Shown here in pieces: positions 1 through 64,000 of a DNA stretch of 64,000 nucleotides; within the stretch, counting starts at the first letter, position 1, and each line of letters starts with the position of its first letter. Position numbers and translations under genes: made by a program. The notes beneath the pieces are model-generated. The model worked only from the letters and a program-made list of their open reading frames with translations. It made no database searches and had not been told where the DNA came from. Source of the DNA: Micromonospora inyonensis (GTDB lineage: Bacteria > Actinomycetota > Actinomycetes > Mycobacteriales > Micromonosporaceae); the NCBI RefSeq assembly GCF_900091415.1, contig NZ_FMHU01000002.1, positions 2,852,001 through 2,916,000 of the forward strand. The letters are read 5' to 3'.

Positions 1-54
1 GTTCAGCCAGCCGGGCTCCGGCTGCCACAGCTTGCGTGCGTCGTCCAGATCCAT
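1..54 (-). CDS. 5' end of a gene leaving the left edge (unidentified, possibly a class V aminotransferase)
   Basis: The minus strand from 54 to 1 reads an open frame starting with ATG: MDLDDARKLWQPEPGWLN. Only 18 residues are visible, so the function cannot be read. The phrase EPGWLN resembles what I recall of the N-termini of some actinobacterial class V (PLP-dependent) aminotransferases; that is a memory-based guess. It lies 71 bases downstream of dnaE on the same strand and could be co-transcribed with it. Partial gene; the start choice is tentative. Confidence 0.5.
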   Translation of the reverse strand, partial: MDLDDARKLWQPEPGWLN

Positions 55-125
55 GGGTCCGACGCTAACCGCGCGGTCACGACCCGGTCACAGCCAATTC
101 CCGGTCCCTGGCTCCCGGTCGGCGG

Positions 126-3100
126 TCAGCTCACGTTCGCCGGGCCGAGCACGCTCTTCAGGTCACCCATCAGCGCGGTGGTCGCGGCCACCCGGAACGG
201 CCCGAGCCGCAGCGTGGTGACCTTGCCGCCGTTGAGGAGCCTGACGTGCACCTCGGTGTCGCCGGGATGCAGCACCAGGGTCTCCTTGAGCCGTTCCACC
301 AGCGGCGGCGTGCACCGGTGCACCGGAATGGTCAGGGTGACCGGCTTGCTGCCCGGATTGCTGGTGACGTCGGGGAGTTGCATGTCCATCGCCATGATCC
401 GGGGGGTGTCGTCCCGGCGGTCCACCCGGCCCTTGACCACCACGATCGCGTCCTCGGCGATGTACTGCCCGATCACCTCGTAGGTGTTCGGGAAGAACAG
501 CGTCTCCACCCCACCGGCCAGGTCCTCCAGGGTGGCCGACGCCCAGGCACGACCCTGCTTGGTCACCCGGCGCTGCACGCCGGAGAGGATGCCGGCGAGG
601 GTGACCACCGCACCGTCGGGCACCGAGCCCTCCTCCGACAGCGCGGCGATGGTGCAGTCCGCCGCCGCGCCGAGGACGTGTTCCAGCCCGAACAGCGGGT
701 GGTCGGAGACGTAGAGGCCGAGCATCTCGCGCTCGAAGGCGAGCTTGTCCCGCTTGTCCCACTCGCCGTCGCCGATCACCGGCATCACGGTCGTGCTGGT
801 GGTGTCGGCGTCACCGAAGCCGGCACCGAAGAGGTCGTACTGGCCGACCGCCTCCTTGCGCTTGACGTCGGCGTACGCGTCGATCGCCTCGGCGTGCACG
901 GCGAGCAGGCCCTTACGGGGGTGCCCCAGCGCGTCGAACGCCCCGGCCTTGATCAGGGATTCGATGGTCTTCTTGTTGCAGACCACCGCGTCGACCTTCG
1001 ACAGGAAGTCGTAGAAGTCCGCGTACTCGCCCTTCTCCTCCCGGCAGCGCATGATCGAGGCGACCACGTTCGCGCCGACGTTGCGGACCGCCGCGAGCCC
1101 GAACCGGATGTCCTTCCCGACCGGGGTGAACGGCCCGGCGGAGGTGTTCACGTCCGGCGGCAGGACCTGGATCCGCATCCGGCGGCACTCGGAGAGGTAG
1201 AGCGCCATCTTGTCCTTGTCGTCGCCGACGGAGGTCAGCAACGCGGCCATGTACTCGGCCGGGTAGTGCGCCTTGAGGTACGCCGTCCAGTACGACACCA
1301 GCCCGTACGCCGCGGAGTGCGCCTTGTTGAAGGCGTAGCCGGCGAACGGGACCAGCACGTCCCACACCGCTTGGATCGCCTCGTCGGAGTAGCCGCGCTC
1401 GCGGCAGCCGTCCCGGAACGGGATGAACTCCTTGTCGAGGATCTCCTTCTTCTTCTTGCCCATCGCCCGCCGGAGCAGGTCGGCCTGGCCGAGGGTGTAG
1501 CCGGCGAGGATCTGCGCGGCGCGCTGCACCTGCTCCTGGTAGACGATCAGGCCGTGGGTGGGGGCGAGGATCTCCCGGAGCGGCTCCTCCAGTTCCGGAT
1601 GGATCGGGGTGATCTCCTGGAGGCCGTTCTTGCGCAGCGCGTAGTTGGTGTGCGAGTCCACGCCCATCGGGCCAGGCCGGTAGAGCGCGAGGACGGCGGA
1701 GATGTCCTCGAAGTTGTCCGGCTTCATCAGCCGCAGCAGCGACCGCATCGGCCCGCCGTCGAGCTGGAACACGCCCAGCGTGTCGCCCCGGGCCAGCAGC
1801 TCGTAGGCGGCCTTGTCGTCCAGTTCCAGGCCCAGCAGGTCGAGGTCCTTGCCGTGGTTGAGCTGGATGTTCTTGACCGCGTCGTCGATGATCGTCAGGT
1901 TGCGCAGGCCGAGGAAGTCCATCTTCAACAGCCCGAGCGACTCACACGTCGGGTAGTCGAACTGGGTGATGATCACCCCGTCGGAGTCCCGGCGCATCAG
2001 CGGGATGTGCTCGATGATCGGCTCGGCGGACATGATCACGCCGGCCGCGTGCACGCCGGTTTGCCGGATCAGCCCCTCGATGCCCTTGGCGGTGTCGATC
2101 ACCTTCCGGACGTCCGGGTCGGACTCGTACAGGCCCCGGATCTCGCCGGCCTCGGCGTACCGGGGGTGCTTCGGGTCGAAGATGCCGCCGAGCGGGATGT
2201 CCTTGCCCATCACCGCCGGGGGCATCGCCTTGGTGATCCGGTCACCCACCGCGTACGGGTACCCGAGCACCCGGGCCGAGTCCTTGATGGCGGCCTTCGC
2301 CTTGATCGTGCCGAAGGTGGCGATCTGGGCGACCTTGTCCTCACCCCACTTGTCGGTGACGTACTTGATCACCTCACCGCGCCGACGCTCGTCGAAGTCG
2401 ATGTCGACGTCCGGCATGGAGACCCGCTCGGGGTTCAGGAACCGCTCGAAGATCAGGCCGTGCGGGATCGGGTCCAGGTCGGTGATGCCGAGCGCGTACG
2501 CGACCAGCGAGCCGGCGGCCGAGCCACGGCCGGGACCGACCGCGATGCCCTGGTTCTTCGCCCACTGGATGAAGTCGGCGACCACGAGGAAGTACGACGG
2601 GAAGCCCATCTGGATGATGACGCCCAGTTCGTACTCGGCCTGGACGACGTGCCCCTCCGGGATCCCGCCGGGAAAGCGGCGGGCCAGCCCCTTGAAGGTC
2701 TCCTTGCGGAACCAGGACTCCTCGGTCTCCCCCTCCGGCACCGGGAACCGCGGCATCAGGTTGTGGAACTCGAACATCCCCGCCGGGTCGACCCGTTCGG
2801 CGACCAGCAGGGTGTTGCGGCAGCCCTCCAGCCACACGTCCGAGCCGTCGACCGCCCGCATCTCCTCGGCGGACTTGATGAAGTAGCCGCTGCCGCCGAA
2901 CCTGAATCGGTTCGGGTCGGCGATGTTGCTGCCGGTCTGCACGCAGAGCAGCACGTCGTGCGACTCGGCCTGCGCCTCGTGGGTGTAGTGCGAGTCGTTG
3001 GTGACCACCGGGGGGATGGCCAGCTTCTTGCCGATCTCCAGCAGCCCGTCGCGGACCCGCTTCTCGATGTCCAGGCCGTGGTCCATCAGCTCCAGGAAGT

Positions 3101-3656
3101 AGTTCTCCCGGCCGAAGATCTCCTGGTACCTCGCCGCCGCCTCCAGGGCCTGGGCGTCCTGGCCGAGACGCAGCCGGGTCTGCACCTCACCCGACGGGCA
3201 GCCGGTGGTGGCCATCAGGCCCTCGGCGTGCGCGGCGATCAGCTCGGTGTCCATCCGGGGCCACTTGACGAAGAACCCCTCGGTGTACGCCTTCGAGGTG
3301 AGCGTGAAGAGGTTGTGCAGCCCGGTCCTGTTGCGCGCCCAGATCGTCTTGTGGGTGTAGCCACCGCTACCCGAGACGTCGTCGCTCTTCTGCTCCGGCC
3401 GGCCCCACTTCACCCGCTGCTTGTGGAAGCGCGACTCCGGGGCCACGTACGCCTCGATGCCGAGCACCGGGGTGATCCCGGCGGCCATGGCCTGCTTGTA
3501 GAAGTCGTGCGCGCCGTGCATGTTGCCGTGGTCGGTCATCGCCACCGCCGGCATGCCCAGTCGGCTCGCCTCGGCGAAGAGGTCCTTGAGACGGGCCGCA
3601 CCGTCGAGCATCGAGTACTCCGTGTGCACGTGCAGATGCGCGAACGAGTCGGCCAT
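126..3656 (-). CDS. dnaE: DNA polymerase III alpha subunit (DnaE1 type)
   Basis: Replicative polymerase subunit that extends DNA at the fork within the Pol III holoenzyme. The 1176-residue length is normal for actinobacterial DnaE1. The N-terminal PHP domain shows [13 protein letters not shown] at about residues 7-19 and the [11 protein letters not shown] motif. The palm carries the catalytic acidic motif [12 protein letters not shown] near residue 415 and the [10 protein letters not shown] segment before it. The C-terminal third includes the HhH/OB-fold region ([19 protein letters not shown]). DnaE1 rather than the mutasome DnaE2 is preferred because the PHP metal ligands look intact and no imuA/imuB neighbour is present. 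The ATG at 3656 places the PHP motif at the extreme N-terminus, as expected. No intein is seen. Confidence 0.97.
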
Positions 3657-3877
3657 GCAGAGCGCCCCCCGGGTCTGATCTTCGGCAGTCGGCCTAGCCT
3701 AGTCCCGTCCCGGGGGCCGCTTCCACGGCGCCGCGCGGGTCGCCACGGGTGGCGCTGGTCGCGTCCACCGGCGGTGGGCGTCGGGTCGACAGTCGGTTGC
3801 CGGACTCGACCGGGCCCGCCGGGCGGCGGCCGTCGTAGCCTGGGCCGGACGGCACCCGGCGAGCATGGGACGACCCG

Positions 3878-4441
3878 ATGGCCCTTCCGGACGGTATCGA
3901 GGAGCTGGCCGGCGCGGCGTCGCGGGGCGACCCGGCAGCGCGGGACGCGCTGCTGGCCGCGGTACGCCCGGAGGTGCTGCGCCTCTGCGCCCGGTTGCTG
4001 CCGCACCGGGAGGACGCCGAGGAGGCGTGCCAGGACGCGCTGCTGGCGCTGGCCCAGGGCATCGGCCGGTTCGAGGGGCGGTCGTCGTTCCGCACCTGGC
4101 TCCACCGGCTGACCGCCAACCGGGCCCGCTCGACCTACCGGGTGCTGCGCCGACGGTGGCTGGTGGAGGCCGGTGACGTGCCGCTGCCGGAGCGACCCGA
4201 CCCGCGCCGGACGAGCGTGGTCGCCGGCACCCGGCTCGACCTGCTCGACGCGCTCGACGCGGTCCGCCCCGAACTCGCCGAGGCGGTGACCCTGCGCGAC
4301 GTCCTCGGGTTGGGCTACCGGGAGATCGCCGAGCTGCTCGGCCTGCCCGAGGGGACGGTCAAGTCGCGGATCCACGAGGCCCGCCGGCAACTGCGGGCAC
4401 GGCTGTCCGGAGAGCCCTCGACCGCCGAGGGGCGGCAATGA
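3878..4441 (+). CDS. ECF-type RNA polymerase sigma factor
   Basis: A 187-residue sigma-70-family factor that would direct RNA polymerase to a small regulon. Region 2 covers about residues 25-95 (HREDAEEACQDALLALAQ, then SFRTWLHRLTANRAR, typical of regions 2.1-2.4). Region 4 covers about 125-180 (LRDVLGLGYREIAELLGL followed by the helix-turn-helix GTVKSRIHEARRQLRARL). The region 2-4 linker is short, with no region 3, as in ECF factors. The ATG overlaps nothing upstream. The stop overlaps the next gene by 4 bases (ATGA), so the downstream lipoprotein is translationally coupled. No zinc-binding anti-sigma follows, so control may involve the lipoprotein or another locus. Confidence 0.93.
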   Translation: MALPDGIEELAGAASRGDPAARDALLAAVRPEVLRLCARLLPHREDAEEACQDALLALAQGIGRFEGRSSFRTWLHRLTANRARSTYRVLRRRWLVEAGDVPLPERPDPRRTSVVAGTRLDLLDALDAVRPELAEAVTLRDVLGLGYREIAELLGLPEGTVKSRIHEARRQLRARLSGEPSTAEGRQ

Positions 4442-5019
4442 CCGTGCCGACCCACCGGGGACCCAACGGCCGCCGGAACCGGGTGGGTGGCCGGCTGGCC
4501 CCGCTCACGGTGGTCGTCGTGGCAGTGTCCGGGATGGTCGCGGCGTGCGGCGGCGACGTGCCCGTCTCTCCGCTGCCCGTCCAGCCACCGTCCGCGGCGG
4601 CGACCCGCACTCCCACTCCGCCGGTGACGTCCACGCCGCCGGCCTCCCCGCCGCCGGGTACGCCGGTCGTCGTGCCCACGTCCCGCCGCCCCGCGCCGGT
4701 GACGTCGACGTCCGTGCGGACCCCGCCCGCGACCCGGTCGCCGAGCGGATTGCCCGGCAGCTGCCACGGCGCGGTGCGGTACGACCTGGTGCTGGCCGAG
4801 ACCGAGTTGGCGCTGCTCACCTCGCTCTGCTTCGCCACCGGCGGGGTGCTACGGATCATCGGGATCGGGCCGGGCGAGGTGACCGTGGACCGGGAGGACC
4901 TGGTCTCCCGCAGCTACGAGGGTGGGGTGGTGGACGTCCGGTTCGTCCGCCCCGGCACCGTGGTCGTACGGATTCCGCAGGACGGTACGACGTATCCGGT
5001 CACGGTGGTGGTGCGGTAG
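4438..5019 (+). CDS. Putative lipoprotein coupled to the ECF sigma factor
   Basis: A 193-residue protein with a basic N-terminus, a hydrophobic stretch at about residues 21-36 and a lipobox ending VAAC, so it is probably a lipid-anchored exported protein. A Pro/Thr/Ser-rich linker follows (about residues 40-103, repeated PP, TP and ST), typical of cell-wall-spanning spacers. The compact C-terminal domain contains two cysteines (SCHG and SLCF) that could form a disulfide. The ATG lies inside the sigma-factor stop (ATGA overlap). I do not recognise the globular domain. It may sense an envelope signal for the sigma factor; that is inferred only from the coupling. It converges on the kinase gene with 10 bases between stops. 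Confidence 0.82.
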   Translation: MTVPTHRGPNGRRNRVGGRLAPLTVVVVAVSGMVAACGGDVPVSPLPVQPPSAAATRTPTPPVTSTPPASPPPGTPVVVPTSRRPAPVTSTSVRTPPATRSPSGLPGSCHGAVRYDLVLAETELALLTSLCFATGGVLRIIGIGPGEVTVDREDLVSRSYEGGVVDVRFVRPGTVVVRIPQDGTTYPVTVVVR

Positions 5020-5029
5020 CCGGCCGGGC

Positions 5030-6439
5030 CTACCGCACCCGCACCCCGGCGAGCAGCCGGTCGACGAAGTCGGCCGCGCCGCCGTGCGGAGGCACGACCT
5101 GCACGTAGATCAGCCCGGTACGGCCGGGGCCGAGCCCGGCGGCCTCGACCACCACCGGCCGGCCCCGGTCGCAGGTGAACCGGGCCACCACCCAGTCCAC
5201 GCCCGCCTGCCGGGTGCGCCGCAGGGGCGCGGCTACGCAGGCCGCGTGCGGCCGTTCGGCGACGAAGCCGGCGGGGGTGGTCCGCGCGGCGGTGCTGGCG
5301 GAGAGGCCGACGAAGGCCCCCGGCACGGTCGGGTCGACCGCCCACCGGTGCGGGTCGGGTGACATCACCAGGGCGGGTTCGAGGGTGCCGTCGGCACCGT
5401 ACTGGCCCGCCCAGCCGGTGCCGACGGCTCGCCATCCGGGCGGCAGCGCGACGGTGATCGGTCCGTTCGTCCCGGTGCCGGCGTCCCGGCCGGCGGTGGC
5501 GGTGTCCCCGGCCAGGGCCCCGACGAGGGCGAGCACGGCGACGCCGACCCCGGACCACCGCCCCGGCCGCGCCCCGCCCCGGGCCGGGCCGCCCGGGACT
5601 CGACCGGTCGTCCGCGCGTCGACCCGTCCGGGGCCCGGGGCGGAGGTCACGGCGTGCCGTAGGGCCGCGCGGAAGGCTGCGGCGTCGGGGTGGCGGTCGG
5701 CGGGACGGGGTGCGGTGGCCCGGCGCAGTACGTCCGCCACCCGCGCCGGGACGCCCTCCCGGAGCCGGACCGCCCCGGCCGGGTCCGGCCGGTCCCTCGC
5801 TGGACGCGACGGTGGGGCCGTGCCGAGCAGCCGGACGCCGAGGCGACCCAGCCCGTAGACGTCGGCGCGGGTGTCGACGACCGCGAGCGGGTCGTCCTGT
5901 TCCGGGGCCATGTAGCCGGGGGTGCCGGCCCGGGCGGTGAGGCCGGAGGCGGCGGCGAGCGCCTTGGCCAGTCCGAGATCGGCGACCAGCACGCGCTCGC
6001 CGTCGGGGTGGGACCGGAAGAGGATGTTGCCGGGCGTGAGGTCACGGTGCACCACGCCGTTGCGGTGCAGCACGGCGACGCCGGCCGCGATCTCGGCCAG
6101 CAACTCCAGGGCGACGGGCACGGGCAGCGGACCGGCCGCCAGCCGGTCGCGCAGGCTGCCACCGTCGGCCAGGGCCATCACCGAGTACGGCCGCCCGTCG
6201 GGTAGTTCCCCGACCCCGTGGACCCGGACCAGCCGCTCGTCGTCGAGTCGGCGCAGCAGGCGGGCCTCGTCGAGGAACCGTTCCCGGACCCGCAGGTCGT
6301 GGTGCCAGTTCTCGGCCAGCACCTTGATCGCCACCGGGGAGTCGAGCCCCGGGTCGTGGCCCAACCAGACCGTCGCGAACGAGCCCGTGCCGAGCAGCCG
6401 CTCGATCCGGTACGGCCCGATCCTTTCCGGACTGGTCAC
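5030..6439 (-). CDS. Membrane Ser/Thr protein kinase with external domain (PknB-like family)
   Basis: Hanks-type kinase of 469 residues if it starts at the GTG at 6439. Visible motifs: glycine loop LGTGSFATVWLG (about 16-27), catalytic lysine in VAIKVLAE (K39), HRDLTPGN catalytic loop (about 130), DLGLAK in place of DFG, and GTPGYMAPEQ activation segment. A proline/arginine-rich juxtamembrane stretch leads to one membrane segment (WSGVGVAVLALVGALAG, about residue 300), followed by a roughly 150-residue extracytoplasmic domain with cysteines and no PASTA repeats. The upstream in-frame extension (to 7009) runs over the divergent PadR gene and is rejected. The GTG start places the kinase domain directly at the N-terminus. 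It is divergent from padR with 117 bases between. DLG instead of DFG is common in this family. The ligand is unknown. Confidence 0.92.
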   Translation of the reverse strand: MTSPERIGPYRIERLLGTGSFATVWLGHDPGLDSPVAIKVLAENWHHDLRVRERFLDEARLLRRLDDERLVRVHGVGELPDGRPYSVMALADGGSLRDRLAAGPLPVPVALELLAEIAAGVAVLHRNGVVHRDLTPGNILFRSHPDGERVLVADLGLAKALAAASGLTARAGTPGYMAPEQDDPLAVVDTRADVYGLGRLGVRLLGTAPPSRPARDRPDPAGAVRLREGVPARVADVLRRATAPRPADRHPDAAAFRAALRHAVTSAPGPGRVDARTTGRVPGGPARGGARPGRWSGVGVAVLALVGALAGDTATAGRDAGTGTNGPITVALPPGWRAVGTGWAGQYGADGTLEPALVMSPDPHRWAVDPTVPGAFVGLSASTAARTTPAGFVAERPHAACVAAPLRRTRQAGVDWVVARFTCDRGRPVVVEAAGLGPGRTGLIYVQVVPPHGGAADFVDRLLAGVRVR

Positions 6440-6525
6440 CCACACCACCCCCGCCGCCGGCCCGTCCACCTCTGGTGCGCCGCAACACACTGATCCTACA
6501 CGGCACGATGATGTATCAGTGGACA

Positions 6526-6546
6526 ATAGTGTGTGGCACACAGTAT
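6526..6546. promoter_or_regulatory. 21-bp palindrome, candidate PadR operator
   Basis: A nearly perfect inverted repeat: outer ATA/TAT, inner GTGTG/CACAC-type arms around a central G, with only one pair mismatched besides the centre. It ends 10 bases before the PadR ATG and lies in the 117-base divergent region shared with the kinase. A second partial match (TGT-N8-ACA at 6512-6525) lies beside it. PadR regulators classically bind ATGT-N8-ACAT-like or ATA...TAT palindromes and autorepress. Assignment to this PadR is inferred from position. Confidence 0.5.
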
Positions 6547-6556
6547 CGTGTGACGC

Positions 6557-6898
6557 ATGGTCAGCGATGAGATCCTGCGAACGCACCTCCAGGAGCTGCG
6601 TCGGGGCACCGTGGTGGTGGCGAGTCTGGTCGCCCTGCGCCGCCCCAACTACGGCTACGCGCTGCTCCAACGCCTCTCCGACCACGGGTTCCCGGTCGAC
6701 GCCAACACGCTCTACCCGCTGCTGCGGCGGCTGGAGGAGCAGGGGCTGCTGACCAGCGAGTGGAACACCGAGGAAAGCCGGCCCCGCAAGTTCTACCGAA
6801 CCAGCGAGGAGGGCGCGGCGGTGCTGGGCCGCCTCCTGGACGACCTCGCCACCGTGCAGACCTCCCTCGACGGCCTGATCGAAGGAGCCGACCGATGA
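6557..6898 (+). CDS. PadR-family transcriptional regulator
   Basis: A 113-residue winged-helix regulator. The body is typical PadR: LRRPNYGYALLQRLSDHG, then VDANTLYPLLRRLEEQGLL as the recognition helix and wing, with RPRKFYRTSEEG in the beta-wing and a short C-terminal dimerisation helix. Length is normal. The stop overlaps the next gene by 4 bases (ATGA), which matches the familiar pairing of a PadR regulator with a HAAS/DUF1700-like membrane protein. A strong palindrome lies 10 bases upstream of the ATG, so autoregulation is likely. The effector is unknown. Confidence 0.92.
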   Translation: MVSDEILRTHLQELRRGTVVVASLVALRRPNYGYALLQRLSDHGFPVDANTLYPLLRRLEEQGLLTSEWNTEESRPRKFYRTSEEGAAVLGRLLDDLATVQTSLDGLIEGADR

Positions 6899-7841
6899 CC
6901 TCCCGGACCGACCGCTACCTCGCCGCCACCCTGCGCTCGGTGCCGGTGGCACGGCGCGAGGAGATCGCCACCGAGCTGCGTGCCTCGATCGACGACATGA
7001 TCGAGGCACGCACCACCGACGGACAGGACACCGCCGCCGCGGAGCGGGAGGTGCTCACCGAGCTGGGCGATCCGGCCCAGCTCGCCGCCCGCTACGCCGG
7101 CCGTCGGCTGTATCTCGTCGGCCCGAGGTACTACCTGGCCTGGGAGCGACTGCTGAAGCGGCTGCTCACCTTCCTGCCGGCGACGGTCGGCATCGTCGTC
7201 GGCCTCCTCGGGGCCCTCGACGGCAACGCCGGCGGGCGATCGGCACGGGCATCACCACCGCCCTCTGGGTGGCGGTCCAGCTCGCCTTCTGGGTCACCCT
7301 GGTCTTCGCGGTGCTGGAGCGCACCGACGTCGACCTGAACCTGCCGGGGTGGAGCGTCGACCGACTGGCGGACGAGCGGGCCGACCGGCAGATCCCATTG
7401 ACCGACACCTGTGCGTCGATCGTCTGGCTCGTGCTCGTCATCGCGTACCTGCCGTGGCAGCACTACCGGTCCTTCGTCCCCGACGGTACGGGCGGCGACG
7501 TACCGGTCCTCGACCCGGCACTGTGGAACTTCTGGCTGCCGATCCTGATCGCCGTACCGGTCCTCTGCATCGGCCTGGAGATCGTCACGTACCGGGTCGG
7601 CCGCTGGACGTGGTCGCTGGTCGCGATGAACGCGGCCCTGAACCTGGCGTTCGCCGCACCGGTGGTCTGGCTGCTGCTGACCGACCGGCTGATCAACCCC
7701 GAACTCGTCCGGCGGTTCGACTGGCTCGCCGAGGGCGACAACCTGGACACCGTCACCGCGGCCGTGGTGTCCGGCACGGTGCTGGTCGCGCTCTGGGACG
7801 TCGTCGACAGCGCCGTCAAGGCGTACCGCAGCCGCACCTGA
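6895..7841 (+). pseudogene. HAAS/permease-prefix-domain membrane protein, broken by one frameshift
   Basis: Membrane protein normally co-expressed with PadR regulators. Frame 1 starts at ATG 6895 (MTSRTDRYLAATLRS) and gives the HAAS-like N-terminal helix bundle (RREEIATELRASIDDMIEAR, LTELGDPAQLAARYAGR) and a first membrane helix, and stays intact to about 7230. From about 7236 the sense continues in another frame (AIGTGITTALWVAVQLAFW) through several further membrane segments to the stop at 7841. Adding one G in the GGCGGGC tract near 7231-7237 would restore one ORF of about 315 residues. Both halves keep good codon bias, so the event is recent or is a sequencing error. The pair with PadR is translationally coupled by ATGA. 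Confidence 0.82.
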
Positions 7842-7847
7842 GCCCGC

Positions 7848-7891
7848 CGCGAGAGGCCCGGCACGTCGCCGAACGTGCCGGGCCTCTCGCG
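7848..7891 (+). terminator. Strong hairpin terminator after the PadR/HAAS pair
   Basis: A perfect 19-bp inverted repeat (7848-7866 and 7873-7891) with a 6-base loop, starting 6 bases past the stop at 7841. There is no U-tract, as is usual for high-GC actinomycete terminators. Confidence 0.75.
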
Positions 7892-8114
7892 TACCCGAGC
7901 CGGTCCCGTCGCCCGATGGTCTAGAGTCACCGGGGTGACTGCCGGGTCGGCCATGGGCCATGAACGAGTGGGGTTCCCGGCCCTGGCGTGACCGCCGGGT
8001 CGGCGAGAGGGCCGCCTCTCCCCCGTTTCCTTCGTCTTCTTCACTCCCGCCGCGCCGGTGCGCGATATGCACCGGCGGCCGGCGACCCCTGACGCGGAAA
8101 AGAAGGAACGGGAA

Positions 8115-8951
8115 TTGCCGAACCACTTCAACGACGCCATCATCGACGAGTTCCGGGCCAACAACGGGCGGGTCGGCGGCATGTTCACCGACAGTCGCCT
8201 CCTGCTGCTCACCACCACCGGGGCGCGCACCGGACGGCCGCACACCACCCCGCTGGGATACCTGCCCGACACCGGCGACCGGCTTCTGGTCGTCGCCTCG
8301 GCCGGCGGGTCACCCCGGCACCCGGCCTGGTACCACAACATCCGGGCCAACCCGATCGTCACCGTCGAGGACGGTGCCTTCACCTACCAGGCCGAGGCGA
8401 CCGTCCTCACCGGAGCGGAGCGGGACCGGATCTTCGCCCGGATCGTCGAGGTCGCCCCGGGGTACGCCGACTACCAGGCGAAGGCCACCCGGGTCATTCC
8501 CGTGGTCGGACTGACGCAGGTCGCCCCCGGACCGCCGAACGCCTCCTCGTTCGGCGAGGGACTACGGGTCGTCCACGACGCGTTCCGGCTGGAACTGGCC
8601 GCGATCCGCCGCGAGGTCGCCGAGTCGGGTCCGGGCCTCGGCGCCCAACTGCGGATCAACTGCCTGAGCCTCTGCCAGGGGCTGGGGTACCACCACCGGA
8701 TGGAGGACGACGGGATCTTCCCGACCCTGGCCGGGCAGCCCGGCACCGCCGCCGTCCTGGACCGGCTCCGGGTCGAACACAAACGGATCGCCGCGCTCCT
8801 CGCCCAGCTCCAGCAGCTTCTCGCCGACCCCGCCGCCGACGCAGCGCGGCTGCGCGCCGAGGTCGACCGGCTCACCGGTGAGGTGGAGGAGCACCTGACG
8901 TACGAGGAGGAGCACCTCATTCCCCTGATGGAGGGCCCCGGGCAGGGCTGA
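8115..8951 (+). CDS. Deazaflavin (F420)-type nitroreductase fused to a hemerythrin-like domain
   Basis: Two-domain protein of 278 residues. Residues about 1-140 match the DDN/F420-dependent quinone-reductase fold: NNGRVGGMF, LLLTTTGARTGRPHTTPL, and GGSPRHPAWYHNIRANP with the usual VTVEDG. Residues about 150-270 form a four-helix hemerythrin-like domain with likely iron ligands in VVHDAFR, YHHRMEDDGIFP, RVEHKRI and TYEEEHLIPL. Likely a cytoplasmic redox or oxygen/NO-responsive enzyme; the substrate is unknown. I chose the TTG at 8115 because AAGGA sits 7 bases upstream and family members start just before the FRANNGRVGG motif; GTG 8058 or ATG 8067 would add up to 19 charged residues and have no ribosome site. 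A hairpin follows at 8966. Confidence 0.85.
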   Translation: MPNHFNDAIIDEFRANNGRVGGMFTDSRLLLLTTTGARTGRPHTTPLGYLPDTGDRLLVVASAGGSPRHPAWYHNIRANPIVTVEDGAFTYQAEATVLTGAERDRIFARIVEVAPGYADYQAKATRVIPVVGLTQVAPGPPNASSFGEGLRVVHDAFRLELAAIRREVAESGPGLGAQLRINCLSLCQGLGYHHRMEDDGIFPTLAGQPGTAAVLDRLRVEHKRIAALLAQLQQLLADPAADAARLRAEVDRLTGEVEEHLTYEEEHLIPLMEGPGQG

Positions 8952-8965
8952 CCGTCGCCGTGGTC

Positions 8966-8997
8966 CCGGAGTCCGGCCGGGGCCGGCCGGACTCCGG
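8966..8997 (+). terminator. Hairpin terminator
   Basis: Inverted repeat of CCGGAGTCCGGCC-type arms (8966-8980 and 8983-8997), 15 bases after the preceding stop. The innermost pairs cannot form, so the real stem is about 12-13 bp with a small GC loop. Confidence 0.65.
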
Positions 8998-9187
8998 GGC
9001 GTGACCGCGCCCTACCTCATGGGAATCGACGGTGCGGCGCCACCGCCCGACCGGTGGCAATTCCGGACCGGGTGGACAGGCCGAACACTCTGGACAGTGG
9101 CCGGGCACCGCCCAGATCATGAAGCCAACCGGTCGGGTGGCGTGTGGGGCTCCACCGACTCCAGTTTCACCCCTGAGTAGGTGAACA

Positions 9188-9907
9188 GTGCTGAGCATCG
9201 CCGAACTACGCACCGACTGGAAGATGTTCCGGCAGACCATGCGGGACTCCACCCTCAAGGAGGCCTTGGTCGACAGCGCCGAGTACATCCGGATCCGCCG
9301 CCACGAACGGCGGGAGCGCTTCGACGAGCGGTTCGGCCCCGAGACCAACGGCATCGTCGGCCTGGCCGACATCGACGGGATCGGGCCGCAACTGGAGGAG
9401 GCCAGCCACTATCTGCCCACCCGGAAGCAGGAGTTCGACCGGATGATGGCCACGGTCGGCGAGATCGACCACACCGAGCACGTCTTCGTCGACCTCGGCT
9501 GCGGCAAGGGGCGGGTCGTGCTGCTCGCGGCGGAGCACCCGTACAAGAAGGTGATCGGGGCGGATTTCTCCCCCACCTTCATCGGGCAGGCCAAGGAGAA
9601 CGTGGAGCGCTACACCGGGCCGATGGCGACCCGGGAGATCGAGCTGCTCGCCATCGACGCGGTCGACCTCGTCGTCCCGCCGGAGAACCTGATCGTCTAC
9701 CTGTTCTCGCCGTTCGGGCCGCCCGTCTTCGACACCGTGATGCGAAACCTGGTCGCCGCGACGAAGAAGCGGAAGCAGAAGATCACCATCGTGTACTACT
9801 CGCCGGACTACGACGACGTGGTGCGGGAGGCGGGCTTCGCGCTCGTCGCCCAGGGGAAGGGCGACCACTGGCCGTGGAGCCTCTACTCGGTGGGAGAGTC
9901 GGCCTGA
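9188..9907 (+). CDS. Class I SAM-dependent methyltransferase, target unknown
   Basis: A 239-residue protein. The Rossmann SAM-binding motif I is VFVDLGCGKGRVVLLAAEH (about residues 99-117), followed by the acidic motif VIGADFSPTFI and the LLAIDAVDLVVP and NLIVYLFSPFGPP segments that correspond to motifs III-IV. The N-terminal 95 residues are charged and helical and resemble the leader of DOT1-like or histone-methyltransferase-like bacterial enzymes, but the substrate cannot be read. It starts with GTG at 9188. It stands alone and converges on the acetyltransferase gene with 13 bases between the stops. Confidence 0.85.
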   Translation: MLSIAELRTDWKMFRQTMRDSTLKEALVDSAEYIRIRRHERRERFDERFGPETNGIVGLADIDGIGPQLEEASHYLPTRKQEFDRMMATVGEIDHTEHVFVDLGCGKGRVVLLAAEHPYKKVIGADFSPTFIGQAKENVERYTGPMATREIELLAIDAVDLVVPPENLIVYLFSPFGPPVFDTVMRNLVAATKKRKQKITIVYYSPDYDDVVREAGFALVAQGKGDHWPWSLYSVGESA

Positions 9908-9920
9908 CCGTCGCGGCGCG

Positions 9921-10487
9921 CTACGCCGGCCGGTGGGACTCCCACTCGGCGGCGAGCATCGCGTAGACCATCTCGTCGGTCCACTCGCCCTTGACGAGCT
10001 CGCTCTCCCGCAGGTGCGCCTCACGCCGCATGCCCAGCCGTTCCAGCACCCCCGCCGAGGCGGTGTTGCGGGCGTCCAGCCGGCCGACGATCCGGTGCAG
10101 GCCGAGCAGGTCGAAGCCGATCTCCAGCATCATCCGGGCCGCCTCGGTCGCGTAGCCCCGCCCGCCGTGTTCGGGGTGGAAGACGTACCCCACCTCGCCC
10201 TGGCGGTGTTCCACGCTGACCCAGCAGAGCAGGACGTCCCCGACGAGCTGCCCGGTCTCCCGGACCACCACGGCCAGGTTGAGCACGTCGCCGGAGTTCC
10301 GCAGGGCGGTACGGCGACACTTGCGCGCCAGCGCCTCCCGGGTCGCCTGCTCGTCGTGCGGCTCCCAGTACAGGTAGCGGGCGACGTCGGCGCGGGACTG
10401 GTACGCGTGCAGCGCCGCGAAGTCGCCCTCCGTGAACGGGCGCAGGTCGAGCCGCTCGGTACGGATCGGGAAGTCGGGAATCAGCAC
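9921..10487 (-). CDS. GNAT acetyltransferase, RimJ/RimL-like
   Basis: A 188-residue N-acetyltransferase. The sequence opens with the standard family start (IRTERLDLRPFTEGDFAALHAYQS) and contains the acetyl-CoA pyrophosphate-binding motif in EVGYVFHPEHGGRGYATEA and the conserved GLHRIVGRLDARNTASAGVLERLGMRREA motif (quoted in pieces: GLHRIVGRLD, NTASAGVLERLG). Such proteins acetylate ribosomal-protein N-termini, amino groups on small molecules, or antibiotics; the target here is unknown. GTG 10487 places the IRTERL motif at residue 7, whereas the longer frame to 10748 adds low-quality sequence overlapping a terminator. Confidence 0.88.
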   Translation of the reverse strand: MLIPDFPIRTERLDLRPFTEGDFAALHAYQSRADVARYLYWEPHDEQATREALARKCRRTALRNSGDVLNLAVVVRETGQLVGDVLLCWVSVEHRQGEVGYVFHPEHGGRGYATEAARMMLEIGFDLLGLHRIVGRLDARNTASAGVLERLGMRREAHLRESELVKGEWTDEMVYAMLAAEWESHRPA

Positions 10488-10730
10488 CCCGGCAGGGTAC
10501 GCCCCGCGCCGCCGAGCCGAGCCACCGCTACTCCGCCCGAGTGGCTTCCGCCTCCCGCGACGCAAGGAAGTCCTCCACCTCTGCACGCCCGACTCCCTCG
10601 TCGCGCACCTTCCGCCAGAGCCAGACCGGCCGGACCGACGCAGAGCGGCACGTGAGCAGCGAGCGCCCCGACGATCGCCGCCGGGGCACCACTCTCGACG
10701 GCACGGTAGAGGGACCGCAGTTCGACGACA
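10488..10730. other. Intergenic stretch without a supported gene
   Basis: Between the acetyltransferase start and the YebC terminator. One minus-strand frame (stop at 10528) has a tail reading VWLWRKVRDEGVGRAEVEDF, but weaker codon bias than its neighbours and no convincing start, so it is not called as a gene. No repeat or RNA signature was seen. Confidence 0.4.
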
Positions 10731-10769
10731 CAAAAACGGCGGCGGCACCGGAGAGGGTGCCGCCGCCGT
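10731..10769 (-). terminator. Intrinsic terminator of the YebC gene
   Basis: On the minus strand a perfect 14-bp GC stem (10756-10769 with 10736-10749, 6-base loop) is followed directly by TTTTTG. It lies 38 bases past the YebC stop at 10807. This is the most canonical Rho-independent terminator in the window. Confidence 0.9.
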
Positions 10770-10806
10770 CGAGCAGGAGGAGCGAGTCGTCGACGATTGG
10801 CGGGAA

Positions 10807-11556
10807 TCAGTCGACGGCGGCCATGACCTCGTCCGGGACGTCGAAGTTGGCGTACACGTTCTGCACGTCGTCGCAGTCCTCGAGGACGTCGATCAGCTTG
10901 AAGACCTTGCGCGCGCCCTCCTCGTCCAGCGGCACGTTCACGCTGGGGATGAGGGACGACTCAGCGGACTCGTACTCGATGCCGGCGTCCTGGAGGGCGG
11001 TGCGGACGGCGATCAGGTCGCCCGGCTCGGAGACCACCTCGAAGGCCTCACCCAGGTCGTTGACCTCCTCGGCACCGGCGTCGAGGACGGCCATCATCAC
11101 GTCGTCCTCGTTGGTGTCGGCCTTGGGCACGATCACTACGCCCTTGCGGGAGAACATGTACGACACCGATCCGGCGTCGGCGAAGGATCCGCCGTTGCGG
11201 GTCAGCGCGGTCCGCACCTCGGTGGCCGCACGGTTGCGGTTGTCGGTCAGGCACTCGATCAGCAGCGCGACGCCGTTCGGGCCGTACCCCTCGTACATGA
11301 TCGTCTGGTAGTCGGCACCGCCGGCCTCCAGGCCGGAGCCGCGCTTGACCGCGCGGTCGATGTTGTCGTTCGGTACGGAGTTCTTCTTGGCCTTCTGGAT
11401 GGCGTCGAAGAGGGTCGGGTTACCGGCCGGGTCGCCGCCACCGGTCCGCGCCGCCACCTCGACGTTCTTGATCAGCTTGGCGAACATCTTGCCGCGCTTG
11501 GCGTCGATGACGGCCTTCTTGTGCTTGGTGGTCGCCCACTTTGAGTGGCCGGACAT
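10807..11556 (-). CDS. YebC/PmpR family protein (TACO1-like translation or transcription factor)
   Basis: A 249-residue protein of normal family length. The hallmark N-terminus [22 protein letters not shown] is present (first residues MSGHSKW), followed by [21 protein letters not shown], the [16 protein letters not shown] core and the acidic C-terminal domain. Members act as DNA-binding regulators or as ribosome-associated factors easing translation of proline stretches; the role here is not shown. ATG 11556 is preferred because GGAGG sits 7-8 bases upstream and it gives the conserved N-terminus; the longer frame to 11616 is rejected. In mycobacteria the same gene lies beside pdxT, as here. 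A terminator follows. Confidence 0.95.
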
Positions 11557-11761
11557 CTCGTACCTCCGTCTGTTGACCCACGCCTGCGTCGACTGCCCGC
11601 GCCTGCTCCACGACACCTCGACGCCGGCGGCGGGGGCGGCCGGTCGGCTCCGCGTGGAGGGCTACGGCGGGCGATGGCCCTGCCGAACCGCGGCAATCCT
11701 ACCGAGCTTCGGCAGGTCGGTGTCACACCACCACCACCACGGGGCGGGTCGACACCCGGAA

Positions 11762-11808
11762 CCGACGACGTCGCGGTGCCCCTGCGAGGGGCACCGCGAC
11801 GTCGTCGG
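11762..11808. terminator. 22-bp perfect hairpin between pdxT and YebC
   Basis: Arms 11762-11783 and 11787-11808 are exact reverse complements with a 3-base loop (GCG). It sits 50 bases beyond the pdxT stop and upstream of the YebC start, so it most likely ends the pdxS-pdxT transcript on the minus strand. No U-tract. Confidence 0.75.
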
Positions 11809-11858
11809 AACACCACCGCTCCGGGGCGAGGACACCGACCCGGGCCAGGGACGCCCGG

Positions 11859-12464
11859 TCAGGCGGCGGCGCGGACCAGGTCGACGAAGTAGGCGTGCAG
11901 CCGCAGGTCGCCGGTCAGCTCCGGGTGGAACGAGGTGGCCAGCAGGTTGCCCTGCCGGACGGCGACGACCCGCCCGGCGGCCGGCCCCTCGGTGACCGTG
12001 CCGAGCACTTCGACGCCGTCGCCGACCCGTTCGACCCAGGGGGCGCGGATGAAGACCGCGTGGAAGGGCTCCCCCTCGATGCCGGTCAGGCTCACCGGCG
12101 CCTCGAACGAGTCGACCTGCCGGCCGAACGCGTTGCGCCGGACGGTCATCTCCACCGCTTCGAAGCCGCGCTGGTCGGGGCGGCCGTCCAGCACCTCCCG
12201 GGCCAGCATGATCATGCCGGCGCAGGAGCCGTAGACCGGCATGCCGGCGGCGATCCGCTTGTCGATCGGCTCGCGCATCTCGAAGATGTCGGCGAGCTTG
12301 CTGATCGTGGTGGACTCCCCGCCGGGGATGACCAGTCCGTCGACCGCGTCCAACTCCTCGCGGCGGCGGACCGGGCGGGCGTCCGCGCCGCAGCCGGCGA
12401 GGGCGTGCAGGTGCTCGCGGACGTCACCCTGGAGCGCGAGCACCCCGATCGTGGGTGCCGTCAC
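11859..12464 (-). CDS. pdxT: Pyridoxal 5'-phosphate synthase glutaminase subunit PdxT
   Basis: Glutaminase that supplies ammonia to PdxS for vitamin B6 (PLP) synthesis. The 201 residues show the class I amidotransferase fold: [13 protein letters not shown] start, [12 protein letters not shown] oxyanion strand, catalytic cysteine in [10 protein letters not shown] (nucleophile elbow), and the C-terminal His/Glu dyad in [13 protein letters not shown]. All catalytic residues are present. It begins 4 bases after the pdxS stop and is surely co-transcribed with it. GTG start at 12464 gives the expected [18 protein letters not shown] beginning. Confidence 0.97.
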
Positions 12465-12468
12465 CTGG

Positions 12469-13386
12469 TCACCAGCCCCGCTCGGCCAGGCGGTGCGGCT
12501 GCGGGATCTCGTCGACGTTGATGCCGACCATCGCCTCGCCCAGGCCCCGGGAGACCTTGGCCAGCACGTCCGGGTCGTCGTGGAAGGTGGTGGCCTTGAC
12601 GATCGCGGCGGCCCGCTGCGCGGGGTTGCCGGACTTGAAGATGCCCGAGCCGACGAAGACGCCCTCGGCGCCGAGCTGCATCATCATCGCGGCGTCGGCC
12701 GGGGTGGCGATGCCACCGGCGGTGAAGAGCACCACGGGCAGCTTGCCGGTCTCGGCGATCTCCTTGACCAGCTCGTACGGGGCCTGGAGCTCCTTCGCCG
12801 CGACGTACAACTCGTCCTCGGGCAGCGACTGGAGCCGACGGATCTCCTGGCGGATCTTGCGCATGTGGGTGGTGGCGTTGGAGACGTCACCGGTGCCGGC
12901 CTCGCCCTTGGAGCGGATCATGGCCGCACCCTCGGTGATGCGCCGCAGCGCCTCGCCGAGGTTGGTCGCGCCGCAGACGAAGGGGACGGTGAACGCCCAC
13001 TTGTCGATGTGGTTGGCGTAGTCGGCGGGGGTGAGCACCTCGGACTCGTCGACGTAGTCGACGCCGAGGGACTGGAGGATCTGCGCCTCGACGAAGTGGC
13101 CGATCCGGGCCTTGGCCATGACCGGGATGGAGACCGCGTTGATGATGCCGTCGATCATGTCGGGGTCGCTCATCCGGGAGACCCCGCCCTGGGCACGGAT
13201 GTCGGCGGGCACCCGCTCCAGGGCCATCACCGCGACCGCGCCGGCGTCCTCGGCGATCTTGGCCTGCTCGGCGTTGACCACGTCCATGATCACGCCGCCC
13301 TTGAGCATCTCGGCCATGCCGCGCTTGACGCGCGCGGTGCCGACGACGGGCGTGGCGGTGGCGGGCTGGGAGGTGGATTCGGACAC
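12469..13386 (-). CDS. pdxS: Pyridoxal 5'-phosphate synthase lyase subunit PdxS
   Basis: Builds PLP from ribose 5-phosphate, glyceraldehyde 3-phosphate and ammonia, as a dodecameric TIM barrel that docks PdxT. The 305 residues carry the expected signatures: [18 protein letters not shown] near the N-terminus with the catalytic aspartate and lysine region, [16 protein letters not shown] [15 protein letters not shown] carrying the second catalytic lysine, [16 protein letters not shown] and [15 protein letters not shown]. It starts with GTG (GAGGAG upstream). It is the first gene of the pdxS-pdxT pair; a 148-base gap lies behind it. Regulation is not evident from the sequence. Confidence 0.97.
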
Positions 13387-13534
13387 GGGTGATCGCTCCT
13401 CGGCGTGTCGGGGGGTGCTGGGTCACGGAAATGCTACGTCCGGGTCAACACCCGACCGACAGCCAATCACGCCCCGGGTGGCCTGCTCTGTGACGACCGT
13501 CACCGCCGGTTCCCGCCCCGGTGAGGCGGACGGC

Positions 13535-14038
13535 TCAGCCGGCCGGGACGTCCGCCGGCAGGGCCAGGGTGGGGTCGTCCACGTCGAAGTAGCGCGGGCG
13601 GTCGTGTCGGCGGGCCATCCGCAGCAGGCGCACCAGCGGCCGGCGACGGGCGGTGAGCGCGTCCCGGACGAGGTCGGTGTGGACCTGCCGGGCCAGCGCC
13701 AGACGCCGGCTGGCCGCGATCACCGCCTCGCAGGCCGGATCGGCCGGGTCGAGCCGCACCGCGCGCAACTGCCGGGTGAGGTCGTTCTCGGCGGCCTCCC
13801 GCTCCTCGGGGCCGGCGTCCAGGGCGATCCGCGCGGCGGCGTAGAGCTCCACGCCGTACCGCTGCTCGGCCAGGACCGCCGCGGCCGCCGCGCGGCGCAG
13901 CAGGTGCGCGTCGAGCGCCCGGGCGGCCGACTCCGCGCGCAGGTGCAGCCGCTCCACCCGGGAGGCCGTCCAGACCAGGTACGCCGACACCAGCACGACG
14001 AACGCGACCGCGCCCACCACCCACCACATGCCCGGCAT
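13535..14038 (-). CDS. Single-pass membrane protein downstream of pimA
   Basis: A 167-residue protein with one N-terminal membrane helix (MWWVVGAVAFVVLVSAYLVW, about residues 4-23) and a basic, alanine-rich helical remainder likely to form coiled coil, with a segment ARALDAHLLRRAAAAAVLAE. A Pro/Asp-rich tail ends the protein. The M. tuberculosis gene in the same place (Rv2609c) is annotated, from memory, as a membrane protein with a NUDIX-like motif; no NUDIX box is visible here. It lies 82 bases after pimA on the same strand and is probably in the PIM operon. Function unknown. Confidence 0.8.
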   Translation of the reverse strand: MPGMWWVVGAVAFVVLVSAYLVWTASRVERLHLRAESAARALDAHLLRRAAAAAVLAEQRYGVELYAAARIALDAGPEEREAAENDLTRQLRAVRLDPADPACEAVIAASRRLALARQVHTDLVRDALTARRRPLVRLLRMARRHDRPRYFDVDDPTLALPADVPAG

Positions 14039-14120
14039 CGTAGTGCTGCTCCCGTTCCCGTCCGCCCGGACGCGGAGGCCTCGTCACGCAGGCCACCCGC
14101 GCACCACCGTCACCACACTG

Positions 14121-15281
14121 TCAGCCCAGCCCCACCCACTCCTGGTCGATCACCCGCCCGTCGGTGGCCTCGATCGCCGCCGCGTACACCTCCAGGACCC
14201 GGCGGGCGACCACCGGCCAGTCGAAGGTTGCCACCACCTGGTCCCCGCAGGCGGTCAGCTCCGCCCGCCGCGCCGGGTCGTCGAGCAGGCCGGCCATCGC
14301 GTCCCGCAGCGCCCCCGCGTCCCCGGTGGGGAAGAGCTGCCCGGCCCGCCCCCCGTCGAGGACCCGGCGGAAGGCGTCCAGGTCGCTGGCGACCACCGTC
14401 GTCCCGGCGGCCAGCGCCTCGGTGAGGATCATGCCGAACGACTCGCCACCGGTGTTCGGCGCGACGTAGAGGTGCGCGCTGCGCAGCATGCGTGCTTTGT
14501 CCGCCTCGGAGACCAGGCCGAGGAAGGTGACCCGGTCGCGCAGGTCGTGCGGGAACCGGGCGTACAGGTCGTCGGCCTCGCCCGGGCCGGCGACCAGCAG
14601 CCGCAGGCCGGGACGGCGCGGGGCCAGCTCGACGAAGGCGTCCCGCAGCACCGGGAAACCCTTGCGCGGCTCGGTGAACCGGCCGAGGAAGCCGAGCGTG
14701 CCACCGGTGCCCGCACCGCACTCCCCCGGCCAGCCGGGCAGCGGCTCCGCGCCGGTGAACCGGGCGACGGTCACCCCGTTGGGGATCTCCACCGCACCGC
14801 CGTCCATGTGCTCGACCTGCACCTTCCGGGCGAGCGCGCTGACCGCGATCCGGGCGGTGATCCGTTCCAGCACGATCTGGAGCACGCCCTGGGCGGCGGC
14901 GAGCGCCCGCGAGCGGGTCATCGCGGTGTGGAAGGTCGCCACCACCGGCCCCCGGGCGGAGAGCACGGCCAGCAGCGACAGGCTCAGCGTCAGCGGCTCG
15001 TGCACGTGCAGGACGTCGAAGTCGCCCCGGGTGATCCAGCGGCGGACCCGGGCGGTCGAGACCGGCCCGAAGGCGATCCGGGCCACCGAACCGTTGTACG
15101 GCAGGGGGACCGCCCGGCCGGCCGGCACCACGTACGGCGGCAGCGGCGAGTCCTCGTCGGCGGGTGCGAGCACGCTCACCTCGTGCCCGAGACCGATCAA
15201 CGCCTCCGCGAGATCGACGACGTGGTTCTGCACGCCCCCGGGCACGTCGAAGGAGTACGGGCAGACGATGCCGATTCGCAC
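14121..15281 (-). CDS. pimA: Phosphatidylinositol alpha-mannosyltransferase PimA (GT4)
   Basis: Transfers the first mannose from GDP-mannose to phosphatidylinositol at the inner face of the membrane, starting PIM synthesis. The 386-residue GT-B protein begins RIGIVCPYSFDVPGGVQNHV, with the glycine-rich loop expected in PimA, then DVLHVHEPLTLSLSLLAV, FHTAMTRSRAL, the basic membrane-binding region, IPNGVTVARF, FLGRFTEPRKGF and the donor-site motif APNTGGESFGMILTEALAAGT with the E-x7-E pair. GTG 15281 makes the protein begin at the RIGIVCPY motif; the longer frame to 15368 adds unrelated sequence. Context (acyltransferase, pgsA) confirms PimA among GT4 enzymes. The gap to the upstream acyltransferase is 108 bases. 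Confidence 0.93.
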   Translation of the reverse strand: MRIGIVCPYSFDVPGGVQNHVVDLAEALIGLGHEVSVLAPADEDSPLPPYVVPAGRAVPLPYNGSVARIAFGPVSTARVRRWITRGDFDVLHVHEPLTLSLSLLAVLSARGPVVATFHTAMTRSRALAAAQGVLQIVLERITARIAVSALARKVQVEHMDGGAVEIPNGVTVARFTGAEPLPGWPGECGAGTGGTLGFLGRFTEPRKGFPVLRDAFVELAPRRPGLRLLVAGPGEADDLYARFPHDLRDRVTFLGLVSEADKARMLRSAHLYVAPNTGGESFGMILTEALAAGTTVVASDLDAFRRVLDGGRAGQLFPTGDAGALRDAMAGLLDDPARRAELTACGDQVVATFDWPVVARRVLEVYAAAIEATDGRVIDQEWVGLG

Positions 15282-15389
15282 AGCTGTGGCCTTTCGTTCA
15301 CTGCCGCGGGGCTCCGCTCCGCTGCTCCTCGCACTCCGGCTCGCGCCACCTGCCGCCTCGCTCCGCACACTCCCGCGGGGCCGTACCCG

Positions 15390-16346
15390 TCAGACCGGCC
15401 CGGAGGCCGCCGGCGGCCGGCTCTCCCGCCGGGGCCGTGGCGACGGGTTCCCCGGGCCGCCCTCCTGGTCCAGCCACATCCGCTGCAACATGTGCCAGTC
15501 TTCCGGATGACGGGCGATGCCCGCCGCCAGACCGTCGGCAATCCGCTGGGTCAGCAGCCGGGCCCGCTGGTCGAGCGGGCCGCTGTCCGGGTCGGGCAGG
15601 TCCAGCGGCCCTTCGATGGACGCGCACGGCGCATCCGGTTCGTACCACATCGTGGCGACGTAGAGGGGTGCGCCGGTGCGCAGGGCGAGCAGGGCCGGGC
15701 CGGCCGGCATCCGGGTCCGTCCCCCGAAGAAGGTGACCTCCACACCCCGGGCGGAGAGGTCCCGGTCGGCCAGCAGCGGCACGACGTGCCCGGCGGCCAG
15801 CCGCTCCACCAGGATCTCGAAGGGGGGACGCGCACCACCGTGGGTGGGCAGGATCTCCATGCCGAGGCCACGCCGGAACGCCAGGAAGCGCTCGTACACC
15901 GCCTCGGGCCGGAGCCGTTCGGCGACCGTGGTGATCGGCCAGCCCTGGGCGGCGACCCAGGCCCCGGCGGCGTCCCAGTTGCCGGCGTGCGGCAGCGCCA
16001 CCACCGCGCCCCGACCGGCCGCCACGTCGGCGGCGAGCAGGTCGTGGCCGTGGGTCAGCCGGAACCCGGCGAGGATCTGCTCGCGGCTGCGCGAGGGCAG
16101 CCGGAACGCCTCCAGCCAGTACCGGGCGTAGGAGCGCAGCCCCCGGCGGACCAACTCGTCCAGCTCGGCCTCGGGCAGCTCGGGGCCGACCACCCGGCGC
16201 AGGTTCGCGGCGAGTCGAACCGTACCGGCGCCGCCGGCGCGGTGGGCCCGGTCCGCACCGGTGCGGAAGATCGTGGCGGCGACCGGTCCGGGCAGCGCGC
16301 GGACCAGCCGCCAACCGGCGACGTAGCCCAGTTCGGTGAGGTTCAC
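15390..16346 (-). CDS. Phosphatidylinositol mannoside acyltransferase (PatA-like, LpxL/HtrB family)
   Basis: Acylates the mannose of PIM1/PIM2 at the cytoplasmic face of the membrane. The 318 residues show the lysophospholipid acyltransferase fold: GAVVALPHAGNWDAAG with the H-x4-D catalytic pair, the FLAFRRGLGMEILPTHGG acceptor region, and VPLLADRDLSARGVEVTFFGG. The position between pgsA and pimA is the same as Rv2611c in M. tuberculosis, which encodes this enzyme. It starts with GTG 16346. The C-terminal 25 residues are Pro/Arg/Ser-rich and probably disordered. Confidence 0.93.
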   Translation of the reverse strand: MNLTELGYVAGWRLVRALPGPVAATIFRTGADRAHRAGGAGTVRLAANLRRVVGPELPEAELDELVRRGLRSYARYWLEAFRLPSRSREQILAGFRLTHGHDLLAADVAAGRGAVVALPHAGNWDAAGAWVAAQGWPITTVAERLRPEAVYERFLAFRRGLGMEILPTHGGARPPFEILVERLAAGHVVPLLADRDLSARGVEVTFFGGRTRMPAGPALLALRTGAPLYVATMWYEPDAPCASIEGPLDLPDPDSGPLDQRARLLTQRIADGLAAGIARHPEDWHMLQRMWLDQEGGPGNPSPRPRRESRPPAASGPV

Positions 16347-16467
16347 CCCGGTTGTCCTCCGTCGTCGACCGGCGCCGGGTCACCGGCGGTGGCCGCCCGG
16401 CCCGCCGCGGCCGTCCGGACGGCGGACGCGGCCCGGCCACGACAGCGCGGCACGCCGGTCGGGCCGG

Positions 16468-17097
16468 TCACCCCGGCACGCCCGCCCGGGCCCGCTGGGC
16501 CTGTCGGTACACGTGGGTCATCCGCTGGCCGACGGTGAAAATCGACACGGCGGCGAGCAGCCAGAGCGCCACGACCAGGGCCCGGTCGATCCCGACCCCG
16601 GTGAGCAGCCCGCCGATCCCGACGATGAGCAGCCGTTCGGTGCGTTCGGCGATACCCACGTTGCAGGTCATGCCGAGCCCTTCGGCGCGGGCCTTGACAT
16701 AGGAGACCAGGCCCCCGGCGGCCAGGCAGACCAGCGCCGCGGCGACCCCGCCCCGGTCGCCCTGGGTGGCGAGGTGGTAGGCCACCGCGCCGAAGACCGC
16801 GCTGTCGGCGATGCGGTCCATGCTCGAGTCGAGGAACGCACCGAACGTGGTCGACCCGCCGCTCATCCGGGCCATCGTGCCGTCGAGCAGGTCGGTCAGC
16901 GCGAAGGCTGTGACGATCAGGGCACCGGCGACCAGGTGCCCGCGCGCACCGAAGCCGAGCGCGCCGACGAGCACCCCGACGGTGCCCACGACGGTGACCG
17001 TGTTGGGGGTGACGCCCGCGCGGAGCAGGGTACGTGCGACGGGCTCGACGACACGGGTCATCCCCGCTCGGGCCGACACTTGGAAGATCTTCGCCAT
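16468..17097 (-). CDS. pgsA: Phosphatidylinositol phosphate synthase (CDP-alcohol phosphatidyltransferase)
   Basis: Joins CDP-diacylglycerol and inositol 1-phosphate to make phosphatidylinositol phosphate, the precursor for PIMs. The protein has the full CDP-alcohol motif D-x2-DG-x2-AR-x8-G-x3-D-x3-D, read as DLLDGTMARMSGGSTTFGAF followed by LDSSMD, at about residues 66-91, and six hydrophobic membrane segments. PIP synthase rather than phosphatidylglycerophosphate synthase is favoured by the PIM neighbours. ATG 17097 (MAKIFQVSARAG) matches the start of mycobacterial PgsA1 better than the GTG four codons earlier at 17109. It is the first gene of the minus-strand PIM set and divergent from the EF-G-like gene with 248 bases between. 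Confidence 0.93.
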   Translation of the reverse strand: MAKIFQVSARAGMTRVVEPVARTLLRAGVTPNTVTVVGTVGVLVGALGFGARGHLVAGALIVTAFALTDLLDGTMARMSGGSTTFGAFLDSSMDRIADSAVFGAVAYHLATQGDRGGVAAALVCLAAGGLVSYVKARAEGLGMTCNVGIAERTERLLIVGIGGLLTGVGIDRALVVALWLLAAVSIFTVGQRMTHVYRQAQRARAGVPG

Positions 17098-17345
17098 GGC
17101 GGTCCCCACGATAACGGTCGGCCGGTACGGGCGGTACGGCCGGTCGTACCGACCCGCCGACGGGGTTGTGTCGGATCGGTAACGGGTGTGAGATCGAGGC
17201 AGGGGACGTGAGTCAGCTCACCCGCCCGCCCGTCACGTTCCCGGTAGGCAGCAGTCCACCGGAGGATATCGCCGCGCACACGCCCGGGCCGCTTCCCCGT
17301 CACGCGGCGGTCGCCATCACACCACCGGCACAGGGAGGTGCGCCC

Positions 17346-19502
17346 ATGGCGCAGAGGAGTCACGACAAGGGTTCCACCGGCGGCGTGCCGGTGGCGGACC
17401 AGCCGCTCCGGGTCCGCAACGTGGTGCTGGTGGGCCACTCCGGGGCCGGCAAGACGACCCTGGTGGAGGGGCTGCTCGCGGCCAGCGGCGCGATCACCCG
17501 GCCGGGCACGGTCGGCGACGGCACCACGGTCTGCGACCACGACCCCGCCGCGGTACGCCAGCAGCGCTCGGTGAGCCTGGCCTGCGCGCCGCTGTGGCAC
17601 CACGACGTCAAGGTCAACCTCCTGGACACGCCCGGCTACGCCGACTTCGTCGGTGAGCTGCGCGCCGGGTTGCGGGCCGCCGACGCCGCCCTCTTCGTGG
17701 TCTCCGCCGTCGACGGCATGGACGCGGCCACCGCCGCCCTCTGGGAGGAGTGCGCCGCCGTCGACATGCCCCGGGCGGTGGCCGTGTCCCGGCTGGACCA
17801 CCCGCGCGCCGACTTCGACGAGACGGTGGCGCTGTGCCAACGGGTCTTCGGCGACAACGTGCTTCCGCTCTACCTGCCGATGCTGGGCGACGACGGGATC
17901 TCGGTGGTCGGGCTGATGGGGCTGATCACCCGCCGGGTCTTCGACTACACCGCCGGGCTGCCGGCCGCCATCCGGCAGCCCGACCCGGAGCACCTGCCGG
18001 CCATCGTCGAGGCCCGCGACGAGCTGATCGAGGGGGTCATCGCCGAGAGCGAGGACGAGACCCTGATGGACCGCTACCTCGACGGCGAGGAGATCGGCAC
18101 CGACATCCTGGTGGCGGACCTGGAGAAGGCGGTCGCCCGGGGGCACTTCCACCCGGTGGTGCCGGTCTGCGCGCAGACCGGGGTGGGACTCGACGTCCTG
18201 CTGGAGGTGCTGACCGCGGCGTTCCCGTCGCCGCCGGAGCACACCCTGCCGGCGGTGACCGGGCTGGACGGCTCACCCCGCCCGCCGCTGACCTGCGACC
18301 CGGACGGACCGCTGGTCGCCGAGGTGGTCCGCACCACCGTCGACCGGCACGTCGGCCGGGTCAGCCTGGTCCGGGTCTTCTCCGGCACCCTGCGACCGGA
18401 GCAGACCGTCCACGTCTCCGGGCACGGCCTGGCCGACCGGGGGCACCCGGACCACGACGCCGACGAGCGGGTCGGCCACGTCTACAGCCCGCTCGGCGCG
18501 ACGCTGCGCGAGGTGCCGTACTGCGTGGCCGGCGACCTCTGCGCGGTCACCAAGTCGGGCAGCGCGGAGACCGGTGACACGATCTCCGCCAAGGACGACC
18601 CGCTGCTGGTCGCCCCGTGGGAGATGCCCGAGCCGCTGCTGCCGGTGGCGGTGGTGGCGCGCAGCCGGGCCGACGAGGACGCGCTGGCGCGGAACCTGGC
18701 CCGGTTGGTCGCCGGGGATCCGACGCTGCGGTTGGAACGCAGTCCGGAGACCCACCAGCTGGTGCTCTGGTGCATGGGCGAGGCGCACGCCGACGTGGTG
18801 CTGGACCGGCTGCGCGGCGGCGGGGCGGACGTGGCGACCGAACCGGTGCGCGTGCCGCTGCGGGAGACGTTCGCCGCCGCCGCCACCGGGCACGGCCGGC
18901 ACGTCAAGCAGTCCGGCGGGCACGGCCAGTACGCCGTCTGCGACATCGAGGTGGAGCCGCTGCCCCCGGGCACGGGGTTCGAGTTCGTCGACCGGGTGGT
19001 CGGCGGCGCGGTACCGCACACCTACGTCCCCTCGGTGGAGAAGGGGGTCCGGGCCCAGATGGAGCGGGGTCTGGTCGCCGGCTACCCGGTGGTCGACCTG
19101 CGGGTGACGCTGGTGGACGGTAAGGCGCACAGCGTCGACTCCTCCGACGCGGCGTTCCAGACCGCCGGGGCCCTCGCGCTGCGCGACGCCGCCGGCAAGG
19201 GTCGGGTGGCGCTGCTGGAGCCGGTGGACGAGGTGGTCGTCCAGATCCCCGACCGGTACGTCGGGTCGGTGCTCAGCGACCTGTCCGGCCGGCGTGGCCG
19301 GGTGCTCGGCACCGAGCCGGACCCCGCCGGCGCGGAACGCACGCTGGTCCGCGCCGAGGTGCCCGCCACCGAGCTGCTGCGGTACGCGGTGGAGCTGCGC
19401 GCGACCACCTCCGGCACCGGCACGTTCCGCCGGTCCTTCGCCCGCTACGAACAGCTCCCCGCCCACCTGGCCGACGAGGTTCGCGCCGCGCACACCCCCT
19501 GA
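17346..19502 (+). CDS. Elongation factor G-like protein EF-G2 (FusA2 type)
   Basis: Translational GTPase paralogue of EF-G, 718 residues. The G1 loop is VLVGHSGAGKTTLVEG, G3 is LLDTPGYADFVGEL. G4, normally NKxD, reads SRLD (AVSRLDHPRADF), a degenerate form also seen in mycobacterial FusA2, so GTP specificity may be altered. Domains II to V follow, with the domain IV segment RHVKQSGGHGQYAVCDIEV and the RGRVLGTEP loop of domain V. The role of EF-G2 is uncertain: some paralogues act in ribosome recycling or stress, others seem to lack translocase activity. ATG 17346 has GGGAGGTG eight bases upstream. It sits on the opposite strand inside the PIM/thrS block. Confidence 0.93.
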   Translation: MAQRSHDKGSTGGVPVADQPLRVRNVVLVGHSGAGKTTLVEGLLAASGAITRPGTVGDGTTVCDHDPAAVRQQRSVSLACAPLWHHDVKVNLLDTPGYADFVGELRAGLRAADAALFVVSAVDGMDAATAALWEECAAVDMPRAVAVSRLDHPRADFDETVALCQRVFGDNVLPLYLPMLGDDGISVVGLMGLITRRVFDYTAGLPAAIRQPDPEHLPAIVEARDELIEGVIAESEDETLMDRYLDGEEIGTDILVADLEKAVARGHFHPVVPVCAQTGVGLDVLLEVLTAAFPSPPEHTLPAVTGLDGSPRPPLTCDPDGPLVAEVVRTTVDRHVGRVSLVRVFSGTLRPEQTVHVSGHGLADRGHPDHDADERVGHVYSPLGATLREVPYCVAGDLCAVTKSGSAETGDTISAKDDPLLVAPWEMPEPLLPVAVVARSRADEDALARNLARLVAGDPTLRLERSPETHQLVLWCMGEAHADVVLDRLRGGGADVATEPVRVPLRETFAAAATGHGRHVKQSGGHGQYAVCDIEVEPLPPGTGFEFVDRVVGGAVPHTYVPSVEKGVRAQMERGLVAGYPVVDLRVTLVDGKAHSVDSSDAAFQTAGALALRDAAGKGRVALLEPVDEVVVQIPDRYVGSVLSDLSGRRGRVLGTEPDPAGAERTLVRAEVPATELLRYAVELRATTSGTGTFRRSFARYEQLPAHLADEVRAAHTP

Positions 19503-19511
19503 CCGCGCCTT

Positions 19512-19535
19512 CCCGCCCCGGCACGCCGGGGCGGG
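19512..19535. terminator. Hairpin between convergent EF-G2 and HIT genes
   Basis: Perfect 10-bp stem (CCCGCCCCGG at 19512-19521 with its complement at 19526-19535) and a 4-base loop, 10 bases after the EF-G2 stop and 24 bases beyond the HIT stop; probably bidirectional. Confidence 0.7.
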
Positions 19536-19559
19536 ACAGCGACGGGCCGGGCCAAGCGC

Positions 19560-20108
19560 TCAGGCGGACGGCCAGGCCGTGGCGAGCAGGTCACGGGTGT
19601 CGGTGAGCAACTGGGGCAGGACCTTCGTCTGCCCGATCACCGGCATGAAGTTGGCGTCCCCGCCCCAGCGGGGCACCACGTGCTGGTGCAGGTGCGCGGC
19701 GATGCCGGCCCCGGCCACCCCGCCCTGGTTCATGCCGAGGTTGAACCCGTGGGCGTTGCTGACCTGGCGTACCACCCGCATCGCGGTCTGGGTGAAGACC
19801 GCCAGTTCGACGGTCTCGGCCGGGTCGAGGTCGGTGTAGTCGGCGACGTGCCGGTACGGGCAGACCAGCAGGTGGCCCGGGTTGTACGGGTAGAGGTTCA
19901 GCACCGCGAAGACGTGCTCGCCCCGGGCCACCACCAGGGTCTCCTGCCCGACCAGCCCGGGGGCCCGGCAGAACGGGCAGCCGGCGGGCTTCTCGTACCC
20001 GCCCTCGGGCCGGTCCTCGCCGGAGATGTAGGTCATCCGGTGCGGAGTCCAGAGCCGCTCCAGGCCGTCGGCCAGGCCGCTGTCCGTGTGCCGTTCCGCC
20101 CCTGTCAC
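19560..20108 (-). CDS. HIT-family nucleotide hydrolase/phosphorylase (Rv2613c-like Ap4A phosphorylase)
   Basis: A 182-residue histidine-triad protein. The triad AHLHQHVVPRW lies near the C-terminal third with upstream NQGGVAGAGIAAHLHQH. A CPFC pair near residue 45 may bind metal, as in actinobacterial homologues, and the segment LNLYPYNPGHLLVCPYRHVADY is characteristic. The mycobacterial homologue cleaves diadenosine tetraphosphate; the same activity is likely here. GTG 20108 is chosen because the longer frame (to 20189) adds an unusual Trp/Arg-rich leader; a GGAGG lies very close to this GTG, so the true start could be a few codons away. It belongs to the conserved thrS-HIT-pgsA-pimA order. 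Confidence 0.9.
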   Translation of the reverse strand: MTGAERHTDSGLADGLERLWTPHRMTYISGEDRPEGGYEKPAGCPFCRAPGLVGQETLVVARGEHVFAVLNLYPYNPGHLLVCPYRHVADYTDLDPAETVELAVFTQTAMRVVRQVSNAHGFNLGMNQGGVAGAGIAAHLHQHVVPRWGGDANFMPVIGQTKVLPQLLTDTRDLLATAWPSA

Positions 20109-20318
20109 GCCTCCGATCCTACGTTCCCGGCCGGGCGTGCCCGGGGTGCCCCGGTGCCACCACCTCGGGTTGGCGCGCTCCCACGACAAATGACCATCTA
20201 TGCCTCATCGTCACCCCGGGTCAGATTAAGAATGCGTGAAGGATGTTGACGAGCAGGCTGCGGTCGATGAAACTTCCATCCCGATCTATTGCGATGATCG
20301 TCGATGGGAGTGTGTGTC

Positions 20319-21070
20319 GTGAACCGACGTACCACCGTTCTGCGCCGTCTCGGCCATGCCATGGCCGCCTGCGCGCTCGCCGCCGTCACCACCCTGGTGG
20401 GCGTCACCGTCACCAGCAGCGCGGCCCAGGCCGACGGCTGCGACACCTGGGGCCGCACGCTCTCCTCCGGTATGACCGGTGAGGACGTCCGCCAGCTCCA
20501 GATCCGGATCTCCGGATACGCGGGCTACGGAGCGGTGCTCGCCCTCGACGGATCGTTCGGCCCGGCCACCCGGTCCGCGCTCATCCGCTTCCAGCAGGCG
20601 TACGGCCTCGCCGCCGACGGCTACGCCGGCCCGGCGACCCAGTCCCAGCTCTACGCCCTCCAGGACGACGACTGCACCCCGGTCAACTTCACCTACGGCG
20701 AGTGGAACCGGTGCAACAGCGACTGGTCCGGCGGCGCGGTCTCGGCGAGCAGCGCGCGGTTCAACGCGCTGGTCTCGATGTGGAAGCTCCAGGCCATGCG
20801 GCGTGCCCTGGGCAGCGTGCCGATCTACAACAGCAGCGGATTCCGTAGCTACTCCTGCAACAGCCGGTCGGCGGGGCGTCCAACAGCCGGCACCTGTACG
20901 GCGACGGCGTGGACCTGACCGGCTCGCCCTCGTTCTGCCGCCTCGCCCAGCAGGCCCGCTACCACGGCTTCACCAACATCCTCGGCCCCGGCTACCCGGG
21001 CCACGACGACCACACCCATCTGGGCAACACCCCGAGCCGCTCCTGGTCGGCCCCCAGCTGCGGGATCTGA
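20319..21070 (+). pseudogene. Secreted peptidoglycan-binding M15-type peptidase, broken by one frameshift
   Basis: Cell-wall enzyme precursor. GTG 20319 (GGGAG eight bases upstream) begins a signal peptide (MNRRTTVLRRLGHAMAAC then ALAAVTTLVGVTV, cut near AQA-DG). A peptidoglycan-binding_1 repeat follows: TGEDVRQLQIRISGYAGYG and DGSFGPATRSALIRFQQAYG. The M15 Zn-peptidase domain begins with RFNALVSMWKLQAMRRALG and SSGFRSYSCNSR. At about 20866-20875 the frame is lost; in the next frame the domain continues with SNSRHLYGDGVDLTGSPSFC (S-x2-H-x3-G-x3-D zinc motif) and HDDHTHLG, ending at 21070. One missing G near CCGGTCGGCGGGG restores a 250-residue protein. Unbroken metal ligands suggest a sequencing error or very recent loss. 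Confidence 0.85.
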
Positions 21071-21089
21071 CCCCGCCACCCGTACGACG

Positions 21090-21116
21090 AAGGCCCCCGC
21101 CACCGGCGGGGGCCTT
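21090..21116. terminator. Bidirectional hairpin between M15 gene and thrS
   Basis: Perfect 12-bp stem (AAGGCCCCCGCC with its complement) and a 3-base loop, in the 60-base gap between the convergent stops at 21070 and 21131. The AA/TT ends give a short T-run on both strands. Confidence 0.85.
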
Positions 21117-21130
21117 CCGTACGTTGAGGT

Positions 21131-23134
21131 TCAGGCGGCCGACGGGCCGGCGTTGGTGCGGGAACGGACCACCTCGGTCACGTGCGCCACCGCCTCCCCG
21201 ACCGGCACCCCGTTGCGCTGGGAGCCGTCCCGGTAGCGGAAGGAGACGGTGCCGGCGGCCACGTCGTCGTCCCCGGCGATGACCATGAACGGAACCTTCT
21301 GCTGCTGGGCGGTCCGGATCTTCTTCTGCATCCGGTCGTCACCCGCGTCCACCTGGGCCCGGATCCCCTCCGCACGCAGCGTTTCGGCGAAGGTACGAAG
21401 GTAGCCGGTGTGCTCCTCGCGGATCGGGATGCCGACCACCTGCACCGGGGCCAGCCAGGCCGGGAACGCGCCAGCGTAGTGCTCGGTGAGCACTCCGAAG
21501 AACCGCTCGATCGAGCCGAAGAGCGCCCGGTGGATCATCACCGGCTGCTTCCGGGTGCCGTCGGCGGCCTGGTACTCCAGCCCGAACCGGGCCGGCTGGT
21601 TGAAGTCGACCTGGATGGTGGACATCTGCCAGGTCCGGCCGATGGCGTCCTTGGCCTGGACGCTGATCTTCGGGCCGTAGAAGGCCGCGCCGCCCGGGTC
21701 GGGGACGAGCTCCAGCCCGGAGGAGGCCGCGGCGGTGCGCAGCGCCTCCGTCGCCTCCGCCCAGTCGGCGTCCTCGCCGATGAACTTCGGCGAGTCGTCC
21801 CGGGTCGACAGCTCCAGGTAGAAGTCGTCCAGACCGTAGTCGCGCAGCAGGTCGAGCACGAAGGTCAACAGGGTGGTCAGCTCACCGGGCATCTGCTCCC
21901 GGGTGCAGTAGATGTGCGAGTCGTCCTGGGTGAGCCCCCGGACCCGGGTCAGGCCGTGCACCACGCCGGACTTCTCGTACCGGTAGACCGTGCCGAACTC
22001 GAAGAACCGCAGCGGCAGCTCCCGGTACGACCGCCCGCGCGACCTGAAGATCAGGTTGTGCATCGGGCAGTTCATCGCCTTGAGGTAGTACTCCGCGCCC
22101 TCCAACTGCATCGGCGGGAACATGGTGTCCGCGTAGTACGGCAGGTGGCCGGAGGTCTCGAAGAGCTGCGCCTTGGTGATGTGCGGGGTGTTGACGAACT
22201 CGTACCCGGCCTGCTCGTGCTTGATCCGGGAGTAGTTCTCCAGCTCGCGGCGGATGATCCCACCCTTGGGGTGGAAGACCGCCAGGCCAGAGCCGATCTC
22301 GTCGGGGAAGCTGAACAGGTCGAGGTCCGCGCCGAGCTTGCGGTGGTCGCGCCGGGCGGCCTCCTCCAGCAGCTTCAGGTACGCCTTCAGCTCGTCCCGG
22401 GTCGGCCAGGCGGTGCCGTACACCCGCTGGAGCTGCGGGTTCTTCTCCGACCCCCGCCAGTACGCGGCAGCCGAACGCATCAGCTTGAACGCCCCGATCA
22501 GCCGGGTGTTCGGCAGGTGCGGGCCCCGGCACAGGTCCGACCAGCAGACCTTCTCCTCGTTCGCGGCGAGGTTGTCGTAGATGGTCAGCTCGCCGCCACC
22601 GACCTCCATCACCTCGGAGGAGTCCAGCCCCTCACCCTTGACGTCGATCAACTCCAGCTTGTACGGCTCGTCGGCCAGTTCCGCCTTCGCCTCGTCCAGG
22701 CTGTCGAAACGCCGCCGCCGGAACCGCTGCCCGGACTTGACGATCTCCTGCATCCGCTTCTCGAGCTTCGCCAGGTCGTCGGGCTGGAACGGCTTGTCGA
22801 CGTCGAAGTCGTAGTAGAACCCGTTCTCGATCGGCGGGCCGATGCCGAGCTTCGCCTCTCCGAAGACGTCCTGCACCGCCTGGGCGAGCACGTGCGCGGT
22901 CGAGTGGCGCAGCACGTTCAGCCCGTCCGGGGAGTCCAGGCTGACCGGCTCGACCTCGGTGTCCTCGGCCGGGGACCAGTCCAGGTCGCGCAACTGGCCC
23001 TGCGGGTCCCGGACCACCACGATCGCCTTCGGCCCGGTCGCGGGCAGTCCGGCCGCCGCCACCGCGTCGGCCGCCGTCGTCCCGGCGGCGACGACGACGG
23101 GGTCGGCCACGGCGGGGGTACGGGGTGCGGACAC
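21131..23134 (-). CDS. thrS: Threonyl-tRNA synthetase
   Basis: Charges tRNA-Thr with threonine. The 667-residue class II synthetase shows, in order, an N-terminal TGS-like domain, the editing domain with [11 protein letters not shown] and [14 protein letters not shown], catalytic motif 1, the zinc-binding cysteine in [15 protein letters not shown], motif 2 ([20 protein letters not shown]), [11 protein letters not shown], and motif 3 ([15 protein letters not shown]). The C-terminal anticodon-binding domain follows. The length is normal. The start GTG at 23134 has GGAG upstream. No T-box leader is visible in the 85 bases before the start. It is the last member of the conserved thrS-HIT-PIM neighbourhood. 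Confidence 0.98.
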
Positions 23135-23225
23135 GATGACTCCTCCAGAACGTCACGGAAACGGCCGAGCTACGGCCCTTGCGCCGATGCTATCGGTCGC
23201 CCCCGCCCCCACCACCGCCGGGAAA

Positions 23226-23275
23226 GGAGGGGACCCCTGTTACCGCTTTTTGTCGAGGAAGGGCCCCCTGCAACC
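23226..23275. repeat. Dispersed double-palindrome element, copy A (degenerate)
   Basis: About 50 bases: a GGGGACCCCTG palindrome, then TTACCGCTTTTTG, a short spacer with GAGGAA, and a second GGGCCCCCTGCAACC palindrome. It is related to copies at 36121-36175 and 58719-58772 but lacks the outer left arm. It lies in the 316-base gap between thrS and the ADP-ribosylglycohydrolase gene. Confidence 0.75.
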
Positions 23276-23311
23276 ACCTGAGCACAGCGGGTGCCGACTG
23301 GGCGACGCCCA

Positions 23312-23435
23312 GTGAGGGTGGCGCGGTCGGAGCGGCGCCGTGGTGAGGGCGGTGCGGTCGGAGCGGTGCCGTGGTGAGGGCGGTGCGGTCGGAGCGGCGC
23401 TGCGGTGAGGGCGGTGCGGCCGGTCCCAGCGGCGC
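23312..23435. repeat. Four tandem 31-bp repeats
   Basis: Units begin at 23312, 23343, 23374 and 23405, each opening GTGAGGG and continuing with a GGTGCGGTCGGAGCGG-type body; the spacing is exactly 31 bp and the last unit is diverged. 31 is not a multiple of 3 and the tract lies after the ADP-ribosylglycohydrolase stop, so it is non-coding. Together with copy A it fills the thrS upstream gap. Confidence 0.8.
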
Positions 23436-23450
23436 GGTGGGGAGGTGTGG

Positions 23451-24371
23451 TCAGTCGGACCAGTCCGGCAGCGGCTCGCGGGCGGCCAGCCAGTCGGTGG
23501 GCACCCCGCCGGGCGTGCCCACCCCGGTGTACGCGGCGACGACGCCCCCGACGATCGCCGCCGTGGTGTCCACGTCGCCCCCGGCCTCGACGCACGCGCG
23601 GATCGCCGCCGGGTAGTCGGCCAGGTGCCGGGCGGCCACCCAGACGGTGAAGGGCACCGTGTCCTGCGCGGTGACCCGGGAACCGTTGCCGAGCGCGTCG
23701 ACCGCCTCGGCCAGCGGCCGGTCCCGCAGGTCGGCCGCCCGGCGGACGCCCCGGCACACCTCGCCGGCCGGGTCGAGGGCTCCGGCGACCCCGGCGAGCA
23801 GCCGGGCGGCGTCCGGTCGGTGCCCGTCCAGGCGGCCCCGGGCGGCCAGCGCGGCGGCGACGGCGACCGCCACCGCGCCGGCGATCCCCTCGGGGTGGGC
23901 GTGGGTGACCTCGGCGGAGGCCCGGGCGTGGGCGGCGGCCCGTGCGGTGGAGTCAGCGAAGTACGCGCCCAGCGGCGTGACCCGCATCGCCGCCCCGTTG
24001 CCGCAGGACCCCTGTCCGTCGAACGCGGCGGCGGCGGCCACCGGCCACGGGGTGCCGGTACGGATCAGCCGCAGGATGGTCACCGCGCCGGGCCCGTACC
24101 CCCGGTACGGCTCGGCGCGTTCGGCGAAGGCCAGGGCCAGGGCGTCCCGGTCGATCCGACCGTCGGTGGCCAGGGCATGCACCACCGAGCAGGCCATCTC
24201 GGTGTCGTCGGTCCACTGCCAGGGCGGAGCGGGGAGCCGACCGGCGGCCAGCTCGGTCGGGGTGTTGCCGGGGACGAAGTACTGGGAGCCGAGGGCGTCG
24301 CCGACGGAGAGCCCCGCGAGGGCGTCCCGGGCGAGCACGAGTCGGGTGTCGGTGAAGATCGTGAAGGACAT
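23451..24371 (-). CDS. ADP-ribosylglycohydrolase family protein
   Basis: A 306-residue ARH/DraG-type hydrolase that removes ADP-ribose from proteins or cleaves related N- or O-glycosides using two Mg ions. Metal-binding signatures: GLSVGDALGSQYF (about 19-31), WTDDTEMACSVVHALA (about 52-67), and the C-terminal GGDVDTTAAIVGGVVAAY. The NGAAMRVTPLGAYF and VTHAHPEGIAGA segments are typical. All expected acidic ligands are present. ATG 24371 gives the usual short leader; the longer frame to 24452 overlaps the divergent response-regulator start. No ADP-ribosyltransferase is adjacent, so the natural substrate is unknown. Confidence 0.93.
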   Translation of the reverse strand: MSFTIFTDTRLVLARDALAGLSVGDALGSQYFVPGNTPTELAAGRLPAPPWQWTDDTEMACSVVHALATDGRIDRDALALAFAERAEPYRGYGPGAVTILRLIRTGTPWPVAAAAAFDGQGSCGNGAAMRVTPLGAYFADSTARAAAHARASAEVTHAHPEGIAGAVAVAVAAALAARGRLDGHRPDAARLLAGVAGALDPAGEVCRGVRRAADLRDRPLAEAVDALGNGSRVTAQDTVPFTVWVAARHLADYPAAIRACVEAGGDVDTTAAIVGGVVAAYTGVGTPGGVPTDWLAAREPLPDWSD

Positions 24372-24444
24372 CGCTGGACCAGCTTGCCCCGCCTGCAGGT
24401 ATGCCGCAACGCGACCCGCTTGCCCGGGGCAGTACCGTCTTGGC

Positions 24445-25134
24445 GTGGCCACCGTGCTCCTGGTCGAAGATGACCACGTCGTCCGCGGCGCGATGCTGCG
24501 CTCCCTGTCCGACCGGGGTCACGCCGTGCACGCGGTCGGCACGGCGCTGGAGGCGCTGCGCCGGGTCGCGGCGGAGACCCCCGACCTGGTCGTGCTCGAC
24601 CTGGGTCTGCCCGACCTCGACGGCTCCGACGCGCTGCGGATGCTGCGCGGCATCACCGACATCCCGATCATCATCGCCACCGCCCGCGACGACGAGCAGT
24701 CGGTGGTCCGGCTGTTGCGGGCCGGCGCGGACGACTACATGGTCAAGCCGTTCACCGGCGCGCACCTGGACGCCCGGATCACCACGGTGCTGCGTCGGGC
24801 CGGACGGGCCAGCCGCAGCATCCAGCCGGTGGTGCACACCGTGGGCGGGCTCCGGGTGGACGTGGGCGAGCGAAGCGCCCACCTCGACGGCGAGCCGCTG
24901 GCGCTGACCCGTAAGGAGTTCGACCTGCTGGCCTATCTGGCGGCGCGTCCCGGACGGGTAGTGTCCCGCCGGGAACTCCTGGAGGAAGTATGGCGTCAGC
25001 CGTCGGTCGGCGAGGACCAGACCATCGACGTTCATCTGTACTGGCTGCGTCGAAAGATGGGCGAGTCCGCGGCGAAGCCGCGCTACCTGCGCACCGTGCG
25101 GGGGGTGGGCTTCCGGCTGGTGGCACCGGACTGA
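24445..25134 (+). CDS. OmpR/PhoB-family response regulator
   Basis: A 229-residue two-component regulator. The receiver domain (about 1-118) has the acidic pair VLLVEDDHVVR, phospho-acceptor aspartate in LVVLDLGLPDLDG, switch threonine in IIIATARDDE and lysine in DYMVKPFTG. The winged-helix domain (about 130-228) contains LTRKEFDLLAYLAARPGRVV and DVHLYWLRRKMGE. It begins with GTG 24445 (VATVLLVEDD). The sensor kinase follows after two bases. A triple direct repeat with 11-bp spacing after the kinase gene (26605-26633) is a plausible binding array for such a regulator. Confidence 0.95.
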   Translation: MATVLLVEDDHVVRGAMLRSLSDRGHAVHAVGTALEALRRVAAETPDLVVLDLGLPDLDGSDALRMLRGITDIPIIIATARDDEQSVVRLLRAGADDYMVKPFTGAHLDARITTVLRRAGRASRSIQPVVHTVGGLRVDVGERSAHLDGEPLALTRKEFDLLAYLAARPGRVVSRRELLEEVWRQPSVGEDQTIDVHLYWLRRKMGESAAKPRYLRTVRGVGFRLVAPD

Positions 25135-25136
25135 GG

Positions 25137-26558
25137 GTGGCCCTGGCGTCCCTGGTGGCCGCCGTGGGCACCCTCGTGGCGCTGGCGTTCCTGATTCCGC
25201 TCGGCACGACGCTGCAGGACCGCGCCCGGGACGAGGCGCTGGCCGACGCCGCGCGCCGCGCCGCCCTGGTCACCGGCACCCTCGCGGTCAGCACCAGGGC
25301 CGAGGACGTCGCCCGTGCGGTGGAGGCCACCGGAGGCGACCCGGACACCCGACCCGTCGTCCACGGGCTCGGCGGCGATCCGGGCGGCCGGGCCGACCAG
25401 TCGGACGTCGCGCGGGCCGGCCTGGAACGGCACTCACTCGTCGTCGACGTACCCGGTGGGCTGGCCCGGCTGGACCCGGTGGTCCTCGGCGACCAGGTCG
25501 CGGTGGTCGAGGTCTTCGTGCCGGCGTCGGCGGCGTCGGGTGGCGGCACCCGTACCTGGCTGCTGCTCGGCGGGGTGGCGGTGGCCCTGGTGGGCGCCGC
25601 GGTGGTCGTGGTCGACCGGTTCGCCGCCCGCACCGCCGACGCGGCCCGCGGCCTGGTCCGGGCGGCGGGCGCGATCGGGGAAGGCGACCTGGCGGTCCGC
25701 GTCGAACCCAGCGGCCCGCGCGAGCTGACCGAGGCCGGGTACGCCTTCAACCAGATGGCCGACCGACTGGTCGCCGCCCGCACCGACGAGCGGGAACTGG
25801 TGGCCGACCTGTCGCACCGGCTGCGCACCCCGCTGACCGTGCTGCGACTGGACGCCGAGGCGCTAGATTCCGACGACACCAGCGTCGGCACGTTCAGCGA
25901 GGACGAACTGGACCGACGTCGGAGCATCCGGCGGATCCGGCAGGCGATCGTCACCCTCGAGGGCGAGGTCGACGTGCTGATCAAGACCACCCGCAAGGCG
26001 GTCGCCCAGGAGACCGGACCGGCCGTGTGTGACGTCAGCGAGGTGGTCCGGGACCGGATGGTGTTCTGGTCGGCGCTGGCCGGTGACCAGAACCGCCCGC
26101 ACCGGGTGACCGGGGCGCAGATGCGCATCCCGGCACCGGTGCCCCGGGCGGAACTGGCCGCCGCGCTCGACGCGGTGATCGGCAACGTCTTCCGCTACAC
26201 CCCGCAGGGCACCGCTTTCGAGGTGGCGGTCTCCCGCCGGGACGGCTACGTCGCGCTGCGCATCGACGACGCCGGCCCGGGGATCGCCAACCCCGACCGG
26301 GCGCTGCGTCGGGGGGCCAGCGACCAGGGCTCCACCGGTCTCGGGCTGGACATCGCCCGGCGGGTCTCGTTGCAGGCCAACGGCTCGGTGAGCATCGACC
26401 GGGCCCGGCTGGGCGGGGCCAGCGTGGTGATGCTGCTGGCCGACCCGGAGGCGACGCCCCGGCAGGTCAGCCGGTTCGGGCTGGTCGGCCGGATGGCCCG
26501 GGAACGGGAGCCCGGCGGTCGCCGCCGCTGGCCCCGCCCCCGCCCGTCGGACGACTGA
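25137..26558 (+). CDS. Sensor histidine kinase
   Basis: Membrane kinase partner of the preceding regulator, 473 residues. An N-terminal membrane helix (VALASLVAAVGTLVALAFLI), an extracytoplasmic loop of about 110 residues and a second helix (TWLLLGGVAVALVGAAVVVV) frame the sensor. A HAMP domain follows, then the H-box DLSHRLRTPLTVLRLD with the phosphorylated histidine, the N-box ALDAVIGNVFRYTP, and the G-boxes DDAGPGIANP and GSTGLGLDIARRV. GTG 25137 starts two bases after the regulator stop, implying coupled translation. The signal is unknown; the loop has no recognisable fold. Confidence 0.93.
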   Translation: MALASLVAAVGTLVALAFLIPLGTTLQDRARDEALADAARRAALVTGTLAVSTRAEDVARAVEATGGDPDTRPVVHGLGGDPGGRADQSDVARAGLERHSLVVDVPGGLARLDPVVLGDQVAVVEVFVPASAASGGGTRTWLLLGGVAVALVGAAVVVVDRFAARTADAARGLVRAAGAIGEGDLAVRVEPSGPRELTEAGYAFNQMADRLVAARTDERELVADLSHRLRTPLTVLRLDAEALDSDDTSVGTFSEDELDRRRSIRRIRQAIVTLEGEVDVLIKTTRKAVAQETGPAVCDVSEVVRDRMVFWSALAGDQNRPHRVTGAQMRIPAPVPRAELAAALDAVIGNVFRYTPQGTAFEVAVSRRDGYVALRIDDAGPGIANPDRALRRGASDQGSTGLGLDIARRVSLQANGSVSIDRARLGGASVVMLLADPEATPRQVSRFGLVGRMAREREPGGRRRWPRPRPSDD

Positions 26559-26604
26559 GATCCCGGCGGTACGGCGGTTCCGCGAACGATTCGCTTTCGG
26601 CCGG

Positions 26605-26633
26605 TTCAGGTCTTCCTTAGATCCGGCTTAACG
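26605..26633 (+). promoter_or_regulatory. Three direct heptamers at 11-bp spacing, candidate response-regulator box
   Basis: TTCAGGT (26605), CTTAGAT (26616) and CTTAACG (26627) are loosely related heptamers separated by exactly 4 bases, i.e. one per helical turn, the pattern used by OmpR/PhoB-type regulators. It lies 46 bases after the kinase stop and is markedly more AT-rich than its surroundings. No gene starts downstream on the plus strand, so the target is unclear. Confidence 0.35.
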
Positions 26634-26736
26634 AGTCGCCGAACCGGAGCACCGGCTGGCAGGCTCAGGGGCGCGAACCCATCAGTTCCACCGGTCCACG
26701 CCCCGGGAGTCCTTTCCCACCGGCCGGTGGAGCCGT

Positions 26737-26783
26737 ACGCGCGACGGGGGCGCGGTCCCCCACACCAGGCCCCCGTCGCGCGT
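26737..26783 (-). terminator. Hairpin terminator after adenosine deaminase
   Basis: Perfect 15-bp stem (26737-26751 and 26769-26783) with a 17-base loop, 14 bases past the adenosine deaminase stop on the minus strand. It could also end the two-component transcript arriving on the other strand. Confidence 0.75.
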
Positions 26784-26797
26784 GCCCGACCGACGGC

Positions 26798-27823
26798 TCA
26801 GCCGACCGCCGCAGCGAGGTAGACGTCGATCTCGGCGATGAGCCGCCGCTTCTCGGCCTCGGGCAGGAAGGCCGCGGTCACCGCGTCGCGGGCCAGTCCG
26901 GCCACCCCCGCCGCGTCCAGCCCGAGCAGCCGGGCGGCGACGGCGTACTCGTCGTTGAGGGTGGTGCCGAACATCGGCGGGTCGTCGGAGTTGATGGTGA
27001 CCAGCACCCCGGCCTCGACGAGGCGCCCGAGCGGGTGCGCGTCCAGGCTCGCCACCGCCCGGGTCCGCAGGTTGGAAGTGGGGCAGACCTCCAACGCGAT
27101 GCGCCGCTGCGCGAGATGGGCGAGAAGTTCCGGGTCCTGCGCGGCGGAGATGCCGTGCCCGATCCGCTCCGCGCCCAGGTCCCGCAGCGCGTCCCAGACG
27201 GTCTGCGGCCCGGTGGTCTCCCCGGCGTGCGGGGCGGAGCGCAGCCCGGCCGCCCGGGCCTGGTCGAAGTACGGCTTGAACTGCGGCCGGGGCACGCCGA
27301 CCTCCGGGCCGCCCAGACCGAACGAGATCAGCCCGTCCGGACGCTGGTCGAGGGCGATCCGCAGGGTCTCCTCGGCAGCCGGCAGCCCGGCCTCGCCCGG
27401 GATGTCGAAGCACCAGCGCAGCTCGATGCCGAAGTCCGCCTCGGCCCGCTTGCGGGCGTCCTCGATCGCCTCGCAGAAGGCCGGCGCGGGAATGCCCCGC
27501 CGCACGTGCGAGTACGGCGTGATGGTCAACTCCGCGTAGCGGACCTGCTGCCGGGCCAGCTCCCGGGCCACCTCGTGGGTGAGGATCCAGACGTCGGTGT
27601 CGTCCCGGACCAGGTCGACGACGCTGAGATAGACCTCGATGAAGTGGGCGAAGTCGCGAAACTCGAAGTAGGCGGCGAGCGCGTCCGGATCGGCCGGCAC
27701 CGGGCTACGCCCCTCGTGCCGGGCGGCCAGCTCGGCGACGATCCGGGGCGAGGCGGAGCCGACGTGGTGCACGTGCAGCTCCACCTTGGGCAGTCCGGCG
27801 ATGAACGAGGGCAGGTCGGTCAC
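26798..27823 (-). CDS. add: Adenosine deaminase
   Basis: Converts adenosine to inosine in purine salvage. The 341-residue metal-dependent amidohydrolase has HVHHVGSASP (zinc ligands, near residue 15), PHAGETTGPQTVW (catalytic region), AERIGHGISAA (third histidine), the EVCPTSNLRT motif and INSDDPPMFGTTL with the aspartate ligand. The first motif reads HHVGS where HLDGA is more usual, a variation found in adenosine deaminase-like enzymes, so adenine or other substrates remain possible. GTG 27823 overlaps the stop of the upstream methyltransferase gene (GTGA), giving translational coupling. Confidence 0.92.
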   Translation of the reverse strand: MTDLPSFIAGLPKVELHVHHVGSASPRIVAELAARHEGRSPVPADPDALAAYFEFRDFAHFIEVYLSVVDLVRDDTDVWILTHEVARELARQQVRYAELTITPYSHVRRGIPAPAFCEAIEDARKRAEADFGIELRWCFDIPGEAGLPAAEETLRIALDQRPDGLISFGLGGPEVGVPRPQFKPYFDQARAAGLRSAPHAGETTGPQTVWDALRDLGAERIGHGISAAQDPELLAHLAQRRIALEVCPTSNLRTRAVASLDAHPLGRLVEAGVLVTINSDDPPMFGTTLNDEYAVAARLLGLDAAGVAGLARDAVTAAFLPEAEKRRLIAEIDVYLAAAVG

Positions 27824-28614
27824 AGGTTCTCCTCTGCGCGGGCGGGAGTGCGGGCCACGAAGAAGACGCGGCGGAACGGGAAGTACACCTGGCCGTGCCG
27901 GACCGGGTACTGCTCGGCGAGCCGCCCACCCAGCGCCACGCGGAACCGGTCCCAGGTGGCGTCGTCGAGGACCGCCCGGATCGGACGCAGGGCCGTCCCC
28001 TCCAACCAGGTGAACACGGGATGGTCGGCGTCTGCCGGGGCCGGCAGGAGGTGCACGTAGGTAGTCTCCCAGGCGTCCACCGTGCACCCGGCGTCGGCCA
28101 TCAGCTCGGCGTACGCGACGGCGTCCCGTACCGGGGCCTCGCGCAGCAGCGGGAGGAGTTCGGCCCGCCACGGCCCCTGGTCGGCCACCGCCCAGAGGGT
28201 GCGGTGCGAGGGGGCGTCGTAGTTGGCCGGCACCTGCACCGCCAGCCAGGCACCGGCCGGCAGCTCCCGGGCCCAGCGGGTGAGCAGCCGCTGGTGGCCA
28301 GGCACCCACTGGAGCACCGCGCTGGCGAGCAGCACGTCCACGTCCGGACCGGGCCGCCAGTCGTGCAGGTCGCCGACGACGAAGGAGACCGGCGTGTCCT
28401 GCCGCCGGGCCCGCTCGATCATCGTCGGGGACGAGTCGACGCCGACGACGCGGCTGGACGGCCACCGGTCGGCGAGGGTCGCGGTGAGGTGCCCGGGACC
28501 GCATCCCAGATCGACCACGGCCCGGGGGCGCCGCACCGGAACGCGGGCCGTCAGGTCGTGGAAGGGACGGGACCGCTCGTCGGTGTAGCGCAGGTAGCTG
28601 ACCGGATCCCACAC
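27820..28614 (-). CDS. Trans-aconitate 2-methyltransferase-like SAM methyltransferase
   Basis: A 264-residue class I methyltransferase. The opening VWDPVSYLRYTDERSRPFHDL is the hallmark of the Tam family. SAM motif I is VVDLGCGPGHLTATLA, then VVGVDSSPTMIERAR and the LLASAVLQWVPGHQRLL motif. Tam detoxifies trans-aconitate, a side product of the citric acid cycle; that activity is likely by family. GTG 28614 has GGAGG eight bases upstream and gives the family start; the longer frame to 28995 is rejected. It forms a two-gene unit with the deaminase. Confidence 0.9.
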   Translation of the reverse strand: MWDPVSYLRYTDERSRPFHDLTARVPVRRPRAVVDLGCGPGHLTATLADRWPSSRVVGVDSSPTMIERARRQDTPVSFVVGDLHDWRPGPDVDVLLASAVLQWVPGHQRLLTRWARELPAGAWLAVQVPANYDAPSHRTLWAVADQGPWRAELLPLLREAPVRDAVAYAELMADAGCTVDAWETTYVHLLPAPADADHPVFTWLEGTALRPIRAVLDDATWDRFRVALGGRLAEQYPVRHGQVYFPFRRVFFVARTPARAEENL

Positions 28615-28764
28615 GGGCGAAACCTCCGAACCGTACGTCTCTCCTGCTGAACCACGCGACCCCACGCGTCCCCCGGGGACCGGGTCACTAGGCTCACCCG
28701 AATGGAGCAGCGTACCGCCGGCCGGCCGGTGCCGGCGGTCGTGCCACGGCAGGGAGGGGAGACG

Positions 28765-28962
28765 GTGAAGGGGTGGCTTCCACTCACACTCGGCCTGTTG
28801 GCCGTCGTGGTCGGTACGGTCTGGACAGTGCAGGGGCTGGGTTACGTCAGCGGCAGCGTGATGACCGACCAGCGGATCTGGGCGTGGCTCGGTTCGCTGC
28901 TCGTCCTGGCCGGGGCTGCGGCGCTCTGGTTCGGGATGCGCGCCCGACGCCCGCGTCCCTGA
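28765..28962 (+). CDS. Small two-helix membrane protein
   Basis: A 65-residue protein with two hydrophobic helices (LPLTLGLLAVVVGTVWTVQG and AWLGSLLVLAGAAALWFGM) joined by a short polar turn, and a basic RARRPRP tail. GTG 28765 is preferred over ATG 28702 because GGGAGGGGAG lies directly upstream. Similar short proteins with a VWTxQGxG motif are, from memory, common in Micromonosporaceae. It is divergent from the Tam gene with 150 bases between. Function unknown. Confidence 0.72.
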   Translation: MKGWLPLTLGLLAVVVGTVWTVQGLGYVSGSVMTDQRIWAWLGSLLVLAGAAALWFGMRARRPRP

Positions 28963-29002
28963 CCACCACCGGCGGCCCGGCGGGACGGGCCACACATGCG
29001 GA

Positions 29003-29033
29003 AAGCCCCGCGTCCGGGCCGGACACGGGGCTT
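29003..29033. terminator. Hairpin after the cold-shock gene
   Basis: 13-bp stem with one mismatch (29003-29015 and 29021-29033), 5-base loop and a CTTT run on the minus strand, 58 bases past the cold-shock stop. It can also serve the convergent small membrane gene. Confidence 0.75.
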
Positions 29034-29091
29034 CACGGGCGGACCCGTCGGCGGGTCAACCGGCTGGCCGGCGGGGGCCGACCGGTGCTGC

Positions 29092-29295
29092 TCAGATGGG
29101 ACGGACCTGCTCCGCCTGCGGGCCCTTCTGGCCCTGGGCGATCTCGAACTCGACCCGCTGGTTCTCCTCCAGCGAACGGTAGCCGCTGGACTGGATGGCC
29201 GAGAAGTGGACGAACACGTCAGCACCCCCGCCGTCGACGGTGATGAAGCCGAAGCCCTTGTCTGCGTTGAACCACTTCACGGTTCCCTGCGCCAT
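29092..29295 (-). CDS. Cold-shock protein (CspA family)
   Basis: A 67-residue single cold-shock domain that binds single-stranded RNA/DNA and prevents mRNA structure. RNP1 ([10 protein letters not shown]) and RNP2 (VFVHFSAIQ) are intact, and the start [17 protein letters not shown] is canonical. An AAGGAG lies six bases before the ATG. The upstream gap to the next feature (29296-29517, 222 bases) has no gene; on the minus strand it would form a long 5' leader, common for csp genes, but no cold-box motif was recognised. A terminator follows. Confidence 0.96.
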
Positions 29296-29517
29296 GTGAA
29301 TCTCCTTCTAAAACTGGCGGCCGAGCACGCCGTGCGGCCGGTTGGCCGTTTTCGAGCAGCGGCGCCGGAGGCGGCCCCCTGAACAGGAGACTTCTCTCCA
29401 CCACGCCATCTCTCAACAGCGTGGAACAGCAAACCACGTACGCAAAAACTCTGCACAGCCTACCGGACGAAATTCTCCTACATGTGACCTGAAGGACGCC
29501 GGGAATCGGGCCGGGTG

Positions 29518-29566
29518 GACATGCCACGGCCCCCGTCCGGGCGTCGGACGGGGGCCGTGGCATGTC
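29518..29566 (-). terminator. 22-bp perfect hairpin after the DUF4235 gene
   Basis: Arms 29518-29539 and 29545-29566 are exact complements with a 5-base loop, beginning two bases past the DUF4235 stop. It closes the holin/DUF3618/DUF4235 operon on the minus strand. Confidence 0.85.
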
Positions 29567-29568
29567 GT

Positions 29569-29841
29569 TCAGTCCGGCCAGTGGCCGGTCAGTCGACGGA
29601 CGCCGACCGCCCCACCGCGGTCGACCGCCGCCCGGACCACCGAGAAGATGGCGCCCTGGAGAGCGGCAGCGGCCAGGACCTCGCCCCAGCCGCGATCCTC
29701 GTCGGTGGCGCTGGGCGCCTCGCCGTCCCCGGCGGTCATCTTCCACACCTGCCGGAACAGCACCCCGGCGACGGCACCGGCGGCCAGACCGAGGAACACA
29801 CCCACCGGCTTGTAGGCGGCCCGGTTGATACCCCTGTTCAC
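29569..29841 (-). CDS. DUF4235 small membrane protein
   Basis: A 90-residue protein with the family segment YKPVGVFLGLAAGAVAGVLFRQVWK, an acidic loop with DEDRGWGEVLAAAALQGAIF, and the second helix ending VRAAVDRGG. Two predicted membrane helices. GTG 29841 overlaps the stop of the DUF3618 gene by 4 bases (GTGA). These three genes form one operon, common in high-GC actinobacteria. Role unknown, probably envelope-associated. Confidence 0.88.
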   Translation of the reverse strand: MNRGINRAAYKPVGVFLGLAAGAVAGVLFRQVWKMTAGDGEAPSATDEDRGWGEVLAAAALQGAIFSVVRAAVDRGGAVGVRRLTGHWPD

Positions 29842-30299
29842 CTGCGCCTCCCCCGAACGATCAACAGCACCACCACGGTCGCCAGCGCACCGGCCGCGAC
29901 CGCCGCCCACGGCACCGGGTCGCGGCGCACCATCGTGCCCGTCCCCTGTGCCTGGGCACGCGCCGTCCCGGCCGTCTGCGCGGCCTGTCCACGCACCTTC
30001 GCCACGGTCAGGGCCGCCTGGCTCCGGACCTGCCCGGCCTGCTCGCGCACCCGCACCTTCGCCTGCCCGGCCTGCTCGCGCACCCGCACCTTCGCCTGCC
30101 CGGCCTGCTCGCGCACCCGCACCTTCGCCTGCCCGGCCTGCTCGCGCACCCGCACCTTCGCCTGCTCGGCCTGCTCGCGCAGCCGCGCCTTGACATCGAC
30201 CTTGGCGGCGAGCGCCTCCACCGTCTCACCCAGTTCCACCCGGGTCCGCCTGATCTCCTCGCGGAGGGCCTCCGGGTCGCCGGTTCCGTTGCCCGTCAT
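29838..30299 (-). CDS. DUF3618 protein with tandem 11-residue repeats and C-terminal membrane anchor
   Basis: A 153-residue protein. Residues about 8-40 are the DUF3618 segment (DPEALREEIRRTRVELGETV then EALAAKVDVKARL). Residues about 45-100 consist of repeats of AKVRVREQAGQ, nearly identical for four units, followed by diverged copies, forming a long amphipathic helix. A membrane helix near the C-terminus (WAAVAAGALATVVVLLIV) is followed by RGRRR. The start ATG 30299 lies inside the holin-family stop (ATGA overlap). In this family the 11-residue pattern (3-4-4) suggests a right-handed coiled coil, possibly binding membrane. The nearly identical DNA repeats suggest recent expansion. Confidence 0.86.
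   Translation of the reverse strand: MTGNGTGDPEALREEIRRTRVELGETVEALAAKVDVKARLREQAEQAKVRVREQAGQAKVRVREQAGQAKVRVREQAGQAKVRVREQAGQVRSQAALTVAKVRGQAAQTAGTARAQAQGTGTMVRRDPVPWAAVAAGALATVVVLLIVRGRRR
30037..30185. repeat. 33-bp in-frame tandem repeat inside the DUF3618 gene
   Basis: Units at 30037, 30070, 30103 and 30136, each GCCTGCTCGCGCACCCGCAC followed by CTTCGCCTGCC/TCG, are almost identical; a fifth from 30169 is degenerate. They encode the 11-residue repeats. Unit number is likely variable between strains. Confidence 0.9.
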
Positions 30300-30730
30300 G
30301 ACCGCCCCCTGTCCCGTACCGCGGCGGTGACCGTGTCGACGTCCGCGCGGACGCTGCGGACCGCCGCCGCCGGAACCGGCGGGACCGCCTGGCTGACCTG
30401 CTTCTTGCCGACCAGGGCGAGAATGCCCGCGACCGCGAAGAGCACCACGGCGACGATCAGGGCGGCCAGCCACGCCGGCAGCACCAGCGCCAGCAGCAGG
30501 ACCACGGCGGTGAGCAGCGCGCCGAGCCCGTACAGGGCGAGCACCCCACCGCCACCGAAGAGGCCGACCCCGATACCGGCGTGCTTGCCCTTCTCGGTCA
30601 ACTCCGCGCGGGCCAGCGCCAGCTCGTCCCGGACGAGGCGGGAAACCTGCTCCGTGGCACGCTGCACCAGCTCCGCGGTGGACGGCTCGTTGCGGGCCCG
30701 GGACGTAGTGGGGTTCGCGACGTCAGCCAT
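30296..30730 (-). CDS. Phage holin family / DUF1469-type membrane protein
   Basis: A 144-residue protein of the actinobacterial 'phage holin family' (ACT-holin superfamily), which is not phage-derived here. The N-terminal amphipathic helix ELVQRATEQVSRLVRDELAL is followed by two membrane segments (LYGLGALLTAVVLLLALVLP and AALIVAVVLFAVAGILALVG) and a basic tail. It leads the DUF3618-DUF4235 operon and overlaps the next gene by ATGA. Likely structural or stress-related in the envelope. A ribosome site (GAAAGGAGG) precedes the ATG. Confidence 0.9.
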   Translation of the reverse strand: MADVANPTTSRARNEPSTAELVQRATEQVSRLVRDELALARAELTEKGKHAGIGVGLFGGGGVLALYGLGALLTAVVLLLALVLPAWLAALIVAVVLFAVAGILALVGKKQVSQAVPPVPAAAVRSVRADVDTVTAAVRDRGRS

Positions 30731-30991
30731 GCTGTCCTCCTTTCTTCATCACCGCGCTGTATGCCCTGAGTCGCCAGGGATCAATCCTGCGCGGGGCGAC
30801 CAGTCGGACCGGATCGCGCCGAGGGCACGTCCCCACAAATCGCCCGGTCAAACCCAAAAGCGGAGCAGAGCGGCGCATGGCGGGTCGGGTGCGGAAGCGC
30901 CCGTAGGTGCAACGCCGGTCGGGCGGGTGAGGTCACGTCCGAGCCGGCCGGCGGGCGGGTCCGCACCCGGCGGCGGCGCACCGCCCGCAGG

Positions 30992-32281
30992 TCAGCGGCG
31001 GTGGTTGTCGGCCGGTTCGCCCGCGTCGATCCGCTCGCGACCGTCGACCTCCGGACGGCGGGACGGGCCCGGCTCGGCCCCGCCCCGGCGGTGACCGTCG
31101 TCCGGCTCGTCCGGGCCGACGAAGGCCTCGCTACGGGCGTCGCCGTCGTCGCTGCCACCGAAGAGCCGGGCGTCGTCCGGGACGGCGCCGTCCGGGCGGC
31201 GGCGGACCGGCCGACGCTGCTGCACCCACTGCCAGGGCAGGTCGCCGGTGGCGTCGCCCAGTTCGGTCCGCACCCGGGGCATGGCGGTCGGACGCTGCTC
31301 GCGGACCCAGCCGACCAGGTGCTCGCGGACCAGGCAGCGCAGGTCCCACAGGTTGCCGGCGTTGGCGGCACTGACCAGGGCACGGACCCGGACGTTCCCG
31401 CCGGTGGCGTCGGTGACCTGGAGGACGCAGACCCGGCCGTCCCAGAGTTCGGTGTTCTCGACCAGGCGCCGCAGTTCCTCGCGCATGGTCTGCACCGGCA
31501 CCGCCCAGTCCAGGTCGAACTCCGCGGTGCCGAGCACGGCCGCCTGGGTCCGGGTCCAGTTCTGGAACGGCTTGCTGGTGAAGTACGAGGTGGGCAGGAT
31601 CAGCCGGCGGTCGTCCCAGATCTGGACCACCACGTAGCTGAGGGTCAGCTCCTCGATCCGGCCCCACTCCCCCTCGACGACGACCACGTCGTCGAGGCGC
31701 ACCGCGTCGCTGAAGGCCAGTTGCAGGCCGGCGAAGACGTTGCCGAGCAGGCTCTGTGCGGCCAAGGCGGCGACCACGCCGACCACGCCGGCGCTGGTCA
31801 GCACGCCGGCGCCGATGCCCCGGACGCTGGGGAAGGTCATCAGCATCACGCCGACGGCGAGCACCACGATCACCGCGATGGTCAGCCGGCGCAGCATCAC
31901 CACCTGGGTCCGCACCCGACGGGCGTGCCGGTTGTCCGGCACGTCGATCCGGAATCGGGCCAGCGCGACGTCCTCGCAGACCACCAGCAGCGCGGCCACC
32001 AGCCAGGCGGTGCTGGCGATCACGCAGAGCACCAGCAGGTGCAGCACCACCCGCCGCCACTGGTCGCCGACCGCGTAGCCGGTGCTGAACCGGATGCCGA
32101 ACTGGACGGCCAGCACGGTGGTCGCGACCTTCAACGGCCGGTGCGCGTGGTCGGCCAGCTCCCCCATCAGCAGCGAGTTCCGACCGAGCCGCCGGACCAG
32201 CCGATGGGTCACCTCGACCGCCAGAAAGGCGATCGTCGCCGCGGCGAACGCGGCGACGACCGTCCAGAGGTAGCTCTGCAC
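30992..32281 (-). CDS. MscS-family mechanosensitive ion channel
   Basis: A 429-residue membrane channel that would release solutes on hypo-osmotic shock. Membrane helices lie at about 5-25, 58-75, 80-105 and 128-150; the pore helix and MscS core appear as SAGVVGVVAALAAQSLLGNV and FAGLQLAFSDAVRLDDVVVV. The beta domain and C-terminal alpha/beta domain follow (WDDRRLILPTSYFTSKPFQN). The last 80 residues are acidic, arginine-rich and disordered. GTG start at 32281 with GGGAGAG upstream. The neighbouring genes are also small membrane proteins. Confidence 0.92.
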   Translation of the reverse strand: MQSYLWTVVAAFAAATIAFLAVEVTHRLVRRLGRNSLLMGELADHAHRPLKVATTVLAVQFGIRFSTGYAVGDQWRRVVLHLLVLCVIASTAWLVAALLVVCEDVALARFRIDVPDNRHARRVRTQVVMLRRLTIAVIVVLAVGVMLMTFPSVRGIGAGVLTSAGVVGVVAALAAQSLLGNVFAGLQLAFSDAVRLDDVVVVEGEWGRIEELTLSYVVVQIWDDRRLILPTSYFTSKPFQNWTRTQAAVLGTAEFDLDWAVPVQTMREELRRLVENTELWDGRVCVLQVTDATGGNVRVRALVSAANAGNLWDLRCLVREHLVGWVREQRPTAMPRVRTELGDATGDLPWQWVQQRRPVRRRPDGAVPDDARLFGGSDDGDARSEAFVGPDEPDDGHRRGGAEPGPSRRPEVDGRERIDAGEPADNHRR

Positions 32282-32360
32282 TGCTTCTCTCCCTCATGCC
32301 GAGCGGTGGATCACATGGCAAAGGCCCCATGCTGCCCGCCGAACGACGAACCGGCCAGGT

Positions 32361-33182
32361 TCACACCTTCCGGTAGCGGGACTGGACGAAGCAGAACGCG
32401 CCGAAGGCGGCGATGCCGAGCGCGACCAGGGCGAGCAGGATGGGACCGTAGGACTGCTCCCGCAGCGTCCGCAGGGCGGCGTCCAGACCGCGGGCCTTTT
32501 CCGGGTCGTAGTTGATCGCGGCGACGACGACCAGGATGCCGGCGATAGCGTACGCGGTGCCCTTGGCAACGTAGCCGGCCACCCCCAGGCGACGTGCCAG
32601 CTGCCGGGTACGGGCGTCCATCTCGCCGGTCTTCAGGTGCTTCTCGAAGCGCTTGACCAGGCCGTAGATGACCAAGCCGGCGCCGATCGAGGCGAGCACC
32701 ACGCCGGCCAGGCCGACCAGCCAGCGACCGCCGGAGGAGGTCATCAGCTCGCCGGTGAGCGCCTCCTGCTTGTCGGCGCTGTTGGAGCCGGCGTCGGAGA
32801 AGACCTTCCAGGCGGTCCAGGCGAAGTAGAGGTACACGATGGTGCGGCCGGCGGAGGCGAGCCGCTCGACGGCCCGTTCCCCGCCGCGCTCGGCGCGGTG
32901 CCCGACGGCGGCTTCGAGCCCCTGCCAGATCGCCATGGCGAGCAGGCCGACCGCGATCGCGACGACGAGGAACTTGCCCATCGGCTGGGCGGCGAGGGTA
33001 CGCAGGGCCCCGGACTGGTCTCCGTCGTCGGAGGACTTACCGAAGGCGATCTGCAACGCCAACCAGGCGAAGAGGAGGTGGACGATCCCGTAGCCGATGA
33101 AGCCGACCCGGGCGAGGGTTTCCAGCCACCGGCTGTTCGCCGTACGGGAGGCGGTGGCCTGGGCACTGTGGGTGAGAGACAT
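32361..33182 (-). CDS. DUF1206 membrane protein
   Basis: A 273-residue protein with six membrane helices arranged as three DUF1206 repeats: LARVGFIGYGIVHLLFAWLA, LASAGRTIVYLYFAWTAW and LGVAGYVAKGTAYAIAGILV. Each repeat shows the R/G-x-G/A-Y-x3-G-type start. DUF1206 proteins are of unknown function in actinobacteria. ATG 33182 (MSLTHSAQ) and ATG 33206 are both possible; the former is used since the family usually starts just before the first repeat. The frame further upstream is Arg/Pro-rich and unlikely to be translated. Confidence 0.88.
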   Translation of the reverse strand: MSLTHSAQATASRTANSRWLETLARVGFIGYGIVHLLFAWLALQIAFGKSSDDGDQSGALRTLAAQPMGKFLVVAIAVGLLAMAIWQGLEAAVGHRAERGGERAVERLASAGRTIVYLYFAWTAWKVFSDAGSNSADKQEALTGELMTSSGGRWLVGLAGVVLASIGAGLVIYGLVKRFEKHLKTGEMDARTRQLARRLGVAGYVAKGTAYAIAGILVVVAAINYDPEKARGLDAALRTLREQSYGPILLALVALGIAAFGAFCFVQSRYRKV

Positions 33183-33264
33183 GGCGGCAGATTCACCGAT
33201 CGCCATGATTCTCAAACGTCGGGCACCACCGGACGCCCGGGCCGGTCGCGGAAACCGTCGCCGG

Positions 33265-33633
33265 TCAGTTGCCCGGGTTGCGCGCGACGCGGATCGTGAC
33301 GTTGCTGTCGGTGACACTGTCGACCGACACCGTGAAGCCGCCGACCTCGGTGGCCTGCTGCCCGGTGGTCAGGGTGAGCTGCTCGCCGGCAACCTCCACG
33401 GTGACCTGGTCGTCCTGGGCCCCGATCAGCTTGGCCTCGATGCCGAGGACATTGGCGCTGGCGTCGACGCCCCGGTCGAAGGTGACGGTGCAGGCGTCCA
33501 GTCCACAGTCGGTGGTGGCGTTCTCCGAGCTGCACCCGGCGAGCACGGCGACGCCCAGCACGAGGCCGGCGAACAGACCGGCAGCGCGGCGGGCGGGAGT
33601 AAGGGCGGTGGTGGTGGCGCGTCGGTTCGTCAC
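33265..33633 (-). CDS. Putative lipoprotein, unknown function
   Basis: A 122-residue protein with a signal peptide and lipobox VLAGC (hydrophobic LFAGLVLGVAVLAGC). The mature part is a small beta-rich domain with a Cys pair in TTDCGLDACTVTF and tandem beta strands (VTVEVAGEQLTL, GGFTVSVDSVTDSNVTIRV). GTG 33633 is chosen over the longer GTG at 33669 because it begins with a basic n-region. No known family was recognised. Located 82 bases upstream of the DUF1206 start on the same strand. Confidence 0.8.
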   Translation of the reverse strand: MTNRRATTTALTPARRAAGLFAGLVLGVAVLAGCSSENATTDCGLDACTVTFDRGVDASANVLGIEAKLIGAQDDQVTVEVAGEQLTLTTGQQATEVGGFTVSVDSVTDSNVTIRVARNPGN

Positions 33634-33710
33634 CCCAGCAAGGGTACGCAACACGGTCCAGCCCGGCACGACAAAGATCTTGGCAGGGCCGGGCTGGGCC
33701 GGGGTGCCGG

Positions 33711-33933
33711 TGTGACAAGCTGCTGCCCTCGCCCGACACGGTGCCGGACCGGTTCGAGTACGGCACGCCGAGCTTCCCGCCGCTGGCGGGGCTGACCGCC
33801 GTGCGGGCGCACGAGCAGGTGGTCTTCGAGCGGTCCGGACCAGCGTCCACCACTACAACACCGTCGACGAGGTCGACCGTTGCTGGCCGAACTCGACCGG
33901 CTGGCCACCGGCGGAGGGAGAATGGCCGGGTGA
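33711..33933 (+). pseudogene. Decayed C-terminal remnant of a cysteine desulfurase-like (class V aminotransferase) gene
   Basis: Three pieces in three frames resemble the C-terminal half of cysteine desulfurase-like proteins. From 33714: DKLLPSPDTVPDRFEYGTPS then FPPLAGLTAV. From 33833: VRTSVHHYNTVDEVDR. From 33880: LLAELDRLATGGGRMAG ending at TGA 33931-33933. The family has these motifs in this order, but with some 100 or more residues between the first and second, so there was an internal deletion plus frameshifts, and everything upstream is lost. The final stop overlaps the next gene as GTGA, the trace of a former coupled pair. The family match is from memory of the motifs. Confidence 0.65.
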
Positions 33934-34226
33934 GCTACCTCGTCGAGGACGACCCGGCCCGCCGCCGCTTCGAGATCCTGGTCGACGACGCGCTGGCCGG
34001 GTTCACCGCGTACCGGCCGCGCGGCGCGGACGTGCTGGTCTTCACGCACACCCAGGTCGATCCGGCGTTCCGGGGGAAGGGCGTCGGCGAGGCGCTGATC
34101 CGGGGCACGCTGGACGAGGTGCGCCGACGCGGTGCGCGGGTGGTTCCCCGTTGCCCGTTCATGGCCGCCTTCATCGACCGCCACGCCGCGTACGCCGATC
34201 TCGTCACCGCCACCGACGAGCCGTGA
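33930..34226 (+). CDS. Small GNAT acetyltransferase (YjdJ/Gtt1-like, DUF-type)
   Basis: A 98-residue N-acetyltransferase-like protein. The core is DVLVFTHTQVDPAFRGKGVG (acetyl-CoA loop RGKGVGEALI) and the end CPFMAAFIDRHAAYADLV, matching the small GNAT family that includes YidJ-like proteins in which the CPF..I motif is typical. GTG 33930 (GGAGGGAG 10 bases upstream) gives the family start SYLVEDDPARRRFEI. It overlaps the remnant of the upstream desulfurase gene by GTGA, so it once followed that gene and now lacks its natural leader. Substrate unknown. Confidence 0.87.
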   Translation: MSYLVEDDPARRRFEILVDDALAGFTAYRPRGADVLVFTHTQVDPAFRGKGVGEALIRGTLDEVRRRGARVVPRCPFMAAFIDRHAAYADLVTATDEP

Positions 34227-34262
34227 CCGGACGGACCGCCACCGGCGGCGGCCGGGCGGCAC

Positions 34263-35753
34263 CTAGCCCACACCGGTACCGGTGAGGATCTCGGCGGCGG
34301 CCCGTGCGCCGGACCGGCTGGCCCCGTGGGTCGCCACGTGCACCCGCCCGGTGACCAGCACGGGCAGGCCCAGTTCGACCACCACCGCGTCCGGGCGGGC
34401 GACCAGCGCGCGTTCCACCGCCGCGCGCATCCACCCGTGCCGGTGCAGGTCCCGGACGACCAGCACGAGCGGCCGGTCGCGCGGGCCGGCGGCCGGGTCG
34501 GCGGGGACGTCCGCCTCGGCGTACCGGACGGTGGTGGTGCCGGGTAGCAGCTCGGCCAGGGGCGCGCCGACCCCCCACGGGGTCTCCGCGCCGATGGCGA
34601 TGTTGCGGGGCGGCGCGAACTCCACCACGTGCGCCGGGGCGGTCAGCGGCGTCAACGGCCCCCCGTCGCCGACGGTGACCCGCACCGCCCGGCGCGCGGC
34701 GGCCAGCCCGACCCCGTTCGACCCGGCACAACGGGAACGGTCGGCGCGGGCGGCGGTGGTCCAGGCGGCGAGCTGACCGACCCGCTTGGCCGCCTCGGCG
34801 AGCCGTTCCTCGGGCAGTTCCCCGTCGACCACGGCGGCCACGATGCCGTCGCGCAGCCGGCGGGCGGTCTCCTCGTCGGCATGGTCACCGCCGACGCAGA
34901 TCGCGTCCGCTCCGGCCGCGAGGGCCCGAACCGCCACGCCGGTGAGACCGTACGTGTCGGCCACCGCCCGCATCTCGACCGCGTCGGTCACCACGACGCC
35001 GTGGAAGCCCAGCTCGTCGCGGAGCAGGTCGGTCAGGACGCGCCGGCTCAGGGTGGCCGGCAGGGTGGGGTCGAGGGCGGGGACCAGCAGGTGCCCGGTC
35101 ATCACCGCCTGCGCCCCGGCGGCGATCGCGGCCCGGAACGGCACCAGCTCGCCGGTGTCGAGGCGGGCCCGGTCGGCGGTGATCCGGGGCAGGTCGTGAT
35201 GCGAGTCGACCCGGGTGTCGCCGTGCCCGGGAAAGTGCTTGGCGCAGGCCGCGACCCCGCCGGCCTGGAGGCCGCGCACCCAGGCGGCGGTGTGCCGGGC
35301 GACCAGCGCGGGATCGGCGCCGAACGCGCGCACCCCGATCACCGGGTTGTCCGGGTTGGAGTTGACGTCGGCGTCCGGCGCGTAGTTCAGGGTGACCCCG
35401 GCCGCGGCCAGCTCCACGCCGAGGTCCCGGGCCACCTCCTCGGTGAGTGCCGGGTCGTCGACCGCCCCGAGGGCGAGGTTGCCCGGACGGGAGCTGCCGG
35501 GCCCGGACTCGATCCGGGTCACGTCGCCACCCTCCTCGTCGATGGCGACGATCACGTCCGGCCGTTCCGCGCGCAACGCGGCGGTGAGCGCGGCGACCTG
35601 GGCCGGGTCGACGACGTTGCGCGCGAAGAGGACCACCGATCCGAGCCCCTCGCCGAGCCACCGACAGATCCACGGGGGCGGGGTGGTGCCGACGAAGCCG
35701 GGTTGCAGGACGGCAGCGGCCAGGCTCGCCAGGTTCCCCATCGGTGCGCTCAT
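34263..35753 (-). CDS. nagZ: GH3 beta-N-acetylhexosaminidase (NagZ-like)
   Basis: Releases terminal N-acetylglucosamine from cell-wall muropeptides or chitin fragments. The 496 residues show the NagZ loop with the acid/base histidine-aspartate pair KHFPGHGDTRVDSHHDLP, the substrate region VIVAIDEEGGDVTRI, and the nucleophile region HGVVVTDAVEMRAVAD. The C-terminal extra domain (about 350-496), absent in short Gram-negative NagZ, is typical of actinobacteria. ATG 35753 begins MSAPMGNLASLAAAVLQ. No signal peptide is clear, so it is probably cytoplasmic. An AT-rich inverted repeat upstream (35834-35858) may be an operator. Confidence 0.93.
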   Translation of the reverse strand: MSAPMGNLASLAAAVLQPGFVGTTPPPWICRWLGEGLGSVVLFARNVVDPAQVAALTAALRAERPDVIVAIDEEGGDVTRIESGPGSSRPGNLALGAVDDPALTEEVARDLGVELAAAGVTLNYAPDADVNSNPDNPVIGVRAFGADPALVARHTAAWVRGLQAGGVAACAKHFPGHGDTRVDSHHDLPRITADRARLDTGELVPFRAAIAAGAQAVMTGHLLVPALDPTLPATLSRRVLTDLLRDELGFHGVVVTDAVEMRAVADTYGLTGVAVRALAAGADAICVGGDHADEETARRLRDGIVAAVVDGELPEERLAEAAKRVGQLAAWTTAARADRSRCAGSNGVGLAAARRAVRVTVGDGGPLTPLTAPAHVVEFAPPRNIAIGAETPWGVGAPLAELLPGTTTVRYAEADVPADPAAGPRDRPLVLVVRDLHRHGWMRAAVERALVARPDAVVVELGLPVLVTGRVHVATHGASRSGARAAAEILTGTGVG

Positions 35754-35833
35754 GCGGTCCCCGTACCCCCTCGGTGTCCCGGCGGCGGTCTCCCCCGCCG
35801 CCTGCGGTGCTGCCATGGTCACACCGGCCGGCC

Positions 35834-35858
35834 TAATAGTCAATAAACCTTTCTATTA
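35834..35858. promoter_or_regulatory. AT-rich inverted repeat upstream of nagZ
   Basis: TAATAG at 35834 and its complement CTATTA at 35853, separated by 13 bases containing an AAACCTTT core, in a sharply AT-rich island. It lies about 80 bases upstream of the nagZ start. Amino-sugar genes of actinomycetes often carry ROK-type operators with an A/T-flanked AAA...TTT core; this assignment is inference. Confidence 0.35.
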
Positions 35859-35925
35859 CTGAGAGTGGCGGATGGCGCAACCGGTGGCGTGGCACCGTCG
35901 ACCGCGCCCGTGCGACAGTGCGGAG

Positions 35926-36051
35926 GTGCATTCCTCGCTGATCACCGCCGCCGACGAGGTCGACTGGTACGACATCCCCGGAGTCCGCCTGCTCGGGCTG
36001 GTCGTCGGCGGGCTGCTCCTGATCGCCGCGATCCGCGCCATGTTCCGCTGA
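35926..36051 (+). CDS. 41-residue single-helix membrane protein
   Basis: An open frame from GTG 35926 reading MHSSLITAADEVDWYDIPGV then RLLGLVVGGLLLIAAIRAMFR and stop. The polar N-terminus and single C-terminal hydrophobic helix form a plausible small membrane protein; codon bias is right for the organism. GGAG lies immediately before the start, too close to be ideal. It is too short to judge from one sequence. It precedes the copy B repeat by 69 bases. Confidence 0.45.
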   Translation: MHSSLITAADEVDWYDIPGVRLLGLVVGGLLLIAAIRAMFR

Positions 36052-36120
36052 TCCCGCCGCACCGCACCCCCACCACACCCGCACCACACCGGCACCGCAC
36101 CGCACCGCACCGCACCGGCC
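36052..36120. repeat. C-rich low-complexity tract with CACCG pentamers
   Basis: Irregular CACCA/CACCG units, ending in about five perfect CACCG copies at 36093-36117. No gene is seen. It abuts the copy B element. Confidence 0.6.
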
Positions 36121-36175
36121 GCGGTAGCAGGGGACCCCTGTTACCGCTTTTTGATGAGCAGGGGCCCCTGCAACC
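36121..36175. repeat. Dispersed double-palindrome element, copy B
   Basis: 55 bases. The left half is a hairpin of GCGGTAGCAGGGG with CCCCTGTTACCGC (one G-T pair) followed directly by TTTTTG, i.e. terminator-like on the plus strand. The right half is a second palindrome, GCAGGGGCCCCTGC, followed by AACC. Spacer ATGA. It lies between the 41-residue ORF and the LLM oxidoreductase gene; the remaining 162 bases to the LLM start hold no feature seen. Confidence 0.85.
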
Positions 36176-36337
36176 ACACACCCCAGCCGACGGGGGCGAA
36201 GGCAGGCGGGGGCAGAGGCACTGCCCGGCGCGACGGTGCCAGCCCGCCCCGGCGCGGTGTGACGCGTCACCCCCGGGGTACGGCGAAGGTTGTCCGACCG
36301 GAGGGTCCGGCTGCCCGGACGCGGCGAGGGGGAAAAG

Positions 36338-37288
36338 ATGCGGATCGGTTACTTCCTGTCCAGCGAGGAGTTCACGCCGGCCGAACTCCTGGACCAGGCG
36401 CGCGGCGCCGAGCAGGCCGGCTTCGAGGCACTGTGGATCTCCGACCACTACCACCCCTGGGTGGACGCCCAGGGGCAGAGTCCGTTCGTCTGGTCGGTGA
36501 TCGGCGCGCTCAGCCAGGTCTGCCGGCTCCCGGTGACCACTGCGGTGACCTGCCCGACCGTCCGGATCCATCCGGCGGTGCTGGCCCAGGCGGCGGCCAC
36601 GAGCGCGGTGTTGCACTCGGGGCGGTTCGTCCTCGGTGTCGGCTCGGGCGAGGCCCTCAACGAGCACATCCTCGGCGACTCGTGGCCGGGCACGGACGTC
36701 CGCCTGGACATGCTCGAGGAGGCCGTGGCGGTGATGCGCGAACTCTGGGCCGGCGGCTTCGTCAACCACCGGGGCCGGCACTACACGGTGGAGCACGCCC
36801 GGATCTACACGCTGCCGGAGACGCCCCCGCCGGTCTACGTCTCCGGCTTCGGCCCGAAGGCCGTCGATCTGGCCGCCCGGATCGGTGACGGCTACGTCAA
36901 CACCTCCCCCGACGCCGAGCTGGTCCGACGGTTCCGCGACGGCGGGGGCGGCGACAAGCCGTGCCAGGCCGGCTTCAAGGCCGCGTACGCCGACAGCGTC
37001 GACGAGGGCGCACGGATCGCGTACGAGCGCTGGCCGAACGCCGGGGTGCCGGGCGAGCTGTCCCAGGTGCTCCCCTCGCCACGCCACTTCGAGCAGGCCG
37101 CCCAGTTGGTCAGCCCGGACATGGTGCGGGAGGCGTTCGTCTGCGGCCGGGACGCCGACGCGCACCTGGCGAAGATCGACCAGTACGCCAAGGCCGGCTT
37201 CGACGAGATCTACGTGGCCAACACCGGCCCGCACTGGCAGGGGCTGTTCGACCTGTACCAGCGCGAGGTCCTGCCCCGGCTGCGGTGA
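36338..37288 (+). CDS. LLM-class F420-dependent oxidoreductase
   Basis: A 316-residue luciferase-like TIM-barrel enzyme (F420-dependent glucose-6-phosphate dehydrogenase/LLM family). Motifs: IGYFLSSEEFTPAELLDQAR, FEALWISDHYHPWVDAQGQS (cofactor/substrate face), FVLGVGSGEALNEHILGDSW and VYVSGFGPKAVDLAARIGDG. The family uses deazaflavin F420 to oxidise or reduce alcohols, sugars or secondary metabolites; the substrate is unknown. ATG 36338 has GAGGGGGAAAAG upstream; an earlier frame start at 36290 is disfavoured. Confidence 0.9.
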   Translation: MRIGYFLSSEEFTPAELLDQARGAEQAGFEALWISDHYHPWVDAQGQSPFVWSVIGALSQVCRLPVTTAVTCPTVRIHPAVLAQAAATSAVLHSGRFVLGVGSGEALNEHILGDSWPGTDVRLDMLEEAVAVMRELWAGGFVNHRGRHYTVEHARIYTLPETPPPVYVSGFGPKAVDLAARIGDGYVNTSPDAELVRRFRDGGGGDKPCQAGFKAAYADSVDEGARIAYERWPNAGVPGELSQVLPSPRHFEQAAQLVSPDMVREAFVCGRDADAHLAKIDQYAKAGFDEIYVANTGPHWQGLFDLYQREVLPRLR

Positions 37289-37395
37289 GTCGGTCCGGTC
37301 CGCCGCCGGGGCACCGGCCAGCGGAAACGTCCTGTCGTCGGCCGGGGCCGCGCACCGGTTTCGCCTCCGGCCGGCCCGGGTACCACCGGCCACCG

Positions 37396-39033
37396 ATGAC
37401 ACGATCCCGCGACACCACCGCCCTGCGCCGCGCCGCGCGTGACCTGTTCGGCTGGGACGAGCTGCGCCCCAACCAGCTCGCCGCCATGCGGGCGGTGATG
37501 CAACGTCGCGACGCACTGGTGGTCCTGCCCACCGGCGCGGGTAAGTCCGCCGTCTACCAGATCCCGGCGAGCCTCATCCCCGGCTGCACGGTGGTGATCT
37601 CCCCGCTGCTCGCCCTCCAGCAGGACCAGATCGCCGCCCTGCACGAGCGGCGTCGCCCCGAGCTGCGGGCGGTGCGGATCAGCTCCGCCGAGACCCCGGC
37701 CCAGCAGGCCGAGGCGCTCGCCGACATCCGCGAGGGGCGGGCGGAGTTCCTCTTCATCACCCCGGAACAGCTCAGCGACCCGACCCGGATGGCGGAGGTC
37801 CGGGCGCTGGAGCCGGCGCTGGTGGCGATCGACGAGGCGCACTGCATCTCCGCCTGGGGACACGACTTCCGCCCCGACTACCTCGCCCTGGGGCACCTGA
37901 TCGAGGGCATCGGCCGGCCGCCGGTGGTGGCGCTCACCGCGACCGCGTCACCACCGGTGCGCGACGACATCGTCGCCCGGCTGCACCTGCGCGACCCGGA
38001 ACTGGTGCTGTCCGGGCTGGACCGGCCGAACCTCTTCCTGGAGGTCGCGCACTGCCCCACCGAGGACTACCGCTGGCGACGGCTGGTCACGCTGCTGCGC
38101 GGGGACGAGCGGCCGGGCATCATCTACACCCCGACCCGGCGGGCGGCGGAGGAGCTGGCCGGACGGCTCACCGACGCCGGCTTCCCGGCGCAGTACTACC
38201 ACGGCGGTATGCCGGCCGGGGCCCGCGACGAACTGCACCGGGCCTTCCTCGCCGACCATGTGCCGATCATGGTGGCGACGTCGGCGTTCGGCATGGGCAT
38301 CGACAAGCCGAACATCGCCTGGGTGGTGCACATGGCGCTGCCGGACTCGCCGGACAGCTACTTCCAGGAGATCGGCCGGGCCGGGCGGGACGGGCAGCCG
38401 GCCCGGGTGCTGCTGCTGTGGCAGGCCGAGGACGTCGGCCTGCAACGCTACTTCAGCGGCGGCCTGCCGGACGAGCGGCAACTGCACGAGCTGGCCGCGC
38501 TGCTGCGCGCCAAGCCGGCCAACCGTAAGCAGCTGCGGGACCTGACCGGTCTCGGGCCCCGCAAGCTCGGCCAGTACCTCTCCCTGCTGGAGCAGGTCGG
38601 GGCCGCCGGGCCACGGGGCCGGCAGCGGATCGGCGCCCCCCGCTACGCCCCGGCGCCGGTGGAGGCCGCGCGGGCGGCGCTGGCCGAGGCGGAACGGCAG
38701 CAGACCGTCACCCGGTCCCGGACCGACATGATGCGGGCCTTCGCCGAGACCACCGGCTGCCGGGGGCAGACGCTGCTGGCGTACTTCGGGGAGCAGATGA
38801 CCGAGGTCTGCGGGCACTGCGACAACTGCCACGCCGGCACCAGCGTCGCCACGACCGGGGAGGCCGGCCAGCCGCCGTTCCCGGTGCACAGCCAGGTCCG
38901 CCACCCGGAGTGGGGTTCCGGCATGGTGCTCGGTTACGAGGAGGACCGGATGACGGTTCTCTTCGACGACGTCGGGTACAAGACGCTGTCCGTGCCCGTG
39001 GTGAGTGGGCAGGCGTTGCTGACCCTGGTCTAG
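37396..39033 (+). CDS. recQ: ATP-dependent DNA helicase RecQ
   Basis: Superfamily 2 helicase that unwinds DNA in recombination and fork repair. The 545 residues show motif 0 (FGWDELRPNQ), Walker A (PTGAGKSAVYQIP), motif II DEAHC (IDEAHCISAWGHDF), motif III (ALTATASPP), motif V (ATSAFGMGIDKPNI) and motif VI (QEIGRAGRDG). The RQC-like zinc region ends in CGHCDNCHAG. The C-terminus (about 490-545) lacks a clear HRDC domain and instead has a small beta domain (VRHPEWGSGMVLGYEEDRMTV split), found in actinobacterial RecQ variants. ATG 37396. Confidence 0.95.
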   Translation: MTRSRDTTALRRAARDLFGWDELRPNQLAAMRAVMQRRDALVVLPTGAGKSAVYQIPASLIPGCTVVISPLLALQQDQIAALHERRRPELRAVRISSAETPAQQAEALADIREGRAEFLFITPEQLSDPTRMAEVRALEPALVAIDEAHCISAWGHDFRPDYLALGHLIEGIGRPPVVALTATASPPVRDDIVARLHLRDPELVLSGLDRPNLFLEVAHCPTEDYRWRRLVTLLRGDERPGIIYTPTRRAAEELAGRLTDAGFPAQYYHGGMPAGARDELHRAFLADHVPIMVATSAFGMGIDKPNIAWVVHMALPDSPDSYFQEIGRAGRDGQPARVLLLWQAEDVGLQRYFSGGLPDERQLHELAALLRAKPANRKQLRDLTGLGPRKLGQYLSLLEQVGAAGPRGRQRIGAPRYAPAPVEAARAALAEAERQQTVTRSRTDMMRAFAETTGCRGQTLLAYFGEQMTEVCGHCDNCHAGTSVATTGEAGQPPFPVHSQVRHPEWGSGMVLGYEEDRMTVLFDDVGYKTLSVPVVSGQALLTLV

Positions 39034-39104
39034 CCTGTTTTCGCCCCCGCCGCCCACGCGGCACGGGGCCGTCGAGGTGAGTGCACAGCGAGAGGGGCGT
39101 TGCC

Positions 39105-39608
39105 GTGATCGAACAGCCGGCGTACACCGGGTTCGGGTTCTCCGACGAGGAGTGGGGGCTGCTGGTCGGCCTTCCCCAGTCGGTCCTGACCGCGGCGAGC
39201 GCGGCGGAGTCCGACGGCAGCCGGCGCACCCGGGCGGAGACCGCCGCCGGCCTGGAGACCATCGCGTCCGGCCGGGAGTCGGCGATTCCGCTGGTCGCCG
39301 CCGTGGCCGGGGAGATCGTCTCGCGGGTGGGCGACCCGGAGGCCGGCGAGGAACTGCCGGTGATCGCGCCGTCCGACCCGCAGGCCCTGATCGACGACGT
39401 GCTGGTCCGGGCCCGGCAGGCCGCCGCGCTGCTCGCCGCCAGGGTGGACGAGGGCCAGGCCGGGGCGTACCGGCACTGGCTGGTGGAGATCGCCGACCAG
39501 GTGGTGACGGCGGCCTCGACGGGCGGGATCCTCGGCCTCGGCGGGGACGTGGTCAGCGACTCGGAGCGCCGGTTCCGGGACCGCCTGGCGCAGGTGCTCA
39601 ACGACTGA
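39105..39608 (+). CDS. Hypothetical protein
   Basis: A 167-residue soluble, acidic, alanine-rich protein beginning IEQPAYTGFGFSDEEWGLLV and ending FRDRLAQVLND. Helical throughout with repeated EETA/AAxL patterns; no known motif was recognised. GTG 39105 is preferred over the earlier GTG 39081, with GAGGGG eight bases upstream. It lies 71 bases after recQ on the same strand; it could be co-transcribed. Confidence 0.75.
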   Translation: MIEQPAYTGFGFSDEEWGLLVGLPQSVLTAASAAESDGSRRTRAETAAGLETIASGRESAIPLVAAVAGEIVSRVGDPEAGEELPVIAPSDPQALIDDVLVRARQAAALLAARVDEGQAGAYRHWLVEIADQVVTAASTGGILGLGGDVVSDSERRFRDRLAQVLND

Positions 39609-39616
39609 CCCGGCGC

Positions 39617-39648
39617 CGGCCGTCCCGCCCCCACGGCCGGGACGGCCG
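39617..39648 (+). terminator. Hairpin terminator
   Basis: 11-bp stem (CGGCCGTCCCG and its complement) with a 10-base loop, eight bases past the preceding stop. Confidence 0.65.
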
Positions 39649-39740
39649 ACCGCGACCGCACGGTGACTATGAGCACACGTCACGTCCCGGGTGTCGGTTC
39701 CCTTGTCGAGAATGGGCAAGGTGATCGACGAAGGGGGACG

Positions 39741-40784
39741 ATGCTGCCGACGGAATCCGTGGACACCGCGCGTCTGCCACCCGCCGACCGGTGGCCGTAC
39801 TGGCTGGAGGTCACCGGCCGGGCCGCCGCACCGATCGCGATGAGCAGCGAACACGCCGCCGAGTTCCGGGGCAGCGCCCGCCTGGTCGATCTCGGCGGCG
39901 TCTCGCTGACCCGGTTCCGCTACCAGTCGCTGTCCGGGCGGCGCACCCCGAGACTCATCCGGCAGGCCGATCCCGGCATCTACCAGCTCGCCCTGACCCT
40001 CGCCGGATCCAGCGGGATCAGCGCCCGCCGCCAGCACACCGCCGTGGGGCGCGGCGCATTCACCCTCATCGACTACGGCCGACCGTACGAGCTCGTGCAC
40101 ACCGCGGACGGAGCCCGCCGCGAAGCGGGCGCGCTGACCGTGGTGATCCCCAGGGCGCTGCTGCCGATCCCCCCGGCCAGGCTGGACCGGCTCACCGCCG
40201 GCCGCCTCAGCGGATCGGAGGGAATGGGCGCGCTGGTCGCCCAGCACCTCGACCGGCTCATCCGGCACCCGGAGCAGTTCACCGCCGCGGAGGCCCCCCG
40301 GCTGGCCGGCATCACCGTCGACCTGGTCGCCGCGATGCTGGCCGGGCATCTCGACGCCGACAACGCGCTCCCGGTCGACGTGCGACAGCAGGCGATGCTC
40401 ACCCGGGTGCTCGCCTTCATCGACCGCCACCTCGGCGACGCGACGCTCACCCCGCAGGTCGTCGCCGACGCCCACCACATCTCCGTCCGGACCCTGCACC
40501 GGCTCTTCGCCGACGAGCCGGAGACGGTCGCCCAGGTGATCCGCCGTCGTCGGCTCGAACGCTGCCGGCGGGACCTGGCCGACCCGCGCCTGCGCGGCCG
40601 GGCCGTCCAGGCGATCGGCTGGCGGTGGGGGTTCACCGACAAGGCCCACTTCAGCCGGGCGTTCCGGGCGGCGTACGGGATGAGCCCCCAGTCCTACCGG
40701 GAGGCCGAGGAGTTGGCACGGACGGTCAACCCGGTGACACCGCAGGACAACGACCCACCGGCATACTGGCCACTGACCGGCTGA
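39741..40784 (+). CDS. AraC-family transcriptional regulator
   Basis: A 347-residue regulator with an AraC-binding-like N-terminal domain (cupin-like, RFRYQSLSGRRTPRLIRQAD then IYQLALTLAGSSG) and a C-terminal double helix-turn-helix: LTPQVVADAHHISVRTLHRLFADEP (split: VVADAHHISVRTLHRLF) and IGWRWGFTDKAHFSRAFRAAYGMSPQSYR (split: FTDKAHFSRAFRAAYGMSP). The second motif is classical AraC. ATG 39741 has GGGGGA upstream. It stands alone, so the target is unclear; it may act on a neighbouring or distant gene. Confidence 0.9.
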   Translation: MLPTESVDTARLPPADRWPYWLEVTGRAAAPIAMSSEHAAEFRGSARLVDLGGVSLTRFRYQSLSGRRTPRLIRQADPGIYQLALTLAGSSGISARRQHTAVGRGAFTLIDYGRPYELVHTADGARREAGALTVVIPRALLPIPPARLDRLTAGRLSGSEGMGALVAQHLDRLIRHPEQFTAAEAPRLAGITVDLVAAMLAGHLDADNALPVDVRQQAMLTRVLAFIDRHLGDATLTPQVVADAHHISVRTLHRLFADEPETVAQVIRRRRLERCRRDLADPRLRGRAVQAIGWRWGFTDKAHFSRAFRAAYGMSPQSYREAEELARTVNPVTPQDNDPPAYWPLTG

Positions 40785-40946
40785 CCGCCGGTCCGGTGAC
40801 CGGCTGCGAGGAGTGTGCCGCGCGGGCAACGGGGGTTGCGGCAGCGTCATGACGGCCACTCGACCGTACGCGACGTGGGCTCAAACCGTGGCGGCGTCCT
40901 CCGGCATCCGGTCCCCCGTCATCCGGCACCGGACGCCGGGCAGCCG
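40785..40946. other. Intergenic stretch with no feature seen
   Basis: Between the AraC regulator stop and the operon terminator. No gene or repeat was recognised. Confidence 0.4.
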
Positions 40947-40984
40947 CCGGCCCCACCGCTGCTTTCCGGCGCCGGTGGGGCCGG
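40947..40984 (-). terminator. Hairpin terminator of the eight-gene heptose operon
   Basis: 12-bp stem (CCGGCCCCACCG and its complement) with a 14-base loop, ending one base before the topoisomerase stop codon at 40985. It closes the minus-strand operon. Confidence 0.75.
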
Positions 40985-41968
40985 TCAGGCCTCCTCCAGC
41001 AGGGCCCGTACCGCCCGCTCGGCCACCGGCCGGGGCGTGTCGGGAGCCACCGGGGCGACCACCCCGTCGTGGTAGAGGTCCACCACCCGGGGATCCACGT
41101 AGGAGGCCCGGGCCACCGTGGGGGTGTTGCCGAGCAGGTCCGCGACGCCCCGCATGACCGCGACGACCGCCCGTCGCCGGGCCGTGGCCGAGCGCTGGAC
41201 GCCCGTCGCGGCCAGGTCGACCGCGGCCAGCACCGTGGCGTGCCAGGTCCGGAAGTCCTTGGCGGTCATCTCCCCGCCGCTGGCCTCGCGCAGGTAGTCG
41301 TTGACCTCGTCGCTGCGCACGTCCCGCCAGGTCGTGCCGTCCCAGTAGCCGAAGAGGCGGTCCGCCGCACGCCGCCGCCGGCGCAGGTTGCGCAGCACCT
41401 GGCACAGTTGCGGATCGTCGATCCGGCGCACCTGGTCGACGCCGCCCTTGGCCGGGAAGGAGAGGACCACGCAGTCGCCCCGGGACCGGGTGTGCTCGGG
41501 ACGCAGCGTGGCCACCCCGAAGGTCGGGTCGTCACCGGCCGCGTACTGGTCGCTGCCGACCCGGAACATGCCCATGTCCAGCAGCCGGGTCACCGTCGCC
41601 AGCACCCGGTCACGGCGCAGCCCCCGGCCGGTCAGATCCCGCTCGACCCGCTCCCGCAGCACCGGCAGCCGGCGGGCCACCTCCAGCACGTGGTCGAACT
41701 TCGCCTCGTCGCGCCGGCGTCGCCACTCCGGGTGGTAGAGGTACTGCCGACGGTTGGCCGCGTCGGTCCCGACGGCCTGGATGTGCCCGTTGGGGTACGG
41801 GCAGATCCACACGTCCCGCCAGGCCGGCGGGATGACCAGTTCCCGCAGCCGGGCCAACTGGTCAGGGTCGCGGACGGTCTCACCGGAGGGGTCCACGAAG
41901 CGCCAGCCCCGTCCCGCCCGTCGGCGTCCGTACCCCGGCCGACCCGGATCGCTACGCCGCAACCGCAC
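40985..41968 (-). CDS. Type IB DNA topoisomerase
   Basis: Eukaryote-like nicking-closing enzyme that relaxes supercoils by a 3'-phosphotyrosyl intermediate. The 327 residues show the N-terminal DNA-binding part (RLRELVIPPAWRDVWICPYP, GHIQAVGTDAANRRQYLYHP), the catalytic core (LLDMGMFRVGSDQY, EMTAKDFRTWHATVLAA) and the active-site tyrosine in ARASYVDPRV near residue 291, close to the C-terminus. Bacterial topo IB is scattered in actinobacteria and proteobacteria. GTG 41968; the coding start lies inside the stop region of the upstream glycosyltransferase (17-base overlap). Membership in the heptose operon is odd. Confidence 0.92.
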   Translation of the reverse strand: MRLRRSDPGRPGYGRRRAGRGWRFVDPSGETVRDPDQLARLRELVIPPAWRDVWICPYPNGHIQAVGTDAANRRQYLYHPEWRRRRDEAKFDHVLEVARRLPVLRERVERDLTGRGLRRDRVLATVTRLLDMGMFRVGSDQYAAGDDPTFGVATLRPEHTRSRGDCVVLSFPAKGGVDQVRRIDDPQLCQVLRNLRRRRRAADRLFGYWDGTTWRDVRSDEVNDYLREASGGEMTAKDFRTWHATVLAAVDLAATGVQRSATARRRAVVAVMRGVADLLGNTPTVARASYVDPRVVDLYHDGVVAPVAPDTPRPVAERAVRALLEEA

Positions 41969-42905
41969 CGTCGTCCCACACCGCCCGTTCCGCCTCGTCC
42001 GTCTCGGCCAGCACCTGGTCGACGGAGAGCACCGCCATCGTCGGGTGCATCCCTACCCCGTCCCACCGCAGCTCACTACCGGTCCCGGCCCAGAGCACCC
42101 GGTGCCGGGGACGGTCCGGCGGCGGCCCCCAACGGGTCGGCGGGACCGGGCCGAACAGCACCACCGACGGGGTGCCGTAGGCGGTCGCCAGGTGGGCGAC
42201 CCCGGTGTCGCCGCTGACCACCAGCCGGGCGTGGGCCACCAGGGCGGCCAGGTCGGTCAGGCCGGTCCGCCCGGCCAGCACCGCCGTGGGCGGCAACCCG
42301 GCCCGGCGCGCCACCTGCTCGGCGACCACCCGCTCGGTCGGCGAGCCGGTCACCACCACCCGGTGTCCGGTCCGGGCCAGGTGCCGGGCGACGGCGGCGA
42401 ACCGGGCGGGCGACCAGCGCTTCGCCGGCACCTTCGTGCCCGGATGCAGCACGGTCGCCCCGACCGGGACCCGGTCCGGCGCGGGTCGGGCCAGGGCGAG
42501 GTCGCCCGGTTCGGCCGGCAGGCCGTACCAGTCGACCAGGCGGCACCAGCGCCGTACCTCGTGCTCCGCGTCGTCCCACTCCGGGCCGTCCGGGTGCCCG
42601 GCCGACGGACAGCGGAACGCGAACAGCCGACCGGGGTCGGCGGCGAGCAGCAGCGCGTGCGACTGCGGCCCGCGTCCGTGCAGGTTGACCGCGATCCCGG
42701 GGGACGGCCCCGGCCGGTCCGGCGGGGCCAGCCCGGTCACCGGCAGCACCCGGTCGACACCGCCGACCAGGTCGACCAGCGGGGTCAGCCAGTCCGGGGC
42801 GGCCAGTACCAGTTCCCGGTCCGGGAACCCGGCACGCAGGGCGCGCAGCGCCGGCACGGCGGTGGCGAGGTCACCGACGCCGAGCGCGCGCAGCACCAGG
42901 ATCAC
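41952..42905 (-). CDS. GT9-family glycosyltransferase (heptosyltransferase-like)
   Basis: A 317-residue GT-B enzyme related to ADP-heptose LPS heptosyltransferases WaaC/WaaF. N-terminal ILVLRALGVGDLATAVPALR is the family start, with a donor-binding C-terminal half containing VGATVLHPGTKVPAKRWSPA and VVSGDTGVAHLATAYGTPSVVLFG. In a lineage without LPS the acceptor is unknown, perhaps a cell-wall polymer. GTG 42905 overlaps the SDR stop (GTGA). It is the second of two GT9 domains in this operon; the other is fused to a GmhB-like phosphatase. Confidence 0.9.
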   Translation of the reverse strand: MILVLRALGVGDLATAVPALRALRAGFPDRELVLAAPDWLTPLVDLVGGVDRVLPVTGLAPPDRPGPSPGIAVNLHGRGPQSHALLLAADPGRLFAFRCPSAGHPDGPEWDDAEHEVRRWCRLVDWYGLPAEPGDLALARPAPDRVPVGATVLHPGTKVPAKRWSPARFAAVARHLARTGHRVVVTGSPTERVVAEQVARRAGLPPTAVLAGRTGLTDLAALVAHARLVVSGDTGVAHLATAYGTPSVVLFGPVPPTRWGPPPDRPRHRVLWAGTGSELRWDGVGMHPTMAVLSVDQVLAETDEAERAVWDDGAVAA

Positions 42906-43603
42906 GGGTACGAGGACTCCTGTTCGGCGCAGACGACCAGTTCCCGCACCGCACAGCCGGCCGGCTGGGAGAGCGCGAACAGCACGGCGGCGGCGGTGTC
43001 GGCGGGCTCGTTGAGGACGGCGTCCGGGCCCGGTCGGTACCGCTCGTCCCGGTCGTCGAAGAACGGGGTGCGCATGCCGCCGGGGATCAGCAGGGTGACC
43101 CCGACCGCACCGGCGAGTTCCGCGGCGAGGGCGCGGGTGAAGCCGACCACCCCGAACTTCGCCGCGCAGTACGCGGTGGCGTCGCTGACCGCCTTGACGC
43201 CGAGCGTCGAGGCGACCGTGACCACGGTGCCCCGCGAGCTGACCAGGTAGGGCAGCGCGGCACGGACCACCGCGGCGGTGGCGAGCAGGTCGACGGCGAG
43301 GATCCGGTCCCAGGTCTCCCCCGGCACGTCCGCCAGCCTGCCCGGCACGTCGATCCCGGCGGCGGTGACCACCGCGTCCAGGCCGCCGGAGCGTTCGGCG
43401 AGTTCCCGGGTGGCGGCCTCGGCGGCCCGGGTGTCGGCCAGGTCGCACTCGATCCAGGGCACCCCGTCGCCGGGCGGTTTCCGGTCCAGCACCACCGGTC
43501 GGCCCCCCGCGCGGGCGACGGCGGTGACGACGGCCGCACCGAGACCGCTCGCCCCGCCGGTGATCAGGACGGTCGATCCGCTGGTGAGGGAACCGCTGCT
43601 CAT
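42902..43603 (-). CDS. Short-chain dehydrogenase/reductase (classical SDR)
   Basis: A 233-residue NAD(P)-dependent oxidoreductase. The cofactor loop TGGASGLG and the catalytic Tyr-Lys pair in YCAAKFGVVG are intact, with the serine in VASTLGV; DLADTRAA fixes the adenine-ribose side. It is a classical SDR and lacks the extended C-terminal domain of the sugar epimerase HldD, so it is not the expected ADP-heptose epimerase. Position between HldE and GT9 suggests oxidation or reduction of the heptose or a linked sugar. ATG 43603 has GGAGCGCG upstream. Confidence 0.9.
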   Translation of the reverse strand: MSSGSLTSGSTVLITGGASGLGAAVVTAVARAGGRPVVLDRKPPGDGVPWIECDLADTRAAEAATRELAERSGGLDAVVTAAGIDVPGRLADVPGETWDRILAVDLLATAAVVRAALPYLVSSRGTVVTVASTLGVKAVSDATAYCAAKFGVVGFTRALAAELAGAVGVTLLIPGGMRTPFFDDRDERYRPGPDAVLNEPADTAAAVLFALSQPAGCAVRELVVCAEQESSYP

Positions 43604-45120
43604 CGCGCTCCTTCCGTGGACTGACGCTCGACGGCCCCGGGGCCGCGCGTCAGGGTGGCCGGGCGTCGCCGGTCGGTGCCGTCCGGGCCGGAGCGGAGCC
43701 GGTCGCCCCCGGTCGCGCGGGCCGCCCCTATCAGGTCGGTGGTCGAGCGCCCGTGCAGGTACGGCACGACCACCGTGTGCCCGCCCCAGCGGCGCAGCAG
43801 ATCCGCCTCGGGCAGCACCGGTTCGTCCCCCGCGCCGGTGGCGTAGTCGCCGCCCTTGACCCAGACGTCCGGACGGAGCCAGGACAGCACCGCGTGCGGC
43901 GTGGGCTCGTCGAAGACCACCACCGCGTCGACGCAGCCGAGTGCGGCCAGCAGCCGGCCGCGGTCGCCCTGGGACACCACCGGCCGGTCCGGCCCCTTCA
44001 GGCCGGTGACGCTGGTGTCGGAGTTCAGGCAGACCACGAGGCAGTCGCCGAGGCGCCGGGCGGCCTGGAGGGTGGCCACGTGTCCGGCGTGCAGCAGGTC
44101 GAAACAGCCACCGGTGGCGACCACGGTGCCACCGGCCGCCCGGACCGCGGCGACCACCGCACCGGCTGCCGCCGTACCGATCCGCTCCCCGCCGACGCTG
44201 GACGCCGCCGGCAGCGCGGCACCGACCGGGACGGGCGGCACCCCGGCCACTCCCCCGGCGGCGACGTACGCCGACGCCTCGGCGACCGCGAGTTCCACCG
44301 CCTCGGAGACCAGCGCGCCCCGGGCGAGCGCGACGCTGGCGGTCGCCGCGAACCGGTCCCCCGCCCCGCAGGTGTCCCCCTCCGCGCCACCGGGAGCGGG
44401 CACCACCAGCGGGGTCGCCCCGGCGTGGCAGAGCAGCGCGCCGTCGGCGCCGAGGGTCACCGCGACCGCCCCGGCCCGCCAGCGGTGCCGCAGTCCCTGC
44501 GCGCCCCGGGCCGCGGTGGCCAGGCGCGACGGCCCCGGCGGGGCCTCGGCCAGCTCGCGGACCTCCGCCTCGTTCGGCGTGGCCAGGTGCACCCCGGGAA
44601 CGGCCGCCGGGCCGCGCGGATGCGGATCCCAGACCACCGGCGCGGTGGTGGCGGCCAGCGCGGCGCGCAGCGCCGGTTGCCGGGCCACGCCCCGGCCGTA
44701 GTCGCTGACCAGCACGGCGGACGCGTTGGCGATCAGCCGCAGCACCGCCTCACCCGGCTCCCCCGGGACGCCCGGCACGCCGCCCCGGTCGTGCCGCAGC
44801 AGCACCCGTCCCCGCGCCCGCAGCCGGATCTTCTCCGGGGTCGCGCCGACCAGCGGCAACGCGTACACCTGCACCCCGGCGGCGGTCAGCAGGCAGCTGA
44901 GGCGGGCCCCGGCGGCGTCGTCAGCCAACGCCGTGACCAGGGCGACCTCGGCTCCCTGCGCGGCGGCGAAGAGCGCCGCGAGCCCCGCGCCGCCGGGGCG
45001 CTCGACATGCGTGGTCTCGTCCAGCACCGGTCCCGGGGAGTCGGGGCAGAGCCGGTTCACCACCCCCTCCACGTCCCGGTCGAGCAGGACGTCACCGACC
45101 ACCACCACCGGTCCGGTCAC
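43600..45120 (-). CDS. hldE: HldE-like bifunctional heptose kinase/nucleotidyltransferase
   Basis: Two enzymes in one chain of 506 residues. The N-terminal PfkB/ribokinase domain (about 1-310) shows the sugar-binding ERPGGAGLA loop, LRLRARGRVLLRHDRGG, LATPNEAEVRELA and the anion-hole GDTCGAGDRFAA with the catalytic aspartate. The C-terminal cytidylyltransferase-fold domain (about 330-470) shows GCFDLLHAGHVATLQ (H-x-G-H), DYATG and the loop VKGGDYATGAGDEPVLPE. Family role: phosphorylate D-glycero-D-manno-heptose 7-phosphate at O-1 and, after dephosphorylation at O-7, add a nucleotide (ADP in Gram-negatives). It ends in a 35-residue disordered tail. GTG 45120; overlaps its neighbours by 4 bases on both sides. 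Confidence 0.92.
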   Translation of the reverse strand: MTGPVVVVGDVLLDRDVEGVVNRLCPDSPGPVLDETTHVERPGGAGLAALFAAAQGAEVALVTALADDAAGARLSCLLTAAGVQVYALPLVGATPEKIRLRARGRVLLRHDRGGVPGVPGEPGEAVLRLIANASAVLVSDYGRGVARQPALRAALAATTAPVVWDPHPRGPAAVPGVHLATPNEAEVRELAEAPPGPSRLATAARGAQGLRHRWRAGAVAVTLGADGALLCHAGATPLVVPAPGGAEGDTCGAGDRFAATASVALARGALVSEAVELAVAEASAYVAAGGVAGVPPVPVGAALPAASSVGGERIGTAAAGAVVAAVRAAGGTVVATGGCFDLLHAGHVATLQAARRLGDCLVVCLNSDTSVTGLKGPDRPVVSQGDRGRLLAALGCVDAVVVFDEPTPHAVLSWLRPDVWVKGGDYATGAGDEPVLPEADLLRRWGGHTVVVPYLHGRSTTDLIGAARATGGDRLRSGPDGTDRRRPATLTRGPGAVERQSTEGAR

Positions 45121-45818
45121 GCCGTACCCCCTCGTCCCCCGGCCCCCGGTGCGGCACCGTCGTCGAGCACGACCTCCACCCCGGTACGCGGGGCGGCGCG
45201 GGTCGCCGCGACCGGCTGGGGTTCCCCGCCGGTGACCGCGCCCACCGGCAGCGGCAGCGCCCGGTCGACGTGCTCGCAGAGCACGTGCACCGAGACCAGG
45301 TGCAGCTCCTGCACGATCTGGCTGTCCGGGGCGGCGACGGCCAGCGCGTCGTGGCAGGCGTCGACGAGGGGGTTGGGCGCCGCTCCGGTCATCGCCCAGC
45401 AGCGCAGCCCGGCCTCCCGTCCGGCGCGGGCGGCAGCGAGCAGGTTGCCGCTGGTGCCGCTGGTGGACAGCAGCAGGAGGATGTCGTCGGGCCGCCCGTG
45501 GGCGTGGACCTGGCGGGCGAAGACCTGCTCGTAGCCGTAGTCGTTGCCGATCGCGGTGAGCGCGCTGGTCTCGGCGTGCAGCGCGATGGCGGAGAGCGGC
45601 TGCCGGTCGTGGCGCAGCTTGCCGACGAGTTCGGCGGTGAGGTGCTGGGCCTCCGCGGCGCTGCCCCCGTTGCCGGCGACCAGCAGCCGCCCACCGGCGG
45701 TCAGGGTGCGGGCCAGGACGTCCCCCCAGTCGGCGAGCCGGGCCGCCGAGCGGCGGTACTCCCGCAGGGCCACGGCCAGATCGGCCAGGTGCGCCTCCAG
45801 CACCGTGGACGCCGCCAT
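45117..45818 (-). CDS. gmhA: GmhA-like sedoheptulose 7-phosphate isomerase (SIS domain)
   Basis: A 233-residue SIS-fold isomerase that would turn sedoheptulose 7-phosphate into D-glycero-D-manno-heptose 7-phosphate, the first heptose-specific step. The phosphate loop RLLVAGNGGSAAEAQHLTAEL is a strong GmhA signature, followed by ILLLLSTSGTSGNLLAAARAG, and helices TGAAPNPLVDACHDALAV. The C-terminal 30 residues (TRAAPRTGVEVVLDDGAAPG) are extra and disordered. The catalytic Glu/His are in the AEAQHLTAE and HLVSVHVLCEHVD segments. ATG 45818 shares one base with the GT4 stop (TGATG). Confidence 0.92.
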   Translation of the reverse strand: MAASTVLEAHLADLAVALREYRRSAARLADWGDVLARTLTAGGRLLVAGNGGSAAEAQHLTAELVGKLRHDRQPLSAIALHAETSALTAIGNDYGYEQVFARQVHAHGRPDDILLLLSTSGTSGNLLAAARAGREAGLRCWAMTGAAPNPLVDACHDALAVAAPDSQIVQELHLVSVHVLCEHVDRALPLPVGAVTGGEPQPVAATRAAPRTGVEVVLDDGAAPGAGGRGGTA

Positions 45819-47035
45819 CAGGCGACCACCCGGGTCGGTCGACGCGCCGCCGTCACCGCCGCGTAGACCTCGGCCACCTGCGCGGCGGTACGGGTCCAGG
45901 AGTACCGCTCCCGGGCCCGGTCCAGGGCGGCGGTGGCGTACGCTAACCGCCGTTCCCGGTCGGCCAGCAGCCGGTGGATCGCCGCGCCGAGCGCGTCCGG
46001 GTCGCGGGGCGGCACCAGGTCGCCGGTGAGCCCGTCGACCACGGTGTCCACGATCCCGCCGACGGCGGTGCCGACCACCGGCACCCCACAGGCCATGCCC
46101 TCCAGCGGAGTGAGGCCGAACGGCTCGTACCAGGGCGCGGCGACGAGCACGTCGGCGGAGCGGTACCAGCGGCCCATCTCCTCACGGGGGACAGCGCCGA
46201 CGAGACGGACCCGGTCGGCGACCCCGCAGGCCGCGGCGAGCGCCCACAGCCGGCGGGCCTGCGGGTCGTCGTCGATCGCGCCGGCCGGCGGGCCGCCCAC
46301 CACGACGCACTCGGCATCCGGTACGGCGCGCATCGCCCGGATCACCTCCCCGAAGCCCTTCCGCTCGACCAGTCGCCCCACGGTGAGCACCCGGGCCAGC
46401 CCGTCGACCCGCTCGGCGACCGGGCCCACCGGCGTGAAGGCGCGCAGGTTGACCCCGGAGGGGACCACCGTCATCCGGGAGCGGGGCACGCCCATCGCGA
46501 CCAGCTCGCGGACCTCGTCGCGGCTCTGCGCGACGACCCGGTCCACGGCCACGCCCAGGATCCGTTCGTAGTCCACCCGCCCGGCCGGGCTGGTGTCCTG
46601 GATCCCCTGGTGGCGTCGCTTCACCGTGCCGAGCGCGTGGTAGGTCTGCACCACCGGAACCCCGGTGCGCCGGCCGGCGTTCAGCGCGGCCAGTCCGCTC
46701 ATCCAGAAGTGCGCGTGCGCCACCTCGGGCGTCCACTCCCCGGAGCCCCACTGCTGCGCCAACCAGGTGGCGAACGGCTCCATGTAGGGCAGCAGGGTGT
46801 CCTTGCCGACCGGCTCGGGCGGGCCGGCGGGGACGTGCACCACGTCGTAGCCGTCCGCGGTCCGCACCGACACCGGTAGCGCGACGGAGTCCCGGCGGGT
46901 GTAGACGCGCACGTCATGGCCGGCGGCGGCGAGCGCGGCGGCCAACTCCGCGACGTGGGTGTTCTGCCCACCGGCGTCCTCCCCGCCGAGCACGGCGAGC
47001 GGACTGGCGTGCTCCGAGATCATCGCGATGCGCAT
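45818..47035 (-). CDS. GT4-family glycosyltransferase
   Basis: A 405-residue GT-B retaining glycosyltransferase. Its start RIAMISEHASPLAVLGGEDA with AGGQNTHVAELAAALAAAGH is like sucrose-phosphate-synthase/MshA-type enzymes. Acceptor region EVAHAHFWMSGLAALNAGRR; donor side VVPSGVNLRAFTP, VLTVGRLVERKGF and APWYEPFGLTPLEGMACGVPV with the E-x7-E motif. Donor sugar unknown; in context possibly a nucleotide-heptose or GDP/UDP-hexose. ATG 47035 gives the canonical start and overlaps the previous gene by 16 bases. It precedes GmhA by one base of overlap. Confidence 0.9.
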   Translation of the reverse strand: MRIAMISEHASPLAVLGGEDAGGQNTHVAELAAALAAAGHDVRVYTRRDSVALPVSVRTADGYDVVHVPAGPPEPVGKDTLLPYMEPFATWLAQQWGSGEWTPEVAHAHFWMSGLAALNAGRRTGVPVVQTYHALGTVKRRHQGIQDTSPAGRVDYERILGVAVDRVVAQSRDEVRELVAMGVPRSRMTVVPSGVNLRAFTPVGPVAERVDGLARVLTVGRLVERKGFGEVIRAMRAVPDAECVVVGGPPAGAIDDDPQARRLWALAAACGVADRVRLVGAVPREEMGRWYRSADVLVAAPWYEPFGLTPLEGMACGVPVVGTAVGGIVDTVVDGLTGDLVPPRDPDALGAAIHRLLADRERRLAYATAALDRARERYSWTRTAAQVAEVYAAVTAARRPTRVVA

Positions 47036-47994
47036 GCTTCCTCCTCCAGCAACCGGTCCCAGTCGGCGAGGAATCGCTCCAGGCCGTACCGGGCTCCGGC
47101 CGCCGCGCGGGCCTCGGCGCCCACCCGACGGGCGGTCACGGGGTCGGCCACGAACCGTTGGGCGGCCTCCAGCAGGGTGTCGATCCGGGTGGAGAGCACG
47201 CCCGCGTCGGGCGGTACGGCCACCACCGCCTCGGTGGTGGCCAGGGCGACCACCGGCATGCCGATCGCCATCGCCTCGACCAGGCTCAGCCCGAGCGAGG
47301 TCCACCGGCACAGGTGCAGGTACGCCCGGCGTCGTGCGAGTTCGGCGTGCATCCGGTCCTGCGGCACGTCGTCGTGGCCGGTCACCCGGTCCGGCGGCAG
47401 GCCCAGCCGGTCGGCCAGCCCGGCCACCCCCATGCCGAAGACGTCCAGCGGGGCGATCTCGGCGAACCGGGGCAGCAGGTCGGTGCCGGTGACCCGCCAG
47501 CGCCGCACCGGCTCGTTGACCACCACGGCCAACCGGTCCAGCTCGCCGGTGTACGCCGCGCGGGGCGGCACCACGCCGTGCTCGACGACGGTGGTGCGGG
47601 TGCCGCCGGTGTCCCAGAACAGGTCGTTGAAGTGCGTGACGTGGGCGACCAGCAGGTCGTCCCGGTCGGCCATCGGGTGCCGGGTGTTCGGCACGTCGCC
47701 CTTGGGGGTGTTGTGCTCGACGTAGACGGCGGGGACGTCCCGGCCGACCCGGCGGCCCAGCCACTCGCAGGCCAGGTCGAACTCCTCGGGCCGTTGGAGC
47801 ACGACCACGTCGACCTCGGCCCGGCGCAGCGCCGCGGGTTCCACCTCGACCGCGCTGTCCGGCCAGGGATAGGTGCGGGCCCGGCCGCGCCCGTACGGGC
47901 CCCGGTCCGGGGTGACCGGCACCAGGTAGCGGTGCTTGCCGTGGACGAACGACGTGGTCCAGGAACCGTGCACGTGCCAGAGCAGGACGTTCAC
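47020..47994 (-). CDS. Glycosyltransferase (GT-B type, probable GT4-like)
   Basis: A 324-residue protein beginning VNVLLWHVHGSWTTSFVHGK with VHGKHRYLVPVTPDRGPYGR. The second half has CRWTSLGLSLVEAMAIGMPV, the E-x7-E-like donor motif of GT4 enzymes, and RAAAGARYGLERFLADWD near the end. The N-terminal half is distinctive (VYVEHNTPKGDVPNTRHPMA), a pattern I recall from glycosyltransferases beside heptose genes in actinobacteria but cannot name. GTG 47994 overlaps the phosphatase-GT9 fusion stop by 4 bases. Confidence 0.86.
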   Translation of the reverse strand: MNVLLWHVHGSWTTSFVHGKHRYLVPVTPDRGPYGRGRARTYPWPDSAVEVEPAALRRAEVDVVVLQRPEEFDLACEWLGRRVGRDVPAVYVEHNTPKGDVPNTRHPMADRDDLLVAHVTHFNDLFWDTGGTRTTVVEHGVVPPRAAYTGELDRLAVVVNEPVRRWRVTGTDLLPRFAEIAPLDVFGMGVAGLADRLGLPPDRVTGHDDVPQDRMHAELARRRAYLHLCRWTSLGLSLVEAMAIGMPVVALATTEAVVAVPPDAGVLSTRIDTLLEAAQRFVADPVTARRVGAEARAAAGARYGLERFLADWDRLLEEEACASR

Positions 47995-49703
47995 CGGCCA
48001 CCTCCCCCGGAGCCGACGCCGGCACCCGCACCGCCGGCCACGCCGCCCGCGCGGTTGCCGCCCGCGCGGTTGCCGGCGGTGACGCCGAGCAGGCGTACCG
48101 CGTTGACCACCTCGGCCGGGTCGACGCCGGCCAGGCAGGGGTGACCGGGCACCGGGCACCGCGCGGCGCGGCTGTCCCGGCAGGGCGCGGTGGCGTCGCC
48201 GAGACGGACGGTGGGCACCCGGTAGGGCCCCCACTGCCCGAACGGCACGGTCGGCGCGAACAGGCTCACCACCGGTACGCCGAGCGCGGCGGCGAGGTGC
48301 GCGGGACCGGTGTTGCCGACCACCACGGCACCGGCGGCGGCGATCACGGCGGCGAGGTCGGCCAGGCGCGTCCGGCCGCCGAGGTCCACGCCACCGGCGG
48401 CGGCCACCCGGGCGGTCAGCCCGGTCTGGTCCGGCCCCCCGGTGACCACCACGCGGTGGCCGGCGGCGGTCAGCGCGGCGACCATGTCGGCGTGCACCCC
48501 GGGCGGGCAGGCCCGGGCGGGTACCGAGGCACCGGGGTGCACCACCACGTAGCCGGGCGGCCCGGGTGGTGGTGGCAGCGCCTCCGGACGCAGCCGCAGG
48601 ACCGGTTCGTCCCCCGGGGGCAGGGCGAAGCCGGCCGCGGCGGCCAGGGAAAGGGCCCGTTCCGGCTCCGGTACCCCCGCCGGCACCCGGTGCCGGACGT
48701 CCAGCAGCGAGCCTGGGTAGTCCTCGCTGACCGCGCTGATCCGCCATACCCCGGCCATCCGCAGCAGCAGGGCCAACGGCAGCGGCGACTGGTGGAAGGA
48801 GGTGAAGACGACCGCCTCGTCCGCGCCCACGCCGACGAGGCGGGCCAGCAGCGCGTCCATCCGTTCCCGGTCCACGGGACCGGGGTCCGGGTCGATCCAC
48901 GGCAACGGCCACTCGACGACCTCGTCCACGCCGGGCAGCAGGTCGGCGGCGGCCCGACCCCGGGGTCCGCAGAGCAGCACCACCCGGCGCGCTCCCGCCG
49001 CCACCGCCCGGATCGCCGGACCGGTGACCAGCACGTCGCCGGCCGAGTCGGTCCGGGCCACCAGCACCGTGCCGGCCCGCCGGGGCGCGGCGGGCACCAC
49101 CGCGGCCCGCCGGCGCAGGATCTCCGTCACCGCGGCCGGCAGGTCCCGCGCCACCGACGGCGCGGCGGCCACCTCCTCCGCCCGGGTGACCGGGGTCGGC
49201 ACCAGCACCCCGGTCGCCCCGGCGGCCAGGGCGGCGGCCATGTCGCGGCCGATGTCACCCACCACCACGCACCGCCCCGGGGACGTGTCGAGCTGTCGCG
49301 CCGCCGCCCGGACGAGACCCGGCGCGGGCTTGCGACAGCCACAGCCGGCACCGTCGTCGTGCGGGCACACCTGCCAGGTGTCGAACGGGCCGAGCAGTTC
49401 CTCCACCCGGGCGTGCACCCGCCGCATGTCGGCCTCGGTGAACAGGCCCCGGGCCAGCCCCGACTGGTTGGTCACCACGCCCAGGCGCAGCCCGACCGCG
49501 CGCAGCCGGTCCAGCGCCGCCCGCGCGCCCGGGACCGGGCGGACCTTGTCCGGGTCGCCGTTGTACGGCACGTCCTCGATCAGGGTCCCGTCCCGGTCGA
49601 ACAGGACGGCGTCGTACAGTGCCGGGTGCCCGCCGGGCAGCGGGTCGGAACCGGCGTTTCCCCCGGTTGACCTGCGCTGATACCGATCGTGGCCGCCTCG
49701 CAC
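47991..49703 (-). CDS. GmhB-like heptose bisphosphatase fused to a GT9 glycosyltransferase
   Basis: A 570-residue fusion. Residues about 30-190 are a HAD-IIIA phosphatase: DRDGTL (36-41, nucleophile Asp36), VVTNQSGLARG, the zinc loop with C113, H115, C121 and C123 (CPHDDGAGCGCRKPAPG) and VVVGDIGRDMAAALAAG. This matches GmhB, which removes the 7-phosphate from heptose 1,7-bisphosphate. Residues about 205-530 are a GT9 domain (VLVARTDSAGDVLVTGPAIR, YVVVHPGASVPARACPP, VVVGNTGPAHLAAALGVPVV). The C-terminus is Gly/Ala-rich. GTG 49703 is the first usable in-frame start; the segment before DRDGTL has no ATG. It opens the operon. Confidence 0.9.
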   Translation of the reverse strand: MRGGHDRYQRRSTGGNAGSDPLPGGHPALYDAVLFDRDGTLIEDVPYNGDPDKVRPVPGARAALDRLRAVGLRLGVVTNQSGLARGLFTEADMRRVHARVEELLGPFDTWQVCPHDDGAGCGCRKPAPGLVRAAARQLDTSPGRCVVVGDIGRDMAAALAAGATGVLVPTPVTRAEEVAAAPSVARDLPAAVTEILRRRAAVVPAAPRRAGTVLVARTDSAGDVLVTGPAIRAVAAGARRVVLLCGPRGRAAADLLPGVDEVVEWPLPWIDPDPGPVDRERMDALLARLVGVGADEAVVFTSFHQSPLPLALLLRMAGVWRISAVSEDYPGSLLDVRHRVPAGVPEPERALSLAAAAGFALPPGDEPVLRLRPEALPPPPGPPGYVVVHPGASVPARACPPGVHADMVAALTAAGHRVVVTGGPDQTGLTARVAAAGGVDLGGRTRLADLAAVIAAAGAVVVGNTGPAHLAAALGVPVVSLFAPTVPFGQWGPYRVPTVRLGDATAPCRDSRAARCPVPGHPCLAGVDPAEVVNAVRLLGVTAGNRAGGNRAGGVAGGAGAGVGSGGGGR

Positions 49704-49849
49704 GGCGGGCGGGTTCCCGGCCGCCGGGGGCGTAAACCTGGCTCCGGGGCGTACGCGTCGGCCGCGGCGCGACCGTCCCGTCGTCCCGCGCCGGCCCGGC
49801 CCGGCGTCCGCCCCCACCCAAGCCCGCCCTTACCCGGCGCCCCGGAGAA
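49704..49849. other. Divergent intergenic region of the heptose operon and SRPBCC gene
   Basis: The 189 bases (49704-49892) separating the two divergent starts should hold both promoters. The part up to 49849 shows no clear motif; the rest contains a perfect palindrome (49850-49863). Confidence 0.4.
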
Positions 49850-49863
49850 GCTAACCGGTTAGC
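49850..49863. promoter_or_regulatory. 14-bp perfect palindrome in the divergent promoter region
   Basis: GCTAACCGGTTAGC is its own reverse complement, 29 bases before the SRPBCC start at 49893 and 146 bases from the heptose operon start. Position and symmetry fit a repressor site for one or both transcripts. The regulator is not identified. Confidence 0.4.
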
Positions 49864-49892
49864 CCGCCACCTGGCCGGGGTATGGGAGCCCA

Positions 49893-50339
49893 GTGGCGAT
49901 TGTGGAGAAAGTGATCGGGGCACCCCCGGAGCAGGTCTTCGACGTGCTCGCCGACGGGTGGACGTACAGCGACTGGGTGGTCGGCACGACGCACATGCGG
50001 GACGTCGACGACGGCTGGCCGGCCGTCGGCACCCGGCTGCACCACCGGGCGGGGCCGTGGCCGTTCTCCCTCACCGACACCTCCACCGTGCTGGTCTGCG
50101 AACCGCCACGGCGTCTGGTCATCCTGGCCGGGCTCTGGCCGGCCGGCGAGGCGACCGTGGTCTTCGCCCTCGAGCCGGTCGGCCCGGACGCCACCCGGGT
50201 GCGGCTCGCCGAGGACTTCACCGCCGGCCCGCTGCGCTGGGTCCGCAACAAGGTCAACGATCTGGTGCTCAAGCAGCGCAACAAGGAGACGCTCAACCGG
50301 CTGGCGGACATCGCCACCCGACAGAAGGGCGACCGATGA
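49893..50339 (+). CDS. SRPBCC-fold protein (polyketide cyclase/dehydrase-like)
   Basis: A 148-residue START/SRPBCC-like protein. The start VEKVIGAPPEQVFDVLADGWTYSDW (split: VEKVIGAPPEQVFDVLADG) is typical, with a hydrophobic ligand pocket, and the helix end RWVRNKVNDLVLKQRNKETL. Such proteins bind lipids or aromatic metabolites. Coupled by ATGA to the SDR, so they likely act on the same small molecule or lipid. GTG 49893. Confidence 0.88.
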   Translation: MAIVEKVIGAPPEQVFDVLADGWTYSDWVVGTTHMRDVDDGWPAVGTRLHHRAGPWPFSLTDTSTVLVCEPPRRLVILAGLWPAGEATVVFALEPVGPDATRVRLAEDFTAGPLRWVRNKVNDLVLKQRNKETLNRLADIATRQKGDR

Positions 50340-51337
50340 CGCAGACCGTGGTGATCACCGGAGCAAGTGCCGGGGTCGGCCGGGCGGTGGCCCGCCACTA
50401 CGCCGCGCGGGGCGCCCGGCTGGCGCTGATCGCCCGGGGCGCGGCCGGCCTCGCCGCCGCCGCCCGTGACTGTCGGGAGCGGGGCGCGGCGGAGGTGTCC
50501 ACCCACCAGCTCGACGTCGCCGACGCGGGGGCGGTACACCGGGCCGCCGACGAGGTGGCGCACCGCTGGGGTGCGCTCGACGTGTGGATCAACAACGCCA
50601 TGGTGTCGGTCCTCGCACCCGCCTGGGAGATCCCGGCGGACGAGTACCGCCGGGTCACCGAGGTCAACTACCTCGGTACGGTGTACGGCACCCTGGCCGC
50701 GCTGCGCCACATGCGCGCCCACGCCCGGGGTGCCATCGTCCAGGTCGGCTCGGCGCTGGCCTACCGGGGCATCCCGTTGCAGTCGGCGTACTGCGCCAGC
50801 AAGCACGCCATCCAGGGCTTCAACGACTCGCTCCGGGCGGAGCTGCTGCACGACTGCCCGGGGGTGACGCTGTCGATGGTGCAGCTTCCGGCGGTGAACA
50901 CCCCGCAGTTCTCCTGGATGCGGACCCGACTGCCCCGGCACCCGCAGCCGGTGCCGCCGATCTTCGCCCCGGAGGTGGCCGCGCGGGCGATCGTATGGGC
51001 CGCCGACCGGGGGCCCCGCGAGCTGAACGTGGGCGGCCCGACCTGGAAGGCACGGCTGGGCGACACGTTCTTCCCCGGTCTGCTCGACCGCAAGCTCGCC
51101 CGGGACGGCTACGACAGCCAGCAGACCGAGACACCCATCGACCGGGCCGCCTGGCGGGACAACCTGGACCAGCCGGGCGACGCCGACCGTGACCGGGGTG
51201 CCGAGGGGGTCTTCACCGACCGGGCGCGGGGCAGCTCGGCGGCGCTCTGGGTCGGCACGCACAAACCGGCGGTCACCGCCGCCGGGCTCGGCGTCCTCGC
51301 GCTCGCCCTGGGTGGGCTGGCCCGTCGGCGGCGCTGA
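50336..51337 (+). CDS. SDR oxidoreductase with C-terminal membrane anchor
   Basis: A 333-residue classical SDR. Cofactor loop TGASAGVGRAVARHYAARG, NNAMVSVLAP, catalytic YCASKHAIQGF (Tyr-Lys), and ending with a C-terminal transmembrane helix (VTAAGLGVLALALGGLARRRR, about 312-332), unusual for soluble SDRs. The extra segment about 200-300 (GGPTWKARLGDTFFPGLLD) resembles actinobacterial oxidoreductases of the same type. Membrane-tied substrate is likely. ATG 50336 overlaps the SRPBCC stop. Confidence 0.88.
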   Translation: MTQTVVITGASAGVGRAVARHYAARGARLALIARGAAGLAAAARDCRERGAAEVSTHQLDVADAGAVHRAADEVAHRWGALDVWINNAMVSVLAPAWEIPADEYRRVTEVNYLGTVYGTLAALRHMRAHARGAIVQVGSALAYRGIPLQSAYCASKHAIQGFNDSLRAELLHDCPGVTLSMVQLPAVNTPQFSWMRTRLPRHPQPVPPIFAPEVAARAIVWAADRGPRELNVGGPTWKARLGDTFFPGLLDRKLARDGYDSQQTETPIDRAAWRDNLDQPGDADRDRGAEGVFTDRARGSSAALWVGTHKPAVTAAGLGVLALALGGLARRRR

Positions 51338-51490
51338 GCCGCTGGTGACGGCCGGGGCTACGGTGCGCGGTGGCGCTCCGGGGCGGCCGTGGCGAAGCGC
51401 CCGAAGGCCCATCGGGGAGCCCTGAGCGCGGGACGCGGTCGGATGGCTACCCTTTCAGGGACACTTGCCGGCAAACTGAGGATGCTCGTC

Positions 51491-52432
51491 ATGATCGAAC
51501 CCGTACAGTTGCCCTCGCCGTGGCGGGACGCGCGCCTGACGGTCGTGGTGCCGACCTACAACGAGGCGGGGAATCTCCCGGTGCTGGTGGAGCGGCTTCT
51601 CGCCCTTCCGCTGCCCGGGCTGCGGGTGCTCGTCGCCGACGACAACTCCCCCGACGGCACCGGTGAGGTCGCCGACAAGCTCGCCATCGAACACCCCGGC
51701 CGGATCGAGGTCGTGCACCGCGCGGGCAAGGAGGGGCTCGGCCGGGCGTACGTGGACGGCATGACCCGGGCGCTGGACGGCGGCGCCGACTACGTCGCCC
51801 AGATGGACGCCGACCTGTCGCACCCGGCGGAGGCGCTGCCCGGCATGCTCGGCGCGCTGCTCTCCACCGGAGCCGGGGTGGTGATCGGGTCCCGGTACGT
51901 GCCCGGCGGCGAGCTGGACGAGGCGTGGCCGCTCTACCGTCGCGCACTCAGCGGGTGGGCCAACCTCTACGTGCACACCCTGCTGCGGGTCCGGATCCGC
52001 GACCTGACCGCCGGCTTCAAGATCTGGCGGGCCGAGGCGCTGCGCGACATCGGCCTCGACCGGGTGCAGTCCAACGGCTACAGCTTCCAGGTCGAGATGC
52101 ACTACCTGGCGACGAAGCTCGGACACACCATCCTGGAGGTGCCGATCCGCTTCGAGGAGCGGCGCGACGGCGTGTCGAAGATGACCACCGCCACCAAGAT
52201 CGAGAGCGCGCTGATGCCGTTCAAGCTCCGTAGCCGACACCGGGACATCGGCAGTACGACTCCCCCGGCGCTGGAGGCGGCACCGGTCGAGGTGGTGGCG
52301 CCGCGTAGGCCGGAGCAGGCGGACGACGCCGGCGACCCGACGGCCGCGCCCGCACCGGCCGGGACCGACGACCAGCCGCCGGCCGCCCTCGGGACGACCG
52401 ACACGGACGACGAGCCGCAGGCGGCGCGGTAG
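51491..52432 (+). CDS. Polyprenol monophosphomannose synthase (Ppm1/DPM1-like, GT2)
   Basis: Transfers mannose from GDP-mannose to a polyprenol phosphate, making the lipid donor for lipomannan, lipoarabinomannan or protein mannosylation. GT-A motifs: VVVPTYNEAGNLPVLVERL, VLVADDNSPDGTGEVAD, MDADLSHPAEALPGM (D-x-D), DLTAGFKIWR, and the FEERRDGVSKMTT lysine/arginine cluster. There are no membrane helices, so only the catalytic half of mycobacterial Ppm1 is present. A Pro/Ala/Asp-rich tail of about 65 residues ends the protein. ATG 51491 is used (GAGG nine bases upstream); ATG 51482 would add three residues. Confidence 0.92.
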   Translation: MIEPVQLPSPWRDARLTVVVPTYNEAGNLPVLVERLLALPLPGLRVLVADDNSPDGTGEVADKLAIEHPGRIEVVHRAGKEGLGRAYVDGMTRALDGGADYVAQMDADLSHPAEALPGMLGALLSTGAGVVIGSRYVPGGELDEAWPLYRRALSGWANLYVHTLLRVRIRDLTAGFKIWRAEALRDIGLDRVQSNGYSFQVEMHYLATKLGHTILEVPIRFEERRDGVSKMTTATKIESALMPFKLRSRHRDIGSTTPPALEAAPVEVVAPRRPEQADDAGDPTAAPAPAGTDDQPPAALGTTDTDDEPQAAR

Positions 52433-52437
52433 GCGAC

Positions 52438-54075
52438 TCAGCGGTAGACGGCGCGGTTCGCCGCGCCGACGACCCGGGCGTAGATCCCCCCGGTCACCGC
52501 CCGGTTCCGCACCAGCGCGGCCCGCGCCGCGTTCGCCCCGGGGGCGCCGTGCACACCACCACCCGGGTTCGCCGACGCGCTCGCCAGGTAGAGCCGGTCG
52601 ATCGGGGTGTCCGGGCGGCCCAGCCCGGGCACCGGACGCAGGAAGAGCTGCTGGTACGCGGCGGCCGTACCGCCGCCGACCGCACCGCCGACGAGGCTCG
52701 GGTTGCGCTGTTCGAGATCCGCCGGTCCGGCCACGAACCGGCCCCGGACCCGGGCGCGGAAGCCGGGCGCGTGCCGCTCCAGCACCGCCTCCATCCGCTC
52801 CACGTGCCCGGCCACGTCCTCGGCCCGCCAGTCCCGTCGGAACGGCAGGTGGGTGTACGCCCAGAGTGACTCGGTGCCGGCCGGGGAACGGCTCGGGTCG
52901 GCGGTGGTCATCTGCCCTGCCAACAGGAACGGGTCCTCCGGGACCTCTCCGCAGGCCAGCGTCGCCGCGTACCGGGTCAGGCCGTTGAGGTCGGTGGCCA
53001 GGTGCACCGTCCCCGCCCCGGCCACCTCCGGGTTGGTCCACGGCACCGGGCCGTCGAGCGCCCAGTCGACCTTCACCGTGGAGCCGTCCCAGCGGAAGTG
53101 GGACAGGTCCTCGACGAGGCGGGACGGCAGCCGGGCCGCGCCGACCAGGTCGAGGTAGAGCGCGGGGGCGGGCACGTCGGCGAGCACCGCCCGCCTGGCC
53201 CGCCAGGTCCGGCCGCCGACCGTCCGGACGCCCATCGCCCGCCCCCGGGCGACCAGCACCCGGTCGACGTGCGCGTCGTAGCTGATCCGGCCGCCCCGCG
53301 CGCGCAGCCGGGCCACCAGCGCGTCGGTGATCCGCTGCGCCCCGCCCACCGGCACCGGCCAGCCGACCTCCTGGCCGAGCATGGCCAGCAGCCAGCCGTA
53401 GATGCCGGAGCCGGCGTCCTCCGGGGAGAGATCGGTGTGCAGGGCACAGCTGGCCAGCAGCGCCGGGGCACCCTCGCCGTCGAAGAGTTCCGCACCGAGC
53501 TGACGGACCGGCAGGACCAGCCGTCGGGCCAGGCGCAACGCCCCGGCGGTACGCAGCCGGGCGAGCAGTTCCAGCCCGTTGCGCACCGGCGGGAACGGGG
53601 TGAACAGGGCGTCCACCAGCGGCCGGGAGATCTTCCGCCAGTCCTCGTACGACTCCAGCCAGCGTTTCCCGTCGCCGGGGGCGAACGCCTCCATCGACGC
53701 GGCGGTGCGCCGCGGGTCGCGGTTGAGCACCGCCGCCCGCCCGTCGGGCAGCAGGTGCGCCAGCACGTCCGGCGCGTGCCCCCAGGCGAGGCCGTGTTCG
53801 TCGAGCGCGAGCTGACGCAGCACCGGCGAGGCGTACCCGAGGGGGTAGAACGAACTGTAGAGGTCGCTGAGGTAGCCGGGGGCGGTGACCTCGGCGGAGC
53901 GGACCGCGCCGCCGGGCGCACCGGTCGCCTCCAGCACCAGGACGTCCCACCCGGCGTCGGCGAGCAGGTTCGCGGCGACCAGTCCGTTGTGCCCGGCACC
54001 GATCACGACGGCGTCCGCGCTCTCCGCGCCGGACCCGGCCTCCGCGTACCCGCTGGACGGCATGGGGGACATCAT
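52438..54075 (-). CDS. FAD-dependent oxidoreductase, phytoene desaturase-like
   Basis: A 545-residue amine oxidase/carotenoid-type FAD enzyme. The dinucleotide fold is VVIGAGHNGLVAANLLADAG (about 23-42), then LEATGAPGGAVRSAE; the second half shows IYGWLLAMLGQEVGWPVPVGG and PDTPIDRLYLASASANPGGG. Members are often carotenoid isomerases/desaturases or carotenoid-like dehydrogenases; no crtB is beside it, so carotenoid use is unproven. ATG 54075 used (MMSPMPSS); ATG 54063 is an alternative. Divergent from aldehyde dehydrogenase with 60 bases between. Confidence 0.88.
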   Translation of the reverse strand: MMSPMPSSGYAEAGSGAESADAVVIGAGHNGLVAANLLADAGWDVLVLEATGAPGGAVRSAEVTAPGYLSDLYSSFYPLGYASPVLRQLALDEHGLAWGHAPDVLAHLLPDGRAAVLNRDPRRTAASMEAFAPGDGKRWLESYEDWRKISRPLVDALFTPFPPVRNGLELLARLRTAGALRLARRLVLPVRQLGAELFDGEGAPALLASCALHTDLSPEDAGSGIYGWLLAMLGQEVGWPVPVGGAQRITDALVARLRARGGRISYDAHVDRVLVARGRAMGVRTVGGRTWRARRAVLADVPAPALYLDLVGAARLPSRLVEDLSHFRWDGSTVKVDWALDGPVPWTNPEVAGAGTVHLATDLNGLTRYAATLACGEVPEDPFLLAGQMTTADPSRSPAGTESLWAYTHLPFRRDWRAEDVAGHVERMEAVLERHAPGFRARVRGRFVAGPADLEQRNPSLVGGAVGGGTAAAYQQLFLRPVPGLGRPDTPIDRLYLASASANPGGGVHGAPGANAARAALVRNRAVTGGIYARVVGAANRAVYR

Positions 54076-54135
54076 CCGGTCCCGCTACCCCCCGGGCAAC
54101 CGGGTGAAACGCGTTTGCCCGGCCCGACTGGGGGC

Positions 54136-55581
54136 ATGCAGCGCGCCATGTGGCGGGTGGAACAGCTCATCGGAGGCGTGTGGGGCGCGGGCGGCGCGGG
54201 CGGCGAGTTCGTCGTGACCGATCCGGCGGACGGCACCGACGTCAGCACCGTCCCGACGGCCACCGAGGACGAGGTGGCCAAGGCGGTCGGCGCGGCCCGG
54301 GGCGCGGCGGCGACGTGGGCGGCGACGGACCCGGCGGAGCGGGCGGCAGCCCTGCGCCGGGCGGCCGACGCCGTCGAGGCGGTCGCCGAGGAGCTGGCGC
54401 AGGCGACCACCGCGGAGATGGGCAAGCCCCTGCTCGACGCCCGGGGTGGCGTGGCGGCGGGGGTCGGCACCCTGCGCCAGTACGCCGAACTGGGGCCGCT
54501 CCGGGGCGGCCGGACCCTGCACGGCGGGCGGGACGCGGTCGACTTCATGGCGCCGGAGCCACGCGGCGTGGTCGCCGTGATCACCCCGTGGAACGACCCG
54601 GTGGCGGTGGCCTGCGGGCTGCTCGGCGCGGCCCTGGTCACCGGCAACGTGGTGGTGTTCAAGCCCAGCGAGCGCACCCCCGCCACCGGCTGGCTGCTGG
54701 CCCGGGCGCTCGACGGTGAACTCCCGGCCGGGGTGCTGTCCCTGCTGACCGGCGACGCGCGGGTCGGCGCGGCGCTGGCCGCCCAGGAGGTCGACGTGGT
54801 GGCACACGTGGGCTCCTCCACGACCGGCCGGGCGGTCGCCGCCGCCTGCGCCCGCACCGGTGCCAAGGCCCTGCTGGAGAACGGGGGCAGCGATCCGCTG
54901 ATCGTCGACGCCGGGGTCGACCCGGTCTGGGCCGCCGGGCAGGCGGCGATGGGCGCGTTCGCCAACGCCGGGCAGCTCTGCGTGGCGGTGGAACGGATCT
55001 ACGTGCACCGGGAGGTGGCCGGCGACGTCGTCCCGGCGCTGGTCGACCTGGCCCGGGCGATGCGGATCGGCCCGGGGCAGGACGGGGAAACCGAAATCGG
55101 TCCGCTGGTGGACCGGCGGCACCGCGACCACGTGCACGGCCAGGTGCTGGCGGCGGTGGCCGAGGGTGCCCGCGTCCTGACCGGCGGGGCGGTGCCGGCC
55201 GGACCGGGAGCCTTCTACCCGCCGACCGTGGTCACCGACTGCACCGACCGGATGGCGCTGGTCCGCGAGGAGACCTTCGGCCCGGTCGCGCCGGTGCTCG
55301 TGGTGGACTCGTTCACCGAGGCGCTGGGGCGGGCGGCGTGCTCGCCGTACGGGCTGGCCGCCACGGTGCTCACCGCGTCGATGGGCCACGCCCAGCGGGC
55401 ATGGCGCGAGCTGCCGGTCGGCACGGTCAAGGTCAACGCGGTGTTCGGCGGCGCGCCGGGCGGTGCCGCGCAGCCACGCCGGAGCAGTGGCCAGGGCTTC
55501 GGGTTCGGCCCGGAGCTGCTCGACGAGTTCACCACCACGAAGGTCGTGCACCTGAGCGCTCCGGGCGGCGGACACTGGTGA
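54136..55581 (+). CDS. Aldehyde dehydrogenase (NAD(P)-dependent)
   Basis: A 481-residue ALDH-superfamily enzyme. Cofactor region ITPWNDPVAVACGLLGAALV and VVVFKPSERTPATGWLL; the general-base glutamate in ALLENGGSDPLIV; the catalytic cysteine in ANAGQLCVAVERIYV; the C-terminal EETFGPVAPVLVV. Close to succinate-semialdehyde/aldehyde dehydrogenases of broad substrate range. ATG 54136 chosen; the alternative ATG 54148 is also possible. It faces the FAD enzyme across a 60-base divergent promoter, suggesting shared control. Confidence 0.93.
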   Translation: MQRAMWRVEQLIGGVWGAGGAGGEFVVTDPADGTDVSTVPTATEDEVAKAVGAARGAAATWAATDPAERAAALRRAADAVEAVAEELAQATTAEMGKPLLDARGGVAAGVGTLRQYAELGPLRGGRTLHGGRDAVDFMAPEPRGVVAVITPWNDPVAVACGLLGAALVTGNVVVFKPSERTPATGWLLARALDGELPAGVLSLLTGDARVGAALAAQEVDVVAHVGSSTTGRAVAAACARTGAKALLENGGSDPLIVDAGVDPVWAAGQAAMGAFANAGQLCVAVERIYVHREVAGDVVPALVDLARAMRIGPGQDGETEIGPLVDRRHRDHVHGQVLAAVAEGARVLTGGAVPAGPGAFYPPTVVTDCTDRMALVREETFGPVAPVLVVDSFTEALGRAACSPYGLAATVLTASMGHAQRAWRELPVGTVKVNAVFGGAPGGAAQPRRSSGQGFGFGPELLDEFTTTKVVHLSAPGGGHW

Positions 55582-55614
55582 GCGAACCGGCACCCGCCAC
55601 CCGGGCGGGGTCGG

Positions 55615-56016
55615 TCAGTCCCCACGCGCCCTGCGGGTCTGCCGGTCGTTGGCCTTGCGGATCGCGTCGACCAGTTCCGGCTTGGTCATCCGGGACCTGC
55701 CCCGGACGTCCAGCTTGCGGGCGACCTGCATCAGGTGGTCCTTGGTGGCGTTCGCGTCCACTCCGGCGGCGGTGGGTGCCCGCCGGGCCGGCCCGCCCCC
55801 GGCGGCCTGCCGGTCGCTGGGCCCCTTGCGGCCCTTCGGCTCCCAGTGGTCGCCGACCTTCTCGAACTCGTGCTTGAGCGCGGCGAAGGCGGTGCGGTGC
55901 GCCCGCTCCCCCTCGCCATACGTCTCGACCGCCGAGTCGTGCGTCTTCGCCCAGGTCCGTTGCGCCTTCTCAGGTGAACGCCGGACGGTGCTGGGCAGTA
56001 CCTCACGCCCTGGCAT
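55615..56016 (-). CDS. ChaB-family protein with Rho N-terminal-like C-terminus
   Basis: A 133-residue protein. Residues about 5-60 match ChaB (LPSTVRRSPEKAQRTWAKTH, DSAVETYGEGERAHRTAFAA, with VGDHWEPKGRKGPSD). The end (about 95-133) is a SAP/Rho-N-type helical domain (LMQVARKLDVRGRSRMTKPEL), common in actinobacterial ChaB. Such proteins are thought to bind nucleic acid or modulate ion transport; the role is unknown. ATG 56016 has AAGGAGG upstream. It converges on the aldehyde dehydrogenase gene with 33 bases between the stops. Confidence 0.9.
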   Translation of the reverse strand: MPGREVLPSTVRRSPEKAQRTWAKTHDSAVETYGEGERAHRTAFAALKHEFEKVGDHWEPKGRKGPSDRQAAGGGPARRAPTAAGVDANATKDHLMQVARKLDVRGRSRMTKPELVDAIRKANDRQTRRARGD

Positions 56017-56202
56017 GTCGTCCTCCTTCGCGTCGGGTGCTTCCGGGTTGACCGTTCCCGGTCCCGGCAGCGGCAAACGGCGCATCCGGGTTTGTCGAAC
56101 TCGCGCCCCGGGTACCGCCGGGTTCCGGCCCGGAGCGGACCGACCGCGCGACCCGGCGCGACGGACGCCCCCGGGTCACGGCGGCGAGGGCGGGGAGCGG
56201 TC

Positions 56203-57189
56203 ATGGCAGCGACGACGACGGAGCCGACCGCGCCGGCCGGCGGAGGACGCGAGCTGCGGATCCCCCGGGGGCTGCGGCAGTTGAGCTGGCCGACCTGGCG
56301 CGGCGTGCTGGTCCGCAGCGGGCAGAACTTCGTCAAGGACAACTGCGCGGACTGGGCCGCGGCGCTGACCTACTACGGCGTGCTCGCCCTCTTCCCCTCG
56401 ATCGTGGTGGTGGTGGCCCTGGTCGGGCTGGTCTCCGAGGGCGACCGGACCGTGGACACGCTGCTCGGCCTGGCCCGCGACGTGGGCGCCGGCTCGGTGG
56501 TGGCCAACGAGAACGTCGTCGGGGTGATCGAGGGCGTGGTGGACCAGCGGAGCGGGGTGAAGGCGCTGCTCAGCTTCGGTCTGCTCGGCGCGCTCTGGTC
56601 GGCCTCGGGCTTCATCGGCGCGTTCACCCGCGCCTCCAACGCGATCTACGGCGTCGAGGAGGGCCGGCCGTTCTACCGGCTGCGTCCGATGCAGATCGGA
56701 CTGGCCGCGGTCTCCCTGGTGCTGCTGGCGGTGGTGGCGACCGGGTTGATCGTCAGCGGCCCGGTGGCCGAGGCCGTCGGCAACCTGCTCGACCTGGGCG
56801 ACGCGCCGCGTACCGCGTGGAGCGTGGCGAAGTGGCCGGTGCTCGCCACGGTGCTGATGGTACTGCTGTCGCTGCTGTTCTGGATCGCCCCGAACGTGCG
56901 GCAGCCCCGGTTCCGCTGGCTCACCGTGGGTGGCGCGGTGGCCCTGCTGGCCTGGATCCTCGTCTCCTTCGGCTTCGGCCTGTACGTGGCCAACTTCGGC
57001 TCGTACGACGTCACGTACGGCAGCCTGGGCGCGATCATCGCGTTCCTGGTGTGGCTCTACCTGTCGAACTGCGCCCTGATGTTCGGGGTACAGATCAACG
57101 CCGAACTCCAACGTGGCCGCATGATCCAGGCCGGGGTCCCGGAGCCCGGGGAACCGGTCCTCACCCCGAAGCGCGCCGCCGAGTCCTGA
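56203..57189 (+). CDS. YihY/virulence factor BrkB family membrane protein
   Basis: A 328-residue polytopic membrane protein. YihY hallmark: NFVKDNCADWAAALTYYGVLALFPSIVVVVALVGL (split: DNCADWAAALTYYGVLAL) and GSLGAIIAFLVWLYLSNCALMFGVQINAEL (split: GAIIAFLVWLYLSNCALM). Six membrane segments. Proposed as a tRNA-processing or export-related protein in some bacteria; unproven. ATG 56203 with GGGGAGCGG upstream. No operon partner is obvious. Confidence 0.93.
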   Translation: MAATTTEPTAPAGGGRELRIPRGLRQLSWPTWRGVLVRSGQNFVKDNCADWAAALTYYGVLALFPSIVVVVALVGLVSEGDRTVDTLLGLARDVGAGSVVANENVVGVIEGVVDQRSGVKALLSFGLLGALWSASGFIGAFTRASNAIYGVEEGRPFYRLRPMQIGLAAVSLVLLAVVATGLIVSGPVAEAVGNLLDLGDAPRTAWSVAKWPVLATVLMVLLSLLFWIAPNVRQPRFRWLTVGGAVALLAWILVSFGFGLYVANFGSYDVTYGSLGAIIAFLVWLYLSNCALMFGVQINAELQRGRMIQAGVPEPGEPVLTPKRAAES

Positions 57190-57249
57190 CCACGCCGTCC
57201 CGCTGCGGTACGCGGTTTATCCCCGTCCCGCCCGGGTAGCGCAGTAAGC

Positions 57250-57666
57250 ATGGAACGAGGCAGCAACAAGCACGGACCCCGGCTCGACGACCAGATGAGC
57301 CAGGAGGTCAGTGGCCTGGTGCAGGGTCCGGGGGTCGGTGGCTCCCGGGTCGACGAGTTCCGCGAGGCGGAGCCGGCCGGCGAGGACCAGCCGGGCGCGA
57401 CCACCGCGCCGGCGGGCGAGTTGCGCACCGGCGCGCCGCAGGGGATGAGCTCCACGGACGTGGAGCAGCGCAGCCGGCTCGGCCGGTTCATCGGCCTGTC
57501 GGCGCTCCCCGGTGACCGGGAGACGTTGCTGGGCAGTGCCCGGGAGAACGAGGCGCCCGACGACGTGATCGCCGCCCTGGAACGGCTGCCGGCCGGCACC
57601 CGGTACCGGACCGTCTCCGAGGTCTGGGCGGCACTGGGCCACAAGAACGAGACGCAGCGCTGGTGA
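57250..57666 (+). CDS. DUF2795 domain protein
   Basis: A 138-residue soluble protein. The C-terminal 60 residues are the DUF2795 helical unit (LGRFIGLSALPGDRETLLGSAREN, then APDDVIAALERLPAGTRYRTVSEVW). The N-terminal half is charged and disordered (GPRLDDQMSQEVSGLVQGPG). DUF2795 proteins are common in high-GC actinobacteria and have no known function. It begins 61 bases after the YihY stop and precedes the SRPBCC gene on the same strand. Confidence 0.88.
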   Translation: MERGSNKHGPRLDDQMSQEVSGLVQGPGVGGSRVDEFREAEPAGEDQPGATTAPAGELRTGAPQGMSSTDVEQRSRLGRFIGLSALPGDRETLLGSARENEAPDDVIAALERLPAGTRYRTVSEVWAALGHKNETQRW

Positions 57667-57722
57667 ACGGTCGGGTCGACCCCCGACCCGTACCGGCCCT
57701 GGCAGATGAGGAGGATGCCCTG

Positions 57723-58184
57723 ATGAGTGGCGTTATGGAGCACGTGGACGTGGACGTCCCGATCCGGACCGCGTACGACCAGTGGACCCAGTTCGAGGAA
57801 TTCCCCCAGTTCATGGAGGGCGTGCAGGAGGTCCGGCAGCTCTCCGACACGATGACCCACTGGACCGTGGAGATCGCCGGCGTGAAGCGTGAGTTCGACG
57901 CGCAGATCACCGAGCAGCTCCCGGACGAGCGGGTGGCCTGGAACTCGACCGGCGGTACGGAGCACGCCGGTGTGGTGACCTTCCACCGCCTCGACGAGAG
58001 GCACACCCGGGTCACGCTCCAGCTGGAGTTCGAGCCGCACGGCGTGGTCGAGAAGGCCGGCGACAAGCTCGGCATCGTCGACCGCCGCGCCAAGGGCGAT
58101 CTGGAGCGGTTCAAGTCGTTCATCGAACGACGCGGTCAGGAGACCGGTGCCTGGCGGGGCAAGGTCGACCGGCCCCAGCCCTGA
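57723..58184 (+). CDS. SRPBCC family (cyclase/dehydrase-like stress protein)
   Basis: A 153-residue SRPBCC protein with the typical MEHVDVDVPIRTAYDQWTQF start, FPQFMEGVQEVRQL, and the CoxG/Cyc-like ending FKSFIERRG. Such proteins are often found beside stress genes in actinobacteria, and bind hydrophobic ligands. ATG 57723 is used because GAGGAGG precedes it; the longer frame from 57663 contains DUF2795-tail overlap sequence. The stop at 58184 is followed by a tandem-repeat tract. Confidence 0.88.
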   Translation: MSGVMEHVDVDVPIRTAYDQWTQFEEFPQFMEGVQEVRQLSDTMTHWTVEIAGVKREFDAQITEQLPDERVAWNSTGGTEHAGVVTFHRLDERHTRVTLQLEFEPHGVVEKAGDKLGIVDRRAKGDLERFKSFIERRGQETGAWRGKVDRPQP

Positions 58185-58221
58185 CCCGTACCGCGTCCCG
58201 ACGGCCGCCGGCCCCGCCCGG

Positions 58222-58347
58222 TGGCCGTCGCCGCGTGTCCGGCACCGGTCGGCGTCGCCGCGCGTGTCCGCGCCCCGGTCGATGTCGCCGCGCGTGTCCG
58301 CACCCCGGTCGATGTCGCGGCGGGTGTCCGCACCCCTGGTCGGCGTC
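58222..58347. repeat. About four tandem 30-bp repeats
   Basis: A CGCGTGTCCG landmark recurs at 58232, 58261, 58291 and (as CGGGTGTCCG) 58321; unit GTCGATGTCGCCGCGCGTGTCC plus 8 bases, period 29-30. The frame on the plus strand stays open but is low complexity (PVDVAARVRT-like), and no start or ribosome site is convincing. Confidence 0.75.
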
Positions 58348-58406
58348 GTCGTCCCGGGGCAGCGTCGGTCCGGTTTGTCGTCCCGGGCCGGGGGTACGGC
58401 GAACCC

Positions 58407-58670
58407 ATGACCGACAACGACGGCGCCGCGTGGCGTGACGAACAACGGCTCCCGCTCAGCGAACTGGACAAGGCGGTGGCGACCTCCCCGGTCGACGGGC
58501 AGGCCGACGACATGACCGGCAACGACGCGGGCTACGAGTCCGCCTTCGGGCACGGGCCGATCCCGGCGGACGGACGCACCGCCCACGAGGGCGACCACGA
58601 GCGGGAGGCGACGGACGGGCAGCGGGCGTACCGACCCTCGACGACCGGCCGCACCGGCCCCGACGTCTGA
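58407..58670 (+). CDS. Small acidic hypothetical protein
   Basis: An 87-residue protein starting MTDNDGAAWRDEQRLPLSEL, highly acidic and disordered (NDAGYESAFGHGPIPADGRT). No domain was recognised. The start ATG 58407 is preferred over a longer frame through the tandem repeat. It resembles short stress-associated or structural proteins of actinobacteria in composition only. Confidence 0.65.
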   Translation: MTDNDGAAWRDEQRLPLSELDKAVATSPVDGQADDMTGNDAGYESAFGHGPIPADGRTAHEGDHEREATDGQRAYRPSTTGRTGPDV

Positions 58671-58718
58671 TCCCGGAGGCGGTCGCTGGCGCGATGTGGT
58701 CGCCGGCCGTCCTGCGAT

Positions 58719-58772
58719 GGTTGCAGGGGTCCCCTGCTACCGCATTTTGAGGAGCAGGGGACCCCTGCAACC
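58719..58772. repeat. Dispersed double-palindrome element, copy C
   Basis: 54 bases and the most symmetric copy: a 20-base arm (58719-58738) and its exact reverse complement (58753-58772) flank a 14-base core. Each arm itself holds a GCAGGGGTCCCCTGC palindrome. The core carries CCGCATTTTG. It lies in the 146-base gap between the convergent hypothetical and MFS genes. Confidence 0.88.
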
Positions 58773-58816
58773 ACAACAGCGCAACCACAACAGCGCAACG
58801 GCACCAGGGGCAGGGT

Positions 58817-59983
58817 TCAGGCGGCCCGCCGGGTGGCGGCGAGTTGCAGGGCGATCAGCGCCACGGCGAGGACGACGAGTGCCGGTCCGAGCGCCTCGAC
58901 CGACGTCCGGCCGAGCAGCACCCCGATCGCGGCCGGGCCGAGGGCACCGCAGAGGCCCGCGACGGCGATCTGCACCCCGATGGCCCGGTCGGCGTGCGCC
59001 CCGCCGACCCGGTCGGCGGTGGTGAGGGTGAGCAGTGGAAAGACGGGGGCGGCGGCGAAGCCGATCACCGCGAGACCGGCCACGGCCAGCCAGGCCGGGC
59101 CGGGAACCGCCACCAGGACGGCTCCGACGGCGAGGCCAGCCAGGCTTCCCCAGAGCACCCGTCCGCTGCCGAACCGTTCGGCGATCACACCTTGGACGAC
59201 CCGGCCCACGAAGAGGCTGGCCCAGTACCCCGAGACGCAGATTCCGGCTGCTGTCGCGCCGAGTCCGCGTCCCTCGGTGAGCAGCAGGAAAGCCCAGAGC
59301 CCGGCTCCGATCTCGATGGCGGCGTAGACGCCGAAGCCGAGCGCTCCCAGCCAGACCGCCGGCAGCCGCAGGGTCTGCCGGACCGGAACGATGGCCGGTC
59401 GGGTCGGCCGTCCGGCCGCCGCGCCCCGGTCCCGCCAGGCCCGGACGGTGAGCGCGAACGCCACGGCCAGGGCGAGCTGACCGGCGGCGACGAGTCCGTA
59501 CCCCCAACGCCAGGAGAGACCGGCGCTGATCGCCCCGGTCATGATCAGCGGGCCGATGGCCACCCCGAGGCCGAAGAAGGCGTGCAGCCAGTTCATGTGC
59601 CGGGGTCCGAACGCACCGGCGGCGTACGCGTTGAGCCCGGAGTCGACCGCCCCGGAGCCGAAGCCGAGCACCAGCGCGCAGCACACCACGACGGCCAGGC
59701 CGGGCGCGAGGGCGTACCCGGTGAGGGCCAGGCTCGCCAGCAGGGTGCTTCCGGCCAGCAGCCGGCCGACCCCGAGCCGGGCGATGCTGAACCCGGCGAG
59801 GAGGCTGGAGGTCAGGTAGCCGGCCGTCCCGGCGGTGAGTGCCACGCCGACCGCCTCGGTCGGCACCCCGAAATCCGCCCGCATCGCGGGCCAGCCGACC
59901 CCGAGCAGTCCGTCCGGCAGGCCGAGACTGACGAAGGCGAGGTACGCGAGCAGGAGCAGGGAGGCCCGGGGGGATGTCGGCAC
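58817..59983 (-). CDS. MFS transporter
   Basis: A 388-residue major facilitator with 11-12 membrane segments. Start MPTSPRASLLLLAYLAFVSL; the conserved loop motif SLGLPDGLLGVGWPAMRADF and GFGSGAVDSGLNAYAAGAFG are like fucose/sugar-type or FucP-like MFS proteins; the second half repeats with GRVVQGVIAERFGSGRV. Direction and substrate are not readable. Position downstream of the repeat and beside small membrane genes gives no clue. Confidence 0.88.
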   Translation of the reverse strand: MPTSPRASLLLLAYLAFVSLGLPDGLLGVGWPAMRADFGVPTEAVGVALTAGTAGYLTSSLLAGFSIARLGVGRLLAGSTLLASLALTGYALAPGLAVVVCCALVLGFGSGAVDSGLNAYAAGAFGPRHMNWLHAFFGLGVAIGPLIMTGAISAGLSWRWGYGLVAAGQLALAVAFALTVRAWRDRGAAAGRPTRPAIVPVRQTLRLPAVWLGALGFGVYAAIEIGAGLWAFLLLTEGRGLGATAAGICVSGYWASLFVGRVVQGVIAERFGSGRVLWGSLAGLAVGAVLVAVPGPAWLAVAGLAVIGFAAAPVFPLLTLTTADRVGGAHADRAIGVQIAVAGLCGALGPAAIGVLLGRTSVEALGPALVVLAVALIALQLAATRRAA

Positions 59984-60140
59984 GACCGGCCATCCTGCCC
60001 CATCCGGCCGACGTTGGCAGTGGCCGATACCACGTCGGCTCCGGGAAGCGCCGGCGACACGGCCGGGGATCCGGACAGGTCACCCAGAATCGACCGATCG
60101 GAGGAAGGGCAATCCGGGCATCGCGCGCAAGACTGTCGGG

Positions 60141-60359
60141 ATGCAACAGGGCAGTAGCTTCCTCACCGATCGTCAGCGCCGCCTGGCTTGGCTCGGCTTC
60201 CTGCTGGCCGCGCTCCAGGCACCGGTCTCCGCCGCGCTGGTCTCCGACGACTCGTGGCTGTTCAGCCTCTGCGTCGCGATGCTGGTCGCGACAGTGATCA
60301 TCGCGGACGACGCCGGACGACGCCGTCCGGCCGACGCGCGCAGCGCGGACCGGGGCTGA
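60141..60359 (+). CDS. Small membrane protein
   Basis: A 72-residue protein with two hydrophobic segments (LAWLGFLLAALQAPVSAALV and LFSLCVAMLVATVIIADD) and a basic, disordered tail (RRRPADARSADRG). No ribosome site is strong upstream of ATG 60141. Its stop lies one base from the convergent neighbour. Function unknown. Confidence 0.65.
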   Translation: MQQGSSFLTDRQRRLAWLGFLLAALQAPVSAALVSDDSWLFSLCVAMLVATVIIADDAGRRRPADARSADRG

Positions 60360-60360
60360 C

Positions 60361-60837
60361 TCAGCCCGTCCCGTCCGGGCGGGCCTCGTGCCCCGGGCGT
60401 CCCCGGGTTCGGCGGTGCTCCTTCATCTCCGCCTCGAACAGGTGCCGCCGGCCCTGCACCAGCTCGTCGCGGGCCTGCCGGTCCAGGTTCCGGAAGAGGG
60501 CGTAGTACCCGTCGTCGAAGTCCTCGACGATCTGGAACGTCCACCGACCCGCGATGACGTTGCGCCCCAGCAGTTCCTCGGCGATCCGGTCGGCGATCCG
60601 GTCGTGCCCGGCGGCGCGGAACCGCTCGACGACGTCGTCGAGCATCAGGTCGGCGTGACCGATCAGCTGGTGCAGGGAGTAGAGGTGTCCCCGGGCCCGC
60701 TCGACGGTCTCCAGCGCCTCGCTGAGCTTGCCGAGCGCGGCGACCGTCTCGTCGTCCACCCCGGCGGGCCGACGGTGCCGCTCGTCCGGGGCGTCCCCAT
60801 CGTGCCGCTCGCCCGGTTCGTTCCCGTGGTGGGCCAT
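60361..60837 (-). CDS. Helical hypothetical protein
   Basis: A 158-residue protein with an acidic, disordered N-terminus (HHGNEPGERHDGDAPDERHR) and a long helical body (ALGKLSEALETVERARGHLY, LIGHADLMLDDVVERFRAAG) ending in basic residues. It is a coiled-coil candidate; no known motif. ATG 60837 has GGAG eight bases upstream. It converges with the small membrane protein gene, the stops being one base apart. Confidence 0.75.
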   Translation of the reverse strand: MAHHGNEPGERHDGDAPDERHRRPAGVDDETVAALGKLSEALETVERARGHLYSLHQLIGHADLMLDDVVERFRAAGHDRIADRIAEELLGRNVIAGRWTFQIVEDFDDGYYALFRNLDRQARDELVQGRRHLFEAEMKEHRRTRGRPGHEARPDGTG

Positions 60838-60991
60838 CCATGTCTCCGCTCGCCGGTCCACGCTGCCTCCGGGTAGTGCCCCGATGTGGGGCAGGTCACG
60901 CATGTCCGGGCAAACTCCACCTGGTGGTCGAGCCGGTCACCGCCGTCCGGACGAGGTCGGGGCACCCCCGGCGGGATTACTCTCGCTTTCC

Positions 60992-61351
60992 ATGTATGCG
61001 CACTTCACCAGAGGTCTGACCGACGACACGGTGGTGGGGGTGGCGCGGGCCTCCATCGCCGCCCTGACCGTGTCGATCGGCACCGCGGGACTGGCCGTCG
61101 CCAGCCGCCGGCCCGACCTCCTCGCCCGGGTCGACCAGCACGCCGCCGCCATCAGGGACAGCCTCGACGGCGACCGCCGGCCTCTCACCCTGGCCGCCCT
61201 GGCCGGATACGCCGACGGCGTCCGCACGGCGGCCGAGGAGCACGGCTGGGCCCCGCCGGCCGGACCGGTGGACTGGTCGGCCCCGGACTGGGTGCTGACC
61301 CGGCTGCTGGCGGTCTGCGCGCTGGCCCGGCCGGTCTCCACGCCCGCCTGA
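60992..61351 (+). CDS. Hypothetical helical protein (possibly DUF6401 family)
   Basis: A 119-residue protein starting MYAHFTRGLTDDTVVGVARA with a helical bundle pattern (IGTAGLAVASRRPDLLARVD, AAIRDSLDGDRRPLTLAALA) and EEHGWAPPAGPVDWSAPDW near the end. From memory it resembles the DUF6401 family of actinobacterial natural-product neighbourhoods; no such cluster is here. Function unknown. A terminator follows after 90 bases. Confidence 0.7.
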   Translation: MYAHFTRGLTDDTVVGVARASIAALTVSIGTAGLAVASRRPDLLARVDQHAAAIRDSLDGDRRPLTLAALAGYADGVRTAAEEHGWAPPAGPVDWSAPDWVLTRLLAVCALARPVSTPA

Positions 61352-61441
61352 CCGACGTCGACGCCGGCCCGACGGGCCACCCGCCGCACCGACGCCCGCA
61401 CCGAACCGACGCGGCACCCGTCCACCGGCCCAGCCGAACGC

Positions 61442-61472
61442 GGGGAGGACGCCCGCACCGGGCGTCCTCCCC
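61442..61472. terminator. Hairpin between convergent genes
   Basis: Perfect 14-bp stem (GGGGAGGACGCCCG and its complement) with a 3-base loop, in the gap between stops at 61351 and 61486. Confidence 0.8.
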
Positions 61473-61485
61473 TGGTCGTGCCGCC

Positions 61486-62352
61486 TCACTCAGCGCGGCG
61501 GAACTGCTGGGTCTCCTCCCCCATCCCGGCACCGGAGCGGTACGGGGTCGCCGAGGCGCCGGGCGTCCCGCTCGTCCCCGTCGGCATGTGCGCCGCACCA
61601 CCCCGGTCGGCCATCTGCCGCTCGGTGTCCATCCGACCGGCCGTCTGGGCCTGACGCTGCATCTGCACCGCCCGCGACTCCTCCGCGGCCCGGTCCAGCC
61701 AACGGTCCCAACGGGACTGCATCGGCTTCACCAGACCACCGCCGACACCGATGATCAGGATTCCGGCCACGGTGGCGAGCACCGCGATCAACACCGGAGT
61801 GGTCACCGTGGTGGCGATACCGACCTGGTTCAGCGCGGCGATGACACCGAGCGCGAGGATGAAGATCGCCGCCAGGTCAGCGAGGATCTTGCCGTACGAG
61901 AGCCCGCCGAGCGCCCCGGTGACGAGGTCCTTGACGGCCTTGGCGATCGCCGCGGCCACCACCACGATGACGATCGCGATGAAGGCCCTGGGCAGCCACG
62001 CCACCACACCTGAGATCAGGTCGCTGATCGCGTTCGGCCCCCACACCCCGAACGCGAACTGCAGGGTGAACAGCAGCACGGCGTAGTACGCCAGTCTGGC
62101 CAGGATGTCACTGGCGTCGTACCGGGTGCGCTCCAGCGCCCGTTTGACCCCACCCCGCTCGACCGCCCGGTCGAATCCCACCCGTTCGAGCACCGTGTCC
62201 ACGATCTTGAGCACCGCGCGGGCGATGATCCAGCCCACCACGAGGATCGCGATGAAGGCGATGGCCCTCGGTACGAAGAGCAGCACCGACCTCCACATGT
62301 CGGTCAGGGCGTCGCCGATGTCGACCTGCCTGACCGCGAGGGTTTTCCGCAT
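61486..62352 (-). CDS. TM-helix-repeat (MscS-like) membrane protein
   Basis: A 288-residue membrane protein of the conserved TM-helix family related to MscS channels. Membrane helices lie around 22-42 (FVPRAIAFIAILVVGWIIAR), 90-108, 118-140 (PRAFIAIVIVVVAAAIAKAV), and 150-200 (GKILADLAAIFILALGVIAA, LIAVLATVAGILIIGVGGGL). Motifs RARAVLKIVDTVLERVGFDR are typical. The C-terminal 75 residues are polar and disordered (SRAVQMQRQAQTAGRMDTER). ATG 62352 with GGGAGGGAC upstream. Divergent from the phosphatase gene with 198 bases between. Confidence 0.85.
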   Translation of the reverse strand: MRKTLAVRQVDIGDALTDMWRSVLLFVPRAIAFIAILVVGWIIARAVLKIVDTVLERVGFDRAVERGGVKRALERTRYDASDILARLAYYAVLLFTLQFAFGVWGPNAISDLISGVVAWLPRAFIAIVIVVVAAAIAKAVKDLVTGALGGLSYGKILADLAAIFILALGVIAALNQVGIATTVTTPVLIAVLATVAGILIIGVGGGLVKPMQSRWDRWLDRAAEESRAVQMQRQAQTAGRMDTERQMADRGGAAHMPTGTSGTPGASATPYRSGAGMGEETQQFRRAE

Positions 62353-62550
62353 GATGTCCCTCCCTGTCGCCTGGTCTGCGCCGCCCGCATACCCGGCCGA
62401 AGAAGCACCAACCCGCAGCGGCACCGGCCAGTTTCCGGACATGTCCTCCCTGTTCGGGACGGCGGGAACGGAACGCCGCCGGCACCGGCGCGGGCGTCGG
62501 CCGGGGCACGACCGAAACGCCACGGGACCACGCCGGATAGGCTGCGTCAC

Positions 62551-64000
62551 ATGCCAGGCACGGTCGGGCACGTTCCCGCTTCACCCGCCCCGATCCCGCG
62601 GGCCGCCAGCGTCGGCACGGCGGCGCTCGTCCTCGGCCATCCGTGGTCCGGCACGCCACTCGGGCCGATCGAGCGGTGGGACCCGGCGGTCCGGGCCGTC
62701 GTCGATCTGGTCCTCGCCTCGCCGGTGCCGATGGCGCTGACCCTGGGCAGGGAGCTCCGGCTGCTCTACAACGACGGGTACGCCGAACTGGTCGGCGTGG
62801 CCCATCCGGCGATCGGCCGGCCGGCGGCCGAGGTCTTCGCCGGGATCTGGTCCCTACCCGGAGTCGGTGACCTGGTCGAACGCACCTTCCAGGAGGGCAC
62901 GTCCGCGCTGGAGAAGGAGTCGATCCTGCCGATCCTGCGGCACGGCACCGGCCGGGTCGAGCAGGCGGTCTTTATCCGGGGCTGCTCCCCGGTACGCGAC
63001 AGCGGCGGGAAGGTGGTCGGCGTACTGACGGTGGCGGCCGAGACCACCCAGGTGACCGAGCAGTTGCAGAGTCTCAGCGAGCTGGCCGCCGCGCTCTCCG
63101 GCACCCTCACCCTGGACGACGTGGCCCGGGTGGCGCTGCGGTACGCCCTCGACTCGTTCGACGCCGACCTGGTGTCCTTCGGGGTGGACGACGGCGGTGG
63201 TTGGCGCATCGTCCGCCGGATCCGGGGCGAGCTGCTCGACGAGGCCGACGAGCGGCTGCCCCCGCTCTGGCGGCGCGCGCCGGACGACTCGCCGCTGCCG
63301 CTGGTGGTGACCGCCCGCAGCGGGGTGCCGTCGTTCACCACGGACGGCCAGCCGCTCGCGGCGGCGGCGGTGGACCGGCACGACCAGAAGATCCGCGCCT
63401 TGGCCGCGCTGCCGCTGCGGACGCCGGTGCTGCACGGCGGGCTCAGCGTCGGGTACCAGCGGGGGCACCCCTGGTCGGCTGCGGAGCGGGCACTGCTGGC
63501 CGCCTCCGCCGAGCTGGTCGCGCAGGCGGCCGAGCGCGCCCGCCGGTTCGAGACCCAGCACGGCACCGCCCAGTTGCTGCAACGCAGCATGCTCCCGGAG
63601 CACCTGCCGGACCTGCCCCGGTTGCGCATCGCCGCCCGGTACGACCCGGGTGTGGACGGCAACGCGGCCGGGGGCGACTTCTACGACGCCTTCGTCCTGC
63701 CCGACGGCAGGCTGGGCGTCGTGCTCGGCGACGTTGCCGGCCACGACGTGCAGGCGGCGGCCCGGATGGGGCAGGTCCGGGCGGCGCTGCGTGCCCTGGC
63801 GCTTGCCGACCCACGCCCGGACGCCGTCTTGGCCGGGCTGGACCGGCTGGTCGCCAGCCTGGGTGCCGAGGCCGGCACGTACGAACTCTTCGTGACCGTC
63901 GTCTTCGGGGTGATCGACGCCGGACGGGAGCGGCTCACCCTGGCCAGCGCCGGGCACCCCGCGCCGCTGCTGCGCCGGTGCCCCTCCCCGGACGACGAGC
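62551..64000 (+). CDS. PAS/GAF-domain SpoIIE-type PP2C phosphatase (cut off at the right edge)
   Basis: A frame open from ATG 62551 to the window end, 483 complete codons. A PAS-like domain (about 40-165, PVPMALTLGRELRLLYNDGY, then RGCSPVRDSGGKVVGVLTVA) is followed by a GAF domain (about 180-340, LDDVARVALRYALDSFDADL) and a SpoIIE/PP2C domain from about 350 (LLQRSMLPEHLPDLPRLRIA, AGGDFYDAF with the metal aspartate, VVLGDVAGHDVQAAARMGQV). Such proteins dephosphorylate anti-anti-sigma or partner-switch proteins in stress sigma control. The C-terminus is missing, so a further domain, such as an HATPase kinase, could follow. Confidence 0.9.
   Translation, partial: MPGTVGHVPASPAPIPRAASVGTAALVLGHPWSGTPLGPIERWDPAVRAVVDLVLASPVPMALTLGRELRLLYNDGYAELVGVAHPAIGRPAAEVFAGIWSLPGVGDLVERTFQEGTSALEKESILPILRHGTGRVEQAVFIRGCSPVRDSGGKVVGVLTVAAETTQVTEQLQSLSELAAALSGTLTLDDVARVALRYALDSFDADLVSFGVDDGGGWRIVRRIRGELLDEADERLPPLWRRAPDDSPLPLVVTARSGVPSFTTDGQPLAAAAVDRHDQKIRALAALPLRTPVLHGGLSVGYQRGHPWSAAERALLAASAELVAQAAERARRFETQHGTAQLLQRSMLPEHLPDLPRLRIAARYDPGVDGNAAGGDFYDAFVLPDGRLGVVLGDVAGHDVQAAARMGQVRAALRALALADPRPDAVLAGLDRLVASLGAEAGTYELFVTVVFGVIDAGRERLTLASAGHPAPLLRRCPSPDDE

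Follow-up and report, generated by a model that had tools for sequence, protein, structure and literature searches.

The eight overlapping genes described here appear, from their sequences, to produce a seven-carbon sugar in activated form and to attach it to an acceptor molecule. They occupy positions 40985–49703 of the window (the whole 64,000-nucleotide stretch of DNA that was analysed, from the soil actinomycete Micromonospora inyonensis), all on the minus strand according to its open reading frame calls. The operon is probably a derived variant, of a Micromonospora kind, of the cwg-type heptose-glycan cluster of actinobacteria. Heptose is commonly presented as a sugar of lipopolysaccharide (LPS); a heptose-transferase cluster is conserved across many Actinomycetota, which suggests that medically and industrially important organisms have a glycoconjugate that is so far uncharacterised. 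Domains of the eight proteins were assigned with Pfam and NCBIfam models, and the features, from upstream to downstream, are as follows.

49713–49737, minus strand: promoter-like element GTTTAC-N13-GGGAAC (motif match, loci comparison)
47991–49703, minus strand: N-terminal GmhB-type HAD phosphatase fused to a GT9 domain, cwgD–cwgE equivalent (Pfam, NCBIfam, nearest solved chains)
47020–47994, minus strand: glycosyltransferase Gx, cwgF equivalent (Pfam, model, alignment)
45818–47035, minus strand: GT4 glycosyltransferase, cwgG equivalent, top NCBIfam model MshA, below its cut-off (Pfam, NCBIfam)
45117–45818, minus strand: GmhA, sedoheptulose-7-phosphate isomerase-like, cwgH equivalent (Pfam, NCBIfam, residues)
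43600–45120, minus strand: HldE, heptose-7-phosphate kinase and heptose-1-phosphate nucleotidyltransferase, cwgI equivalent (Pfam, NCBIfam, residues)
43738–43761, minus strand: STTR5 motif of HldE, YLHGRSTT, residues 454–461
42902–43603, minus strand: classical short-chain dehydrogenase/reductase (SDR), Ser-Tyr-Lys intact (Pfam, residues)
41952–42905, minus strand: second GT9 glycosyltransferase, cwgJ equivalent (Pfam, NCBIfam, residues)
40985–41968, minus strand: bacterial DNA topoisomerase IB, closing the overlapping run (Pfam)
40947–40984, minus strand: hairpin 3′ of the last gene, a possible transcription end (folding)

The coordinates confirm the initial annotation's description of an eight-gene operon in which all seven junctions overlap, by 4, 16, 1, 4, 4, 4 and 17 bases from upstream to downstream; should the ATG at 47023 be the true start of GT4, the Gx–GT4 overlap is 4 rather than 16 bases. 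A survey of 120 relatives' loci, scored for the presence and not the use of a start codon that overlaps or touches the upstream stop, found one at 89/101 GT9–Gx, 103/110 Gx–GT4, 102/106 GT4–GmhA, 104/112 GmhA–HldE, 80/111 HldE–SDR and 94/104 SDR–GT9 junctions. From these overlapping starts we infer that translation is probably coupled along the operon. The single hairpin reported after the last gene is indeed present at 40947–40984, but the 61-nt stretch that contains it folds at −38.3 kcal/mol with a z of only −1.9 relative to shuffled sequences, 11 of 200 of which are equally stable, and no T run follows the hairpin. The topoisomerase, taken earlier as the operon's end, does overlap by 17 bases but looks more like a neighbour: across the 40 regions of our conservation sample, which were selected for a strong HldE match, it lies near the cluster in just 11, in two of them on the opposite strand. 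We therefore reject it as a functional part of the pathway and regard it as probably a passenger.

The claim of a complete heptose enzyme set is upheld in that homologues of GmhA, HldE and GmhB are present with intact catalytic residues and predicted activity. The accompanying families (two GT9 domains, two GT-B enzymes and an SDR) were likewise recovered by Pfam and NCBIfam. None of the heptose enzymes or GT9 domains reaches its NCBIfam equivalog cut-off (GmhA, 157 versus 209; HldE, 258 versus 521; its nucleotidyltransferase domain, 167 versus 181.5; GmhB, 120.5 versus 178; GT9 domains, at most 79 versus 134.6). GmhB is of the beta type, scoring 120.5 bits with the beta model PRK08942 and 35.9 with the alpha model. 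The GmhA residues H, E, Q and H, which we take to be zinc ligands, are kept in the window and in 39/39 relatives. The HldE kinase GAGD aspartate and nucleotidyltransferase HxGH histidine pair, with roles that we assume, are kept in 40/40, and the GmhB DxD, zinc Cys/His and RK residues in 39/39 relatives (the DxD and zinc roles again being presumed).

The failure of any enzyme to pass an equivalog cut-off would also be expected if the enzymes had drifted to another sugar phosphate and made no heptose. Position 61 of GmhA (Burkholderia numbering) could be read in the same way, being Glu in the window and variable among 39 relatives (E 25, Q 8, D 2, H 2, L 2), as could the closest solved chains to GmhB and to the nucleotidyltransferase domain, a putative HAD hydrolase and a putative cytidylyltransferase, respectively. 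We nevertheless consider such drift quite unlikely, because the metal- and nucleotide-binding residues are conserved, the three enzymes occur together in 38 of the 40 regions (L058 lacks GmhA and L089 lacks GmhB), and the closest chains to GmhA and to the HldE kinase domain are phosphoheptose isomerases and a heptose 7-phosphate kinase, with heptose bisphosphate phosphatases next in line for GmhB.

Within a heptose pathway, the product is probably D,D-heptose because the genome has no HldD epimerase above cut-off (10 matches, the best at 110.8 bits versus 274.6), in agreement with the initial annotation; a hidden HldD elsewhere was rejected since every match falls below that value. The STTR5 motif of HldE carries Arg458 at position 5 and has Tyr, not Phe or Leu, at position 1, and the arginine is present in 31/40 relatives. 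This Arg5 has been linked to CDP- and UDP-heptose synthesis (PMC11573728) and suggests a wider nucleotide use, in which nucleotides besides ADP may serve. In vertebrates, NDP-heptoses act as agonists of ALPK1 (PMC11573728). No heptose measurement for these organisms was found in the literature searched.

The core order GmhB–GT9–Gx–GT4–GmhA–HldE–GT9 is seen in the window with the SDR as its sole interruption, and it is widely kept. Besides HldE, GmhB, the first GT9, GT4 and GmhA each occur in 39 of the 40 regions, and Gx and the second GT9 each in 38 (the second GT9 of L072 being a weak inverted match); all seven genes are found in 36/40 regions and in uninterrupted same-strand order in 26/40. 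The gene set recurs in Micromonospora, Salinispora, Actinoplanes and one Jiangellales record, and is not a local peculiarity of the strain. Departures include (i) Streptoalloteichus, where the second GT9 was not found, (ii) one Nocardioidaceae, where Gx is displaced, (iii) one Acidimicrobiales record, which lacks the SDR, and (iv) a rearranged Thermoleophilia record. A carbamoyltransferase is present in 29 of the 40 regions. The window cluster is therefore not unusual; it is a trimmed version of one common to many relatives.

Operons of this kind are already known from Streptomyces. The cwg operon of S. coelicolor (SCO6179–6190), described in 2002 and with its products given in a partial table (PMC5839063), is a 12-gene predicted cell wall glycan operon under sigma-E, and its product is still termed predicted or putative (PMC6767563). 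Two Streptomyces-type clusters, L066 and L067, have the order epimerase–carbamoyltransferase–GT2–GmhB–GT9–Gx–GT4–GmhA–HldE–GT9–GT2–GT2, in agreement with both the partial table (PMC5839063) and the 12-gene operon (PMC6767563), and the core corresponds to genes 4–10 of the twelve. The L067 HldE is 98% identical to that of Streptomyces thermodiastaticus and L066 has the same genus label; GmhB of L066 was located by tblastn at 4700–5194, and L066 reads CAACCCGGTCCCCGTTTTCGTC where the published cwg promoter reads CGCAACCTGGTCCCCGTTTTCGT-CGTCTT (PMC6767563). Gene order, published products and this one promoter sequence indicate that the window core is apparently the Streptomyces cwg core. Neither open reading frames nor Pfam revealed counterparts of cwgA, cwgB or cwgC/K/L in the window operon. 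A relocation of cwgA and cwgB elsewhere in the genome was rejected: the genome's one PF02543 match and an HldD-like SDR close to it lie among genes that, from a reading of their translations, are NRPS-like.

The regulatory region also differs. The element GTTTAC-N13-GGGAAC, 9 nt 5′ of the GTG start of the GmhB–GT9 fusion, agrees in spacing and at 10/12 positions with the SigB/SigF-type consensus GTTTAA-N12-14-GGG(A/T)A(A/T) (PMC8346170). We compared 59 upstream regions, from the window and 58 loci chosen because they have both GmhB and topoisomerase. The form GTTTAC-N13/14-GGGAA is present in 46/46 regions that lack an upstream carbamoyltransferase, the window included (all from one bacterial family and so not independent), and in 0/13 that have one; a looser form occurs in 34/2360 background windows. 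Transcription probably starts at this SigB/SigF-like promoter, to judge from the motif and its position, and the message may perhaps be leaderless. A sigma-E promoter was rejected for the window operon, as no AAC-N-CGTC-type match was found upstream and the motif is below background (3/59 regions versus 211/1180 windows); as a control, it was matched in L066 and unmatched in L067. A perfect palindrome at 49850–49863 was rejected as an operator because it is unique to the window among the 59 regions. By eye, similar half-sites lie wider apart in several aligned loci.

Transfer of heptose and other sugars would fall to the two GT9 domains together with the two GT-B enzymes. At the xTGxxH motif, the GmhB-fused GT9 has Asn and the other GT9 has Asp in 39/39, a difference that counts against this reading. 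Gx, with WHVHGS invariant across 17 aligned sequences and a confident predicted model (pLDDT 90.9), is read as GT-B type from Pfam and secondary structure. GT4 was rejected as the mycothiol enzyme MshA on its score (TIGR03449, 232 versus 462.5 bits); at what we take to be the MshA inositol-phosphate site, assuming the identity of the comparison chain and the residue roles, Lys78 is kept and Tyr110 is Phe.

The possibility that these transferases are secondary, and that the operon merely supplies precursor to an unlinked HldE2/GT2/GT9 locus of the same genome (C1:1993764–1998134), draws on the absence of GmhA and GmhB families among the genes examined there and on the operon's GmhA being the genome's sole match. 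It is highly improbable, given that a nucleotidyltransferase and four glycosyltransferase domains are encoded in the operon itself and that genome G065 retains HldE2 at 81% without a cwg-type HldE or a clear GmhA (21.9 bits). HldE2 was rejected as a three-domain synthetase for want of a SIS domain match.

By analogy with Streptomyces cwg, the acceptor would be an envelope or cell glycoconjugate, and the non-LPS destination proposed earlier for the heptose is supported. A wall polymer is only a putative product, because none of the eight proteins matches a flippase, polymerase, ligase or lipid-phosphate transferase family in Pfam or has a membrane segment as strong as the transporter control. 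This soluble appearance could also suit a small secreted metabolite, NDP-heptose being a known precursor of septacidin in Streptomyces fimbriatus, and other uses of the enzymes do exist, since only GmhA and HldE are found together at L089 of G500, which has a Streptomyces-type genus label. We judge this unlikely: the eight proteins include no aminotransferase, amide-forming or nucleoside family by Pfam, the core stays together in 36/40 regions, unlike a strain-specific metabolite, and the Streptomyces relative responds to vancomycin, in part via sigma-E (PMC6767563). Returning to the glycan cluster, we suggest tentatively, as an unlikely extension, that the core arose early in actinobacteria and assembles a D,D-heptose glycoconjugate in the cytosol, with a small phosphorylated polyol or a lipid head as its base and not a wall polymer, and with carbamoylation in most lineages; CDP- or UDP-heptose is a possible donor. 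The Micromonospora form would have lost genes and exchanged envelope-stress control for control of a general-stress or developmental (SigB/SigF) type.

Four known systems can be set beside the operon. The LPS heptose pathway uses these three enzyme families, with the same catalytic residues, but the window scores lie below the curated cut-offs, HldD is lacking above its own, the STTR5 arginine suggests broader nucleotide use and no LPS acceptor is expected. Septacidin supply in S. fimbriatus shares Gram-positive use of NDP-heptose, whereas the operon, by its own Pfam scan, has no septacidin-type tailoring families and its core is common to many genera. A sister cluster of Micromonospora (e.g. 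L080 and L135) has the same core with the SDR but adds a NodU/CmcH carbamoyltransferase, and in L080 also a GT2, with no topoisomerase match and no GTTT-GGGxA motif 5′ of the carbamoyltransferase; the window genome lacks this second cluster, because it has just one full-length cwg-type HldE. Finally, Streptomyces cwg, seen through L066 and L067, has seven genes (cwgD–J equivalents) in the window's order. The window operon differs in its fused GmhB and GT9, its additional topoisomerase IB and SDR (the latter unmatched in L066 and L067), its lack of cwgA, cwgB and the three GT2 genes, and its SigB/SigF-like element in place of a sigma-E-type promoter. It is probably a derived variant of the cwg-type cluster, and with its seven core activities, SDR and one candidate promoter it offers a compact system for identifying the cwg product.

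The initial annotation held that the eight minus-strand ORFs overlap at every junction, and the ORF coordinates bear this out. The operon and its start are laid out as follows:

40985–49703, minus strand: eight-ORF operon
47020–47994, minus strand: Gx, a distant group-1 glycosyltransferase by Pfam and NCBIfam
49703, minus strand: GTG start of the GmhB–GT9 fusion
49713–49737, minus strand: candidate promoter

In order of transcription, Pfam and NCBIfam models identify a fusion of a GmhB-type HAD phosphatase to a GT9 domain, Gx, a GT4 enzyme (top NCBIfam model, MshA), GmhA, HldE, an SDR of the classical type, a second GT9 and a topoisomerase IB. Overlapping starts are frequently kept in the loci of relatives. 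Because ORFs also overlap at other places in the window (e.g. 27820–27823 and 29838–29841), the operon overlaps alone are ordinary. A GT2 enzyme (51482–52432) that weakly matches polyprenol-phosphate sugar synthases lies approximately 1.8 kb from the operon start; in 5 of 45 loci, the cluster has as its neighbor what appears by eye to be the same gene.

Among solved structures, the chains closest to GmhA are phosphoheptose isomerases, those closest to GmhB are a putative HAD hydrolase followed by D,D-heptose 1,7-bisphosphate phosphatases, and the chain closest to the second GT9 is heptosyltransferase II. The residues compared for their catalytic or metal-binding roles are retained in nearly all aligned relatives (37 to 40 per gene). 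By contrast, none of the operon proteins reaches an equivalog cut-off in the NCBIfam profile search, and the fused GT9 has Asn where the other operon GT9 has Asp. The window HldE carries GRSTT, with Tyr instead of Phe or Leu at position 1 of the motif (F/L)XXGXSTT; position 5 is Arg in 31, His in 4 and Tyr in 5 of 40 relatives. Arg at this position is a reported hallmark of enzymes also making CDP- and UDP-heptose and, in the same commentaries, is described as not strictly required for that synthesis (PMC11573728 and a second commentary).

The operon is real and conserved. HldE matches at E ≤ 0.001 occur in 126/150 family genomes and 125/396 phylum genomes, many of them short or weak and of kinase or nucleotidyltransferase type; at 340 bits or more, with three candidates scored per genome, 30 of 396 phylum genomes remain, the window genome included. 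Of the 16 same-genus genomes in the family sample, 15 have a match of at least 79% identity, and the closest other HldE, named M. sagamiensis, is 97% identical. Cluster conservation was assessed in 40 regions of ~20 kb around strong HldE matches (39 genomes, G134 sampled twice), so that all counts are conditional on HldE; a gene was counted as present if it matched with at least 60 bits at any position within the region. All seven core genes (GmhB–GT9–Gx–GT4–GmhA–HldE–GT9) are found in 36 of these regions; individually, GmhB, the first GT9, GT4 and GmhA are each present in 39, and Gx and the second GT9 in 38. The SDR occurs in 37 and immediately follows HldE in 33, and carbamoyltransferase (29), cwgC-like GT2 (29), topoisomerase (11) and cwgA-like epimerase (7) genes are also seen. 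Fourteen regions depart from the uninterrupted same-strand order: L055 lacks Gx, L058 GmhA and L063 the second GT9; L089 has GmhA and HldE alone of the core; L072 has only a weak inverted match to the second GT9; L060 and L085 each have one core gene displaced; L092 is rearranged; and Gx and GT4 have an upstream position, ahead of the carbamoyltransferase, in L069, L071, L086, L087, L090 and L091. Among the 80 named loci (the best 80 of 392 relatives, mostly Micromonosporaceae), 64 have the uninterrupted order with the SDR, including two with a split GT9 match; 12 of the other 16 start or end within ~320 bases of the locus end, and L163, L164, L169 and L172 depart from this order. A Gx subfamily extends outside the phylum, as matches to the L172 Gx include sequences named Bryobacterales and Chloroflexota.

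Elsewhere in the window genome there are two further GT9 matches beyond the two in the operon (four in all), and the GmhA match and the full-length cwg-type HldE are each single. No HldD match in the genome rises above cut-off. A second, unlinked HldE (HldE2; 702 aa, contig C1:1993764–1998134, L010:9765–14135) shows its kinase match in two stretches, neighbors a GT2, an MFS transporter and a convergent GT9, and is matched in 121/121 sampled Micromonospora genomes, the window genome counted (E 1.1e-134 or better). Genome G065 keeps HldE2, and neither a cwg-type HldE nor a clear GmhA was found in it. On contig C2 (1284000–1303000; L174), NRPS-like genes flank an epimerase-like SDR and the genome's only PF02543 carbamoyltransferase match.

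No sigma-E-like site was found in the ~345 nt upstream of the GTG, and across 59 upstream regions (the window and 58 loci selected for both GmhB and topoisomerase) such sites are rarer than background, 3/59 versus 211/1180 windows. Sixteen aligned upstream regions share an invariant GTTTA and GGGAACCCGCC. GTTTAC–GGGAA is carried by 46/46 loci without an upstream carbamoyltransferase, the window counted (spacing N13 in 45, N14 in L114), and by 0/13 with one; a looser form occurs in 34 of 2360 background windows. Since the 46 loci are mutually related, the motif represents conservation rather than 46 independent trials. The Bacillus subtilis SigB promoter is given as GTTTAA-N12-14-GGG(A/T)A(A/T), with GTTT retained in S. 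coelicolor SigF/H/N promoters (PMC8346170). A related motif precedes the carbamoyltransferase in 7/54 loci (background, 26/2400). By tblastn, 9/120 loci have a SigB/F/G-family gene close to the cluster (29% identity in one case), among them L071, L090 (14603–15753) and L060 (13944–15240); the scanned genes of the latter two both exceed the SigB/SigF/SigG model cut-off. Anti-sigma-like genes accompany such sigma genes in some loci. As GGGAAC lies 9 nt from the GTG, and alignment gaps shortly after the GTG are of 3 or 6 bases, a leaderless message is plausible. Two further elements were noted: a perfect palindrome, GCTAACCGGTTAGC (49850–49863), in the stretch that separates the operon from the divergent ORF at 49893, with similar half-sites more widely spaced in several aligned relatives; and ATCAGCGCAGGTCA (49668–49681), shortly after the GTG, which shows strong nucleotide-level conservation across 16 aligned loci and may have a regulatory role in addition to coding.

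All eight operon proteins score lower (maximum 1.93) than a transporter control (2.51) in a hydropathy scan, as do 11 of 12 Streptomyces-type proteins, but this is weak evidence because the fusion (1.81), Gx (1.93) and the SDR (1.79) are close to or over commonly used cut-offs, at an apparent buried fold core. Pfam places none of the eight in lipid-phosphate transferase, flippase or ligase families. The chains closest to the GT4 are 6kih (Tll1590, a sucrose-phosphate synthase) and 3c4q (MshA), both of which use phosphorylated small molecules as acceptors. On these grounds, a soluble or lipid-head acceptor and a wall polymer are equally open.

Tang et al. (2022) reportedly dealt with NDP-heptose synthetases in actinobacteria, and at least some of the distribution of these enzymes has thus been published. 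Searches of the open-licence literature on heptose and cwg yielded neither a structure for the cwg product nor a description of the present cluster in Micromonospora. The cwg genes of S. coelicolor form a 12-gene operon (SCO6179–6190) whose predicted product is a cell wall glycan and that is vancomycin-induced, partially sigma-E dependent and adjacent to a putative deacetylase, SCO6178–6177 (PMC6767563, citing Hong et al. 2002). One account lists cwgB, C, D and E as transferase, transferase, dehydratase and transferase, and cwgG, H, I and J as transferase, phosphoheptose isomerase, bifunctional synthase/transferase and transferase (PMC5839063); another names cwgE a putative heptosyl transferase (PMC5882110). 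L066 and L067, both loci of Streptomyces type, each carry twelve genes in the order epimerase/dehydratase, NodU/CmcH-type carbamoyltransferase, GT2, GmhB, GT9, Gx, GT4, GmhA, HldE, GT9, GT2, GT2, beside a divergent polysaccharide deacetylase match, and the L066 upstream sequence is a near copy of the published cwg promoter. Other Micromonosporaceae have a carbamoyltransferase-bearing form (e.g. L080); one Micromonospora genome, G134, has two paralogous clusters, L080 and the window-type L081, which lacks that gene. The uninterrupted same-strand core order, SDR permitted, is kept in 26 of the 40 regions, which slightly lowers our confidence, but the window operon is probably a derived Micromonospora form of the actinobacterial cwg-type heptose-glycan cluster, of a known but uncharacterised kind. 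Two unlikely alternatives, that the operon feeds a small secreted metabolite or that it supplies precursor to the HldE2 locus, gained very slightly on rechecking. Relative to cwg, it joins GmhB and GT9 in a single ORF, places an SDR after HldE, appends a topoisomerase IB and lacks cwgA, B, C, K and L.
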